In this document: positions 1-40,118 of the stretch, one piece after another
Numbering within the stretch: position 1 is the stretch's first letter
Layout of the letters: every line of letters begins with the position of its first letter
Virus record (IMG/VR): IMGVR_UViG_3300006982_000001
Coordinates: 64,001 to 104,118 of that record
Origin: a virus
Direction: 5' to 3' (one strand)
DNA length: 40,118 nucleotides
Notes under the pieces: generated by a model
The model's input: only the letters and a program-made list of their open reading frames with translations
Told to the model about the DNA's origin: nothing
Databases searched by the model: none
Position numbers and translations under genes: made by a program

Positions 1-1
1 G

Positions 2-730
2 ACACCGCCGAAGACGGCGCACCTGATCGAGGAGACCCACTACCCGAGTGGGAACGTGGAGCAGGTCGTCTACACGGGCTGCGCTGCCTCCTCGATCGAT
101 ATCGACGTCGCAACGGAGGACACGGTCGGAATCTCGATCGATGGTCTGTACGCGCAAGATCACACCTTCAACACCGGAGCCGGGGATTCGCTCCCCTACG
201 GTGACGGGTCGACGGGGATCGGGACGCAGCCCGACACGTCCTACCGTGCCCAGCACTTCGGGAACTCCACGCTCAACGTGGACATCGACGAGGACAGTAC
301 GCCAGAGTTCCGCCGGCTGATCCAAGACGCGACGATCACTCTGGAGGGGAACGTCGAGGGCGAGTACGAGCTCGGCTCTCGTATCGTCGCCGTCCCCTCG
401 TACCTGCAATATGAGCCCGGTGTCGAATACACGGGGCTGGTCGGACTCGGAGTCGAAGATGGCGAGCGTCGGAACGCCTACGGCTCTCAGGCGAGCACGA
501 CTCAGCAGGAGACGATGGAGCAGGCAGCGATCGAGGCATCGATGGTGATCGACGACGGGCTGGCTCTCACAGATTCCAACCCGGTCGAGTTCACCGCTCT
601 GGGGAACTTCCCAGAGTCCTACTCGCGAAACAACGTCGGCGACCCGCAGGAGACTCTCGAGGAGGACGTCAGCCGGATGACCCAAGACATCGAAGTCACG
701 GTCACGTCTGACCTTCAGACCGTAGCTTAA
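2..730 (+). CDS. Probable major tail tube protein (5-prime end outside window)
   Basis: The reading frame is open from base 2, upstream of the first possible internal start (GTG at 56), so the gene begins before the window. The visible part is 242 residues, beta-rich and acidic. The segment YTGCAASSIDIDVA followed by VGISIDGLYA resembles the early strands of phage tail tube subunits, where a small conserved Gly/Cys stretch is followed by alternating hydrophobic strands. Its place just ahead of a tail-chaperone-like pair and of the tape measure gene is the classical siphovirus order. The family is inferred from pattern and position; another tail structural protein is the main alternative. Confidence 0.6.
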   Translation, partial: TPPKTAHLIEETHYPSGNVEQVVYTGCAASSIDIDVATEDTVGISIDGLYAQDHTFNTGAGDSLPYGDGSTGIGTQPDTSYRAQHFGNSTLNVDIDEDSTPEFRRLIQDATITLEGNVEGEYELGSRIVAVPSYLQYEPGVEYTGLVGLGVEDGERRNAYGSQASTTQQETMEQAAIEASMVIDDGLALTDSNPVEFTALGNFPESYSRNNVGDPQETLEEDVSRMTQDIEVTVTSDLQTVA

Positions 731-757
731 AGAGTCTCCATCTGGATATTTAGAAAT

Positions 758-1417
758 ATGGCACTCCGAGAACATACGCTGGACCTGAAAGACCGCGTGG
801 AACAGATCGACGAGCGACTCGAGGAGATCGACGAGGAGAAGGAACGGATCGAGGACGTCGCTCAGGGGAAGATGGAACAGAACGACCTCGAGGATCCGCC
901 TGCCGACCTCGAGGAGAAGTGGGGCAACCTCGATGCCGAGGAGACGGAGCTCCGTGGTGAGCGGTGGAAGTTCATCGAGACGGTCGTGGTCTGGTCTGGG
1001 GAGAACTCGATCGGTCACCAAGATCTGGACGACAAAGACGAAGACGAGATCCTCGACAACTACGGTGACGTCGAGGACTCGCAGATCCGCGTAAAGGAGC
1101 TCACGTTCGGTCAGCTCCAGCGGGTCTCCGACGATATGATGGAGGAGTCCTTCGACGTGGACGTCGAGCAGGAGTCCATCGAGGGGACGCCTCGGCAGGG
1201 GTTCTATCAGACGGAGCTGCTGCACGAAGCGATCATCGAGTGGCCCGCAAACGCGCCCACCTTCACGGACGAGTACCAGAACGATCACCCGCAGCCGGGT
1301 GACTACCCGATCCCGGTCGGCGAGTGGTTGTTCGAGAAGGTCGATGCTCTGAACACGACCGGCGACACCGAAATGGGAAACTCGTCTCTGGGGGAAGCGC
1401 TGAAATCCAAGAGATGA
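758..1417 (+). CDS. Putative tail assembly chaperone (gpG-like)
   Basis: This 219-residue acidic protein opens with a charged coiled coil (about residues 8-40, many Glu/Arg heptads). A globular part follows, containing VKELTFGQLQRVSD and a run of short helices ending in LGEALKSKR. The phrase VKELTFG followed by helices is typical of tail assembly chaperones, which coat the tape measure protein during tail building. The ATG at 758 follows a 27-base spacer with an AT-rich stretch (GATATTTAG). The stop overlaps the next start as ATGA, and the downstream frame is open through the last 90 bases, so a -1 frameshift extension is possible. Function is inferred from position and weak motif likeness. 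Confidence 0.6.
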   Translation: MALREHTLDLKDRVEQIDERLEEIDEEKERIEDVAQGKMEQNDLEDPPADLEEKWGNLDAEETELRGERWKFIETVVVWSGENSIGHQDLDDKDEDEILDNYGDVEDSQIRVKELTFGQLQRVSDDMMEESFDVDVEQESIEGTPRQGFYQTELLHEAIIEWPANAPTFTDEYQNDHPQPGDYPIPVGEWLFEKVDALNTTGDTEMGNSSLGEALKSKR

Positions 1418-1587
1418 AGGCTCGGTTCCTGTTCTGGTCGGGTGTCGCACCCCACGACATCCCCGTCAGGGACCTGATCTCATTCAACGAGCACGCCGAG
1501 GAGATGATCGAGGAGGTCGCTGAGATGCTGAAGGACGCCGTGGCTGGCGGAGTGGGCGAAGCAATCGACAATATCGACTTCAAATGA
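1414..1587 (+). CDS. Small downstream partner of tail chaperone
   Basis: This 57-residue protein starts at ATG 1414, which overlaps the previous stop (ATGA), and ends in another ATGA overlap with the next gene. It reads MKARFLFWSGVAPHD and then a helix rich in Glu, with IEEVAEML near the middle. In many long-tailed phages the second tail chaperone segment is made by ribosomal frameshifting from the gene upstream. Here the frame stays open back to 1324, and a G-run (CTGGGGGAA, 1388-1396) lies in the overlap. Either translational coupling or frameshifting could produce it. It is too short for a firm family call. Confidence 0.6.
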   Translation: MKARFLFWSGVAPHDIPVRDLISFNEHAEEMIEEVAEMLKDAVAGGVGEAIDNIDFK

Positions 1588-2507
1588 CGGCAGATCCCAA
1601 GCTCCACATCAACGGTCCGAAGGTTCAAGGAGGCCAACCTACGGGAGATCAGGTGGATCTGTACCTCGTCGAAGACTCCACGGTCGAAGCCGAGACGGAT
1701 ACGAACGAGCGGAGCATCCCCGGACAGGACGACGACGAGTCAGTCCTCGCAGGCCTCGCCGGGAAGCGGAACGCGCGCTATCAGGGAATTGGGAACGGAC
1801 TCAGGCTGATGTACGCCGGGATCGGGAGCGATCCGGTCGACGCGCTGATTACGTGGCTAATCGATCTAGAGTCCCTCGTCCAATCAAATCAGGGCGTGGG
1901 CTACGAGGTCGAAGACGATATGCGAGAGGAGACCATCGGGCCGACTCAGTCGTCACCCGGTCTCCTGTTCGACACCGTCCGCTGGTCGCAGGAGGGTGGA
2001 TCCCCGACCGTCGTGGATTGGACGCTCGAGGGGCAGGTGTCAGATGGCGTTCAGCAGGCCACAAATCGCTCACAGTACGTTACACGGGAGAACAATCGTC
2101 GTGACCCGACCATTACGACGGACTCGATAGAGACGCCGACAACGTCCTTCAACCTCGGGTATGTGGAGGAGCGGAGCTACGAACGGGAGATCGATCTGAA
2201 CACGCTCGGGCTGGTGCATCAGTACGACGTCCCGAACGTGGGGATCTCCGAGTCAGGTGTTCAAGGCACTTTCTCAGTGAACGGCTATATCACGGAGAGG
2301 GACGTCCCCGATCTGGCGCTGGTCTCCCGGCAGATCAACAACGTGCTCCACGGAGTCGAGGTGACGATCAACGATGCGTTCACCAAGAGGACGTGGACGG
2401 GGATGGTGAGCGATAGCGACTCGAGTTTCGCCGCTGGAGATCCGGGGCGGATCGAGTATCGTATCGAGGTCACGATCGGTGCAGAAGTGACTCAACGTAA
2501 TCAGTAG
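1584..2507 (+). CDS. Putative tail structural protein
   Basis: This 307-residue acidic, beta-rich protein is coupled to the preceding gene by ATGA. No family was recognised with confidence. The C-terminal third alternates short strands and turns (for example VNGYITERDVPDLALVSRQ and WTGMVSDSDSSF), as seen in beta-barrel proteins of the tail tip such as distal tail proteins. It lies between tail chaperones and the tape measure gene, a position that fits a tail component. The expected tape measure gene does not follow directly: a promoter-driven cassette of small genes is inserted after its stop. Confidence 0.55.
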   Translation: MTADPKLHINGPKVQGGQPTGDQVDLYLVEDSTVEAETDTNERSIPGQDDDESVLAGLAGKRNARYQGIGNGLRLMYAGIGSDPVDALITWLIDLESLVQSNQGVGYEVEDDMREETIGPTQSSPGLLFDTVRWSQEGGSPTVVDWTLEGQVSDGVQQATNRSQYVTRENNRRDPTITTDSIETPTTSFNLGYVEERSYEREIDLNTLGLVHQYDVPNVGISESGVQGTFSVNGYITERDVPDLALVSRQINNVLHGVEVTINDAFTKRTWTGMVSDSDSSFAAGDPGRIEYRIEVTIGAEVTQRNQ

Positions 2508-2514
2508 ACCTCGG

Positions 2515-2567
2515 AATCAATAGATTTATATTCATACCCGTGTTAGAGGGTAGTGGAGATAAGAAAG
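2515..2567 (+). promoter_or_regulatory. Repeated TATA promoter with SD leader, copy 1
   Basis: AATCAATAGATTTATATTC places a TATA box (TTTATAT) at 2525-2531. About 25 bases on begins the conserved leader GGAGATAAGAAAG, directly before ATG 2568. GGAG at 2555-2558 is a Shine-Dalgarno core nine bases from the start. Near-identical modules occur before 2973, 3810 and 21451 and, inverted, before 22102, which identifies the leader as non-coding and fixes the downstream start at ATG rather than the upstream GTG at 2553. Confidence 0.85.
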
Positions 2568-2852
2568 ATGAGCTGCCCAATTCACTGCCCGGCGTGCGAT
2601 GCGTTTCAGGGCGATGTCGGACTGACGGCGACCGGAGAACAGAACTGCTCGGAGTGTGGTGAGGCCTTCGAGGTCGGACACCAGACGCTCGCGGAGGTCT
2701 GGAGATGGGACGCTACGAGGTCAACACCTGCGACGTCTGTGGCTCACAGACCGACGCGAACCGATGTTACGGAGACATCGTCTGCTCGGACTGCCGAGGT
2801 GGTCACTGATGAGCGCACGATGGTCAACCGACGAGCTGCGAGAGATCGCTGA
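2568..2852 (+). CDS. Small zinc-ribbon protein
   Basis: The start at ATG 2568 is set by the conserved GGAGATAAGAAAG leader. The first 45 residues carry two CxxC knuckles (CPAC and CSEC, about residues 8-11 and 28-31) and form a classical zinc ribbon. The remaining half overlaps another small zinc-finger gene (2705-2809) in a different frame and becomes rich in Arg, Thr and Ala, unlike the acidic viral proteins. Only the first half therefore looks constrained. It is the first gene of a promoter-driven cassette inside the tail module. The target (DNA, RNA or protein) cannot be read from the sequence. Confidence 0.65.
   Translation: MSCPIHCPACDAFQGDVGLTATGEQNCSECGEAFEVGHQTLAEVWRWDATRSTPATSVAHRPTRTDVTETSSARTAEVVTDERTMVNRRAARDR
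2705..2809 (+). CDS. Zinc-finger mini-protein (34 aa)
   Basis: ATG 2705 follows a strong Shine-Dalgarno (GGAGGT, 2694-2699). The 34-residue product has CDVC and CSDC knuckles about residues 9-12 and 27-30, enough for one zinc site. Its TGA overlaps the next ATG (TGATG), the coupling used throughout this genome. That coupling and the paired knuckles are the reasons to accept so short a gene, which lies inside the reading frame of the preceding gene. Confidence 0.6.
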   Translation: MGRYEVNTCDVCGSQTDANRCYGDIVCSDCRGGH

Positions 2853-2916
2853 AGAGGAGAGCGTCCGTGGGCAGAAGGCTGCGGAACTCCTCGAGGCTCG
2901 CGGAGCAGAGGAATAA
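2809..2916 (+). CDS. Small acidic helical protein (35 aa)
   Basis: This 35-residue protein starts at ATG 2809, overlapping the previous stop. It reads as one or two amphipathic helices (STDELREIAEEESVRGQKAA). The short Asp/Glu-rich helix resembles the DNA- or protein-contact ends of small regulators, but no family is recognised. It is the last gene of the first transcription unit in the cassette and is followed at once by the next promoter copy. Confidence 0.5.
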   Translation: MSARWSTDELREIAEEESVRGQKAAELLEARGAEE

Positions 2917-2919
2917 CGA

Positions 2920-2972
2920 AATCAATAGATTTATATGGATACCCGTTCTACCCGTAAGTGGAGATAAGAACG
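2920..2972 (+). promoter_or_regulatory. Repeated TATA promoter with SD leader, copy 2
   Basis: AATCAATAGATTTATATGG has its TATA box at 2930-2936, and GGAGATAAGAACG lies directly before ATG 2973. The module is almost identical to copy 1 from the TATA box to the start codon except in the spacer. The GTG at 2958 lies inside the leader and is not used. Confidence 0.85.
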
Positions 2973-3359
2973 ATGGAGCACTTCAACACCAGCGACCTGA
3001 GCGGCGAGGAGAGATTCGAGGCAGAGGCAGCACACGGTAAGAACGCAGATCTGGTCCGACTCGAGCCGGAGGATCTGGCCGAGCCGACGGAGACGCGCTA
3101 CCCGATGGCCGACCAGCTCGAGGTCGGCGACCACGTCGAGATCGGCAACAAGCGTCACGACAAGATCAACGCCAGCGGGGAGATCGTCGAGATGACGTCC
3201 TACTCGATGACGCTGGATCTGGACGAGGGCAGCAACGGAACCGGCTACTACGGGTTCGACTCGTTCGGTGGCGAGCGCGGTATGATGTCCACCATCGAGT
3301 CTGTGAACGGGGACGAGGACGTCGAGATCGAGTACGGCGAAGTGGAGGTCGAGGTCTGA
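2973..3359 (+). CDS. Acidic small protein of the promoter-driven cassette
   Basis: This 128-residue strongly acidic protein starts at ATG 2973, behind the conserved leader. The centre (MADQLEVGDHVEIGNKRHDK) reads as a small beta-barrel, KOW- or SH3-like, with VGDHVEIGN as a typical entry strand. The tail VEIEYGEVEVEV is a Glu/Val strand. No family was recognised. It heads a three-gene run (2973-3720) in which each stop overlaps the next start, so the three are probably made together. A nucleic-acid-binding role is a guess from the barrel-like pattern. Confidence 0.65.
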   Translation: MEHFNTSDLSGEERFEAEAAHGKNADLVRLEPEDLAEPTETRYPMADQLEVGDHVEIGNKRHDKINASGEIVEMTSYSMTLDLDEGSNGTGYYGFDSFGGERGMMSTIESVNGDEDVEIEYGEVEVEV

Positions 3360-3550
3360 TGCGCCGATGGAACCCGAGCGAGGGCGACCTCCTCGTCTCA
3401 CGCGAGCGGACGTGGCAGGTGGAAGATGTCGATTGGGAGAACCGGATGGTCGAGTTCACGAGGCAGGGTCGTGGACGGATGCGGACGTCCATCAGCTCGG
3501 CTCGGCGGAAGCTGCTACGAGGCAACTTCACGCTCCGGAGGGCCGCCTGA
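3359..3550 (+). CDS. Small basic protein, unknown
   Basis: This 63-residue product is translationally coupled on both sides (TGATG overlaps at 3357 and 3548). It has an N-terminal beta segment (GDLLVSRERTWQVEDVDW) like small barrel proteins that begin with a 'GD-hydrophobic-V' strand, and an Arg-rich C-terminus (RRKLLRGNFTLRRAA). It is basic, unlike most proteins here, which would suit nucleic-acid contact. No family was recognised. Confidence 0.6.
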   Translation: MRRWNPSEGDLLVSRERTWQVEDVDWENRMVEFTRQGRGRMRTSISSARRKLLRGNFTLRRAA

Positions 3551-3720
3551 TGGGACGGAGCTGCGCGTGGTGTGACGACGTCGTCAGCCGACTCTGGGAG
3601 ATCCCGCGCTCGTCCGATCGACGGGCTCAGTGGGTGTGCAAGGACTGTCACACGGGGTACTTTGAGGGCGAGCTGGACGAGAACGGGCGAGACGCGAGCA
3701 AACCCGACCGAGTCATCTGA
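3550..3720 (+). CDS. Zinc-finger mini-protein (56 aa)
   Basis: The start is ATG 3550, overlapping the previous stop. Longer upstream readings in the same frame only shadow the neighbouring genes. CAWC (residues 5-8) and CKDC (about 31-34) form a four-Cys zinc knuckle pair. The product ends in an acidic tail. It closes the second transcription unit of the cassette, and a short T-run (TTTT, 3734-3737) follows the stop. Confidence 0.65.
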   Translation: MGRSCAWCDDVVSRLWEIPRSSDRRAQWVCKDCHTGYFEGELDENGRDASKPDRVI

Positions 3721-3757
3721 GGCTCGTTCGGCTCTTTTGGAGTAGAGGGATATCGAT

Positions 3758-3809
3758 ACCAATAGATTTATATGGCTATCGTGTGTATGAGTAAATGGAG
3801 ATAAGAACG
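3758..3809 (+). promoter_or_regulatory. Repeated TATA promoter with SD leader, copy 3
   Basis: ACCAATAGATTTATATGGC has its TATA box at 3767-3773. GGAGATAAGAACG (GGAG at 3797-3800) comes just before ATG 3810. This is the third copy within 1.3 kb, giving the cassette three independent transcription units. Confidence 0.85.
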
Positions 3810-3944
3810 ATGGCGCACACCTACTCACCCACCGACCCCGAACCGCACACGACCATCCGCTGCGAAGAATGTGGGATGGCCCACCACGACGAGAACTACG
3901 CTGGCGAACCGTGCCGAGACTGCGGAGCACTCCTGCCCTACTAA
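3810..3944 (+). CDS. Zinc-ribbon mini-protein (44 aa)
   Basis: This 44-residue protein is directly behind promoter copy 3 and its leader. CEEC and CRDC knuckles are separated by about 14 residues containing two His, a compact zinc ribbon. The short N-terminus is rich in Pro, His and Thr. The conserved leader is the main reason to trust so short a gene. Function unknown. Confidence 0.7.
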   Translation: MAHTYSPTDPEPHTTIRCEECGMAHHDENYAGEPCRDCGALLPY

Positions 3945-3946
3945 CG

Positions 3947-4177
3947 ATGATGAGCATCACCGAGATCCACGACAACGTCGCACAGCGCGCGTCTGAATGC
4001 CCCTTCTGTGGGTACGACCCCGAGGCGAAGGACGTCCGAACGACGCAGTCGGACGACTACGATGAGGAATATCACGGGATCGACTGTCCCGAGTGTATGG
4101 CCCGGTACGCCGACGATATGCAGGAGTGGATGAAACCTACGCCACCCGGAGAGGAGACTCCGCGAATCAGAGTCTGA
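3947..4177 (+). CDS. Zinc-finger protein, restriction-alleviation-like
   Basis: This 76-residue protein follows the previous stop by two bases; ATG 3947 and ATG 3950 are both possible starts. CPFCGYDPEAK near residue 18 and CPEC near residue 48 match the pattern of small phage zinc proteins of the Lar or restriction-alleviation type (CPFCG followed by a central acidic stretch and a second CxxC). That likeness is loose and the name is a suggestion only. It is the last gene of the cassette; the tape measure gene starts 42 bases later. Confidence 0.65.
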   Translation: MMSITEIHDNVAQRASECPFCGYDPEAKDVRTTQSDDYDEEYHGIDCPECMARYADDMQEWMKPTPPGEETPRIRV

Positions 4178-4219
4178 CCGACCAAACGCTTAACGACCGG
4201 GCAGCTGAAGTTCCCGGTA

Positions 4220-7195
4220 ATGGAAATCGGCTTAAAGGCGAAGGTCAAGCCGGAGGTGGACGACCGAGCAGTCCGCCAAGAGGCCGGTCGCCTTCGTTCG
4301 TCGTTTGAAGAATCCCTCGAGGATCTGGAGGTCGCCGTCGAACTTTCTGACGTAATCGATCGACTCGACGACGCTCAGGACCACGTCGAGGAGATGTCCT
4401 CAGAGACGCACCGAGCCGCGACTGGTGTGAGTGAGATGAAGGACGCGATGGAGTCGATGGATCTCAGCGCGCTCGAGAAAATGCAAGAGGGCGACTTCGG
4501 GATGGACGTCCTCTTCGGAGACGGACCCGCGCAGATGGGCGGGCAGGATCAAGCTCAGCCTCAACAGCAAGATCCGGGGATGGTGCAGCAGGGTCTGCAG
4601 TCCGTGATCGGGCGGGTAGGAGATCGCGCGAGCGGACGCACGGGGCAGATGGCGCAGGGCGTGAACGAGAAGCTCGACGGGATGAACAGTACCCTCGGGC
4701 GGATCGGGAAGGGACTCCTCGGAGGAGCGGCAGTCATAGCGATCGGTGGACTCGCTCTGCAATACCTGTCTGACACGGTGGACGCTCTGGCATCAACGAG
4801 TCCGCTGCTGGAGACGGTGGTCTCGATGTTCGGGCTGGCGATGAGTCTGTTCTTCCGGCCCTTCGCATCGATGTTAGGGTCTCTCCTCCTACCCATAGCA
4901 GCCTCGGCACTCAAGCTCGCAGCTGAGTTCAACACCGTCTTCGGGGAGGAGGGGATCGGAGACGCGCTCGCGTTCCTCGCTACGGAGATCGTCGCCGGAA
5001 TTATCAACGCGACCCTGTCCGTCGATATCATCGGTGGACTGATGGGAGCTGGAGAGATGGCTCTGCTCGGTGGGGACGAACAGTTCGGGATTCAGGACGC
5101 CTTCCGCATCGCTATCATCGGAGCGATTGGGAAGGTGGCGATCGGGCGAATCCTGAGTCGTGGGATCCTGAGTATGCTTCCGAGAATTACAGCGGCTCGT
5201 CTGATCAACGTGTTCGCCTTCCCGAAGCTCGGGACGTTCATCGCGAACCGGCTCGGGTCTACGCTGATGAAGGCGTCGATCACGGAGATCCTGGAGGCCG
5301 GGTTCCGCCAGCTCCTCCAGAGAGCCTTCGGTCCGGTCGTGGCGCAGGCTTCGTTCAAGACGCTCTGGCAGGCAGCCTTCCGGACGCTGACGAGTAAGAT
5401 CCCGTCACTCGGGATCAAAGCGTTCCTCGGACGGATCTTCCCCAGCATCGGGGCGAGGGGACTCATCTCTGGGATCCTGCCTAAGATCGGTGTGAGGGCG
5501 ATTCTTGGACGTCTTCTCCCGAGCATAGGGGTGAGGGCCATCCTGAGCAAGATCGGCCTGATGGCCGTCCTACGGGTTCTGAGCGGACGTCTCGTTTACC
5601 TCATCCCTGTCGTGGGGCAGATCATCGGGATCCTCGACCTGCTCATCTTCGCTATCACGGCTCTGATTCCGGGGATGGAAGCGTTCAGTCCGATTATGTG
5701 GACGCTGACGAAGCTCTTTGAGGGACTCGTCTGGGTTCTTCAGCGGGCGTGGCTCACCTTCGAGTGGCTCGGTGGCAAGATTATGGAGTTCGGTGGTTGG
5801 CTGATGGACTCCATCGGAGGCATCGCCGAGATGTTGGGTGGACTGTCTATCGGTGGGATCGCCGGGGGAGCGAGTGATATGCTCGGTGGGATCCTCGACG
5901 TCCTCGGATCGATCTGGACGTGGTTCCTGAGCGTTATGGATCCGGTGATGACGCTCCTCCAGCCGGTCGCCGTCCTCCTCGGACTGATGGCTGCGCTGGC
6001 GATTCAGGGCTGGAATATGCTGATGGGGTTCCTGTCTGACCCCGTCGGCTCCCTATCGGGACTCTTCGAGGGAGCGATGGATCTCGGCTCGATGGCGATC
6101 GATGAGCTGATCACGGGGACGATCGAGCTGGGCGAGTGGATGTGGGACGGGGCGATCGGACTCGGAGAGTGGATGTGGTCTGGAGCGATTGGTCTGGGGA
6201 GCTGGATGTGGAGTGGGGCAATCGCTCTCGGAGAGTGGATCTTCTCCGGCACGGTGGCCCTCGGTCAGTGGTTATGGTCCGGGACCGTCGCTCTGGGTCA
6301 GTGGTTGTGGTCGGGAACGATCACGCTTGGTCAGTGGATCTTCAGCGGAACCGTAGCCCTCGGTGAGTGGATCTTCAGTTCAACCGTTGGACTCGGCGAG
6401 TGGATCTTCTCGGGGACGGTCAGTCTGGGGCAGTGGATCTTCTCGAGTACCGTGAAACTCGGGCAGTGGATCTTCTCGGGGACGGTCGCGCTCGGACGCT
6501 GGATCTTCAGTGGGGCTATCTGGTTAGGGCAGTGGTTGTTCTCTGGAGCGATCTGGCTGGGTCAATGGTTGTTCTCGGGGGCGATCGGTCTGGGGCAGTG
6601 GCTCTTTAGTGGAGCCATCGAGCTCGGGCAGTGGTTATTCGAGGGAGCGATCGATATCACGGAGTACGTCGTCGGTGGGACCACTGATGCTGCCGCCGAT
6701 GCCACCAACGCTGTCAACCCGGCCGGAGAGGGGAACACGCTCACGGACGCAGATCTGGGTGACAATCCGTTCTGGTTCGGAGCGTCCGGTGGTATCGTGA
6801 CCGGAGCGACGGCTTCGATCATCGGTGAGGGGATGGAGAACGAAGCTGTCCTCCCGCTCTCCCGGCTGGAGTCGATGATCAATACACCCACGATGCCCTC
6901 GGTTCCGTCCTCGAGTGGAGGTGGTGGAGGCGGGAGTGAACAGAAGGTCACCGTCGATATCAGCGGAGCGGTGGACGTCTCCTCGGACGACCGGAACGAC
7001 ATCGCTACGGAACTCCAGAACGCGCTCGGAGCAGAGCTGGACTCGATCTCCGCGTCGGTGGATGAGCTCGCCCGGAAGATCCAGAACAGCAGCCTCAACG
7101 GGCCGATCAAGATCACGGCGGACGGGAAGGTGCTCGCCGAGGTGGATGCGAAGGGCAACGACAAATACAAGCGAACCCGAGACGTCACTAAGTAA
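4220..7195 (+). CDS. Tail tape measure protein
   Basis: This 991-residue protein is the longest of the tail genes. Residues about 15-90 form a coiled coil. Hydrophobic helices at about 163-185 and 195-235 could insert in the host membrane during DNA entry. A second repeat-like hydrophobic zone (LGRIFPSIGARG, LGRLLPSIGVRA and similar) covers about 390-460. Sixteen 11-residue Trp-rich repeats follow at 637-812. Near residue 857, GGIVTGATASIIGEG followed by EAVLPLS matches the conserved C-terminal motif of phage tape measure proteins; a Gly run follows. By the usual 0.15 nm per residue the tail would be near 150 nm. A 6-base inverted repeat (ACCGGG/CCCGGT, 4196-4218) lies directly upstream. Confidence 0.9.
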   Translation: MEIGLKAKVKPEVDDRAVRQEAGRLRSSFEESLEDLEVAVELSDVIDRLDDAQDHVEEMSSETHRAATGVSEMKDAMESMDLSALEKMQEGDFGMDVLFGDGPAQMGGQDQAQPQQQDPGMVQQGLQSVIGRVGDRASGRTGQMAQGVNEKLDGMNSTLGRIGKGLLGGAAVIAIGGLALQYLSDTVDALASTSPLLETVVSMFGLAMSLFFRPFASMLGSLLLPIAASALKLAAEFNTVFGEEGIGDALAFLATEIVAGIINATLSVDIIGGLMGAGEMALLGGDEQFGIQDAFRIAIIGAIGKVAIGRILSRGILSMLPRITAARLINVFAFPKLGTFIANRLGSTLMKASITEILEAGFRQLLQRAFGPVVAQASFKTLWQAAFRTLTSKIPSLGIKAFLGRIFPSIGARGLISGILPKIGVRAILGRLLPSIGVRAILSKIGLMAVLRVLSGRLVYLIPVVGQIIGILDLLIFAITALIPGMEAFSPIMWTLTKLFEGLVWVLQRAWLTFEWLGGKIMEFGGWLMDSIGGIAEMLGGLSIGGIAGGASDMLGGILDVLGSIWTWFLSVMDPVMTLLQPVAVLLGLMAALAIQGWNMLMGFLSDPVGSLSGLFEGAMDLGSMAIDELITGTIELGEWMWDGAIGLGEWMWSGAIGLGSWMWSGAIALGEWIFSGTVALGQWLWSGTVALGQWLWSGTITLGQWIFSGTVALGEWIFSSTVGLGEWIFSGTVSLGQWIFSSTVKLGQWIFSGTVALGRWIFSGAIWLGQWLFSGAIWLGQWLFSGAIGLGQWLFSGAIELGQWLFEGAIDITEYVVGGTTDAAADATNAVNPAGEGNTLTDADLGDNPFWFGASGGIVTGATASIIGEGMENEAVLPLSRLESMINTPTMPSVPSSSGGGGGGSEQKVTVDISGAVDVSSDDRNDIATELQNALGAELDSISASVDELARKIQNSSLNGPIKITADGKVLAEVDAKGNDKYKRTRDVTK
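6128..6655 (+). repeat. Sixteen 33-base coding repeats (Trp-rich 11-mers)
   Basis: Sixteen consecutive in-frame units of 33 bases encode LGxWxFSGxIx-type 11-mers, for example LGQWLFSGAIW and LGEWIFSGTVA. Every unit keeps LG and W. The third codons differ between units, so the protein pattern is maintained by selection rather than by recent DNA duplication. Confidence 0.95.
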
Positions 7196-7198
7196 CAG

Positions 7199-9784
7199 AT
7201 GCTACTACGCTACGGGCCGACCGACAACCACGTAGAACTGTCGGAGGCCGAGATCGACGAGGAGTTCGGAAAGCAAGACATCGCACGCGTCTTCATCAAG
7301 CGCGGGGATCTCACCGAGAGCGACGTCGAGCGAGGCGTCACCGAGATGTTCATCGTCGAGACGACGTCCACCACGGACGCCAACGCCGACTTCGGTGGAG
7401 TCCTCCGGGATATCTCCCAGAACGGATCGCTGACGGAGTTCATCGTCGAGTCCTTCGAGCGCTACTCCAGAGACGCTGATCCGACTCCGGGTGGTGAACG
7501 ATGGGACGGAGTCGCAGACAGTACGATCATCTCCGACGGAGTCAGCTCTGTTCCACAGCTCTCGGCAGGAACGATCAGCACCGTCCGCACGCCGATGACG
7601 ATGGTCTTCAGTCACTCCTCGCAGGCCAAGAAGATCCGCGAGACGGAGACAGCGGGTGGAGGAGAGCTGAAGTACCGACCGGACAAGACGGTCGACTACG
7701 TCGCCTCACTCGGAGCCGATAAGACAGCGACGACGCTCAGTCCCGCGAATCAGAACATCGCCGGAGAGTTCAATGCCGAGAAGAAGGGTGGCGATACGGA
7801 TCTGACACATCTTCGCCTCGTCGGAGCAGGTGAGGGTCGTGCCCAGCAGACCGTGAACTTCGTCCCCTCGGCCGATCCTTACGACTACGAAAACGACTCC
7901 GATTACGCGAACGTCAATCGATACACAGCCTCTCACTGGTCTCAGGGCGACCGTAAGGAGTGGGACGTCCGCTCGAATAAGGATCACACGGACATCGACT
8001 CGCTCGAGCGTCTGGGAGAGACGATCACGGACGATATCCAGAACACGCACATCGAGGCCAACGCCAATATCCGAGGACTGGACGTCGATCTCGGAGACGA
8101 GTTCACGGTCAACTACCCAGAGGAGAACATCAGTCAGGCCGCGCGCGTGGTCAAGATGACGACGATGATCGACAGCTCTGGGTTCACCTATCAGGTGACT
8201 CTGAGCTCTCGTCAGCAGGCCCTCGAGGATCCGCAGTCCGAGGATCGGAAGGACACGGATCGGTACAATCTGGCCTTTGAGGGATCGCCGGTGACGATGA
8301 CGACGGGTGGAGGACGTCAGCCGGTAAACGCCTCGAATAACTATGAGTTCGACTTCTACTACCCAGCCGAGGTCAAATTCGAGCACCGTGTCAATTTGTT
8401 CGTCAAGGGACTCGCGTACCGGGCCTACTCGTCTGGAGCTGCTGCCGGTGGGGAGCATACGCATTCGGTGTCGGTGACGCACCCGTCTCACGCTCACGAT
8501 ATCCCGGCAGCCGAGTTCGCTCACACGCACCAGATCTCGCTGACAAACGCCTCTGCGGAGCTTCATTCCCACTCCGACGGAACATACGGAGCAGCTAATC
8601 ATCCCCACTCAGACGGGACCTACGGCGCTGCAAACCACCCTCACTCCGACGGGACGTTCGGGGCCGACAGTCACCCTCACTCGGATGGGACGTTCGGAGC
8701 CGACAACCACCCGCACGGGGACGGGACCTATGCCGCCAGTCAGCACGGTCACCAAGAGGGGACGTTCAACGCTGACAACCACGATCACTCGCAGAATATC
8801 ACCGAGTCGTCGACAGCGAATACACCTCACGGAGCCGTCGCAGCGTCTGGAGATCAGATCTCCTTCGTTGGGAGCACTTCAGGCTGGGAGGAGGTACAGA
8901 CGATCAGCGAGAGTGGCTACGAGATGGGTGTGGTACACGTTCACGCTACCGGCGCGGAGAACGTTCTCGAGTGTCGTGCTCGAGACTCGTCCGACGGATC
9001 CAGCGGCTTCGACGCTACACCGAACGCGAGTGGGACTGCCGTGGTAGGTACCAGCGACCCGGATGGACAGTCCTCGTCTGTCACACTAATGATCCCAGAG
9101 GACTGGGGGTTCATCGACGTAGACGTCAGGGCTTCGAGTGGTGCAGTGAACACGAACGTCCACGTCGCGTGGATACTGCTCGGAGAGCACACGCACGACG
9201 TCACGATCACCTCTCCCACCGGATTCACCGAGCCTGCAGTCTTCGGACAGTCAGCGGATACAGGACCGGGAGTTGGCGGTCAGTCGGATTCAACGGCTCC
9301 TGACGTAGATGGTCAATCGGGCTCATCTTCCCCGGACGTAGATGGATCGTCTGGATCGACAGCGCCAGACGTGGGCGGGAACTCGGGATCGACAGCTCCT
9401 GACGTCGGTGGATCCTCTGGGGAAGATAACCCCGGAGTGTCTGGGAACACGGACAGTGAGGGCGGGATCCGTACCAGTACGACGGAGCTGGGAACCACGG
9501 AGAGCACGACCACTCCAGCTAACGAGGGTGGTCATACGCACGATCCAGAGGCTGGTCTGATCCAGTTTGCCGAGTTCCCCTCGAACTGTGACGTCCTCGT
9601 AAACGGGCAGAGTGTCGGGACAGCTCTGGGAGGAGGGACGGGGACATTCGAGCAGGAGGTGGACATCGCAGGACTGCTCAACCCCGGTCAAGTGAACACG
9701 ATCGAGATCACGTCAGACACACTCGGGCACATCCAAGCCCATCTCGATATCGATGTTTACCGGCAGATACTTGGTGACGGATAG
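7199..9784 (+). CDS. Tail-tip / baseplate hub protein with His-rich and Gly-Ser repeats
   Basis: This 861-residue protein follows the tape measure gene by three bases, the usual place of the tail hub. Residues 1-350 are a mixed alpha/beta acidic region like tail-hub proteins. Residues 456-527 hold six 12-residue units of the form HPHSDGTYGAAN, giving paired HxH sites that could bind metal, as in trimeric phage fibre proteins. A beta domain follows. Residues 683-748 carry six 11-residue units such as GSSGSTAPDVG. A final beta domain ends in VDIAGLLNPGQVNTIEI. It may combine hub and adhesion roles. The hub assignment rests mostly on position. Confidence 0.75.
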   Translation: MLLRYGPTDNHVELSEAEIDEEFGKQDIARVFIKRGDLTESDVERGVTEMFIVETTSTTDANADFGGVLRDISQNGSLTEFIVESFERYSRDADPTPGGERWDGVADSTIISDGVSSVPQLSAGTISTVRTPMTMVFSHSSQAKKIRETETAGGGELKYRPDKTVDYVASLGADKTATTLSPANQNIAGEFNAEKKGGDTDLTHLRLVGAGEGRAQQTVNFVPSADPYDYENDSDYANVNRYTASHWSQGDRKEWDVRSNKDHTDIDSLERLGETITDDIQNTHIEANANIRGLDVDLGDEFTVNYPEENISQAARVVKMTTMIDSSGFTYQVTLSSRQQALEDPQSEDRKDTDRYNLAFEGSPVTMTTGGGRQPVNASNNYEFDFYYPAEVKFEHRVNLFVKGLAYRAYSSGAAAGGEHTHSVSVTHPSHAHDIPAAEFAHTHQISLTNASAELHSHSDGTYGAANHPHSDGTYGAANHPHSDGTFGADSHPHSDGTFGADNHPHGDGTYAASQHGHQEGTFNADNHDHSQNITESSTANTPHGAVAASGDQISFVGSTSGWEEVQTISESGYEMGVVHVHATGAENVLECRARDSSDGSSGFDATPNASGTAVVGTSDPDGQSSSVTLMIPEDWGFIDVDVRASSGAVNTNVHVAWILLGEHTHDVTITSPTGFTEPAVFGQSADTGPGVGGQSDSTAPDVDGQSGSSSPDVDGSSGSTAPDVGGNSGSTAPDVGGSSGEDNPGVSGNTDSEGGIRTSTTELGTTESTTTPANEGGHTHDPEAGLIQFAEFPSNCDVLVNGQSVGTALGGGTGTFEQEVDIAGLLNPGQVNTIEITSDTLGHIQAHLDIDVYRQILGDG
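8564..8779 (+). repeat. Six 36-base repeats coding HxH units
   Basis: Six in-frame 36-base units encode HSHSDGTYGAAN, HPHSDGTYGAAN and variants, followed by a partial HDHSQN. His at positions 1 and 3 is invariant. The HxH spacing is known from metal-threaded trimeric phage fibres, where each trimer holds an iron ion. Confidence 0.9.
9245..9442 (+). repeat. Six 33-base repeats coding Gly-Ser-Pro units
   Basis: Six in-frame 33-base units encode GQSDSTAPDVD, GSSGSTAPDVG and variants. The Gly/Ser/Pro/Asp composition suggests an extended flexible or collagen-like stalk between two beta domains of the tail-tip protein. Confidence 0.9.
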
Positions 9785-9797
9785 AGTATAGGGAACT

Positions 9798-10172
9798 ATG
9801 CCACAAGACGAGGAGGCCAGCTACGAGATCGTCGATCAGCGTCAGGGGCGCATCCAGCTCGAGATTATGCTGCCTAACTCGAAGCAACCGATGCAGCACG
9901 GTGTCCGCATCGAGAAGGCGAAGAAGCACCCGGACGGGATTCAGGGCTTCATCGAGGAGCAGGTTCAGCGAATCGCCGCCCGTCATGCGTCCGTCGATAT
10001 CCCCGAAGAAGAGGAGATCGAGCAGAGCAAGACGGTCGGTTTCGATCCGCGCACGCGGGATGGACAGGCGATAGAGGACAAGTACCTGAACGAGGAGATC
10101 CGTCATATGGCCGAAGAAGATCAGCTGCCATCGGACGGGGCATCGGACGGACGTGGTGACAGCGGTCAGTGA
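9798..10172 (+). CDS. Acidic protein behind the tail-tip gene, unknown
   Basis: This 124-residue acidic protein, 13 bases after the tail-tip gene, has an early beta part (YEIVDQRQGRIQLEIMLP) and then charged helices with EIEQSKTVGFDPRTRDGQ. The tail is a Ser/Gly/Asp-rich disordered segment. It is probably a small virion or tail-completion protein because of its place between tail-tip and fibre genes. No family was recognised. A T-run (10182-10185) follows the stop and may end this transcript. Confidence 0.6.
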   Translation: MPQDEEASYEIVDQRQGRIQLEIMLPNSKQPMQHGVRIEKAKKHPDGIQGFIEEQVQRIAARHASVDIPEEEEIEQSKTVGFDPRTRDGQAIEDKYLNEEIRHMAEEDQLPSDGASDGRGDSGQ

Positions 10173-10212
10173 ACTCCGCTCTTTTCTCGAAGTACGGATT
10201 TCTGTAGGTAGA

Positions 10213-10272
10213 GACTCTTAGCCTTTGATTCTCGGACAAAGGTTTAACACCCTCGCCAGAGAATCAAGAGTC
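10213..10272. promoter_or_regulatory. Bulged inverted repeat around a TATA-like element
   Basis: The right arm GAGAATCAAGAGTC (10259-10272) pairs with GACTCTT (10213-10219) and TTGATTCTC (10225-10233), leaving a small bulge on the left and a 25-base loop. The loop carries CAAAGGTTTAACACC, a TATA-like stretch (TTTAA) about 40 bases before ATG 10283. CAAACGCTTAACGACC stands about 30 bases before the tape measure ATG (4220), so the two may be a late promoter type. The fold could be an operator or a leader hairpin. Confidence 0.5.
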
Positions 10273-10282
10273 AGAGGAACAG

Positions 10283-10735
10283 ATGACTACACAGGTCCAC
10301 GACACCGGTGAGGAGTTCGCCATCAAGGACCTGTTCCGCCTCGACCTGCTCACCAAACCCGCGTCTGTCTCGATCGGACTCTACTACGATGCCACCGATG
10401 CCCTCGCCGATGGCTCGGACATCGGCGCGATCACCACGGAGCCGACGGGTGGCTCCTATGCGCGTCAGACGGCGTCGTTCGATGGAGCCGACTTCACGGT
10501 ACAAGATAACGCAAACGGGAATTGGGAAGCGGTCATCGTGGATCAGGTCTTCGATACGAGCGACTCGTCCCAAGATATCGATGCATACTTCGTCGTAGTG
10601 AACTTCCAAGCCTCCGATACAGGAGACGGCGCGGCGAATGATCACCTGTATTTCACGGGGCCTCTGGATCAGACCTACGACCTGAACAGCGTCGACCAGT
10701 TTACACTCAAAGGTGCAGGCCTCGAGGTGAACTGA
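10283..10735 (+). CDS. Virion beta-sandwich protein, putative
   Basis: This 150-residue acidic protein is nearly all beta. It includes SIGLYYDATDALADGSD and a mid-part GGSYARQTASF, a pattern seen in phage structural proteins that decorate fibres or tails. It starts at ATG 10283 behind the bulged inverted repeat and heads the fibre-gene run. A role as a virion surface or fibre-attachment protein is inferred from position and composition. No catalytic motif was seen. Confidence 0.55.
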   Translation: MTTQVHDTGEEFAIKDLFRLDLLTKPASVSIGLYYDATDALADGSDIGAITTEPTGGSYARQTASFDGADFTVQDNANGNWEAVIVDQVFDTSDSSQDIDAYFVVVNFQASDTGDGAANDHLYFTGPLDQTYDLNSVDQFTLKGAGLEVN

Positions 10736-10736
10736 A

Positions 10737-10961
10737 ATGAGTAACGATGAAATCATCTTCGCAGAGGAGGAAAGAGCGGAGCACTGCATCGACGGACAGT
10801 GCTCTGAGCACGGCGATGGCGATCGTGAGTGTCAGATCCCAAAAACCAAACAGGATATAACGGAGGATCTGGATTCACGCAAGACATCCCGAAAAATTCA
10901 AATCGGGCAGGCTGAACCGAAGACAGCGACTGCCGATGTCGTCAGAAGTGGTGACCAATGA
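10737..10961 (+). CDS. Small Cys-containing protein, unknown
   Basis: This 74-residue acidic to mixed protein starts one base after the previous stop and ends in an ATGA overlap with the next gene. The first half contains HCIDGQCSEHGDGDREC, three Cys and two His close together, which could form a metal site. The second half is polar with Lys/Arg and probably disordered. It lies in the fibre gene run; function is unknown. Confidence 0.55.
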   Translation: MSNDEIIFAEEERAEHCIDGQCSEHGDGDRECQIPKTKQDITEDLDSRKTSRKIQIGQAEPKTATADVVRSGDQ

Positions 10962-11254
10962 TCGAATGTAGATTCGTTCCAGATGGAGTGACCGAAGTAC
11001 CACCGATGGCTCGAGATGACCAGAAACTCGCGGAATTTCTGGAGCAGGCCACGGTCTCGGATACCAGTCCCCTCGAGAGCTGGAGAGATGTGCAAAGAGT
11101 GCGACCCGGATCGAGAGACCACATCGCTCTGAAGATCCCCGGAGCACTCGATGAATACACCGATACGACTCTCACTTCGCTGGAGGATGCGATCGTATCG
11201 AACATCCCGGAGCTCCGTAAACACGATTCCGGGTGGACGGTGGTGGAGGAATAG
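10958..11254 (+). CDS. Small protein of the fibre gene run, unknown
   Basis: This 98-residue protein is coupled to its upstream neighbour by ATGA. It mixes helices (DDQKLAEFLEQATV and TSLEDAIVSNIPEL) with short strands and ends in WTVVEE. It may be an accessory tail protein. No family or motif was recognised. The following gene starts four bases after its stop. Confidence 0.55.
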   Translation: MIECRFVPDGVTEVPPMARDDQKLAEFLEQATVSDTSPLESWRDVQRVRPGSRDHIALKIPGALDEYTDTTLTSLEDAIVSNIPELRKHDSGWTVVEE

Positions 11255-11258
11255 ATAG

Positions 11259-11807
11259 ATGGCAACCGATTTCGTCTTCCCGGAGGACTCAGGTACGGGA
11301 GCGACCGGGGGTGACAACGCGGACGCTGCGAACTTCGCTACGTTGGCTTACGCTACGGGATTCAAAGACGTCGCTATCTCGGGGCTGGGTCTATCAAACA
11401 CCACCTACGGAACGTCTACAGATGTAGATGCCGGTCTATGCGTCGTCACGGACGCGAGTGCTCAAGAGGCTCAGACGAGCGAAGTCCGAGATCAAGGAGT
11501 GGCCTACTCTGTGATCGTAGCAGCTCGTACGGGGTTGTCTCTGAGCGCTTCGGGTGTGGATGCGATCTGGCTGGACATCGATCTATCTACCGACGATACG
11601 ATCACCATCCAAGTCGGTGAACCAGCCAGTCAGCCGAAGCTCAAGTTGGCCGAAGTCGACAACGATAACAACGAGACCACGCTGTTCAACCGAGTCCGTG
11701 AAACGACTCAGACATACGCTACTCGTAGCGATGTCCCGAACGTCCCGACGGGTCAATCGGTGTTCGTCGAGGACGTGAACAGATTCCTCTACGAGGATGG
11801 GCAATGA
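11259..11807 (+). CDS. Tail fibre/appendage protein, paralogue A
   Basis: This 182-residue acidic, beta-rich protein begins with DFVFPEDSGTGATGGDN. The same opening recurs in the next gene (DFVFPEDAGTGAPGGDN), and the two match through a DIDLSTDDTITI core, so they are tandem duplicates. The end (QSVFVEDVNRFLYEDGQ) recurs at the C-terminus of the gene at 12403. This region is a set of shuffled modules typical of fast-evolving phage adhesion proteins. The intact copy is the reference that shows paralogue B is frameshifted. Confidence 0.7.
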   Translation: MATDFVFPEDSGTGATGGDNADAANFATLAYATGFKDVAISGLGLSNTTYGTSTDVDAGLCVVTDASAQEAQTSEVRDQGVAYSVIVAARTGLSLSASGVDAIWLDIDLSTDDTITIQVGEPASQPKLKLAEVDNDNNETTLFNRVRETTQTYATRSDVPNVPTGQSVFVEDVNRFLYEDGQ

Positions 11808-12046
11808 CCGTCGACTTTGTCTTCCCCGAGGATGCCGGGACAGGAGCTCCCGGTGGGGACAACGTCGATGCAGCTAACTTCGCCGCTCTCGTCCATCAAG
11901 AGAATCTCGCCAGCTTCGTTCAGAATGGAGTGGATCTGACGTACAACTCCGGAGATCCATCAGTCGATCTCTCGGCTGGAATGCTATTTGTAGAGGATTC
12001 AGGAGCCCAAGAAGCCAGACGTCCGAGACTCGGGATCGGGGAGTGA
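11804..12046 (+). CDS. Tail fibre protein paralogue B, N-terminal fragment
   Basis: This 80-residue product overlaps the previous stop (ATGA). It matches paralogue A up to DSGAQEA; the last nine residues (RRPRLGIGE) are unlike A. Moving one base back at GCC 12014-12016 gives QTSETRDRGVTYVVL, which restores the match to A's QTSEVRDQGVAYSVI and runs into the next reading frame. One base seems lost in the third position of the Ala codon. The intact protein would be 198 residues (11804-12399). A sequencing error, a true mutation or a recoding event would look the same. Confidence 0.65.
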   Translation: MTVDFVFPEDAGTGAPGGDNVDAANFAALVHQENLASFVQNGVDLTYNSGDPSVDLSAGMLFVEDSGAQEARRPRLGIGE

Positions 12047-12399
12047 CCTATGTGGTCTTGATGTCGCCACGGTCGGGGATCGGTCTCGCTGCTGGATCTG
12101 TGAACTACGTCTACGTGAGCATCGACCTGAGCTCCGACGACACGATCAATATCACCACAAATACTACGGCAACTCCGCCGAGTAATCCATCTGTGCAGGT
12201 AGCCACGATCGACACCTCATCCGACGAGGTAGCAAAGAACTACGACGTTCCGGAGTCTGAATGGCTATCTGCTCTGGTGCGGATGTCGGTTCGGCTGGGA
12301 GAGGTGCTGGAGATCCCAGCTGAATATGGTCACACCGTTGCTGGTCCGTACAAGATCGACGGGCAGATCAAAGTAGACGGTACGCTAAAGGTGGTGTAA
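12043..12399 (+). CDS. Tail fibre protein paralogue B, C-terminal fragment
   Basis: This 118-residue frame begins at GTG 12043, overlapping the previous stop (GTGA), so coupled translation is possible. It carries the core VSIDLSSDDTINI that matches paralogue A, then diverges to a Thr/Pro linker and a C-terminal part with GPYKIDGQIKVDGTLKV, a repetitive 'DG' strand like fibre shafts. The frame is open upstream to the point where it joins the N-terminal fragment. I read it as the second half of one gene broken by a single missing base. Confidence 0.65.
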   Translation: MTYVVLMSPRSGIGLAAGSVNYVYVSIDLSSDDTINITTNTTATPPSNPSVQVATIDTSSDEVAKNYDVPESEWLSALVRMSVRLGEVLEIPAEYGHTVAGPYKIDGQIKVDGTLKVV

Positions 12400-12402
12400 A
12401 GA

Positions 12403-12777
12403 ATGACAGTCACTCTCGACAGCGACCAGTTAGACTTCGAGACTCACAACTGGAGGTTCTACATCGATGAAGGTGCTGATGAGCTCGTCGTAGAGCACAA
12501 AGCATCCTCCACAGAACTCCGCTTTAACTCGGCAGGCGAGTTCGATGGGGTGGATGTCTCGGCTCACTCCTCCCGTCACGGTCCGGGAGGATCGGACGAA
12601 CTCATCGATCAAGGTGTAGATACCACCGATGACGTGGTTCACAATACCGTCAAATCTTCGGTACGTCAGCCCTTCCCGAAGTATGCAACCATCGACGACG
12701 TCCCGGCTTCGCTTGAAGAAGCAGACGTCGCGTGGGTGCAAGATGTGAACCGATTCGTGTACGACGACGGAAACTGA
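12403..12777 (+). CDS. Tail fibre/appendage protein with RHGPGGSDEL motif
   Basis: This 124-residue acidic protein starts three bases after the preceding frame. The middle holds SAHSSRHGPGGSDELID, matching the 'H-x2-RH-x-PGGSD-L' signature common in phage tail fibre proteins. The C-terminus (VAWVQDVNRFVYDDGN) is shared with the protein at 11259, perhaps a joint for binding a common partner. It is a likely fibre segment; the receptor is unknown. Confidence 0.7.
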   Translation: MTVTLDSDQLDFETHNWRFYIDEGADELVVEHKASSTELRFNSAGEFDGVDVSAHSSRHGPGGSDELIDQGVDTTDDVVHNTVKSSVRQPFPKYATIDDVPASLEEADVAWVQDVNRFVYDDGN

Positions 12778-12782
12778 TAACA

Positions 12783-13406
12783 ATGGTACTACAACTCGCA
12801 GCGAACCGAGACGACGTGGAAAAGATGGCAGCGCTCAGAGGATTCGGTGATAGTCTCATCGATTCTCTGCCCGCTGCTATGTCAGCAGGTACGACAGGCG
12901 GCGGGTCGGTGACGTCGGGAGCATCGTCTACGAGTGTCACAGCCGGGGCGACGGGAGGAGATACGGCTGTTTTGAACGCGACAGCAACTGGGTTCTCTCG
13001 TTCCGCGACGAACTACCTGATCGGGGGATTCAGCTTCCCTGATGGAGTTCAACCGACGGATACTGTTCAACTGGGATATCCACCCGGTGATCCGACCACG
13101 GGTAATGGTATCTTCTACGATGCCACCAACAACGTCCTGAACTCGAACGGAACGACCGTCTCCCCTACCGTGATCAGCTTCGATGGACTGATGAACATCA
13201 TCGAGATCTACGATCACGGTCTCGTTGAGGGTGACGTGGATTTCAAGATTCACAATCCCGTCAATGGTAGCGAGACCTTCAACATCCAAGACACGACGGT
13301 CTCAAACGTGAGTAAGAGAGTATTCGTTGAGAGCAACGGTACCGGTGATACGGTGGATGTGCAGTTCTGGGAAGAGGTCTGGAGATCTCAGGGGGTAGAG
13401 CCGTGA
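12783..13406 (+). CDS. Fibre-region protein, tandem paralogue 1
   Basis: This 207-residue beta-rich protein with a Gly/Ser/Thr-rich stretch (about residues 35-65) starts at ATG 12783. It shares its N-terminus LQLAANRDDVEKMA with the next gene's LQQAANRNDVREAA, and both continue with a Gly-rich linker and a beta domain, so they arose by duplication. It ends in a GTGA overlap with that gene. It lies between fibre proteins and the tailspike, which suggests an adhesion or tailspike-anchoring role, but no family was recognised. Confidence 0.6.
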   Translation: MVLQLAANRDDVEKMAALRGFGDSLIDSLPAAMSAGTTGGGSVTSGASSTSVTAGATGGDTAVLNATATGFSRSATNYLIGGFSFPDGVQPTDTVQLGYPPGDPTTGNGIFYDATNNVLNSNGTTVSPTVISFDGLMNIIEIYDHGLVEGDVDFKIHNPVNGSETFNIQDTTVSNVSKRVFVESNGTGDTVDVQFWEEVWRSQGVEP

Positions 13407-14002
13407 CTCTGCAGCAAGCGGCTAACCGGAACGACGTCCGAGAAGCCGCCACGGTCTTCGGGTACGCGAGGCAGCTATCCAATACGGCTCCCAAAGAGGT
13501 CAGCACAAACAGCAGTGGTGGTGGTAGTGTCTCGTTCAATCGGAATGGAGCTGCTGTAGAGCCCGGTACGACAGGAGGTGACTTTGCCGCGATCACAGGC
13601 ACTCCACACGACGAGTGGCGAGCTCCTATCAGCAGAGTCATCATCGGGTATCGGCACCCGAACAATGCTCCCGCCGATGACTTCAACATCGGATTCGTCC
13701 CCAGCACGATCGATGATACGACCGGGTCGTACATCGATCTCGAGACGCAAGAATTCGTCTCTGGAGCTCAGCGGACGGATGCCTCGAGCTTTCTCAGTTT
13801 CGGCTCGAACGTTCAGTTCGTGGAGATCGTAGAGAACCGCGCCGAAAATCACACCCAGTTCTGGGTTCAAGGAGAGCTGGCTGAGCAGATCGAGCAGGTA
13901 GACGATGTCGCGTCTACAAACAGAGTGCTCGGTAGTAGCAACGGGAACGGTGACAATCTGCTCATCCCGTTCCTGCAAGAGTCCTACCACGGAACGCTGT
14001 AG
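13403..14002 (+). CDS. Fibre-region protein, tandem paralogue 2
   Basis: This 199-residue protein starts at GTG 13403, overlapping the previous stop. The N-terminal helix TLQQAANRNDVREAATVFG matches the opening of the protein at 12783, followed by a Ser/Gly linker (STNSSGGGSVSFN) and a divergent beta domain. The shared head and variable body suggest a common anchor that carries different binding domains. The tailspike gene starts directly at the base after its stop. Confidence 0.6.
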   Translation: MTLQQAANRNDVREAATVFGYARQLSNTAPKEVSTNSSGGGSVSFNRNGAAVEPGTTGGDFAAITGTPHDEWRAPISRVIIGYRHPNNAPADDFNIGFVPSTIDDTTGSYIDLETQEFVSGAQRTDASSFLSFGSNVQFVEIVENRAENHTQFWVQGELAEQIEQVDDVASTNRVLGSSNGNGDNLLIPFLQESYHGTL

Positions 14003-15484
14003 ATGAGTGCAACCACGAAGATTCGTAGATGGCTGAACGTCGAATACAACGAGGTGACGGCTAAATTCGGCGACTTCAAGGCTGTCTATACTGGTTCTCG
14101 TTCTGCTGACGCAATTATGCGTCGGGAGGGAGTCGACGGTGACTTCGTGGTAGACGGTCCCGAGGGTGAACTCGCTCGGGATCCTGATGGAGCTACTGCT
14201 CTGAACGAGGGAATGCTGGCGATGGACGACTACTGGTCCATCGAAGTGAAAGACGATGTCCCGATTAATACGACGCAGATCTACATCCCCTCACGGACAG
14301 CGTTCATCAACCGAGCAAGAATCTACCAAGAGCCTGATACGGTCGAGAAGAACTTCGTGATGATCCAGAACCTCGGGTCGAAGGACGGGTTCACTCGGTT
14401 CGAGGATATGGACGAGGATATCGTATTCGCTTGTGCTGGTGGTGGATTCGTAGATGGTCAGGCAGGAAAGAACTACGATCTGGCGAACACGCATACGGTC
14501 TCTCTGAACAATATCAGACGGCTGTATCTTAAGGATCCTGTAATCCTCAGGTCGAACTCGTTCAGTATCAGCCCGTCTGACTGTGTAGACGTCTATGCCA
14601 CCAATCTCCGGATGTTCAACTTCGGGGAGTCTACCAACCAAGATGGCGTTCACTTCGGTGACTGCGATAACGTAGTCGATGGGATTCTCGGTCAGACTCA
14701 GGACGATCTGCTCGCAATCACCTGTCATAGCTTCGTCGGCTCTATCGACGGATACGCGATCAACAACGTGGTCGGCCGCTCTATCTACGCGAACGGGATC
14801 CGAATCAACAAAGCCGCTGCGAACACTGGTGACGGGAACGAGGTGCGGATCAGGAATATTGATATCACGAACGCAAATATCTACGGTACTCGAGCTCGGA
14901 TCTGCGTCTACGGGAACGCCGACGACGATACCTACTACGAGAATGTTAATCTCGAAGCCACTGGTCGGGATATTGGATGGGAAGGCGTGCTCGTCTTGGG
15001 GCACGCTCGAGATTGCGATATCGATATTACGACCCGAGGAAATCAGCGTCCCCCGTTCCGCGCACTCCGAACCCTGACTGACTGCGATGTGAAGCTCAAC
15101 GCTCGGGACTCTAACCAGACGAGGGCGATGGCGACGGCTGCCGAAGCCTATGGTACGACGTTCGATATCAATACGGTTCAGCATCCTGAGGCAGACGCTG
15201 GTCACCTGTTCATCCGCGAAAGGACGGATAACGAAGTAAAGGGTAAAATGGAAGATGGGCAGCACGGTGTCGTACTGGGGACAGTGAATGCGGGCGAGAC
15301 CGTCGAACGCACGCGGATCAGAGATCTCCACGTTCTCAATCCGACTGCCCACGGTGTGCAAGAAGTGTCCGGGGATTACAATCTCGTATATGGTTCTATC
15401 TTCCATAACACGGGCGAGGACTTCGTCAATCTGAACGGGGCTAACAGTAAGATAGATGCTCCGTCAGTCATAGACAGTCCGTAA
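14003..15484 (+). CDS. Tailspike with parallel beta-helix (pectin lyase-like)
   Basis: This 493-residue protein has short strand-turn repeats through residues 100-480, the look of a right-handed parallel beta-helix. Residues 213-218 (QDGVHF) and 233-239 (QDDLLAI) resemble the 'TDG' and 'DDxxAI' motifs of GH28 polygalacturonases; D214, D234 and D235 are the candidate acids. Such enzymes on phage tails cut the host's surface sugar coat. About 100 N-terminal residues are likely the tail-anchoring part. The beta-helix call is fairly strong. Enzymatic activity is inferred, and a non-catalytic binder is possible. Confidence 0.75.
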   Translation: MSATTKIRRWLNVEYNEVTAKFGDFKAVYTGSRSADAIMRREGVDGDFVVDGPEGELARDPDGATALNEGMLAMDDYWSIEVKDDVPINTTQIYIPSRTAFINRARIYQEPDTVEKNFVMIQNLGSKDGFTRFEDMDEDIVFACAGGGFVDGQAGKNYDLANTHTVSLNNIRRLYLKDPVILRSNSFSISPSDCVDVYATNLRMFNFGESTNQDGVHFGDCDNVVDGILGQTQDDLLAITCHSFVGSIDGYAINNVVGRSIYANGIRINKAAANTGDGNEVRIRNIDITNANIYGTRARICVYGNADDDTYYENVNLEATGRDIGWEGVLVLGHARDCDIDITTRGNQRPPFRALRTLTDCDVKLNARDSNQTRAMATAAEAYGTTFDINTVQHPEADAGHLFIRERTDNEVKGKMEDGQHGVVLGTVNAGETVERTRIRDLHVLNPTAHGVQEVSGDYNLVYGSIFHNTGEDFVNLNGANSKIDAPSVIDSP

Positions 15485-15485
15485 G

Positions 15486-17549
15486 ATGGCTGCTACTCTC
15501 GGGTCGTATGATGTGGGTGGCTTCCAAGTAAGCGGGCGAGCAGCCGGAGGAGCTACCGAGACGACGTCTACCACACCTTCTCAGAGCGCATCGCTGAGTG
15601 AAGCATCTGGAGGGCAAATTGTTACCCTTCGGATGAACGATCTCATCGCCGGATATCAACCTAAGACGGGGTCGTTTGTTCTGGGTGGAGAGAGTCTGGG
15701 AGAGTCCGTAGATACAACGACCACGTCAGCCGAGACGGCGACTCAAACACTCATCGGATCTGGAGTCACTCCGACGACAGCCATCTCCGTAGTCGCTGCT
15801 CTCCAGTCAGCTGCCCTATCTGGTACGACTCCCGATCCCGTCGCTTCAGCAGGATCGAGGGGTGCGATCGGGTCTTTCACGATGGGAGCTGAAACGCTGG
15901 GTAATGATGATCCAAGTGGCGGACTTACGAGTGCTCAGACGTCTACGTTCGGTGGTTCTCTATCAGAGGGAATCTCAGGCGGTGTGACGGCGCTCACAAC
16001 CAATTCTTTCACCGCTACGGTATTCCGGGAGGCTATCGCCGGAAACGTCCAGACGCTGCTCTCAACGCCGTCTGAAGCAGGTAAGGATATTCAGGTCGGT
16101 CAGTTCACTTTGGGCGGTGAAAAGGTTGGGTACGGAGTGGATACGACAGAGACATCTGCTGGGGAGACGGAGACTCTCACCGGATCTGGAGCCGATGTCA
16201 CAACCGAAATCGAGATCGTTACAAGCCCGCAGTCAGTAAACACGAACCCTACGATTGGTGATCCCCTGACTCGGACGGGGATTGTCGGGGAGATAGGTGG
16301 TGGGTTAGTGGGTTCTCAGACTTTAGGAGATGAGCAGCAAACAGCGCAGATCCAGAGTCCAACCCTCTCCAGCCTGACCGTCGACCCGTTAACCGAAACA
16401 GCAGCTATTGTTCCGACTCTTACAGGGATGGCCGTGTCACGTCTGCTATCCGATTCTTTGTCCGAGGCTTTCAGTGGTGGGTGGACTCCATCTCTGGGTA
16501 GTGGAGGTAAACTGGGAGCGGGTCAGTTCGGTGAAATTCAGACGGTTACGCAGACGATGGACACGAATACGTTCTTAGCCGACTCCCTATCTGAAGGGAT
16601 CGCCGGCGAAACAGTAACCCTCTCGGTGGATGTGTTCGGTGCCGATGTATTTACAGAAGCGACTGCTGAAGTCGTCGGACAGACTCTCACGATCACACCA
16701 CTCGAGGCGATTCGGTTCCTCCCGGACTGGGCTATCTTCCCCGGACCACGGATCGTGGAGGACACACAAGAGGAGGTCCGCACGCACGACTCGCTCACCA
16801 TTACGTGGAGGGTCACAGAGGAGCTCCTCGTTGATGTCCTTAGACCTCAGCTCAGTCAGTCCGGGAAGGTGGACGTCGTGGAGCGGATCGACGGTGGGTT
16901 CGACGCTGTCCCTCGAGCGAGTGAAGCAAACGAGATACAGCTCCAGCCAGCTACCGGTCGGGAGGATATCCGTCCCATCCGTACTTACTACGTGGACGAC
17001 TACGAGGAGACTCCGCGTGGGACAGGAGCCGGAGAGTGGGAGGTCGAGGTCGAGCTGATCCCCGAGAAGGAGAAAGCCCACGATAACGAGCACGGGACGT
17101 TCGGTTCTGAGCCTACCCTCTCCGCGGATCAGACAGAGCACCTCGGTCAGTTTCAGCTGGGCGCCGAAGATATAGGGGCCGACGATAGCGACTTCTGGTA
17201 CTTCCAATTCGACTTCGGTGACGTCCTCAGCCGCCGGGTGTCTGCCGACGTCCAGAGATCTCCGAACAATACGATCCCCGGAGCGACTCTGAACATCGTC
17301 GTCCTCAAAGACGAGGCGCGGGTGATCGAGGAGAACGCCGGGAAGCTCGGAGCAGTGAACCTCAGAGAAGTCCCCGACGGTATCGATCTGCTCGAGGACG
17401 TCTCCACGGGCAACCGGAACACGGTCACGATCTCCCCGCCTGACGCCGGAACGAACACGCTCGAGCCGGGCGACTACGTCATCGACTCGTTCGAGACGAC
17501 GTGGAATCAGGTCGCCTACGTCCTCGAGCTGAACGTGAGCGCACTATGA
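15486..17549 (+). CDS. Large repetitive virion protein, probable tail fibre
   Basis: This 687-residue protein follows the tailspike by one base. The first 420 residues are low-complexity (Ser, Thr, Gly, Ala) with recurring GSFVLGGESLG-like units at about residues 61, 128, 204 and 553, and weaker copies near 270 and 343. The C-terminal third is different: acidic, with a beta domain (DWAIFPGPRIVEDTQ, then LTITWRVTEELLVDV). The DNA of the first part uses more A/T-rich codons than that of the last part, hinting that the two were joined. A fibre or adhesin role is inferred. Confidence 0.65.
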   Translation: MAATLGSYDVGGFQVSGRAAGGATETTSTTPSQSASLSEASGGQIVTLRMNDLIAGYQPKTGSFVLGGESLGESVDTTTTSAETATQTLIGSGVTPTTAISVVAALQSAALSGTTPDPVASAGSRGAIGSFTMGAETLGNDDPSGGLTSAQTSTFGGSLSEGISGGVTALTTNSFTATVFREAIAGNVQTLLSTPSEAGKDIQVGQFTLGGEKVGYGVDTTETSAGETETLTGSGADVTTEIEIVTSPQSVNTNPTIGDPLTRTGIVGEIGGGLVGSQTLGDEQQTAQIQSPTLSSLTVDPLTETAAIVPTLTGMAVSRLLSDSLSEAFSGGWTPSLGSGGKLGAGQFGEIQTVTQTMDTNTFLADSLSEGIAGETVTLSVDVFGADVFTEATAEVVGQTLTITPLEAIRFLPDWAIFPGPRIVEDTQEEVRTHDSLTITWRVTEELLVDVLRPQLSQSGKVDVVERIDGGFDAVPRASEANEIQLQPATGREDIRPIRTYYVDDYEETPRGTGAGEWEVEVELIPEKEKAHDNEHGTFGSEPTLSADQTEHLGQFQLGAEDIGADDSDFWYFQFDFGDVLSRRVSADVQRSPNNTIPGATLNIVVLKDEARVIEENAGKLGAVNLREVPDGIDLLEDVSTGNRNTVTISPPDAGTNTLEPGDYVIDSFETTWNQVAYVLELNVSAL

Positions 17550-17872
17550 AATCCGAGATCCACCTAACTCCAGAGACCGATGAAGAGGTAGAGTTCTTCG
17601 AGATGCTCGCCGAAGCCCGATCCTACGCGCTGGATCAGGGGATGGACGAGGCGGAGATCGCACAGGTCTTCAGTCTGTTCGCCACCGGGATGTTCAACGA
17701 GTCGACCGCAGAGACTGAGGAGCCTCAGGGGACCCACAAGTGCCCTCAGTGCGATTCTTTGATCAAGGACGTCGAGTCACCGGGGATGGGGATGGATCCG
17801 GTTCTCGTCCCGTGTGGGTGCTCTGTGAGCCACGACGAACTGCCTCAAGAGCTTTATCTCGAGGATAGCTAA
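17546..17872 (+). CDS. Acidic protein with C-terminal zinc knuckle
   Basis: This 108-residue protein is coupled to the gene before it by ATGA. The first 60 residues form acidic helices (DEEVEFFEMLAEARSYALDQ). The C-terminus contains CPQC (about residues 67-70) and CGC (about 91-93), a possible zinc site. It ends the virion gene run, close to a membrane protein, and might belong to a lysis or regulatory group. No family was recognised. Confidence 0.55.
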   Translation: MKSEIHLTPETDEEVEFFEMLAEARSYALDQGMDEAEIAQVFSLFATGMFNESTAETEEPQGTHKCPQCDSLIKDVESPGMGMDPVLVPCGCSVSHDELPQELYLEDS

Positions 17873-17881
17873 TCTCCTCGT

Positions 17882-18262
17882 ATGTCCGGGGACGAGTCGA
17901 AAGCAGACGAACGATTCAGTAACGCGGACGAGACGCTCGTCGAAGTACCCTACCCGTCCATCGTGCAGCGGGGGATCGCCAAACACGGAGTCACCCCGAA
18001 CGAGATTCACGCGATGATCATCGGTCTCTCCGGGTACCTGTTCGCGACCCTCTGGCAGTCCGGGGAGATGATCTACACGACGCCGATGGTGCTCATCCTC
18101 CCAGCCTATGCGATCATCGGGCATCCGGTTCTGGCTGCGCTCCCTCACGATCACGATACCTACTCGGAGACGATCGGTCTGAAGACGATTCGGTGCGAGC
18201 CGTGGTGGTTCCTGTTCACCTACACGCTGACGTTCGTCCTCGTGGTTGGGTTCGGACTCTGA
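17882..18262 (+). CDS. Small membrane protein with three helices
   Basis: This 126-residue protein has an acidic N-terminus (residues 1-35) followed by three hydrophobic segments at about 41-60, 68-88 and 102-124. The last, FLFTYTLTFVLVVGFGL, is strongly apolar. Its position at the end of the virion genes and its size fit a holin-like or exit-related protein, but nothing specific was recognised and lysis proteins of archaeal tailed viruses are poorly known. It may equally be a host-interaction protein. It is the last gene before the promoter of the ribonucleotide reductase. Confidence 0.55.
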   Translation: MSGDESKADERFSNADETLVEVPYPSIVQRGIAKHGVTPNEIHAMIIGLSGYLFATLWQSGEMIYTTPMVLILPAYAIIGHPVLAALPHDHDTYSETIGLKTIRCEPWWFLFTYTLTFVLVVGFGL

Positions 18263-18285
18263 TGTGGCACTATCCAGACGGTAGC

Positions 18286-18327
18286 TAAGTTTTATTCGGT
18301 GCTCGGTCTTAGGCCTACATCGCCATC
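18286..18327 (+). promoter_or_regulatory. Promoter of the ribonucleotide reductase gene
   Basis: A TATA-like stretch AAGTTTTATTC (TTTTAT at 18290-18295) lies about 33 bases before the GTG start at 18328. It lacks the AATCAATAGA prefix and the GGAG leader of the repeated promoters. The predicted start site falls near 18320, so the message has little or no leader. Confidence 0.5.
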
Positions 18328-21300
18328 GTGGCGAGGCCATCTATGGAAATTCCACCGAAACGAACACGCGGCGCGACTCTGAAGGATCGACTTACTGACA
18401 ACGCATACGACGACATTCTCCCTGCTCGCTATCTCCAGCACGATCGGAACGGGAATCAGATCGAGCAGGTGGAAGACCTTTTCCGTCGAGTGGGCGAGAA
18501 CATCGCAGTCGCTGAAGCCGTCTGGACGGACGACCCGGTGACGATCACTCACGAGGAGATCAAGCCTGACCATCCACGTCGGCAGGAGCTCATCGACGAC
18601 GCCTTCAACGCGCAGGGCGATGCCATCGACTCAGAGGTAGAGCTGACCGAGGAGAACGCAAAGTGGGTGACGTTCGATCGGCTTTGCGAGCGGGTAGCTG
18701 ATCAGGGCTGGATGGACACACTCCAGACGCTCGAGTCCACGGCGGACGAGTTCACCGAGCAGATGGAGAGTCTGTCCCTGATGCCGAACAGTCCCACGCT
18801 GATGAACGCCGGAGGAGAGCTTCAGCAGCTCTCTGCGTGCTTCGTGAACTCACCCGAGGACGACATCGACGACATCCACGACACCGCTAAGGAGGCGGCT
18901 CTGACGTTCCAGAGCGGTGGTGGGATGGGATACGCCTTCTGGCCGCTCCGTCCCTACGGTGACGCGGTCGGCTCCACGGGTGGGATCGCGTCCGGTCCTA
19001 TCACGTTTATGAGGACTTACGACCAGATGTGTGAGACCATCGCTCAGGGTGGGACCCGTCGAGGAGCCCAGATGGGCGTGATGAGAGTCTCGCACCCGGA
19101 CGTCATACAGTTCATCCACGCAAAGAACAAAGACGTCTCGCTCGCGGAGACGCTCCGGCTGAACGACCCGGACGACTACCGTCACAACTCGTTCGCTGAG
19201 GCTCTGGAGGAGGCCCGCTCGCTCATCGGTGACGACGGCAAGATCCCCGATCACCTCCGCAACGCCGCCGAGGGTCACCTGAGCAACTTCAACATCTCCG
19301 TCGGGATCACCGAACCGTTTATGGACGCTGTCCAGAACGGGGAGGAGTTCACTTTCAAGAACCCGCGCACGGGCGAGGCTCACATCGCTACGGAGCACAC
19401 GAAGGAACTCTACGATCTGTTCGGGCTGGGTGACCACGTCGAGGTTGGTGAACCGCTCTCCGTCCCCGCCGAGGAGATCTGGGAGGACATCATCGAGGGC
19501 GCACACGAGAACGGTGAGCCCGGTACGGTGTTCCTCGATCGGATCAACCAAGACCACTCGTTCCCCGTGGAGTCGACGCCGGACGCCAGCGGAGGAGAGT
19601 ACGAAGTCCTCGCGACCAATCCCTGCGGCGAGCAGCCGCTGATGGAGTACGAGGCGTGCAATCTCGGGCACATCAACCTGTCCACGGTCGTCGCTGGAGG
19701 AGCTCCCGATTGGCGGGAGTTCGATGGGACGGTCGAGGAGTTCGTGGATGCGGCGATTGATATGCCTGAGCTGGAGAAGCGAGTCGACGTCGGCACCCGT
19801 CTGCTCGACAACGTCGTGACGATGAGCGACTTCCCAATCGACAAGATCTCAGAGACCGTCCGGGACAACCGGAAGATCGGTCTGGGGATTATGGGACTCG
19901 CTCAGATGTACGTGCAGATGGGCGTCAAGTACGGATCCGAGGACGCCAACGAGATCGCTCGTCTGGTGATGCGTCGGATCAACCACCGCTCGAAGAAGGC
20001 GAGCCGAGAGCTGGCCTACAAGCGGGGAGTCTTCAACAACCACGAGGACTCGAAGTACGCCGACCCGACGTCCTATCCAGAGTGGTTCAGCAGGCAGACC
20101 GGTGAAGACCCCGAGGCGTGGCAAGACGGCTATCCGCTCCGCAACCACAATACGACCACGATCGCTCCGACCGGTACGACGTCGATGATCGGGAACACGT
20201 CAGGCGGGTGTGAGCCGATCTACAACGTCGTGTATCGGAAGAACGTCTCCGGGGACGTGCAGGGAGACGAGATGCTGGCGGAGGCCGACGATTACTTCTT
20301 GCGAGTCCTCGAGGCCAACGGGATCGACTCCGAGGAGGTTCTCCGCGAGGCTGGTGAGCAGATCGATAACAACGAGTTCAACGGGATCGACGGCCTGACG
20401 CTCGTCCCCGATGAGTTCAAGGAGCTGTTCGTCACTACGGGCGAGCTCTCTGCTCTGGAGCACGCGGGGGTTCAGTGCGCTCTGCAGGAGGGTGTCGACT
20501 CCGCGATCAGCAAGACCGTCAACGCGCCGAACCACTCGACGATGGAAGACGCGCGTGAGGCCTTCGAGTACGTCTACGAGAACGGTGGCAAAGGAGTCAC
20601 CTACTACCGGGACGGGACGAGGGCCAAACAGGTGATCACCACTCGCGCTGACAACCAAGAGCTCGACGACGTCGGCTTCGCTGAGTGGCTGGAGGAGTCC
20701 GGTCACGACAGTCTCGAAGCGTTCCTCGACAGCGAGGAGTTCGGGGACGTCGTCCGCGCGACGGATCTGGATGTGGAGTACGGAGATCTGGACGCGCGCG
20801 TGGGAGACCTCTCTGCTCGTGAACGTCCGAAGCGCACCATCGGTGAGACGATCCGGGTGCAGACGGGCTACGGGGCGATGTACGTCACCATCAACGAGGA
20901 CAAGCAGGGGCTGCACGAGGTCTTTGCGACCATCGGGAAGTCCGGTGGATTCACGGAGTCGATGGTGGAGGGACTCGCTCGGATGGTCAGTCTGTCTTTC
21001 CGGATTGGAGCTGATCCGGCTGAGGTGATCGACCAGCTCGAGGGGATCAAGAGTCCGAATCCGGGCTGGGACGAAGGCCAGCAGATTCAGTCCATCCCGG
21101 ACGGGATCGCTACGGCGCTGGAGACCTACCTCGAGTCCGGGGACGTCGGCGACTCGATCATCGAGGATGCGATGAGTGCGGTGGAAGACTCCTCGATGGA
21201 CGTCGAGTCAGAGATGAGTGGGGAGCCGATCCAGAACGGCGGAACTCAGTCCGCCGCTTCGGAGATCGTGAGCAAAGGTCACAACCCGGAGTGCCCGAAC

Positions 21301-21375
21301 TGCGGAGCGATGAAGACGATGCGAGAGGGCTGCGAGGAGTGTTCCGATCCGACGTGCGAGTGGTCGAAGTGCTGA
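18328..21375 (+). CDS. nrdJ: Ribonucleotide reductase, B12-dependent (class II)
   Basis: This 1015-residue protein converts ribonucleotides to deoxyribonucleotides using an adenosylcobalamin radical. Visible family marks are SACF (Cys171), the QGGTRRGA stretch, NPCGEQ (431-436, Cys433 and Glu435), CNLGHINL (Cys444), and PTGTTSMIGNTSGGCEP. Cys171, Cys433 and Cys444 match the redox pair and thiyl Cys of the family, with the usual 11-residue spacing of the last two. A TSCPD-like domain (about 830-940) and a Cys-rich C-terminus (CPNCGAMKTMREGCEEC) follow. GTG 18328 or ATG 18343 may be the start. Length is normal for class II, and no separate small subunit is needed. Confidence 0.95.
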   Translation: MARPSMEIPPKRTRGATLKDRLTDNAYDDILPARYLQHDRNGNQIEQVEDLFRRVGENIAVAEAVWTDDPVTITHEEIKPDHPRRQELIDDAFNAQGDAIDSEVELTEENAKWVTFDRLCERVADQGWMDTLQTLESTADEFTEQMESLSLMPNSPTLMNAGGELQQLSACFVNSPEDDIDDIHDTAKEAALTFQSGGGMGYAFWPLRPYGDAVGSTGGIASGPITFMRTYDQMCETIAQGGTRRGAQMGVMRVSHPDVIQFIHAKNKDVSLAETLRLNDPDDYRHNSFAEALEEARSLIGDDGKIPDHLRNAAEGHLSNFNISVGITEPFMDAVQNGEEFTFKNPRTGEAHIATEHTKELYDLFGLGDHVEVGEPLSVPAEEIWEDIIEGAHENGEPGTVFLDRINQDHSFPVESTPDASGGEYEVLATNPCGEQPLMEYEACNLGHINLSTVVAGGAPDWREFDGTVEEFVDAAIDMPELEKRVDVGTRLLDNVVTMSDFPIDKISETVRDNRKIGLGIMGLAQMYVQMGVKYGSEDANEIARLVMRRINHRSKKASRELAYKRGVFNNHEDSKYADPTSYPEWFSRQTGEDPEAWQDGYPLRNHNTTTIAPTGTTSMIGNTSGGCEPIYNVVYRKNVSGDVQGDEMLAEADDYFLRVLEANGIDSEEVLREAGEQIDNNEFNGIDGLTLVPDEFKELFVTTGELSALEHAGVQCALQEGVDSAISKTVNAPNHSTMEDAREAFEYVYENGGKGVTYYRDGTRAKQVITTRADNQELDDVGFAEWLEESGHDSLEAFLDSEEFGDVVRATDLDVEYGDLDARVGDLSARERPKRTIGETIRVQTGYGAMYVTINEDKQGLHEVFATIGKSGGFTESMVEGLARMVSLSFRIGADPAEVIDQLEGIKSPNPGWDEGQQIQSIPDGIATALETYLESGDVGDSIIEDAMSAVEDSSMDVESEMSGEPIQNGGTQSAASEIVSKGHNPECPNCGAMKTMREGCEECSDPTCEWSKC

Positions 21376-21396
21376 GTCGGTAGCACTCTATCCTCG

Positions 21397-21450
21397 AAAT
21401 CAATAGATTTATATTCATAGGGGCATTAGGAGTAGATGGAGATAAGAACG
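21397..21450 (+). promoter_or_regulatory. Repeated TATA promoter with SD leader, copy 4
   Basis: AATCAATAGATTTATATTC has its TATA box at 21408-21414, followed by GGAGATAAGAACG (GGAG 21438-21441) before ATG 21451. It is nearly identical to the copies before 2568, 2973 and 3810, some 17 kb away. Confidence 0.85.
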
Positions 21451-21612
21451 ATGCGATGCCCCAAATGCAACGGCGATGGATTCGTCTCAGGATGCGTGAA
21501 GCCCGGCCCGAACGGAACGATGCGACCAACCAAAGAGACCTGCTCACGGTGCGACGGAGACGGTGAGGTGAAGGGTCGATCCGGTGCGCCAAAGCCTCCG
21601 AGTCTGAGGTAG
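21451..21612 (+). CDS. DnaJ-like zinc-finger mini-protein (53 aa)
   Basis: This 53-residue protein sits directly behind promoter copy 4. It contains CPKCNGDG (residues 3-10) and CSRCDGDG (31-38), the paired CxxCxGxG repeats that make the zinc centre of DnaJ chaperones, without any J-domain. A Pro/Arg tail ends the protein. Its promoter and size link it to the zinc mini-proteins of the 2568-4177 cassette. Function unknown. The 137 bases between it and the leftward genes hold no convincing gene. Confidence 0.75.
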   Translation: MRCPKCNGDGFVSGCVKPGPNGTMRPTKETCSRCDGDGEVKGRSGAPKPPSLR

Positions 21613-21749
21613 GAGCACCGACGACCAAAAGAGCTGCTGAAGAGTCGGCCAGAGTTAGCCGTAGACAGGAGTTCGAAGGAAGGTATGCCTGATGGGTCGT
21701 AGAATATTCGAGCGCCTTCAAAGGAGTCTAAGAGGCTTACAGAGCGTCC

Positions 21750-21938
21750 TCACAGAACCTCGTAGATCGAGTGAACCTCGTCGAACTCCTGAAGCAGGTA
21801 CTCACAGGCTGCCTCGTCGACATCCTCGTTGTCCCAGATCTGTTTTGCGGGTGCGCTAACCGTCACTTCGATCCGGCCGAGGTGCTCGGTCTGGACGGTC
21901 GCCTCGATCTCTGCGGGTGGGGTTGATGTATGGGACAT
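21750..21938 (-). CDS. Small acidic protein, leftward
   Basis: This 62-residue protein on the minus strand starts at base 21938 in an ATGA overlap with its upstream neighbour. It opens with polar residues and then a beta part (EATVQTEHLGRIEVTVSAP), followed by an acidic helix (DNEDVDEAACEYLLQEFDE). No family was recognised. With the gene before it, it makes a two-gene unit that is the only leftward transcription in the window. Confidence 0.65.
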   Translation of the reverse strand: MSHTSTPPAEIEATVQTEHLGRIEVTVSAPAKQIWDNEDVDEAACEYLLQEFDEVHSIYEVL

Positions 21939-22102
21939 CAGAGTTCCTCCGTCAGCTCGGTCATCGCCATCTTGAGAGACTCCGCATCGCGCTTATCCTC
22001 ACGGACGAGGCGACGGGCTTTGTCGAGACCGCTCTGTTCGATCATCCGCTTCGCGCTGTCCACCTTCGCTCGTTCGACGTCGCCGAGTTCTGAGTTCGCC
22101 AT
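21938..22102 (-). CDS. Small helical protein (54 aa), leftward
   Basis: This 54-residue protein starts at base 22102 on the minus strand, directly behind the conserved leader GGAGATAAGAAAG. It is almost entirely helical and charged (GDVERAKVDSAKRMIEQSG and LVREDKRDAESLKMAMTEL). The shared leader is the best argument for the start. It is coupled to the next leftward gene. Function unknown. Confidence 0.7.
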   Translation of the reverse strand: MANSELGDVERAKVDSAKRMIEQSGLDKARRLVREDKRDAESLKMAMTELTEEL

Positions 22103-22160
22103 CTTTCTTATCTCCATCTATTCATAGGACGGGTAGGTACTTATATCTATGGATTTAGAT
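22103..22160 (-). promoter_or_regulatory. Repeated TATA promoter with SD leader, inverted copy 5
   Basis: Read on the minus strand, ATCCATAGATATAAG (TATA box over 22140-22147) is followed by GGAGATAAGAAAG just before ATG 22102. The arrangement and spacing match the forward copies, so the module works as a unit in either orientation. Confidence 0.8.
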
Positions 22161-22182
22161 TCCTCGATGAGTATAACCGACC

Positions 22183-22223
22183 GAGTATTTATCTGCGGAG
22201 CGCAGGTAATCAGGAGTAGAAGG
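22183..22223 (+). promoter_or_regulatory. Promoter and RBS of the gene at 22224
   Basis: GAGTATTTATCTG (TATA-like, 22185-22192) lies about 35 bases before ATG 22224, with AGGAGT at 22212-22217 as ribosome binding site. It stands back to back with the leftward promoter. A GTG/ATG start as far up as 22149 would lie inside the leftward promoter and is not likely. Confidence 0.5.
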
Positions 22224-23057
22224 ATGGACTACATCGAACAAGTGTCCGCGGGGATTTTCGACCACGCCTCCGACTCAGTTGAGAAAGCTGAGGAGGAGCA
22301 CGGCGAGGTCAACACGTCCCTGCCAATCGAGACCCACGAGAAAGAAGTCGAGGCCGGCGAGTCCACTCAGGAGTTCGCCGATCAAGGACTCGAGTCACCC
22401 ACCGTCGAGGAGAAGGAGACCGATCTGGTAGACGAGAACCCAGACGCTCAATACACCCGGACGACAGCGTTCAACGCCGCGTCCGGAGAGGTGGAACTCG
22501 AGACGCCCGAGGACTTCGACAAAGCTGAGACCACGAAGGAACGTCTGGCCGAGCTCCGATCGGTGAACGAGGAGCTCAAACGACAGGGTGACAAGCGTCG
22601 GTATGTCGCCTCGAAGTCGGATGCCCCGTCCACGGCTCAGCTCTACAAAGACGAGTTCGGGACCTACTACTACAAGCAGATCGAGGTGGACGTCCGTCCC
22701 TCGGACGTGGCGAAGTACGCGGATGTGAAGGCCGTCGTCGCGCTGGACGATGACCAGAAGGCCCTGAAGACGATCGAGATGATGAGCTCGATGTACGCCG
22801 ATCCGCTCATCGATGCGTCCACGGAGAAGGCAGCGGCGACGTGGCTCGAGCGTCACCTCGTCCTCACCGACGACGATCCGGGGAGCAACGATACCTTCAG
22901 TCACGAGTTCAAGTCCCGCCTCGCCAGCCTGATCGCTCAGGCTGGATCTTCGGAGGGTGAAGAGGGAAAAGCGAAACAGTCGGTGCCTGACAACGCGGTC
23001 AGCATCGACAGCCGGGGCGAAGCCCCAGAAGGTGCAGACGTGATCGAGGGTCCGTAG
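22224..23057 (+). CDS. Acidic protein of unknown function, ends at an in-frame TAG
   Basis: This 277-residue acidic protein starts at ATG 22224, which has a nearby AGGAGT. The N-terminal 110 residues are Glu-rich and disordered. Residues about 140-250 form a folded part (YKDEFGTYYYKQIEVDVRP, then helices). It ends ...ADVIEGP followed by TAG at 23055-23057. The same frame goes on without a break as GGLYYVPAGGGGGDP and an acidic helical tail to 23336. The reading on both sides of the stop has the same style, so the TAG seems to split one 370-residue protein. No family was recognised. Confidence 0.6.
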   Translation: MDYIEQVSAGIFDHASDSVEKAEEEHGEVNTSLPIETHEKEVEAGESTQEFADQGLESPTVEEKETDLVDENPDAQYTRTTAFNAASGEVELETPEDFDKAETTKERLAELRSVNEELKRQGDKRRYVASKSDAPSTAQLYKDEFGTYYYKQIEVDVRPSDVAKYADVKAVVALDDDQKALKTIEMMSSMYADPLIDASTEKAAATWLERHLVLTDDDPGSNDTFSHEFKSRLASLIAQAGSSEGEEGKAKQSVPDNAVSIDSRGEAPEGADVIEGP

Positions 23058-23102
23058 GGAGGGCTCTACTACGTACCGGCTGGGGGAGGTGGCGGTGATC
23101 CG

Positions 23103-23336
23103 ATGGAAGATCCGGATGCTGCGATGGATGAGATGGGGATCGATCCTCAAGACATCGTCGACGAGTACGTCTTCCAGACCGGTGAAGAAGATCCGCAGGC
23201 TGTCAGTGAGCGTGTGTATAACGAAGTCGAGCAGCAGGTTCTGGACGCGACAGACGACTTCGAAACTGCTCAGGAGGTCGCAGCCGAGGCTTCCGAGCAG
23301 GCGATGCAGTACGCGGAGCAGGCATACGGGTCGTAG
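23103..23336 (+). CDS. C-terminal continuation behind in-frame TAG
   Basis: This frame has a candidate ATG at 23103 and codes 77 acidic helical residues, for example DDFETAQEVAAEASEQAMQ. It is in the same frame as the gene at 22224, and the stretch between the TAG and this ATG (GGLYYVPAGGGGG) is coding-like. GGAGGTG at 23085-23091 would serve as a Shine-Dalgarno, so separate translation is possible. I see it as either the detached tail of the upstream protein or the part made by TAG readthrough. Confidence 0.5.
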   Translation: MEDPDAAMDEMGIDPQDIVDEYVFQTGEEDPQAVSERVYNEVEQQVLDATDDFETAQEVAAEASEQAMQYAEQAYGS

Positions 23337-23388
23337 AACTCCCGTCTCGATAGCAAGACTTTTACTGATCGGTACTCAAGGACAGAGT

Positions 23389-23409
23389 ACGACACCGCCT
23401 CGGTGTCGT
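23389..23409. repeat. Hairpin 1 of the non-coding region
   Basis: ACGACACCG and CGGTGTCGT pair perfectly over nine bases around the three-base loop CCT. No T-run follows, so it is not a classical terminator. Confidence 0.75.
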
Positions 23410-23446
23410 GATGGCCTCGGTCAACGGTCTCGCCCACCGAACCCAT

Positions 23447-23469
23447 ACCGGGAGTTTCCCTCTCCCGGT
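23447..23469. repeat. Hairpin 2 of the non-coding region
   Basis: ACCGGGAG and CTCCCGGT pair over eight bases around a seven-base pyrimidine loop. Confidence 0.7.
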
Positions 23470-23531
23470 CTCCCATCACTACCCTTCTGAGTTCCACCTC
23501 CTCTCGCTACCAGATGATTAGGTTTATCTAT

Positions 23532-23556
23532 CTCTACTCCTATGCTGTGAGTAGAG
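23532..23556. repeat. Hairpin 3 of the non-coding region
   Basis: CTCTACTC and GAGTAGAG pair perfectly over eight bases around a nine-base loop, just downstream of a TATA-like stretch at 23521. Confidence 0.65.
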
Positions 23557-23661
23557 CGGATGAGGAGGGGAGGGGGTCTTCTGGGACAGCGGGTACCGCG
23601 AGGACGGAACTCTCTGAAAGAAGTCCATCAGAGTACCCTCTCTATTGGACGGTGGGTAGAG

Positions 23662-23699
23662 CGAGTACGAGGGTAATGTTCCCATTACCCTCTTACTCG
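23662..23699. repeat. Hairpin 4 of the non-coding region (17-base stem)
   Basis: CGAGTACGAGGGTAATG and CATTACCCTCTTACTCG pair over 17 bases with one mismatch around the loop TTCC. It is the strongest inverted repeat seen in the window. Copies of TTGGACGGTGG lie on both sides. Confidence 0.85.
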
Positions 23700-23741
23700 G
23701 TTGGACGGTGGATCTGGACAAGTGGGTAATCTCCTCTCTCC

Positions 23742-23784
23742 ATCAATAGATTTATACCTATAGACAGGGTATCCTCTGTTCGTA
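23742..23784 (+). promoter_or_regulatory. Repeated TATA promoter, leaderless class
   Basis: CATCAATAGATTTATACC has its TATA box at 23751-23757. The next ATG is only 28 bases on, and no GGAG leader is present, so the transcript is expected to start at or just before the ATG. Confidence 0.75.
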
Positions 23785-24477
23785 ATGGCAGAGCTATTCG
23801 CCGAGATCGACTTCCGTGAGGTGGAGCTTGGAAGTCAGAAAGAGATCCTCAAAGCGTGTGTCGAGTCCGACCACGTCCTCGAGCACGACGTCGTGGAGAA
23901 CGATGAGGACGCGAAGGGGTCGGGGCTGGAGATCGGGGACATCATCTTCAACGACACCGTCTGCATAGAGCGGAAGGAACCGTCGGACTTCGTCGAGTCA
24001 ATGAAGTCCGGGCATCTGGAGGACCAGCTGAACAGGATGCACCGAGAGTACGATCACGTCCACGTCCTCGTGAGCGGGACGTTGTACGATACGATGCACC
24101 TTCCGCATAGTCGAATCAACCCAGAGGCCGTCCGAGCCTTCGTGGCCTCGCTCTCTGTCCGCTGGCAGACGACTCCGATGTTCTGCGGGTCCGAGCGCGA
24201 GCTGGCGTTTATGGCGATCGATATGGGACGGAAGGCATTCGAGCCACTTCGTCGGACTCCGGGACGTCCCGAGATCTCCATCGATAAAGACCTCGGTCCG
24301 GTGGGTCAGGCGGCGATGATCGCTGATGACATCGGTCCGAAGATGGCAAAACGAATCGAGGACTCAGGGGAGTTCTGGACGGTGTCCGATCTGTGCGAGG
24401 CGTCCCTCGATCAGTTGACGTCCGTGGATGGTATCGGCCCGAAGACCGCGTCCAAGATCAAGGGGAAGCTGAGCTGA
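23785..24477 (+). CDS. XPF/ERCC4-family structure-specific endonuclease
   Basis: This 230-residue protein has an ERCC4 nuclease core: GD at 51-52, then ERKEPSD at residues 62-68, which is the ERKxxxD catalytic signature of XPF, Mus81 and Hef nucleases. Residues about 175-230 carry two helix-hairpin-helix motifs (DDIGPKMAKRIEDSG and VDGIGPKTASKIKGKL) for DNA binding. Such enzymes cut branched DNA at forks and flaps. It lacks the helicase domain of Hef and matches the short nuclease-only form. It is the first gene of a repair run with a Hjc-like resolvase two genes on. Confidence 0.9.
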   Translation: MAELFAEIDFREVELGSQKEILKACVESDHVLEHDVVENDEDAKGSGLEIGDIIFNDTVCIERKEPSDFVESMKSGHLEDQLNRMHREYDHVHVLVSGTLYDTMHLPHSRINPEAVRAFVASLSVRWQTTPMFCGSERELAFMAIDMGRKAFEPLRRTPGRPEISIDKDLGPVGQAAMIADDIGPKMAKRIEDSGEFWTVSDLCEASLDQLTSVDGIGPKTASKIKGKLS

Positions 24478-24665
24478 TGGTGGTGGATCTCATCGTCACG
24501 GCAGTCGCTCTGATCGTGACCGTGTCCTCCACGACGTCGGTGGTCTACTCGACGGCTGTCCTGATGGGCGGTGGCGGAGCGGGTCAGGAGAACGCGCTCA
24601 TCAGTCAAATCTGGATCGGCCTGATGGGTCTGGGGATTGTCCACCTGAGCGGGGTGCTCTGGTAA
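24477..24665 (+). CDS. Small membrane protein (62 aa)
   Basis: This 62-residue protein is coupled on both sides (TGATG at 24475 and TAATG at 24663). It has two hydrophobic helices, about residues 2-29 and 42-62, joined by a short Gly-rich loop (GGGGAGQEN). No family was recognised. Its place between a nuclease and a resolvase is notable for a membrane protein; co-translation suggests it is made early. Confidence 0.65.
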   Translation: MVVDLIVTAVALIVTVSSTTSVVYSTAVLMGGGGAGQENALISQIWIGLMGLGIVHLSGVLW

Positions 24666-25129
24666 TGGGACGACGTACCGAGAACCTGCTACTCGACGAT
24701 CTGGATGAGCTGGGTCTGCACGGGATCCGCGTGGACATCCGTGGAGGAGCTGGCTACACCTCTGGGCACGACGCTGGTGATATCCTCGTCGGACGTCCCG
24801 CTGAGATTCAGCTCCCGTCCGGTCCTTACGAGTACGAGTCAAAGGAGGGGACGGATCTGTACGTGATCGAGGAGAAGTATTCGGCCGCCGAGTCGTTCAA
24901 ATACATTCAGGAGGACGGCGACAAGTTCGATGCGATGATCGAGTTCGCCGAGTCCATCGGAGCGACTCCGCTCCTCGCTGTCCGATGGTCGTCGAATGTG
25001 GAGTGGTCGCCGGGAGCCACTCACTTTATCGTGGATGCTCGCGACGTAGAGCGTACCGACACGGGGAATCTGAACGTCAAACCGGAGACGGCTGAGGCGG
25101 AATACGAGACCCCTGAGTCTTTCTTCTGA
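24665..25129 (+). CDS. Hjc-like Holliday junction resolvase, putative
   Basis: This 154-residue protein begins RRTENLLLDDLDELG, like the 'ERxLxxxLxxxG' helix of archaeal Hjc resolvases. GHDAGDILVG (D36 and D39) and VIEEKYS (E69, E70, K71) can supply the PD-(D/E)XK metal site, and the following helix plus FAESIGATPLLAVRW matches the usual Hjc ending. The spacing between the Asp and the Glu-Lys pair is longer than in typical Hjc. It starts in a TAATG overlap with the membrane protein gene. It could resolve recombination or packaging junctions; another PD-(D/E)XK nuclease is the alternative. Confidence 0.75.
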   Translation: MGRRTENLLLDDLDELGLHGIRVDIRGGAGYTSGHDAGDILVGRPAEIQLPSGPYEYESKEGTDLYVIEEKYSAAESFKYIQEDGDKFDAMIEFAESIGATPLLAVRWSSNVEWSPGATHFIVDARDVERTDTGNLNVKPETAEAEYETPESFF

Positions 25130-25154
25130 GTCGGTAGAGAAATAGAAACACAAA

Positions 25155-25198
25155 CATTATTATATGTGGGCATCTAAGACCAAGCCGCGACGAGACCT
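25155..25198 (+). promoter_or_regulatory. Promoter of the DpdA gene
   Basis: ACATTATTATATGTG provides a TATA box (ATTATATG, 25158-25165) about 35 bases before ATG 25199. It is AT-rich but lacks the AATCAATAGA prefix of the repeated promoters. Confidence 0.55.
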
Positions 25199-26956
25199 AT
25201 GACCGGGGAAGATTCAGCAGACGATGGAGAGGAACAGAACGACGAGTGGCTCGAACCTGTCTTCGGGGACGAGGTAAGCGAGCACAGCATCCGTGAGGGG
25301 CCGCAGACGGAGGTTCCTGACGAGGACGACCCAGACGTCACGGACGACGAAGGAGAGTCCACAGTCGCCGACAGTACGGAACAGAGCGAGCCTGAGCAGC
25401 AGTCACTCGGCCCGTCGATCGCGGAGCACGAGGAGACCATCCTCGACCGGATCGATGAACTGCGAGCGATGGACGAGAACAAAGGCGGGCACGATACGTC
25501 CGGTGACGGTGGAGCAGCGAGCTATCTACCGGTCGCCTCGACGAACGACGTTTCGTATATCCCCGTCGCCTCGTCCAAGATGGCGCGCCTTCAGACGCGG
25601 CTGGATGAGGATATCGGAAAGACCGTGAACGGGAAGCGGCTCGGCTGGTGGTACCCCGACTCGCTGATGGGACAGCATCCGTTCGTCCTGATCAACCCAC
25701 TCACGATGTCCCCGTCGATCCAGCGTGAGAAGACGGCGCGTGAGCATATGGAGGCGTTCCCCGGCGAGGTCTTCGTGATGGGAGACTCCGGTGGCTACCA
25801 GATCGCCAACGCCAACGGTCTCGAAGTCACCTACGATCTGGACGAGCACGACGGGAAGAACTACATCCACCCGCAGCGGATCGCGGAGTGGCAGATGGCG
25901 AACGCCGACGTCGGTACGATCCTCGAGACGCCGCCCTACTCCTACTCAAAGTCCGAGGGGAAGTTCACTGAGCATACGTGGCAGGACTGGTACGACCAGA
26001 CCTTTGAGAAGGCGACGAACGTCACGCGCAAGAACACGGAAATAATGTCTGATCGGGTGGACGAGATCGGTCACGACGGCTACGACCTAATGGCGATTAT
26101 GCACGGGATCCCCCGGCAGGACGGTCGCGGCCCAATCGATCAAGCTCACCGTGAGTGGTACGAGGCGATCGAGCCGATCCGCGATTGGGATTCGTGGGCG
26201 TTGGCCCTCGGGTCTGCTGACAACCCCGGCCTGCTGACGTTCGGTCTGGGCTGGTTCGCCGAGAACGTGGACTGCGATGTGTTCCACGCACTCGGTCAGG
26301 GCAACGCGTGGGCGCGGATCCTCTGTAAGCTCTACGCGATGGAGACGGACACGTTCGTCACTCACGACGGGACGGGCTTCAAGATGGGGTCGTTCTACTC
26401 CCAGATGCACCTCCCGTCCACGTACCTCGACGTCGTTCGGATGACCGAGCGAGGGGAGGACAACGGTGGCGAAGTCGACCACGATACGCTCGCTCCGAAG
26501 CGGATGCCCTGCGGGTGTACGGTCTGCCGTCAGGTGGATCAGAGTGTGGGGACGGAGTCCCTGTTCGCTGACCGTCCGGCGACGGAGCGGTCGGTGGTTA
26601 TGGACCTGCACAACCTCAATCACCTGCTCCGCCGGTTCCGGTTCATCGACGCCTACCTCGAGGACTACGGGACGGACATCCTCGACCACGTCAAGATCGA
26701 TGAGGGGACGGGCAAGATCGAGACGAAGTCTCCGTTCTGGGAGCTCCTGTCCAATTGGTTCAGTGAGTCCCGAGTGCTGGAGATCTACTACGCGATGGAG
26801 TTCCTCATCAAGTCGATCGAGGGTGACTTCGACTCCGCTGTCGAGGAGTATAGCTTCAGCTCACACTTCTACGATACGGGTCAGGACGTGGCGATGGGGT
26901 CGGCATCTCCGTCGATCGCACGGAAGCGGACGCGGTCGGTCTTCGAGCAGTGGTGA
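25199..26956 (+). CDS. dpdA: DNA 7-deazaguanine transglycosylase (DpdA)
   Basis: This 585-residue member of the tRNA-guanine transglycosylase superfamily is of the kind that swaps guanine in DNA for a 7-deazaguanine base. Residues 1-105 are an acidic disordered extension. GDSGGYQ (D196) is the family's active-site loop; Cys438, Cys440, Cys443 (CGCTVC) and His471 form the zinc site. The gene lies among replication and repair genes, as expected for a DNA- rather than tRNA-directed enzyme. Modified guanine protects viral DNA from restriction. The genes making the precursor base (preQ0 pathway) are not in this window. Confidence 0.88.
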   Translation: MTGEDSADDGEEQNDEWLEPVFGDEVSEHSIREGPQTEVPDEDDPDVTDDEGESTVADSTEQSEPEQQSLGPSIAEHEETILDRIDELRAMDENKGGHDTSGDGGAASYLPVASTNDVSYIPVASSKMARLQTRLDEDIGKTVNGKRLGWWYPDSLMGQHPFVLINPLTMSPSIQREKTAREHMEAFPGEVFVMGDSGGYQIANANGLEVTYDLDEHDGKNYIHPQRIAEWQMANADVGTILETPPYSYSKSEGKFTEHTWQDWYDQTFEKATNVTRKNTEIMSDRVDEIGHDGYDLMAIMHGIPRQDGRGPIDQAHREWYEAIEPIRDWDSWALALGSADNPGLLTFGLGWFAENVDCDVFHALGQGNAWARILCKLYAMETDTFVTHDGTGFKMGSFYSQMHLPSTYLDVVRMTERGEDNGGEVDHDTLAPKRMPCGCTVCRQVDQSVGTESLFADRPATERSVVMDLHNLNHLLRRFRFIDAYLEDYGTDILDHVKIDEGTGKIETKSPFWELLSNWFSESRVLEIYYAMEFLIKSIEGDFDSAVEEYSFSSHFYDTGQDVAMGSASPSIARKRTRSVFEQW

Positions 26957-26962
26957 TCAACG

Positions 26963-27874
26963 ATGGCACAAAACCTAACAGACATCGACGGGCTGGGGAA
27001 CAAGAACGCTCAGAAGCTCCGTAACGCGGGCGTGTCGGATCTCGAGGATCTGGCCGAGTGTGACCCGGCAGAGATCGCAGAGACCGCGTCAAACCTCTCT
27101 GAGAGCCGCATCCGTGGCTTCAAGAACGAGGCGAAGCGGAACGCGGTGACGATAATGACCGGGGACGACGTCGCCGACGAGTACGACAACCTGACGAAGG
27201 TGTCCACCGGGATCGACAACCTGAACGACATCCTCGGAGGAGGATGGGAGTCCGGGTTCCTCGTCGCGCTCGCTGGTGAGACCGGGTCGGGGAAGACGCA
27301 GATCTCGTTCCAAGCGCTGGGCGAGGCAGTCCAAGAGTACGATCTGCCAGCAGTCTACATCGAGACGGAGCGGGGTCGCTACCGAGGCAACCGGATCCGT
27401 GAGATGTACGACGAGGACGTCCAGAGCAAGGTCTACAAGATCCCCGCCTACGGTCTGGACCAGCAGGAGATGGCCTACGAGAAGGTCAAAGAGGAGTTCG
27501 GGCCGAACGATATCAGCTGCGTGGTGGTGGACTCGTTCACTGCTCGCTTCCGGATGAGCGATCAGTTCACAGGTCGTGAGGACCTCCCTGACCGGTCCAC
27601 GGTGATGAGCAGGCATCTGGACAAGCTCGATGAGCTGGCCGCGGTGTGTGACGTCCCGGTTCTGCTCACCTGCCAGATCTCGGCGAACCCGAGTCAGTAC
27701 GGTGGGCCTCACTCCGTGTACGGGGGCACGCTGATGCACCATATGGTGAACTTCGTCCTGATGATGAAGTCCCGGCAGGGTGCGCTGTCCGAGGTGGAGC
27801 TGCGGAACCATCCCGAGGTAGAGGATCAGGAGTTCGGTATCCAGATCACGGAAGACGGCGTCGGCACTCCGTAG
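26963..27874 (+). CDS. radA: RadA/Rad51-family recombinase
   Basis: This 303-residue strand-exchange ATPase has an N-terminal helix-hairpin-helix (IDGLGNKNAQKLRNAGV), Walker A GETGSGKT (residues 105-112), Walker B CVVVDS with Asp190, and the later LLTCQISANP stretch of RadA. It is a little shorter than cellular RadA. Recombination may repair the genome and start replication. It starts seven bases after the DpdA stop in the same unit; a T5 run (27889-27893) follows its stop. Confidence 0.92.
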   Translation: MAQNLTDIDGLGNKNAQKLRNAGVSDLEDLAECDPAEIAETASNLSESRIRGFKNEAKRNAVTIMTGDDVADEYDNLTKVSTGIDNLNDILGGGWESGFLVALAGETGSGKTQISFQALGEAVQEYDLPAVYIETERGRYRGNRIREMYDEDVQSKVYKIPAYGLDQQEMAYEKVKEEFGPNDISCVVVDSFTARFRMSDQFTGREDLPDRSTVMSRHLDKLDELAAVCDVPVLLTCQISANPSQYGGPHSVYGGTLMHHMVNFVLMMKSRQGALSEVELRNHPEVEDQEFGIQITEDGVGTP

Positions 27875-27879
27875 GTCGC

Positions 27880-27895
27880 TCGCGGCTCTTTTTCA
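27880..27895 (+). terminator. T-rich terminator after radA
   Basis: GGCTCTTTTTCACTC carries a T5 run (27889-27893) in a short gap right before the next promoter. Archaeal RNA polymerase stops at such T-runs. Confidence 0.45.
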
Positions 27896-27911
27896 CTCGG
27901 ACACCGACCAC

Positions 27912-27957
27912 AACTATTATATGCTGTCGTATAGTAGAGTAGGCCGGAGTTCGAGAA
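27912..27957 (+). promoter_or_regulatory. Promoter of the gene at 27958
   Basis: ACTATTATATGCTG gives a TATA box (TATTATATG, 27915-27923). CGGAGTTCGAGAA just before ATG 27958 contains a GGAG ribosome binding site. Confidence 0.55.
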
Positions 27958-28965
27958 ATGAGCGAATCCGAAACCGAGGCCGACGAGGCGCAAGAAGAGG
28001 ATTGGGTAGCAGATACATTCGCCGACCGTGTCGCGGATGAAGACAACGTCACCCTCGAGGAGGTCCGTGAGTGGTACGAGGACAAACTCCAGGAGTACGA
28101 CAGCGAGAAGCTGGCGCAGATCACCGTTCAGTCCGAGTTCAATTCGTGGGTGAACTCGGGAGCTGACGGCGAGGTTCGGATGATCACTATCGGAGCGCAG
28201 GACGACCCGTTCAACAACGGGAACGTCTTCATCGGCTACGCGCTCTGCATCCCGGAGGACAGCCCGGTTCGTCTGGGCGCGGTAATGTTCGACCGGCAGG
28301 AGATGGATCCCGAGCCGTATATGGGCTACTTCTACGAGCCGTTCCAGCCCATCAAGGGTGAGTTCGACATCCGAGACGCGCAGAAGCCTGTCGGGTCGAA
28401 CGCCTACACTCTGAACGCCGTCGCGTCCACGCACGTCGAGAAGTTCGAGGCGGAGAAGGATCGCGAGGAACGAAAGGAGATGGTTCTCGACTTCGTGCCC
28501 GAAGCGGAGATCGCGTCCATCGGAGACCACCTGTCGCTCACCAACGACCGCGGCTTCGCCGCTGGTTTCGGTGTCGACCTTCGTGTGATCCGGGACGCCT
28601 ACGTTCACCAGGCGCGGGTCGGTGACAACGGTGCCCGGCTGGTTCTGCAGGACGACTCGTTCGTCGACGCTCGGGATCTGGGGAAGGACGTCCGAGGCGA
28701 GGACGGTGACGCTGGCCTCAACGCCTTCATCGATCCCGAGATGGTCGACTTCGGTGACGGGTCGATCCTCGACGTGTACGGGTCGATCACGCCGAATCAG
28801 GACGGGAAGGTCACGATGTCCGTCTTCGGTGTGGAGGCCGTCCACAAGACCGAGCGTGAGGACACCGGTGGCAGTGACAGCGGATCGTCCGGTAGCGAGG
28901 AGAGCGTCTCCCGTGGCGGGACGAACTCCGGTGGCGCTGGCGCGGACGAGGAGCGTACGATCTGA
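27958..28965 (+). CDS. Putative single-stranded DNA-binding protein
   Basis: This 335-residue acidic protein has a helix-rich N-terminus (VTLEEVREWYEDKLQ), a long beta region that could hold one or two OB folds (for example VFIGYALCIPEDSP, and a second domain near residue 230), and a Gly/Ser/Glu tail (SGSSGSEESVSRGG) like the tails of SSB proteins that recruit partners. It is the first gene of a unit leading to a Sak4-like ATPase and PCNA, where an SSB is expected. No RPA zinc finger is present. Without a sequence search the assignment stays tentative. Confidence 0.45.
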   Translation: MSESETEADEAQEEDWVADTFADRVADEDNVTLEEVREWYEDKLQEYDSEKLAQITVQSEFNSWVNSGADGEVRMITIGAQDDPFNNGNVFIGYALCIPEDSPVRLGAVMFDRQEMDPEPYMGYFYEPFQPIKGEFDIRDAQKPVGSNAYTLNAVASTHVEKFEAEKDREERKEMVLDFVPEAEIASIGDHLSLTNDRGFAAGFGVDLRVIRDAYVHQARVGDNGARLVLQDDSFVDARDLGKDVRGEDGDAGLNAFIDPEMVDFGDGSILDVYGSITPNQDGKVTMSVFGVEAVHKTEREDTGGSDSGSSGSEESVSRGGTNSGGAGADEERTI

Positions 28966-28976
28966 GGTAACAAACG

Positions 28977-29852
28977 ATGCCAGAGATCACAGACATCGCA
29001 CCGTCGGCTCAGAGTAAGGAGGAGGCTGAGAATGCCGATCACCTCTGGCGGTTCCTCGTCTACGGGAACCCCGGTGTCGGCAAGACTCACTTCGCCTGCT
29101 CGATGCCCGGTCCGGTAATGTTCATCGACACAGAGGGGAAGGGGAACGCGATCTTCGACAAGTTCGACAAAGAGATCGTCTACTGGTCCCCTGAGAACTA
29201 CGACGAACTGACGAACGCGCTCGCCGAAGCGATCGACACGCTCGACAGCATCTTCGCTGGTGACGTGGACGGTCTGGAGGCAGGCACCCGCGGAACCATC
29301 GTGGTCGACTCGATGGCTCTCTGTTGGGATTGGGCGCAGCAGAAGTACGTCTCGATGGCGTACCCCGGTAAGTCCGTGGACGACATCGAGTTCCAGAGTG
29401 CGCTTCAGGGCGGACGCGAGTCCGATTGGAAGGCGATCAAGCGGCTCCATAACGAGGAGTTCCGCGAGAAGATGCTCGGTACCGACTACCACATCTGCTG
29501 GACTGCGACGTCCTCGGAGGACTACGGAGCGGTTCTGAGCGGGGAAGCAGACGAGCCGCCGAAGAAGCCGGGTGGCGAGAAGAACAACGTCTACAAGTGC
29601 TCTGAGATGGTCCACATCTTCGAGGGCGATCAGGGACGACCGATGGGCAATCTGAAGAAGTCTGCCCTGACCAAGATCAAGTTCGGTCGGATGGCGTGGC
29701 CGGACTTCCCGAAGGTGTCGGGGGCGATCGATACGCTCCACGACGCAGAGACGTCCGACGACGAGGTTCATCTGGACGATCTGGAGCGTGAGCTGAACGT
29801 GGATCTCTTCACCGGGGATCCTGACATCGTCTACCGTCAAGGTGCCGAGTAA
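28977..29852 (+). CDS. Sak4-like RecA-fold ATPase
   Basis: This 291-residue protein has Walker A GNPGVGKT at residues 30-37, a Walker B strand (TIVVDSMAL) and IDTEG near residue 48, and no other domain. That is the build of the phage ATPase family AAA_24/Sak4, single-strand annealing recombinases that act with an SSB. It follows the putative SSB gene by 11 bases, as in phages that carry both. The C-terminus is acidic. A helicase-loader role is an alternative. Confidence 0.75.
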   Translation: MPEITDIAPSAQSKEEAENADHLWRFLVYGNPGVGKTHFACSMPGPVMFIDTEGKGNAIFDKFDKEIVYWSPENYDELTNALAEAIDTLDSIFAGDVDGLEAGTRGTIVVDSMALCWDWAQQKYVSMAYPGKSVDDIEFQSALQGGRESDWKAIKRLHNEEFREKMLGTDYHICWTATSSEDYGAVLSGEADEPPKKPGGEKNNVYKCSEMVHIFEGDQGRPMGNLKKSALTKIKFGRMAWPDFPKVSGAIDTLHDAETSDDEVHLDDLERELNVDLFTGDPDIVYRQGAE

Positions 29853-30124
29853 TGACGAGCAGCGACGAATCGTCCATCCGGCTCCACGGTAGCACCTACG
29901 ACAAGCTGAAGGAGCTGAAACAGGAGGGCGAGACGATCAAGGACGTCCTCAATCGGATCCTCCCGGACGACGTGGAGGAGGTCGAGCGGATCGACGAGAA
30001 CGTCGTGGGGCTACCAACCCCGTCAGAGGTAACGAAGAAGGTGAACGACATGGCCGGAGAGAACGTCAGCGCCAACGACGTGATCGACCGGCTGATCGAC
30101 GAACACGAGACTAACGATGAGTGA
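29852..30124 (+). CDS. Ribbon-helix-helix-like small regulator
   Basis: This 90-residue acidic protein opens with SSIRLHGSTYDKLKELKQEG followed by an IKDVLNRIL helix. It is the pattern of archaeal antitoxin-like ribbon-helix-helix proteins (a strand, then two helices). The same pattern is in the protein at 34992. It is coupled to the Sak4-like gene (overlap at 29852) and overlaps the next gene by eight bases. It could be an autoregulator; no partner toxin is visible next to it. Confidence 0.6.
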   Translation: MTSSDESSIRLHGSTYDKLKELKQEGETIKDVLNRILPDDVEEVERIDENVVGLPTPSEVTKKVNDMAGENVSANDVIDRLIDEHETNDE

Positions 30125-30347
30125 AAGCGAACCCGACAACGAGAACGACGAAGTGCTCCCGATCCCGCTCGCCGACGCTGTCCTCGCGCCTTCGGACGCG
30201 GTCTTCGCCGACGTGGTGGAGACGCTCCGGAAGCTCGGACACGTCCGCGAGAACGAGATCGTTACGGAGCTGGACCTCGAGGTCCGAGTCGAACAGGGCG
30301 TAGAGATTACCCACTTCAAAGCAGAGAACCCACAGACCGATGAGTGA
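30117..30347 (+). CDS. Small acidic protein, unknown
   Basis: This 76-residue very acidic protein lies between the regulator and PCNA genes, overlapping both (ATG 30117; stop at 30347 past ATG 30340). Helical parts such as ADVVETLRKLGHVRE precede a beta end (LDLEVRVEQGVEI). No family was recognised. Its tight packing suggests it is co-translated with the sliding clamp. Confidence 0.6.
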   Translation: MSESEPDNENDEVLPIPLADAVLAPSDAVFADVVETLRKLGHVRENEIVTELDLEVRVEQGVEITHFKAENPQTDE

Positions 30348-31140
30348 CACACAAGCGACGATCGAAGCGTCAAAGGCACAGATCCGCGAACTCGTAGAGC
30401 AGACCGCAGTCGGCTACCACGAAAAGATCTACGTGAACATCTCGGACGGTCGCGTCCGATTCCTCGCCGGGACGCCCGGTGGGACGGTGGTGGCATACAA
30501 CGACTACGTCGAGGGTGACATCGAGTCCATCGACGGAGACGCGCAGGCGATCATCCCGGTGCCGCGCCTGCTCGACTACCTCGGTCTGGCTGGAGAGGGG
30601 ACGTCCTCGACGGTTGTGCTCGACTTCGTCGGGTCCGAGGATGGTCCGCTGGCAGAGCAGCTCCGCGTGAGTGTGCCCGGCTCTCACTCGTTCGAGGTCG
30701 GTCTCACGCTCCCGGCGAGCGAGTCTTCGCTGGAGAGTGTTCCGACGGACCTGCCCGGCCTGTTCAACGAGGATAACGTCCTCATCAATCAGGGCGAGGA
30801 GCGTCCGGTGAACTGCCACATCAAGACCTACACCGAGACTCTCGACAAGATCCTCGACGTCGTAGACCTCCGCAAGGAGCTGGAGTTCTACCCGATCGTG
30901 GTCGAGAACGAGGAGTTCCTGCTGAACGTGGGGAGCGATCAGGGGAACTACGTGAATGCGAAACTGCAGGGCGAAGTCGATGGCGAGGACGTCGACAACC
31001 TGTACGGGAGCGGCTTCTCCGAGGTCGTGAAGGCCCTCGATGGGAACGTCACGCTCCACGTCGAGCAGGGCTCCCCGCTGCTGATCCTCAAGGAGGAAAG
31101 TCACGGTACGGTGCGCCATGTGCTGGGGGCAGCAGAGTGA
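30340..31140 (+). CDS. PCNA-like DNA sliding clamp
   Basis: This 266-residue protein has the two-domain beta-alpha-beta layout of archaeal PCNA: an N-terminal half with strands and an interdomain segment (about 110-140), and a C-terminal end reading YGSGFSEVVKALDGNV and then LHVEQGSPLLILKEE, the typical final strands. It clamps the viral polymerase on DNA and is loaded by the RFC-type protein at 33945. Its stop overlaps an inverted repeat that runs up to the next gene, an HNH endonuclease. Confidence 0.85.
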   Translation: MSDTQATIEASKAQIRELVEQTAVGYHEKIYVNISDGRVRFLAGTPGGTVVAYNDYVEGDIESIDGDAQAIIPVPRLLDYLGLAGEGTSSTVVLDFVGSEDGPLAEQLRVSVPGSHSFEVGLTLPASESSLESVPTDLPGLFNEDNVLINQGEERPVNCHIKTYTETLDKILDVVDLRKELEFYPIVVENEEFLLNVGSDQGNYVNAKLQGEVDGEDVDNLYGSGFSEVVKALDGNVTLHVEQGSPLLILKEESHGTVRHVLGAAE

Positions 31141-31180
31141 TTTAGGCGCGTAAGATTAATCAATTATACGCTCCTAAATC
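31139..31180. promoter_or_regulatory. Inverted repeat with TATA box before HNH gene
   Basis: GATTTAGG-C-GCGTA (31139-31152) pairs with TACGC-T-CCTAAATC (31167-31180), 13 pairs and one mismatch. The loop and arms hold AATTATAC, a TATA-like box, and ATG 31187 comes just after. It could be an operator site for a repressor, or a hairpin in the transcript. It begins inside the PCNA stop codon. Confidence 0.6.
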
Positions 31181-31186
31181 AGCTTG

Positions 31187-31870
31187 ATGTCAGACTGTGA
31201 CTGCTTGAATTGTGGGCCGATCTGCCCGACCTGTGGAAACGAATATCAGAGTCAAGAAGGCATGAGAACTCACCACGCCAAAACTCACGGCGAGAAGATC
31301 GAGTGCATTGCTCGGGAGAGGGATGTACCATGCCCGTCTTGTGACCGGATGTTCGTGTCCGAGAACGCCGTCAAACAGCATCATGTCCAAACTCACGGTG
31401 AGTCGCTCACGAGAGTAGAGATGGAGTGTGCTGTTTGCGAAACGACGAAAGAGATCAATCAGTGGCGAGCTGAGATGGTCGAGAGTTGGACGTGCTCTGA
31501 TCAGTGTCATCGTCTCCTTAAGCGGCTCCAGATGAAGGACAGAGACATTGATTGGGGTCATAAAATCTCTGATTCCCTTCAACAGTACTTCGAGGAGAAC
31601 GGTCCACACACCGAGGGTGAAGATCATTGGCGGTTCAAGGGTGGACGAGCCGACCGCGAGCGGTTGTCCCCTAAATTCAAAGAGGCAGTCCGGGAGTCAC
31701 GGGGTAGGCAGTGTGAGGAGTGTGGTAAGGATGAGTCGGAGCAGGACCGAGCGTTATCAGTCCACCACGTCGACGAGGATCCGACGAATAATGACCTCGA
31801 CAATCTGGAGGTTCTGTGTCGGTTCTGCCATATGAGCGAACACATGGAACGAGATAAGGCGAGACAATAA
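31187..31870 (+). CDS. HNH endonuclease with two C2H2-type fingers (homing type)
   Basis: This 227-residue protein carries two finger motifs in the N-terminus: CPTC with HHAKTHGE, and CPSC with HHVQTHGES. A Cys-pair module comes next (CAVC, then CSDQC). The C-terminus is an HNH core: CEECGKDE, then VHHVDEDPTNNDLDNLEVLC and CRFCH. Such genes copy themselves into sites cut by their own nuclease. It stands between PCNA and primase genes. Its codons (AGA, TTA) and lower GC differ from both neighbours. The start is ATG 31187. Confidence 0.85.
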   Translation: MSDCDCLNCGPICPTCGNEYQSQEGMRTHHAKTHGEKIECIARERDVPCPSCDRMFVSENAVKQHHVQTHGESLTRVEMECAVCETTKEINQWRAEMVESWTCSDQCHRLLKRLQMKDRDIDWGHKISDSLQQYFEENGPHTEGEDHWRFKGGRADRERLSPKFKEAVRESRGRQCEECGKDESEQDRALSVHHVDEDPTNNDLDNLEVLCRFCHMSEHMERDKARQ

Positions 31871-31872
31871 CA

Positions 31873-33051
31873 ATGGGATGGGCGAGACCAATGAAATTAG
31901 GCCCGGTCAATAGAGAGCTGTTCGGGAAGTACCCACGTCACGTCGGCTTAGTGGGACCTGAACGCGGCGAGCACAGAGATCAGTTCCTCGCCTTCGACCG
32001 GGCGTGTTTCGACCTATTCTTGGATGCGAACTACGGAGAGAACAATCTCTACACGAGAATCAGTCACATCGGCGATGCCGGTGGCTCGATCCTCGATAAG
32101 GTGTTCTTGGATCTGGACGTCGACAAACCCGATACGGATCGGGATACCGATTGGGCGTCTGAGATCATCCCCGAGATGAGGGACGACAGGATGGTGGCTG
32201 ACGACGTCCTCGGTGACGTGGTCGAAGACGCTCGGAGGGCTGCTCGCTACATACAGGAACGTGAGTGGCCTGCTCTGGCGATCTTCAGTGGACTCGGCAT
32301 CCACATTCATATCCTGACGGAACCGCGTGTGCAGCCGGACAGGGAGCTTAGAACGATGACGAGGATGATCGAGGACGAGGCGTCCCTTCAGACGTTGGAC
32401 GAGAAGGGCGCGCGTCAGGGTGACTACAATCGCCTCTGCCGCATCGCGAACTGTCCTCGAGTCGCCTCGGATGGCTACCCCCTGTCGCTCTACACGATCC
32501 CGCTCACCGTCCAAGAGCTGGTCGATATCACGCCCGACGACTTACTGAAGATGGCTGAGGAGCCTCGGCAGGTTCCGCTCCCGAGCGGAGACCGTCCGAA
32601 GATGGAGATCTTCGAGGACTACGAACCAGACACGGAGGCCGGAGTGGTCGACGTGGATACGGCTGAGGTTGGTGAGGTCTCTCCGTCCGAGTACGGTGAG
32701 CAGTTCGAGACGTTCGTCAAGGACGTCCTCAAGATGCCCTGTATGTACGAGCGACTGATGACCCGGAACCCGGACCACGACGTCCGCTTGAACTGCGCGG
32801 CGCTGATGTTCAACAGCGGGATGGGCGTGGACGGTGTGCAGGACGTATTCCGAAAGCTCGGCTGGTTCGACTACGATCCAGAGATCACTCGGGACAAGCT
32901 CGAGCACATCTACGACAATCGCTACCGAACGATGTCGTGCCAGACGATCCAAGAGAAGGGTCTCTGCGTGTACGAGAAGGGCGAGCGCGAGGAGTGTCCG
33001 ACGTTCGGATGGCGTGGAGGCCAGTGTTCGTGGAACGGGAGGTCTGAGTAA
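31873..33051 (+). CDS. DNA primase, PriS-type with PriL-like iron-sulphur domain
   Basis: This 392-residue archaeo-eukaryotic primase has catalytic aspartates in FLDLDVD (D80, D82) and SGLGIHIHI (139-147) with H144 and H146, then NCPRVASDGYPLSLY, as in PriS. Residues about 285-380 look like the C-terminal domain of PriL, with MPCM (C290), SCQ (C356), GLC (C365) and ECP (C375), four Cys spaced for a 4Fe-4S cluster. One chain thus seems to hold both subunits' key domains. It starts three bases after the HNH gene. The first 35 codons contain several AGA and TTA codons, rare later in the gene. Confidence 0.85.
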   Translation: MGWARPMKLGPVNRELFGKYPRHVGLVGPERGEHRDQFLAFDRACFDLFLDANYGENNLYTRISHIGDAGGSILDKVFLDLDVDKPDTDRDTDWASEIIPEMRDDRMVADDVLGDVVEDARRAARYIQEREWPALAIFSGLGIHIHILTEPRVQPDRELRTMTRMIEDEASLQTLDEKGARQGDYNRLCRIANCPRVASDGYPLSLYTIPLTVQELVDITPDDLLKMAEEPRQVPLPSGDRPKMEIFEDYEPDTEAGVVDVDTAEVGEVSPSEYGEQFETFVKDVLKMPCMYERLMTRNPDHDVRLNCAALMFNSGMGVDGVQDVFRKLGWFDYDPEITRDKLEHIYDNRYRTMSCQTIQEKGLCVYEKGEREECPTFGWRGGQCSWNGRSE

Positions 33052-33893
33052 TGGGTGTAGCCAGAACCTCCCGAAGGGTTATGAGTCCTGCTCTGTTAAA
33101 GACGTTTGGGTGTAGCCAAATGTCGGAGTGTCCTACTTGTAGTAGGTCTTTTAGTACGGAGCAGGGAATGAAGCAACACCATACTAAGACTCACGGAGAG
33201 TCTCTCACGACTACAGATGTGGAGTGTGAGTGGTGTGGTGAGGAGGATACTATCCAGCAGTGGCGGATGAACTGTCAAGAACGCTGGTTCTGCTGTGATG
33301 AGTGTCGCCTTTCGTGGGATAGTGAGCGGAAGAAGGGTTCATTCGTCGGCGATCAGTACGACACGCCATCAGGCGAAGATCACCATCAGGCGAAGCGTGA
33401 AGACCGTACCTGCGTGATATGCAGTGAGGTGTTCTCGGTTCAGCCGTGGAAAGAAAATCAGACGTGTAGTAGAGACTGCGCCTACGAATTACGAAGTCAG
33501 TCTATCTCCGAGGCTGCTGGTGATCGTAGGTTTGGTGGTTGGGAGTGGAGAACTGTTCCCCAGACAGGTCACGAGGTACGCTCGAGTTGGGAAGAAGAAA
33601 TAGACCTACTACTCTACGATGTGGGTGTAGAATACGAGTACGAGAGTCAGATCTTCGAGCTGAAGAACTCGTCTTACTGCCCTGATTTCATCGTAGACGA
33701 TGTAGTAATCGAGGTGAAAGGGTATGCCTCGGATAGGTGTCTGCGGAAGGGGGAACAGTTTATGGAGCTATACCCGGACCACCGGTATGTTGTCGTTCAA
33801 GGAGCTGGAGAGCCGATCCAGTGTGACGTTCATATCGATTGGGATGATCGGGAGGCACTACGAGATGTAGTAGGCGGTCAGGCGAGCTGGTGA
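33051..33893 (+). CDS. Zinc-finger PD-(D/E)XK endonuclease (homing type)
   Basis: This 280-residue protein overlaps the primase stop (TAATG), though ATG 33120 (residue 24) is an alternative start matching relatives. The finger CPTC with HHTKTHGESL is shared with the genes at 31187, 35092 and 37142. Further Cys pairs (CEWC, CCDEC, CVIC, CSRDC) follow. The C-terminus has SSWEEEIDLLLYDVG, CPDFIVDD and VIEVKGY, a PD-(D/E)XK core (E, PD, ExK), unlike the HNH core of two relatives. The same finger front joined to a different nuclease suggests module swapping. Base use is more AT-rich than in the neighbours. Confidence 0.75.
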   Translation: MGVARTSRRVMSPALLKTFGCSQMSECPTCSRSFSTEQGMKQHHTKTHGESLTTTDVECEWCGEEDTIQQWRMNCQERWFCCDECRLSWDSERKKGSFVGDQYDTPSGEDHHQAKREDRTCVICSEVFSVQPWKENQTCSRDCAYELRSQSISEAAGDRRFGGWEWRTVPQTGHEVRSSWEEEIDLLLYDVGVEYEYESQIFELKNSSYCPDFIVDDVVIEVKGYASDRCLRKGEQFMELYPDHRYVVVQGAGEPIQCDVHIDWDDREALRDVVGGQASW

Positions 33894-33911
33894 GGAGTAA
33901 CGAACCCAAAG

Positions 33912-33944
33912 AACTATAAATCGATAAACCTAAACGATACAACG
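33912..33944 (+). promoter_or_regulatory. Promoter of the clamp loader gene
   Basis: AACTATAAATCG gives a TATA box (CTATAAAT, 33914-33921) 24 bases before ATG 33945. No GGAG is close to the start, so the message is probably leaderless. Confidence 0.6.
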
Positions 33945-34952
33945 ATGACGACAATAGAAGACACGGTGTGGGTTGAGAAGTATAGACCGAGTACCCTCGA
34001 CGAGATTATGGGGAACACGAAAGAGACGTCCCGACTCAAGGATTGGGTCGATGACGCCGCGATGCCGAACGTCCTCCTCTGGGGTCCTCAGGGCACAGGG
34101 AAGACGGCTGCCGCCGTTGCCTTCGCTCGGGACAAGTACGGTGACGAGTGGCGGAACCACCTGCTCCAGCTCAACGCCTCGGACGAACGTGGCATCGAGA
34201 CGGTGCGGACGAAGATCAAGAACTTCGCCTCGCAGGGCGGGGTGATGGGCCAGCACGATTTCAACATCGTCCTCCTCGACGAGGTCGACAATATGACTCG
34301 TGACGCCCAGCCTGCGATGCGCCGGATTATGGAGGACTTCCACGATCGGACTCGGTTCTTCCTGATCTGCAACTACCCGAACAAGCTGATCGATCCGATC
34401 CAGAGTCGGTGCGCTCCGCTTCAGATGAGCCCGCTCCGGCTGGAGCAGATCATCGATCTACTCGAGGACGTCGCCGAGAATGAGGGGCTGGAGTACGAAC
34501 GGGAGCAGCTGGGGACGATCGCTACTCAGGCGGAAGGAGACGCGCGTAAGGCGATCCACACGCTCCAGAGCGCTTCGTCCGACGGAAAGGTCGTGGACGA
34601 GTTCCTCGAGGCTGTCGTCAGTCTGGTGGACGAAGACACGGTCGCCGAGATGGTGGAGGCCGCGATCAACGGGGATCAGGACACGGCGATGAGTCTCATC
34701 GACCAGATGCTCAAGAATGGGATCGACGTCCAAGCGCTCTGCGATGTGATTATGGACGTGGTCCTCGAGTACGACGACATCCCGGCTGACAGCCAGAGTC
34801 TGCTCGTCGACAAGGTGGCTGACTGCGAGTGGCGGATCCTCCACGGGTCAAACGCTGGCCTGCAGTTGAGAGCCTTAGTGACCGACCTCAGGATGGCTCG
34901 CCATATATCCTTGAACCCCTATCGGGAGGAATCGGACCATCCCGAGGTCTAA
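33945..34952 (+). CDS. rfcS: Clamp loader, RFC small subunit
   Basis: This 335-residue AAA+ protein has VWVEKYRPSTLDEIMG at the start, Walker A GPQGTGKT (residues 47-54), Walker B LLDEVD (D112, E113), the SRC motif with a downstream pair of helical domains, and the C-terminal collar. It loads the PCNA-like clamp. The last 25 codons show an unusual mix (TTG, AGA, TTA, ATA), and the ending SLNPYREESDHPEV is repeated in altered form at the end of the HNH protein that follows. No large RFC subunit is in the window. Confidence 0.93.
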   Translation: MTTIEDTVWVEKYRPSTLDEIMGNTKETSRLKDWVDDAAMPNVLLWGPQGTGKTAAAVAFARDKYGDEWRNHLLQLNASDERGIETVRTKIKNFASQGGVMGQHDFNIVLLDEVDNMTRDAQPAMRRIMEDFHDRTRFFLICNYPNKLIDPIQSRCAPLQMSPLRLEQIIDLLEDVAENEGLEYEREQLGTIATQAEGDARKAIHTLQSASSDGKVVDEFLEAVVSLVDEDTVAEMVEAAINGDQDTAMSLIDQMLKNGIDVQALCDVIMDVVLEYDDIPADSQSLLVDKVADCEWRILHGSNAGLQLRALVTDLRMARHISLNPYREESDHPEV

Positions 34953-34957
34953 GAGGC

Positions 34958-34991
34958 AAGGTATAATAGTATAGAGTTATAATGTTATACC
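34958..34991 (+). promoter_or_regulatory. Promoter of the regulator/HNH unit
   Basis: AAGGTATAATAGTATAGAG has TATAATA at 34962-34968. The start GTG at 34992 falls about 25 bases on, where transcription should begin. The gene is therefore probably leaderless. Confidence 0.55.
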
Positions 34992-35105
34992 GTGGCAACG
35001 ACAATCAAAGTATCCGACGATAGCTGGGAGCGTCTGGATGAGTTGAAGGACAGAGGTCAGTCCTTTAACGATGTGATTCAGGAGGTTCTCGATGAGTATG
35101 AGTAA
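34992..35105 (+). CDS. Ribbon-helix-helix-like mini-regulator (37 aa)
   Basis: This 37-residue protein starts at GTG 34992. It reads TTIKVSDDSWERLDELKDRG followed by FNDVIQEVLDEYE: a strand and two helices, as in archaeal antitoxins and ribbon-helix-helix repressors. The gene at 29852 has the same pattern. Its end overlaps the start of the HNH gene at 35092, so the two are one unit, probably a small repressor that limits expression of its nuclease. It is AT-richer than its neighbours. Confidence 0.65.
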   Translation: MATTIKVSDDSWERLDELKDRGQSFNDVIQEVLDEYE

Positions 35106-35835
35106 AGCAGCTTGCCCCACTTGCGACAAAGAACTCAAATCACAGGCGGGTGTGAAACAGCACCACGCCAGAACTCACGGAGAGTCTCTGGTAACAGAGA
35201 TGTCGATCTGTGAGTGGTGTGGGGAGGAGTTCGAGTATCTTCCTTCGAATGGAGAAGGTCGGTACTGCTCCAAGGAGTGCTGGTCAGCTCATCAAAATGA
35301 GCAGCATAGAGTGGAAATGGTGGAATACGAGTGTGAGACCTGTGGATGCTCTTTCGAGCTGAAATCTTGGTACTCAAGCGAGGGAAAGTATTGCTCGGTG
35401 GAGTGCCGAGCGGAGGATCGTGTTGGTGTGGATCTGATCAGCGAGGAGGCGAAGGCTCGTATGTCTGAATCCAGATTGGGTGAAGATAACCCGAATTGGT
35501 CTGGGGGCAGTTCTGATTTATACCCACCGGGATGGAGAGAGGCTCGTGAACAGGCTCGGAAGAGAGATAATCATAGATGTGTATTGTGTGGTCTGACCAA
35601 CGAAGAACATCGTGAAAAGTGGAGAGATCTACCTGTCCACCATATGGTTCCACGACGGTATTTCTACCGTGATGGTAAGTGGTTGCCGGGAGTGAACGAT
35701 CTCTCCAACTTGGTCACGTTGTGTAAACCCTGTCATATGGAACAAGAAGCAATCATCAACAGAGAATCGGTTACTGAACAAGACGTCAGTCTCGATCCGT
35801 ACCGAGAGGACACGGAGGAACACCCGAACCTATGA
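35092..35835 (+). CDS. HNH endonuclease with finger N-terminus, inserted at clamp loader gene
   Basis: This protein has 247 residues from ATG 35092, or 245 from ATG 35098. Its CPTC/HHARTHGESL finger is followed by two Cys-pair modules (CEWC with YCSKEC, CETC with YCSVEC). A LGEDNPNWSGG linker leads to the HNH core CVLCGL, LPVHHMVPR and NLVTLCKPCHM. The last 17 residues (VSLDPYREDTEEHPNL) do not belong to HNH proteins but match the end of the clamp loader (SLNPYREESDHPEV). The stop overlaps the next ATG (ATGA), as native genes do. I infer that the unit landed in the 3-prime end of the clamp loader gene and that its tail is the displaced original. Confidence 0.85.
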   Translation: MSMSKAACPTCDKELKSQAGVKQHHARTHGESLVTEMSICEWCGEEFEYLPSNGEGRYCSKECWSAHQNEQHRVEMVEYECETCGCSFELKSWYSSEGKYCSVECRAEDRVGVDLISEEAKARMSESRLGEDNPNWSGGSSDLYPPGWREAREQARKRDNHRCVLCGLTNEEHREKWRDLPVHHMVPRRYFYRDGKWLPGVNDLSNLVTLCKPCHMEQEAIINRESVTEQDVSLDPYREDTEEHPNL

Positions 35836-36029
35836 ACGAAGGCGATCGGGTGACGCTGTCGAAGGACGTCCCTCGGCCAGAGGAGTACGAGCAGATGGCA
35901 CCCGATAGCTACTACTACGTTCATCAGGAGACCGGGCGGCAAATCATCGACACGACCTACAAAGCGAAGGTCGAACGCCGGAACCGTCTGGCGAACCACA
36001 TCGAGGAGATCGAACCATATGAAGAGTAA
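35832..36029 (+). CDS. Small charged protein, unknown
   Basis: This 65-residue protein starts in an ATGA overlap with the HNH gene end and overlaps the next gene by 11 bases. It reads as a small beta-barrel start (MNEGDRVTLSKDVPRPEEY) and a charged helical end (RRNRLANHIEEIEPYEE). GDRVTLSKDV resembles KOW or SH3-like openings. No family was recognised. If the HNH unit is an insertion, this gene originally followed the clamp loader directly. Confidence 0.6.
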   Translation: MNEGDRVTLSKDVPRPEEYEQMAPDSYYYVHQETGRQIIDTTYKAKVERRNRLANHIEEIEPYEE

Positions 36030-36321
36030 CCACGGATTCATCTGTCTGCTCACCGGACACCGGAAGACTGAGTACGAGACGACGTTCAACGAGATCGGTC
36101 GTCACGCCGAGCTGAAGCGGTGCCGCCGGTGTGGGAAGGGAGAGGAGGTGGCGTTCACCGGTCCGATCTTCCCCGGTGAGGCAGACGATCCAGAGGAGGC
36201 TCTGGAGTATATCAGCGAGCACGAGGACTACGATCCCGAGGATACGATCTGGGAGTGGGACGAACCGAACGCTACGAAAGAGCAGCTCGACGAACTACGA
36301 GACGGAGACAAAGCACTATGA
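36019..36321 (+). CDS. Acidic protein with CxxC motif
   Basis: This 100-residue protein overlaps both neighbours. The first half has MKSNHGFICLLTGHRKTEY and RCRRCGKGE, so Cys and His near the start could bind a metal with CRRC. The second half is acidic and disordered-like (EYISEHEDYDPEDT). It is similar in build to viral zinc mini-proteins elsewhere in the window. Function unknown. Confidence 0.55.
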   Translation: MKSNHGFICLLTGHRKTEYETTFNEIGRHAELKRCRRCGKGEEVAFTGPIFPGEADDPEEALEYISEHEDYDPEDTIWEWDEPNATKEQLDELRDGDKAL

Positions 36322-37142
36322 ACCGACAGAAATGGGAAGACGAGGAGGAGCTGGTCGACCCGGAGGACTCCGTCTTCCGGCTCTCAGCCTCCTCCGTGAA
36401 GGCGCACAAACGCTGCCCGTATGCGTTCTACCTGTCGAAGGTGGAGCGACTACCGGGCACGAAGACGAGCGCGGGTCACCTCGAACTCGGCTCTGCAGTC
36501 CACGAGTCGATCGAGGAGGTGTTCAAGCAAGACCGATGGCGTGAACCACCTCGTCCGCAGAACCAGCTCCGCCAAGAGCTGATCAGCGAATACCGGAAGT
36601 GGAACCCGGACGTCGACGACGAGATGTGGGAGAAGGGTCTGGAGTGTCTGGAGACCTGCGCGAAGTACGTCTGCGCCTATCAGGACGACGCCGTCGTGAA
36701 GGACATCGAGCCGGAGTTCAATTTCACTCTGGGCCGAGCAGACATCTCCGCGAAGTTCAAGGGCTTCATCGACCTCGTCACGGAGGACGGACAGATCCTC
36801 GATTGGAAGACGGGATCGGTCCGAGAGGAGGGTGAGGTCATTCAGGGAGCCGTGTATATGCGCGGCTACCAAGAACTCTACGGTGAGGCTCCAGAGGCGA
36901 TCCGGTTCGTCTATCTGGACGAGGGGACGGAGCGGAAGCTCGAGCCGTCCGACGAGAATTGGGACGAGATGATCAAGCACGCGAAGCGGTGTGTGCAGGA
37001 CATCCGCCGGGAGCAGTTCGACCCGGAGCCAGACGACTCGAAGTGCTACTGGTGTGACTATGAAGGCTTCTGCCACGCCAGCGCTGTCGGGTTTGGAGGG
37101 ATGGACTACGATCGAGCGAAGCAACGGAGGGTGAAGTTCTGA
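36318..37142 (+). CDS. Cas4/RecB-like PD-(D/E)XK nuclease with iron-sulphur Cys
   Basis: This 274-residue protein starts at ATG 36318 (ATGA overlap). Motifs in order are SASSVKAHKRCPYAFYL (C33), AVHESIEE (H62), GFIDLVTEDGQILDWKTG with D152 and D162-x-K164 as the metal site, and CYWCDYEGFC (C243, C246, C252). C33 plus the last three Cys make the 4Fe-4S staple of Cas4, AddB and related nucleases. It probably trims DNA ends in recombination with RadA or the Sak4-like protein. Cas1 and Cas2 are absent, so a CRISPR role is not indicated. The truncated finger gene follows in an overlap at 37142. Confidence 0.88.
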   Translation: MNRQKWEDEEELVDPEDSVFRLSASSVKAHKRCPYAFYLSKVERLPGTKTSAGHLELGSAVHESIEEVFKQDRWREPPRPQNQLRQELISEYRKWNPDVDDEMWEKGLECLETCAKYVCAYQDDAVVKDIEPEFNFTLGRADISAKFKGFIDLVTEDGQILDWKTGSVREEGEVIQGAVYMRGYQELYGEAPEAIRFVYLDEGTERKLEPSDENWDEMIKHAKRCVQDIRREQFDPEPDDSKCYWCDYEGFCHASAVGFGGMDYDRAKQRRVKF

Positions 37143-37483
37143 TGGGGGTGGACTGCCCCACCTGTGGTCAGGAGTGCGCCACAGAGAACGGGATGAAGAA
37201 CCATCACGCGAAGATCCACGATCAGTCCCTCGCGAGAGTGGAAGTAACCTGTCCGACGTGCGCGGATACGTTTGAGGAGTACGAGAGTCAACTCGGAGTC
37301 TTCGGATCCAATCGGTACTGCTCTCGTGACTGCTACGAGCAGATGCGATCGATGCGTCAGTCAGGCAAAGATCTGGAGGAGATCATCGGCGAGGAGGCTA
37401 TCGCCGAACGGTGGTTAGCTCTGATGCGATACCGCTGGCTACACCCGGAAGAAGGTAATCGGGCTGGCACCACTCTGGGATAG
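37142..37483 (+). CDS. Truncated finger protein related to homing endonucleases
   Basis: This 113-residue protein overlaps the nuclease gene's stop. It has CPTC with HHAKIHDQSL, then CPTC and YCSRDC, the same N-terminal fingers as the genes at 31187, 33051 and 35092. No HNH or PD-(D/E)XK core follows; the rest is a helical tail (IIGEEAIAERWLALMRYRW). It is most likely an endonuclease that lost its catalytic half, or a finger protein with a new role. A possible finger fragment lies just downstream. Confidence 0.7.
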   Translation: MGVDCPTCGQECATENGMKNHHAKIHDQSLARVEVTCPTCADTFEEYESQLGVFGSNRYCSRDCYEQMRSMRQSGKDLEEIIGEEAIAERWLALMRYRWLHPEEGNRAGTTLG

Positions 37484-37514
37484 TTTCAAGGGTCGGCGCG
37501 CCAAATTCTGAGGC

Positions 37515-37658
37515 GTGCCCACCTGCGATCTGGATTCGTGTACCGAGGCGTATAGACCGGGAGAGGGTGTCGAAGTGTCGTGGGCGAACCCTGTTTTCTG
37601 TTCGCCGGACTGTCGGAGTGAATGGGCGAACCGGAGGGTAGATCACGAGCTCCTGTAA
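37515..37658 (+). CDS. Zinc mini-protein (47 aa), possible finger fragment
   Basis: This 47-residue protein starts at GTG 37515, and an in-frame TGA lies just upstream. It has PTCDLDSC and VFCSPDCRSEW, a four-Cys treble-clef-like site. VFCSPDC resembles the YCSRDC, YCSKEC and FCCDEC ends of the fingers in the homing endonuclease-like genes nearby. The stop overlaps the next ATG (TAATG), which supports real translation. It may be a fragment of such a nuclease that became a small gene of its own. Confidence 0.55.
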   Translation: MPTCDLDSCTEAYRPGEGVEVSWANPVFCSPDCRSEWANRRVDHELL

Positions 37659-37921
37659 TGTTCGACGGTGACTTCGAGGCGCGACAGGCTCTGGATCAGA
37701 TCTTCAGTAGAGACGTCCTCGGATCGGTGTTCGTGGGTGTGTCGGCTGGGAAGATCGTGGAGCAGGTGATCGTGATCTTTTCGCCCGGACGTCCGGGGAG
37801 ACTCGTTCTATGGTCGATCACGTTCCTCATCTCGGTGGCGGTGTTCGTCTATTGGCATCGACTCGCTCAGGCGGCGAAGTCCGAGGAGGATCAGAAGAAG
37901 CAGAACGGGCCTGCCTCTTAG
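37658..37921 (+). CDS. Small membrane protein (87 aa)
   Basis: This 87-residue protein starts at ATG 37658, overlapping the previous stop. Two hydrophobic segments (about residues 20-42 and 48-68; the second is LVLWSITFLISVAVFVYW) are followed by a short charged tail (KSEEDQKKQNG). No family was recognised. Its tail is polar and may face the cytoplasm. It ends a transcription unit, followed directly by a repeated-type promoter. Confidence 0.6.
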   Translation: MFDGDFEARQALDQIFSRDVLGSVFVGVSAGKIVEQVIVIFSPGRPGRLVLWSITFLISVAVFVYWHRLAQAAKSEEDQKKQNGPAS

Positions 37922-37961
37922 TCCATAGATTTATATTTCTTGGTGGTCGAGTCAGTAGTGT
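37922..37961 (+). promoter_or_regulatory. Repeated TATA promoter, leaderless class
   Basis: TCCATAGATTTATATTTC has its TATA box at 37930-37936, 26 bases before ATG 37962. It shares the CATAGATTTATAT core of the other copies but has no GGAG leader. Confidence 0.75.
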
Positions 37962-38387
37962 ATGAACCGATACGAGTGCCCCGAGTGCGGAGCACGCTGG
38001 AGCGCACCACCAAGTGAATACGTCGACTGTCCTGCCTGCGAGGAGAAGATCAAAGCCGAGCTGGCGGAGTTCATCGAGGAGACGCCCGATGAGATCCTCC
38101 GTGATCTGGCCGAGCTCTACGTCGAGAAGAACGACGACTACGGGAATTCGTGGGAGATGGTCGGGGAGATCCTCTACCTGATGGCGGGTGAGGAGGCAGT
38201 CACGATCGAGTCCCCGGAGGATTGGATCCGAGTCGGTCTGTACGTCCGCCGGCTGGACAAGTTCCTCAGAGCGTTTCACGGTGAGTTCGTGGCCGAGGGT
38301 CAGAAGAATTTCGAGGCGATCAAGGACTCTCACGAGGACGACTCTGTCTACGCTGCGATGCACGCGAGCACTCACGAGCCGGAGTAG
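37962..38387 (+). CDS. Zinc-ribbon protein with DUF1599-like domain
   Basis: This 141-residue protein starts at ATG 37962. CPECGAR (residues 6-12) and CPAC (about 23-26) form a zinc ribbon. The rest, VEKNDDYGNSWEM and later LYVRRLDKFLRAF with a helical end (EAIKDSHEDDSVYAAMHAS), resembles the DUF1599 or 'nucleotide modification associated' helical fold related to MazG. Such phage proteins are thought to act on nucleotides, fitting a virus with modified DNA. The match is by pattern only. Confidence 0.55.
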   Translation: MNRYECPECGARWSAPPSEYVDCPACEEKIKAELAEFIEETPDEILRDLAELYVEKNDDYGNSWEMVGEILYLMAGEEAVTIESPEDWIRVGLYVRRLDKFLRAFHGEFVAEGQKNFEAIKDSHEDDSVYAAMHASTHEPE

Positions 38388-38396
38388 AGGGATACT

Positions 38397-38438
38397 GAAA
38401 TCCATAGATTTATATGGCTATGCCGTGTAGAAGGTAGT
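38397..38438 (+). promoter_or_regulatory. Repeated TATA promoter, leaderless class
   Basis: AAATCCATAGATTTATATGG has its TATA box at 38409-38415, and the ATG at 38439 lies 24 bases on. The core is the same as in the copies before 23785 and 37962. Confidence 0.75.
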
Positions 38439-38780
38439 ATGATGATGACTCAGGTCACGACGACCGAACAGCTCGCAAACGTGGACGTTGGAACGAAAGT
38501 CGAAGTCAGCTACGAGAGCAAGAAGGCAGCCCGAGGAAACACCCAGACCGTCGAAGCCCGCGTCGTCAACCTCGACAACCAGACGTGCGACCTCGAAGGC
38601 GAGTACGGGTGGACGACGGTGATGCTCGAGGAGGATCCTGAGGATCTGTGCCGGAAGCGACTCAAGGGTCAGCCGGGCGACTCGTTTACTCTGGAGTACC
38701 GGAGCACTACCCGGCAGGGCGCGAAGTGGAGCAAGCTCAGCCGAGTCGGCTCTGTGGACGTCGAGGTGCTCGAAGAATGA
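38439..38780 (+). CDS. Small beta-rich protein, unknown
   Basis: This 113-residue protein begins at one of three adjacent ATG codons (38439, 38442, 38445); the first lies at the expected leaderless start. It is beta-rich with VGTKVEVSYESKKAARG and TQTVEARVVNLDNQTCDLE, like a small barrel domain. Its stop overlaps the next start (ATGA). It is upstream of DNA polymerase B, so it may be an early or replication accessory protein. No family was recognised. Confidence 0.6.
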   Translation: MMMTQVTTTEQLANVDVGTKVEVSYESKKAARGNTQTVEARVVNLDNQTCDLEGEYGWTTVMLEEDPEDLCRKRLKGQPGDSFTLEYRSTTRQGAKWSKLSRVGSVDVEVLEE

Positions 38781-38971
38781 ACGGGATCGAGATCGGAGAC
38801 ACCGTGCGAGCAGAAGTGGAGACGGTGCTCGGGAACACCGAGGTCAGTGAGTTCGAGGTGGACGCTGTCGACGACGATGGCGTCTACTCTCACGAGCCGA
38901 ACGTCCTCGGAAAGCGAATCCGGTTCGTTCCGTGGGAGGCCTTCGAGGAGCAGATCTGGGAGTCGGTGTAG
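38777..38971 (+). CDS. Small beta-rich protein (64 aa), unknown
   Basis: This 64-residue protein, ATG 38777, overlaps the previous stop. It reads MNGIEIGDTVRAEVETVLG and later GKRIRFVPWEAFEEQIWE, a small barrel-like fold with an acidic helical end. IGDTVRAEV is a typical opening of SH3-like nucleic-acid-binding domains. The role is unknown. The promoter of the polymerase gene follows at once. Confidence 0.55.
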   Translation: MNGIEIGDTVRAEVETVLGNTEVSEFEVDAVDDDGVYSHEPNVLGKRIRFVPWEAFEEQIWESV

Positions 38972-38977
38972 GGAATA

Positions 38978-39015
38978 AAAAGATATATACTTCAATACGT
39001 CTTAGGGGCTCTCGT
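38978..39015 (+). promoter_or_regulatory. Promoter of DNA polymerase gene
   Basis: AAAAAGATATATACTTC contains an AT-rich TATA box (ATATATA, 38983-38989), 26 bases before ATG 39016. The distance suggests a leaderless message. It lacks the CATAGATTTATAT core. Confidence 0.6.
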
Positions 39016-40118
39016 ATGGGCGAGACACTCATTAGGGTAACCGACCTGACCTTCGAGGACGAGAACGACCTCGTGGTCAAGATGGTCGGACGGGCCGCCG
39101 ATGGACGGCGGATCGTGAAGGACGTTTATGGTACAGAACCTTATCTTTTCGTACCAGAGGCCGCCCCGCCACCGGAGTCCTTCGAGGACTGCGAGGACAT
39201 CATTCAGGACGTCCGTGGTGGGTTTCAGTCGTACGACGGTGTGCCTCTCGTGCAGGTCGTGGTTCGCTATCCAAGCGACGTGAGAACGGTCAGAGACCAC
39301 TACGACAAGTCTGAGAGGTATGAGTCGGACGTGGTGTACGAACGCCGATGTACGGCTGACTACGCGCTCTCAGGCTACGTGAGGGTCCCCGACGATGCCT
39401 CGTTCCACATCAGCGAGGTCACGTCCGTCGCCACCGAAGACGTCGACGAGCCGATCCGTCCCCGGATATGTTACATCGACATCGAGGCGGAGGCTCCCGA
39501 GCAGTTCTACGATGACTTCGCCTCGGATGCTCCGAACGAGATTCAGGCCCTGACGGCGTACGACAGCTACGATGAGGAATATACGCTGTTCTGCCTCGAC
39601 CCGGATCGGCAGGTCGACCCCGGTCAGATCCGTGGCTACATCGAGGACCACTGGTCGTCCTCGGAGCACGCGGAGGAGTACGCTGGCGCGCCGATCACGT
39701 TCAAGCGCTTCGGGACGGAGACGTCCCTGCTCAAAGACTTCGTGGGCTACATACAGGAGAAGCGCCCGGACGTGGCGACCGGGTGGAACTACATCGACTT
39801 CGACCACGAATACATCGTCAACCGGATCAAGGCCAACGAGGACCTGAACGAGCACGCGATGTCCGACGTGGGGATCGTAGGCGGGTGGAAGACCGAACGG
39901 TACGTCCCCGGCTTCCCCGCCGTGGATATGATGGCCGCGATGCAGAAGATCCTCTACGGTCAGCGCGAGTCGTGGTCCCTCGAATACATCGCTAACGACG
40001 AGCTGGGGATCGGGAAGGTGTCTGCCGAGGGCAACTCCTACGACGAGAACCGCTCGATGTTTATGGCCTACAACGTCGTCGACACGCAGCTCTGTGTCGC
40101 TCTGGACGACGTTCAAGG
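39016..40118 (+). CDS. polB: Family B DNA polymerase (3-prime end outside window)
   Basis: The frame from ATG 39016 is open to the end of the window, 367 residues. The first 145 residues match the N-terminal domain in layout. The proofreading exonuclease follows: Exo I YIDIEAE (D155, E157), Exo II NYIDFD (N258-D263) and Exo III YNVVD (Y352, D356). The polymerase motifs lie downstream of the window. With PCNA, clamp loader and primase it completes the viral replication set. The start is supported by a TATA box at a leaderless distance. Confidence 0.93.
   Translation, partial: MGETLIRVTDLTFEDENDLVVKMVGRAADGRRIVKDVYGTEPYLFVPEAAPPPESFEDCEDIIQDVRGGFQSYDGVPLVQVVVRYPSDVRTVRDHYDKSERYESDVVYERRCTADYALSGYVRVPDDASFHISEVTSVATEDVDEPIRPRICYIDIEAEAPEQFYDDFASDAPNEIQALTAYDSYDEEYTLFCLDPDRQVDPGQIRGYIEDHWSSSEHAEEYAGAPITFKRFGTETSLLKDFVGYIQEKRPDVATGWNYIDFDHEYIVNRIKANEDLNEHAMSDVGIVGGWKTERYVPGFPAVDMMAAMQKILYGQRESWSLEYIANDELGIGKVSAEGNSYDENRSMFMAYNVVDTQLCVALDDVQ

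What the first reader, a model, noticed from the sequence alone, without database searches (positions are those of the whole stretch)
34860..35835. Mobile HNH unit seems to have landed in the 3-prime end of the clamp loader gene and restored its C-terminus
The clamp loader ends SLNPYREESDHPEV. The HNH protein behind it ends SLDPYREDTEEHPNL, a tail foreign to HNH proteins. Its stop makes the ATGA overlap with the next gene that native genes show. The clamp loader's last ~25 codons use TTG, AGA, TTA and ATA, unlike its body. The simplest reading is that promoter, ribbon-helix-helix gene and HNH gene entered near the end of rfcS and brought a recoded copy of the end. The old end is now the tail of the HNH protein. 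A recoded copy would also protect the site from the nuclease. The link between insertion and a rebuilt host gene end is inference.
Basis: partly seen in the sequence, partly recalled or inferred. Interest (0 to 1): 0.85.

Follow-up and report, generated by a model that had tools for sequence, protein, structure and literature searches.

The report
Nuclease cassettes that rebuild gene ends
In a salt-loving virus of archaea, selfish DNA-cutting genes have landed inside the ends of important virus genes while carrying a differently spelled spare copy of that end, so the host gene still works and its original end is pushed behind the intruder; closely related viruses with the empty sites confirm it.

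Summary
The window lies in a 104-kb haloarchaeal tailed-virus genome. A relative (L001) lacks the RHH-HNH unit. Its uninterrupted rfcS matches the HNH tail in codon choice (7 of 9 shared residues), not the present rfcS end (1 of 9). The present last 28 codons are the oddest stretch of rfcS.

It is not a one-off. The window holds two more cases, at the primase and Cas4-like genes; the genome also has folE, thyX, a tRNA-Leu gene and probably queE. Cultured viruses give base-resolution proof. HCTV-1 has a nuclease in the start of queE: the displaced start is 59/60 identical to empty HCTV-16, the start now in use only 42/60, and the flanks 98%. HCTV-16 rfcL carries a nuclease-free scar of the same design. 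[quoted passage not shown]

Best reading: cassettes made of a homing-type nuclease plus a recoded, functional end of the target gene. The layout works like fungal mitochondrial mobile-ORF gene hybrids and resembles engineered homing-with-rescue drives. I found no earlier description in viruses or archaea. Cutting and homing are inferred, not tested.

The parts
33945..34952 (+). rfcS, clamp loader small subunit: invaded target gene
   Evidence: Pfam AAA and Rep_fac_C; 75% identical to L001 rfcS
34866..34949 (+). recoded 3' end of rfcS now in use (28 codons); 34905-34949 duplicates the displaced end
   Evidence: same-codon agreement with L001 3/20 here vs 126/219 in body; lowest codon-adaptiveness window of the gene, permutation 0/20,000
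34957..34994 (+). imperfect inverted repeat before the RHH gene (GGTATAA..TTATACC); possible operator or promoter, function inferred
   Evidence: two 17-nt arms, 82% complementary
34992..35105 (+). small ribbon-helix-helix protein gene (37 aa) of the cassette
   Evidence: Pfam DUF7557, VAPB_antitox, RHH_1
35092..35835 (+). zinc-finger HNH nuclease gene of the cassette; its ORF runs on through the displaced rfcS end
   Evidence: Pfam HNH PF01844 at residues 163-216; PHROG HNH endonuclease 5.5e-29
35785..35835 (+). displaced original 3' end of rfcS (VSLDPYREDTEEHPNL + stop), now the tail of the HNH protein
   Evidence: 7/9 same codons as uninterrupted L001 vs 1/9 for the present rfcS end
35832..36029 (+). 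next gene (65 aa), coupled by ATGA to the displaced rfcS stop; absent in L001 and Druskaviridae at this place
33016..33033 (+). recoded end of the primase gene 31873-33051 (GGQCSW)
   Evidence: 11/18 nt identical to uninterrupted L001 primase end
33120..33893 (+). second cassette: zinc-finger PD-(D/E)XK-type nuclease inserted in the primase 3' end
   Evidence: absent in L001; PHROG endonuclease 2.7e-27
33873..33893 (+). displaced original end of the primase gene (GGQASW + stop), now the tail of that nuclease
   Evidence: 17/18 nt identical to L001 primase end GGQSSW
36318..37142 (+). Cas4/RecB-like gene: third invaded gene, with altered end AKQRRVKF
   Evidence: Pfam PDDEXK_1 1.2e-28
37142..37483 (+). 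third cassette: zinc-finger remnant of an HNH-type nuclease (no HNH domain left)
   Evidence: PHROG HNH-endonuclease family matches only the zinc-finger part
37485..37511 (+). displaced original end of the Cas4-like gene (FKGRRAKF + stop), out of frame behind the remnant
   Evidence: 7/8 aa as in uninterrupted L001 (FKRRRAKF) vs 5/8 for the present end

Best explanation
The feature is one of a set of nuclease cassettes that invade the ends of conserved virus genes. Each 3'-type cassette consists of a recoded copy of the last codons of the target gene with its own stop, then a zinc-finger HNH or PD-(D/E)XK nuclease gene, in two cases preceded by a small RHH gene. It is inserted at one point near the end of the target. 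The gene then uses the recoded end. The original end stays downstream, as the C-terminal tail of the nuclease or as an out-of-frame remnant. A 5'-type does the mirror image: the nuclease takes over the old start codon and first codons of the gene, and a recoded start follows. Likely mechanism: the nuclease cuts or nicks the uninterrupted allele of a co-infecting relative at the conserved gene end, and recombinational repair copies the cassette in. Recoding avoids rebuilding the cut site and avoids direct repeats that would delete the cassette, and the host gene keeps working. Shown by sequence: insertion into an intact gene end, displacement of the original end, arrival of the recoded end with the cassette, recurrence at several genes. 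Inferred: nuclease activity, site specificity, homing, protection by recoding, the role of the RHH protein.
For: rfcS: displaced copy 7/9 same codons as uninterrupted L001, present copy 1/9; last 28 codons 3/20 vs body 126/219. Primase: displaced 17/18 nt, present 11/18; Cas4-like remnant behind the Zn-finger gene. folE: 44-codon displaced end directly behind the HNH gene. thyX: HVTV-1/HCTV-5 and, with a different nuclease, G000. tRNA-Leu: displaced 3' half behind an HNH gene; joined to the 5' half it is called tRNA-Leu(taa) by ARAGORN. HCTV-1 queE start: displaced copy 59/60, present copy 42/60, flanks 293/300 on each side against HCTV-16. HCTV-16 rfcL: 103-bp insertion = recoded tail + about 62 nt, then the original end as in HCTV-1. 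Two IMG/VR viruses share the same recoded rfcS tail and gap (56 nt identical) over rfcS bodies 737/936 identical.
Against: No cleavage or transmission data. Several nucleases have no gene-end duplication: HCTV-16 polB/HNH is a clean insertion; three nuclease genes in this genome show none; eight other haloviruses show none. For folE no close uninterrupted relative was found, and the two copies are equally far from the distant ones. The G000 thyX displaced copy is not closer than the present one to distant relatives. The queE case in G000 rests on 3-4 codons. Codon usage alone, ranked against other gene ends, is only moderately unusual for rfcS (rank 18 of 75).
Confidence: 0.87

Rival explanations
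1. In-situ duplication: the end of the gene was tandemly duplicated, a nuclease gene landed between the copies, and the upstream copy then drifted.
For: Two copies of the end flank the nuclease; tandem duplications are common.
Against: In HCTV-1/HCTV-16 the flanks and displaced copy differ by about 2% while the copy in use differs by 30% (42/60), so it did not arise by drift after an in-situ duplication. The rfcS recoded tail is identical in two viruses whose rfcS bodies are 79% identical, so it arrived with the cassette.
Confidence: 0.04
2. Passive co-conversion: ordinary recombination with a divergent virus that had a nuclease next to its own gene brought in the foreign gene end and the nuclease together; the nuclease plays no active part and recoding has no protective role.
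For: Recoded ends look like foreign orthologues: HCTV-16 and HVTV-1 queE share about as few codons over the first 20 codons (comparison by eye) as the recoded copy does (6/16). T4-type homing also co-converts flanks (PMC2988022).
Against: Recombination replacing a segment would remove the recipient's own end; here it is kept right behind the cassette in every case, and nucleases of different families sit at the junction each time. That pattern fits precise insertion.
Confidence: 0.12
3. Adapted or domesticated fusion: the tail was added to the HNH protein for a function of its own, for example binding a partner or keeping translational coupling, and resembles rfcS for that reason.
For: The nuclease ORF runs in frame through the displaced end at rfcS, primase, thyX and queE, keeping the stop/start overlap at rfcS.
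Against: At folE and the Cas4-like gene the displaced end is out of frame, and at tRNA-Leu it is non-coding. Resemblance extends to synonymous codons, which protein function would not select.
Confidence: 0.04

Closest known systems
Fungal mitochondrial mobile-ORF gene hybrids (Allomyces atp6; Glomus/Rhizophagus atp6, atp9, cox2, nad3; PMC3630166)
   Same: Endonuclease ORF inserted near a gene's 3' end, carrying a foreign C-terminal piece that restores the gene; the native end lies downstream and is closer to the uninterrupted relative.
   Different: Mitochondria of fungi; LAGLIDADG or GIY-YIG nucleases. Here: double-stranded DNA viruses of archaea, zinc-finger HNH and PD-(D/E)XK nucleases, several cassettes in one viral genome, a tRNA target, and the displaced end often fused to the nuclease.
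Tremella mitochondrial introns with duplication of host-gene pieces (PMC7315562)
   Same: Mobile element carries a duplicate of part of its host gene, leading to exchange of gene pieces.
   Different: Those are introns removed by splicing; here separate reading frames with stop codons and no intron.
T4 free-standing homing endonucleases, intronless homing (PMC2988022)
   Same: Nuclease genes outside introns beside conserved nucleotide-metabolism and replication genes, patchy among relatives.
   Different: T4 genes sit between genes, or a gene is split without repair (Aeh1 nrdA). Neither the passages read in the T4 review nor my scan of T4, Aeh1, SPO1 and ICP1 shows rebuilt gene ends.
Integrase elements that restore the 3' end of a tRNA or protein gene, such as e14 at icd (own knowledge)
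   Same: Insertion at a gene's 3' end with an alternative end supplied by the element.
   Different: They need an integrase and att sites; here a nuclease, no integrase in these cassettes, and the two copies are not identical.
Engineered homing-with-rescue gene drives in insects (own knowledge)
   Same: Nuclease inside a needed gene plus a recoded, cut-resistant end that restores it.
   Different: Designed Cas9 systems; this is natural, and its drive activity is untested.

Membership tests
Free-standing homing endonuclease genes | Homing-type nuclease domain | tested here: met
   HNH PF01844; PHROG endonuclease families
Free-standing homing endonuclease genes | Located outside introns and inteins | tested here: met
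   Separate ORFs with own stops; host gene complete upstream
Free-standing homing endonuclease genes | Present or absent at the same site among relatives | tested here: met
   Empty in L001 and in HVTV-1, HCTV-1, HCTV-5, HCTV-16, L028, L029
Free-standing homing endonuclease genes | Site-specific cutting of the empty allele and biased inheritance | not testable with these tools
   needs enzyme assay and co-infection
Fungal mitochondrial mobile-ORF gene hybrids | Partial gene duplication separated by an endonuclease ORF, native copy downstream and closer to the relative | tested here: met
   rfcS and primase; mirror image at HCTV-1 queE; not resolved for folE and G000 thyX
Fungal mitochondrial mobile-ORF gene hybrids | LAGLIDADG or GIY-YIG nuclease in mitochondrial DNA | tested here: not met
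   HNH or PD-(D/E)XK in an archaeal virus
Integrase-mediated 3'-end insertion | Integrase gene in the element | tested here: not met
   only RHH and nuclease ORFs between the two copies
Integrase-mediated 3'-end insertion | Identical duplicated att core at both ends | tested here: not met
   rfcS copies 24/45 nt, queE copies 42/60
Mobile intron or intein | Element removed from RNA or protein to rejoin the flanks | tested here: not met
   host ORF closed by the recoded end and stop; displaced end redundant

The most novel reading that the evidence does not exclude
These are natural homing-with-rescue elements: a family of archaeal-virus nuclease cassettes that cut conserved gene ends (3', 5' and tRNA) and carry a recoded, cut-resistant replacement end, so that they spread through needed genes without harming them and cannot easily be deleted.
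Probability: 0.65. Interest if true: 0.8.

Novelty: new variant of a known kind. Interest (0 to 1): 0.74.

Why it matters
It explains how free-standing nucleases can invade needed genes: they bring a spare end. Gene ends of replication and nucleotide-synthesis genes in these viruses are therefore replaced piecemeal by divergent sequence, which misleads gene trees and annotation (tails on nucleases, short orphan ORFs behind them). It is a natural parallel to engineered rescue drives, and HCTV-1 and HCTV-16, cultured viruses of one host species, make it directly testable. It also extends a pattern known from fungal mitochondria to viruses of archaea.

Tried and rejected
Codon-usage ranking of gene ends across the genome: weak, because the control set holds spurious ORFs and rfcS ranked only 18 of 75; replaced by within-gene permutation and by comparison with L001. 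HCTV-16 HNH behind polB: no tail, so cassettes are not the only mode. Nuclease loci of HATV-3, HFTV1, BLv36, HRTV-28, HJTV-4, HGTV-1, PhiCh1 and ChaoS9: no gene-end duplication. Unbiased scans of T4, ICP1, SPO1, Aeh1 and HGTV-1: by eye only paralogues, repeats or low-complexity matches. Scans of IMG/VR and of the genome collection with the HNH protein found no close relative, so no HNH elsewhere was seen to carry this tail. Trying to read past the rfcS cassette in L031/L033 failed because both contigs end inside it. Sigma-70 promoter scan uninformative for an archaeal virus. No structure was predicted.

Full report
WHAT WAS CHECKED. The window is bases 64001-104118 of G000, a virus record of 104,118 bases. 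Its nearest annotated relatives are the haloarchaeal tailed viruses HVTV-1, HCTV-1, HCTV-5 and HCTV-16 (Druskaviridae). The tail resemblance is far above chance: score 46, reached by none of 864 other C-termini except rfcS itself and its L001 orthologue, and by 1 of 20,000 shuffled tails. HNH relatives end shortly after the HNH motif.

THE EMPTY SITE. The relative L001 (IMG/VR, rfcS 75% identical) has no RHH-HNH unit; its rfcS stop overlaps the next gene by ATGA. Over the duplicated 15 codons the HNH tail shares 34/45 bases and 7 of 9 codons (for residues that agree) with L001; the present rfcS end shares 25/45 and 1 of 9. Over the last 28 codons the present rfcS shares 3/20 codons with L001, against 126/219 in the rest of the gene. 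These codons sit at the lowest codon-adaptiveness window of the gene (0 of 20,000 synonymous permutations as low). rfcS is uninterrupted in HVTV-1, HCTV-1, HCTV-5, HCTV-16, L028 and L029 too. One prediction failed in detail: in L001 the overlapped gene is the homologue of 36019, not of the 65-aa gene at 35832.

THE RECODED END IS MOBILE. Two IMG/VR contigs (L031 and L033) have rfcS genes 737/936 identical. From the codon where the displaced end begins in the window (VSL) onward, they share 56 identical bases including a recoded tail, stop and intergenic start, up to the point where the shorter contig ends. The same site has thus been used in other viruses, and the recoded end belongs to the mobile unit. 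The nuclease itself is not seen there because both contigs break off.

NOT ONE CASE BUT MANY. In the same window, the primase gene 31873-33051 is followed by a zinc-finger PD-(D/E)XK-type nuclease that ends GGQASW. L001 lacks the nuclease, and its primase ends GGQSSW; the displaced copy shares 17/18 bases, the present one 11/18. The Cas4-like gene is followed by a zinc-finger remnant and then, out of frame, by FKGRRAKF*, as in L001 FKRRRAKF*. Elsewhere in G000: folE (GTP cyclohydrolase, PF01227) followed by an HNH gene and then a 44-codon displaced end; thyX (PF02511) followed by an HTH-HNH gene ending HAKNRLAP; a tRNA-Leu(taa) gene at 41979-42080 followed by an HNH gene and then by a displaced tRNA 3' half at 42610-42642, which joined to the 5' half is called tRNA-Leu(taa) by ARAGORN; and probably queE, with a second RHH-HNH pair. 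Seven of ten nuclease genes in G000 thus show the pattern, one of them weakly.

BASE-RESOLUTION PROOF IN CULTURED VIRUSES. HCTV-1 has a 653-bp insertion relative to HCTV-16 at codon 20 of queE. The old start (59/60 identical to HCTV-16) is now the N-terminus of the nuclease; the queE start in use is 42/60 identical (17/20 amino acids); the 300 bases on either side are each 293/300 identical. HCTV-16 rfcL has a 103-bp insertion relative to HCTV-1: a recoded end EEYGAKSQSVLDF*, about 62 further bases, then the original end as in HCTV-1 (38 aligned bases identical). The nuclease is absent: a scar. HVTV-1 and HCTV-5 share a nuclease behind thyX that ends EEMVHRKNRLAP, with thyX ending EEMIHRKNRLAP.

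MECHANISM. Shown by sequence: insertion into an intact gene end, retention of the original end behind the cassette, arrival of the divergent end with the cassette, recurrence at different genes with nucleases of different families. Inferred: site-specific cutting of empty alleles and copying by recombination (homing). The divergent end would prevent the insertion from recreating the cut site at the left junction, and would avoid direct repeats that could delete the cassette. The divergent ends could simply be foreign orthologues; that they were shaped for protection is not shown. The RHH gene and the dyad before it may control nuclease expression; this is a guess.

WHAT IT IS NOT. An in-situ duplication would not leave flanks and displaced copy 98% identical with the copy in use at 70%. 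Introns, inteins and integrase elements fail defining features (see membership table).

COMPARISON WITH THE KNOWN. The layout is that of fungal mitochondrial mobile-ORF hybrids, where the native end lies downstream and is closer to the relative than the inserted end (PMC3630166), and of introns carrying host-gene duplications in Tremella (PMC7315562). The T4 review (PMC2988022) describes intergenic insertion and insertion into genes but, in the passages read, no rebuilt gene end, and my scans of T4, Aeh1, SPO1 and ICP1 found none. [quoted passage not shown] the passages found there and in PMC8651126 do not mention gene-end duplication. The held library lacks most subscription papers, so an earlier description cannot be excluded.

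LIMITS. No biochemical data. The codon counts are small at primase, Cas4 and thyX; the cases differ in strength (strong: queE 5', rfcL scar, rfcS, folE as a duplication, HVTV-1 thyX; medium: primase, Cas4, tRNA-Leu, G000 thyX; weak: G000 queE). Several nucleases have no such cassette, so this is one of at least two modes of insertion.

Noticed in passing
L023 7954-8695 (G000 same coordinates): A second RHH + zinc-finger HNH pair sits behind queE; two RHH-HNH units in one genome suggest the RHH gene is part of this cassette type.
   Followed up: partly
window 31184-31870: Zinc-finger HNH gene between PCNA and primase, shared with L001 where it is broken by a stop; no gene-end duplication seen.
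   Followed up: partly
window 35832-36029: 65-aa gene with no family match, absent at this place in L001 and Druskaviridae; an insertion or loss of its own.
   Followed up: no
window 11259-12700 (G000 75259-75807 and downstream): The tail YATRSDVPNVPTGQSVFVEDVNRFLYEDG recurs about 870 nt downstream; probably tandem paralogues among structural genes.
   Followed up: no
L025 2573-4080 (G000 40573-42080): Dense array of at least 11 tRNA genes; the last, tRNA-Leu(taa), has a 20-nt intron by ARAGORN.
   Followed up: partly
MZ334524.1 48447-49031: HCTV-16 HNH gene inserted cleanly between polB and an acetyltransferase gene relative to HCTV-1, without duplication: a second mode of insertion.
   Followed up: yes
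L031 and L033, ends of contigs: Contigs from one metagenome both break off inside the same rfcS cassette, as expected if the cassette is repeated in the sample.
   Followed up: yes
mycobacteriophage records such as NC_023695.1 41168-41410: HNH matches to the window protein fall under genes annotated as DNA methyltransferases, possibly fusions or insertions.
   Followed up: no
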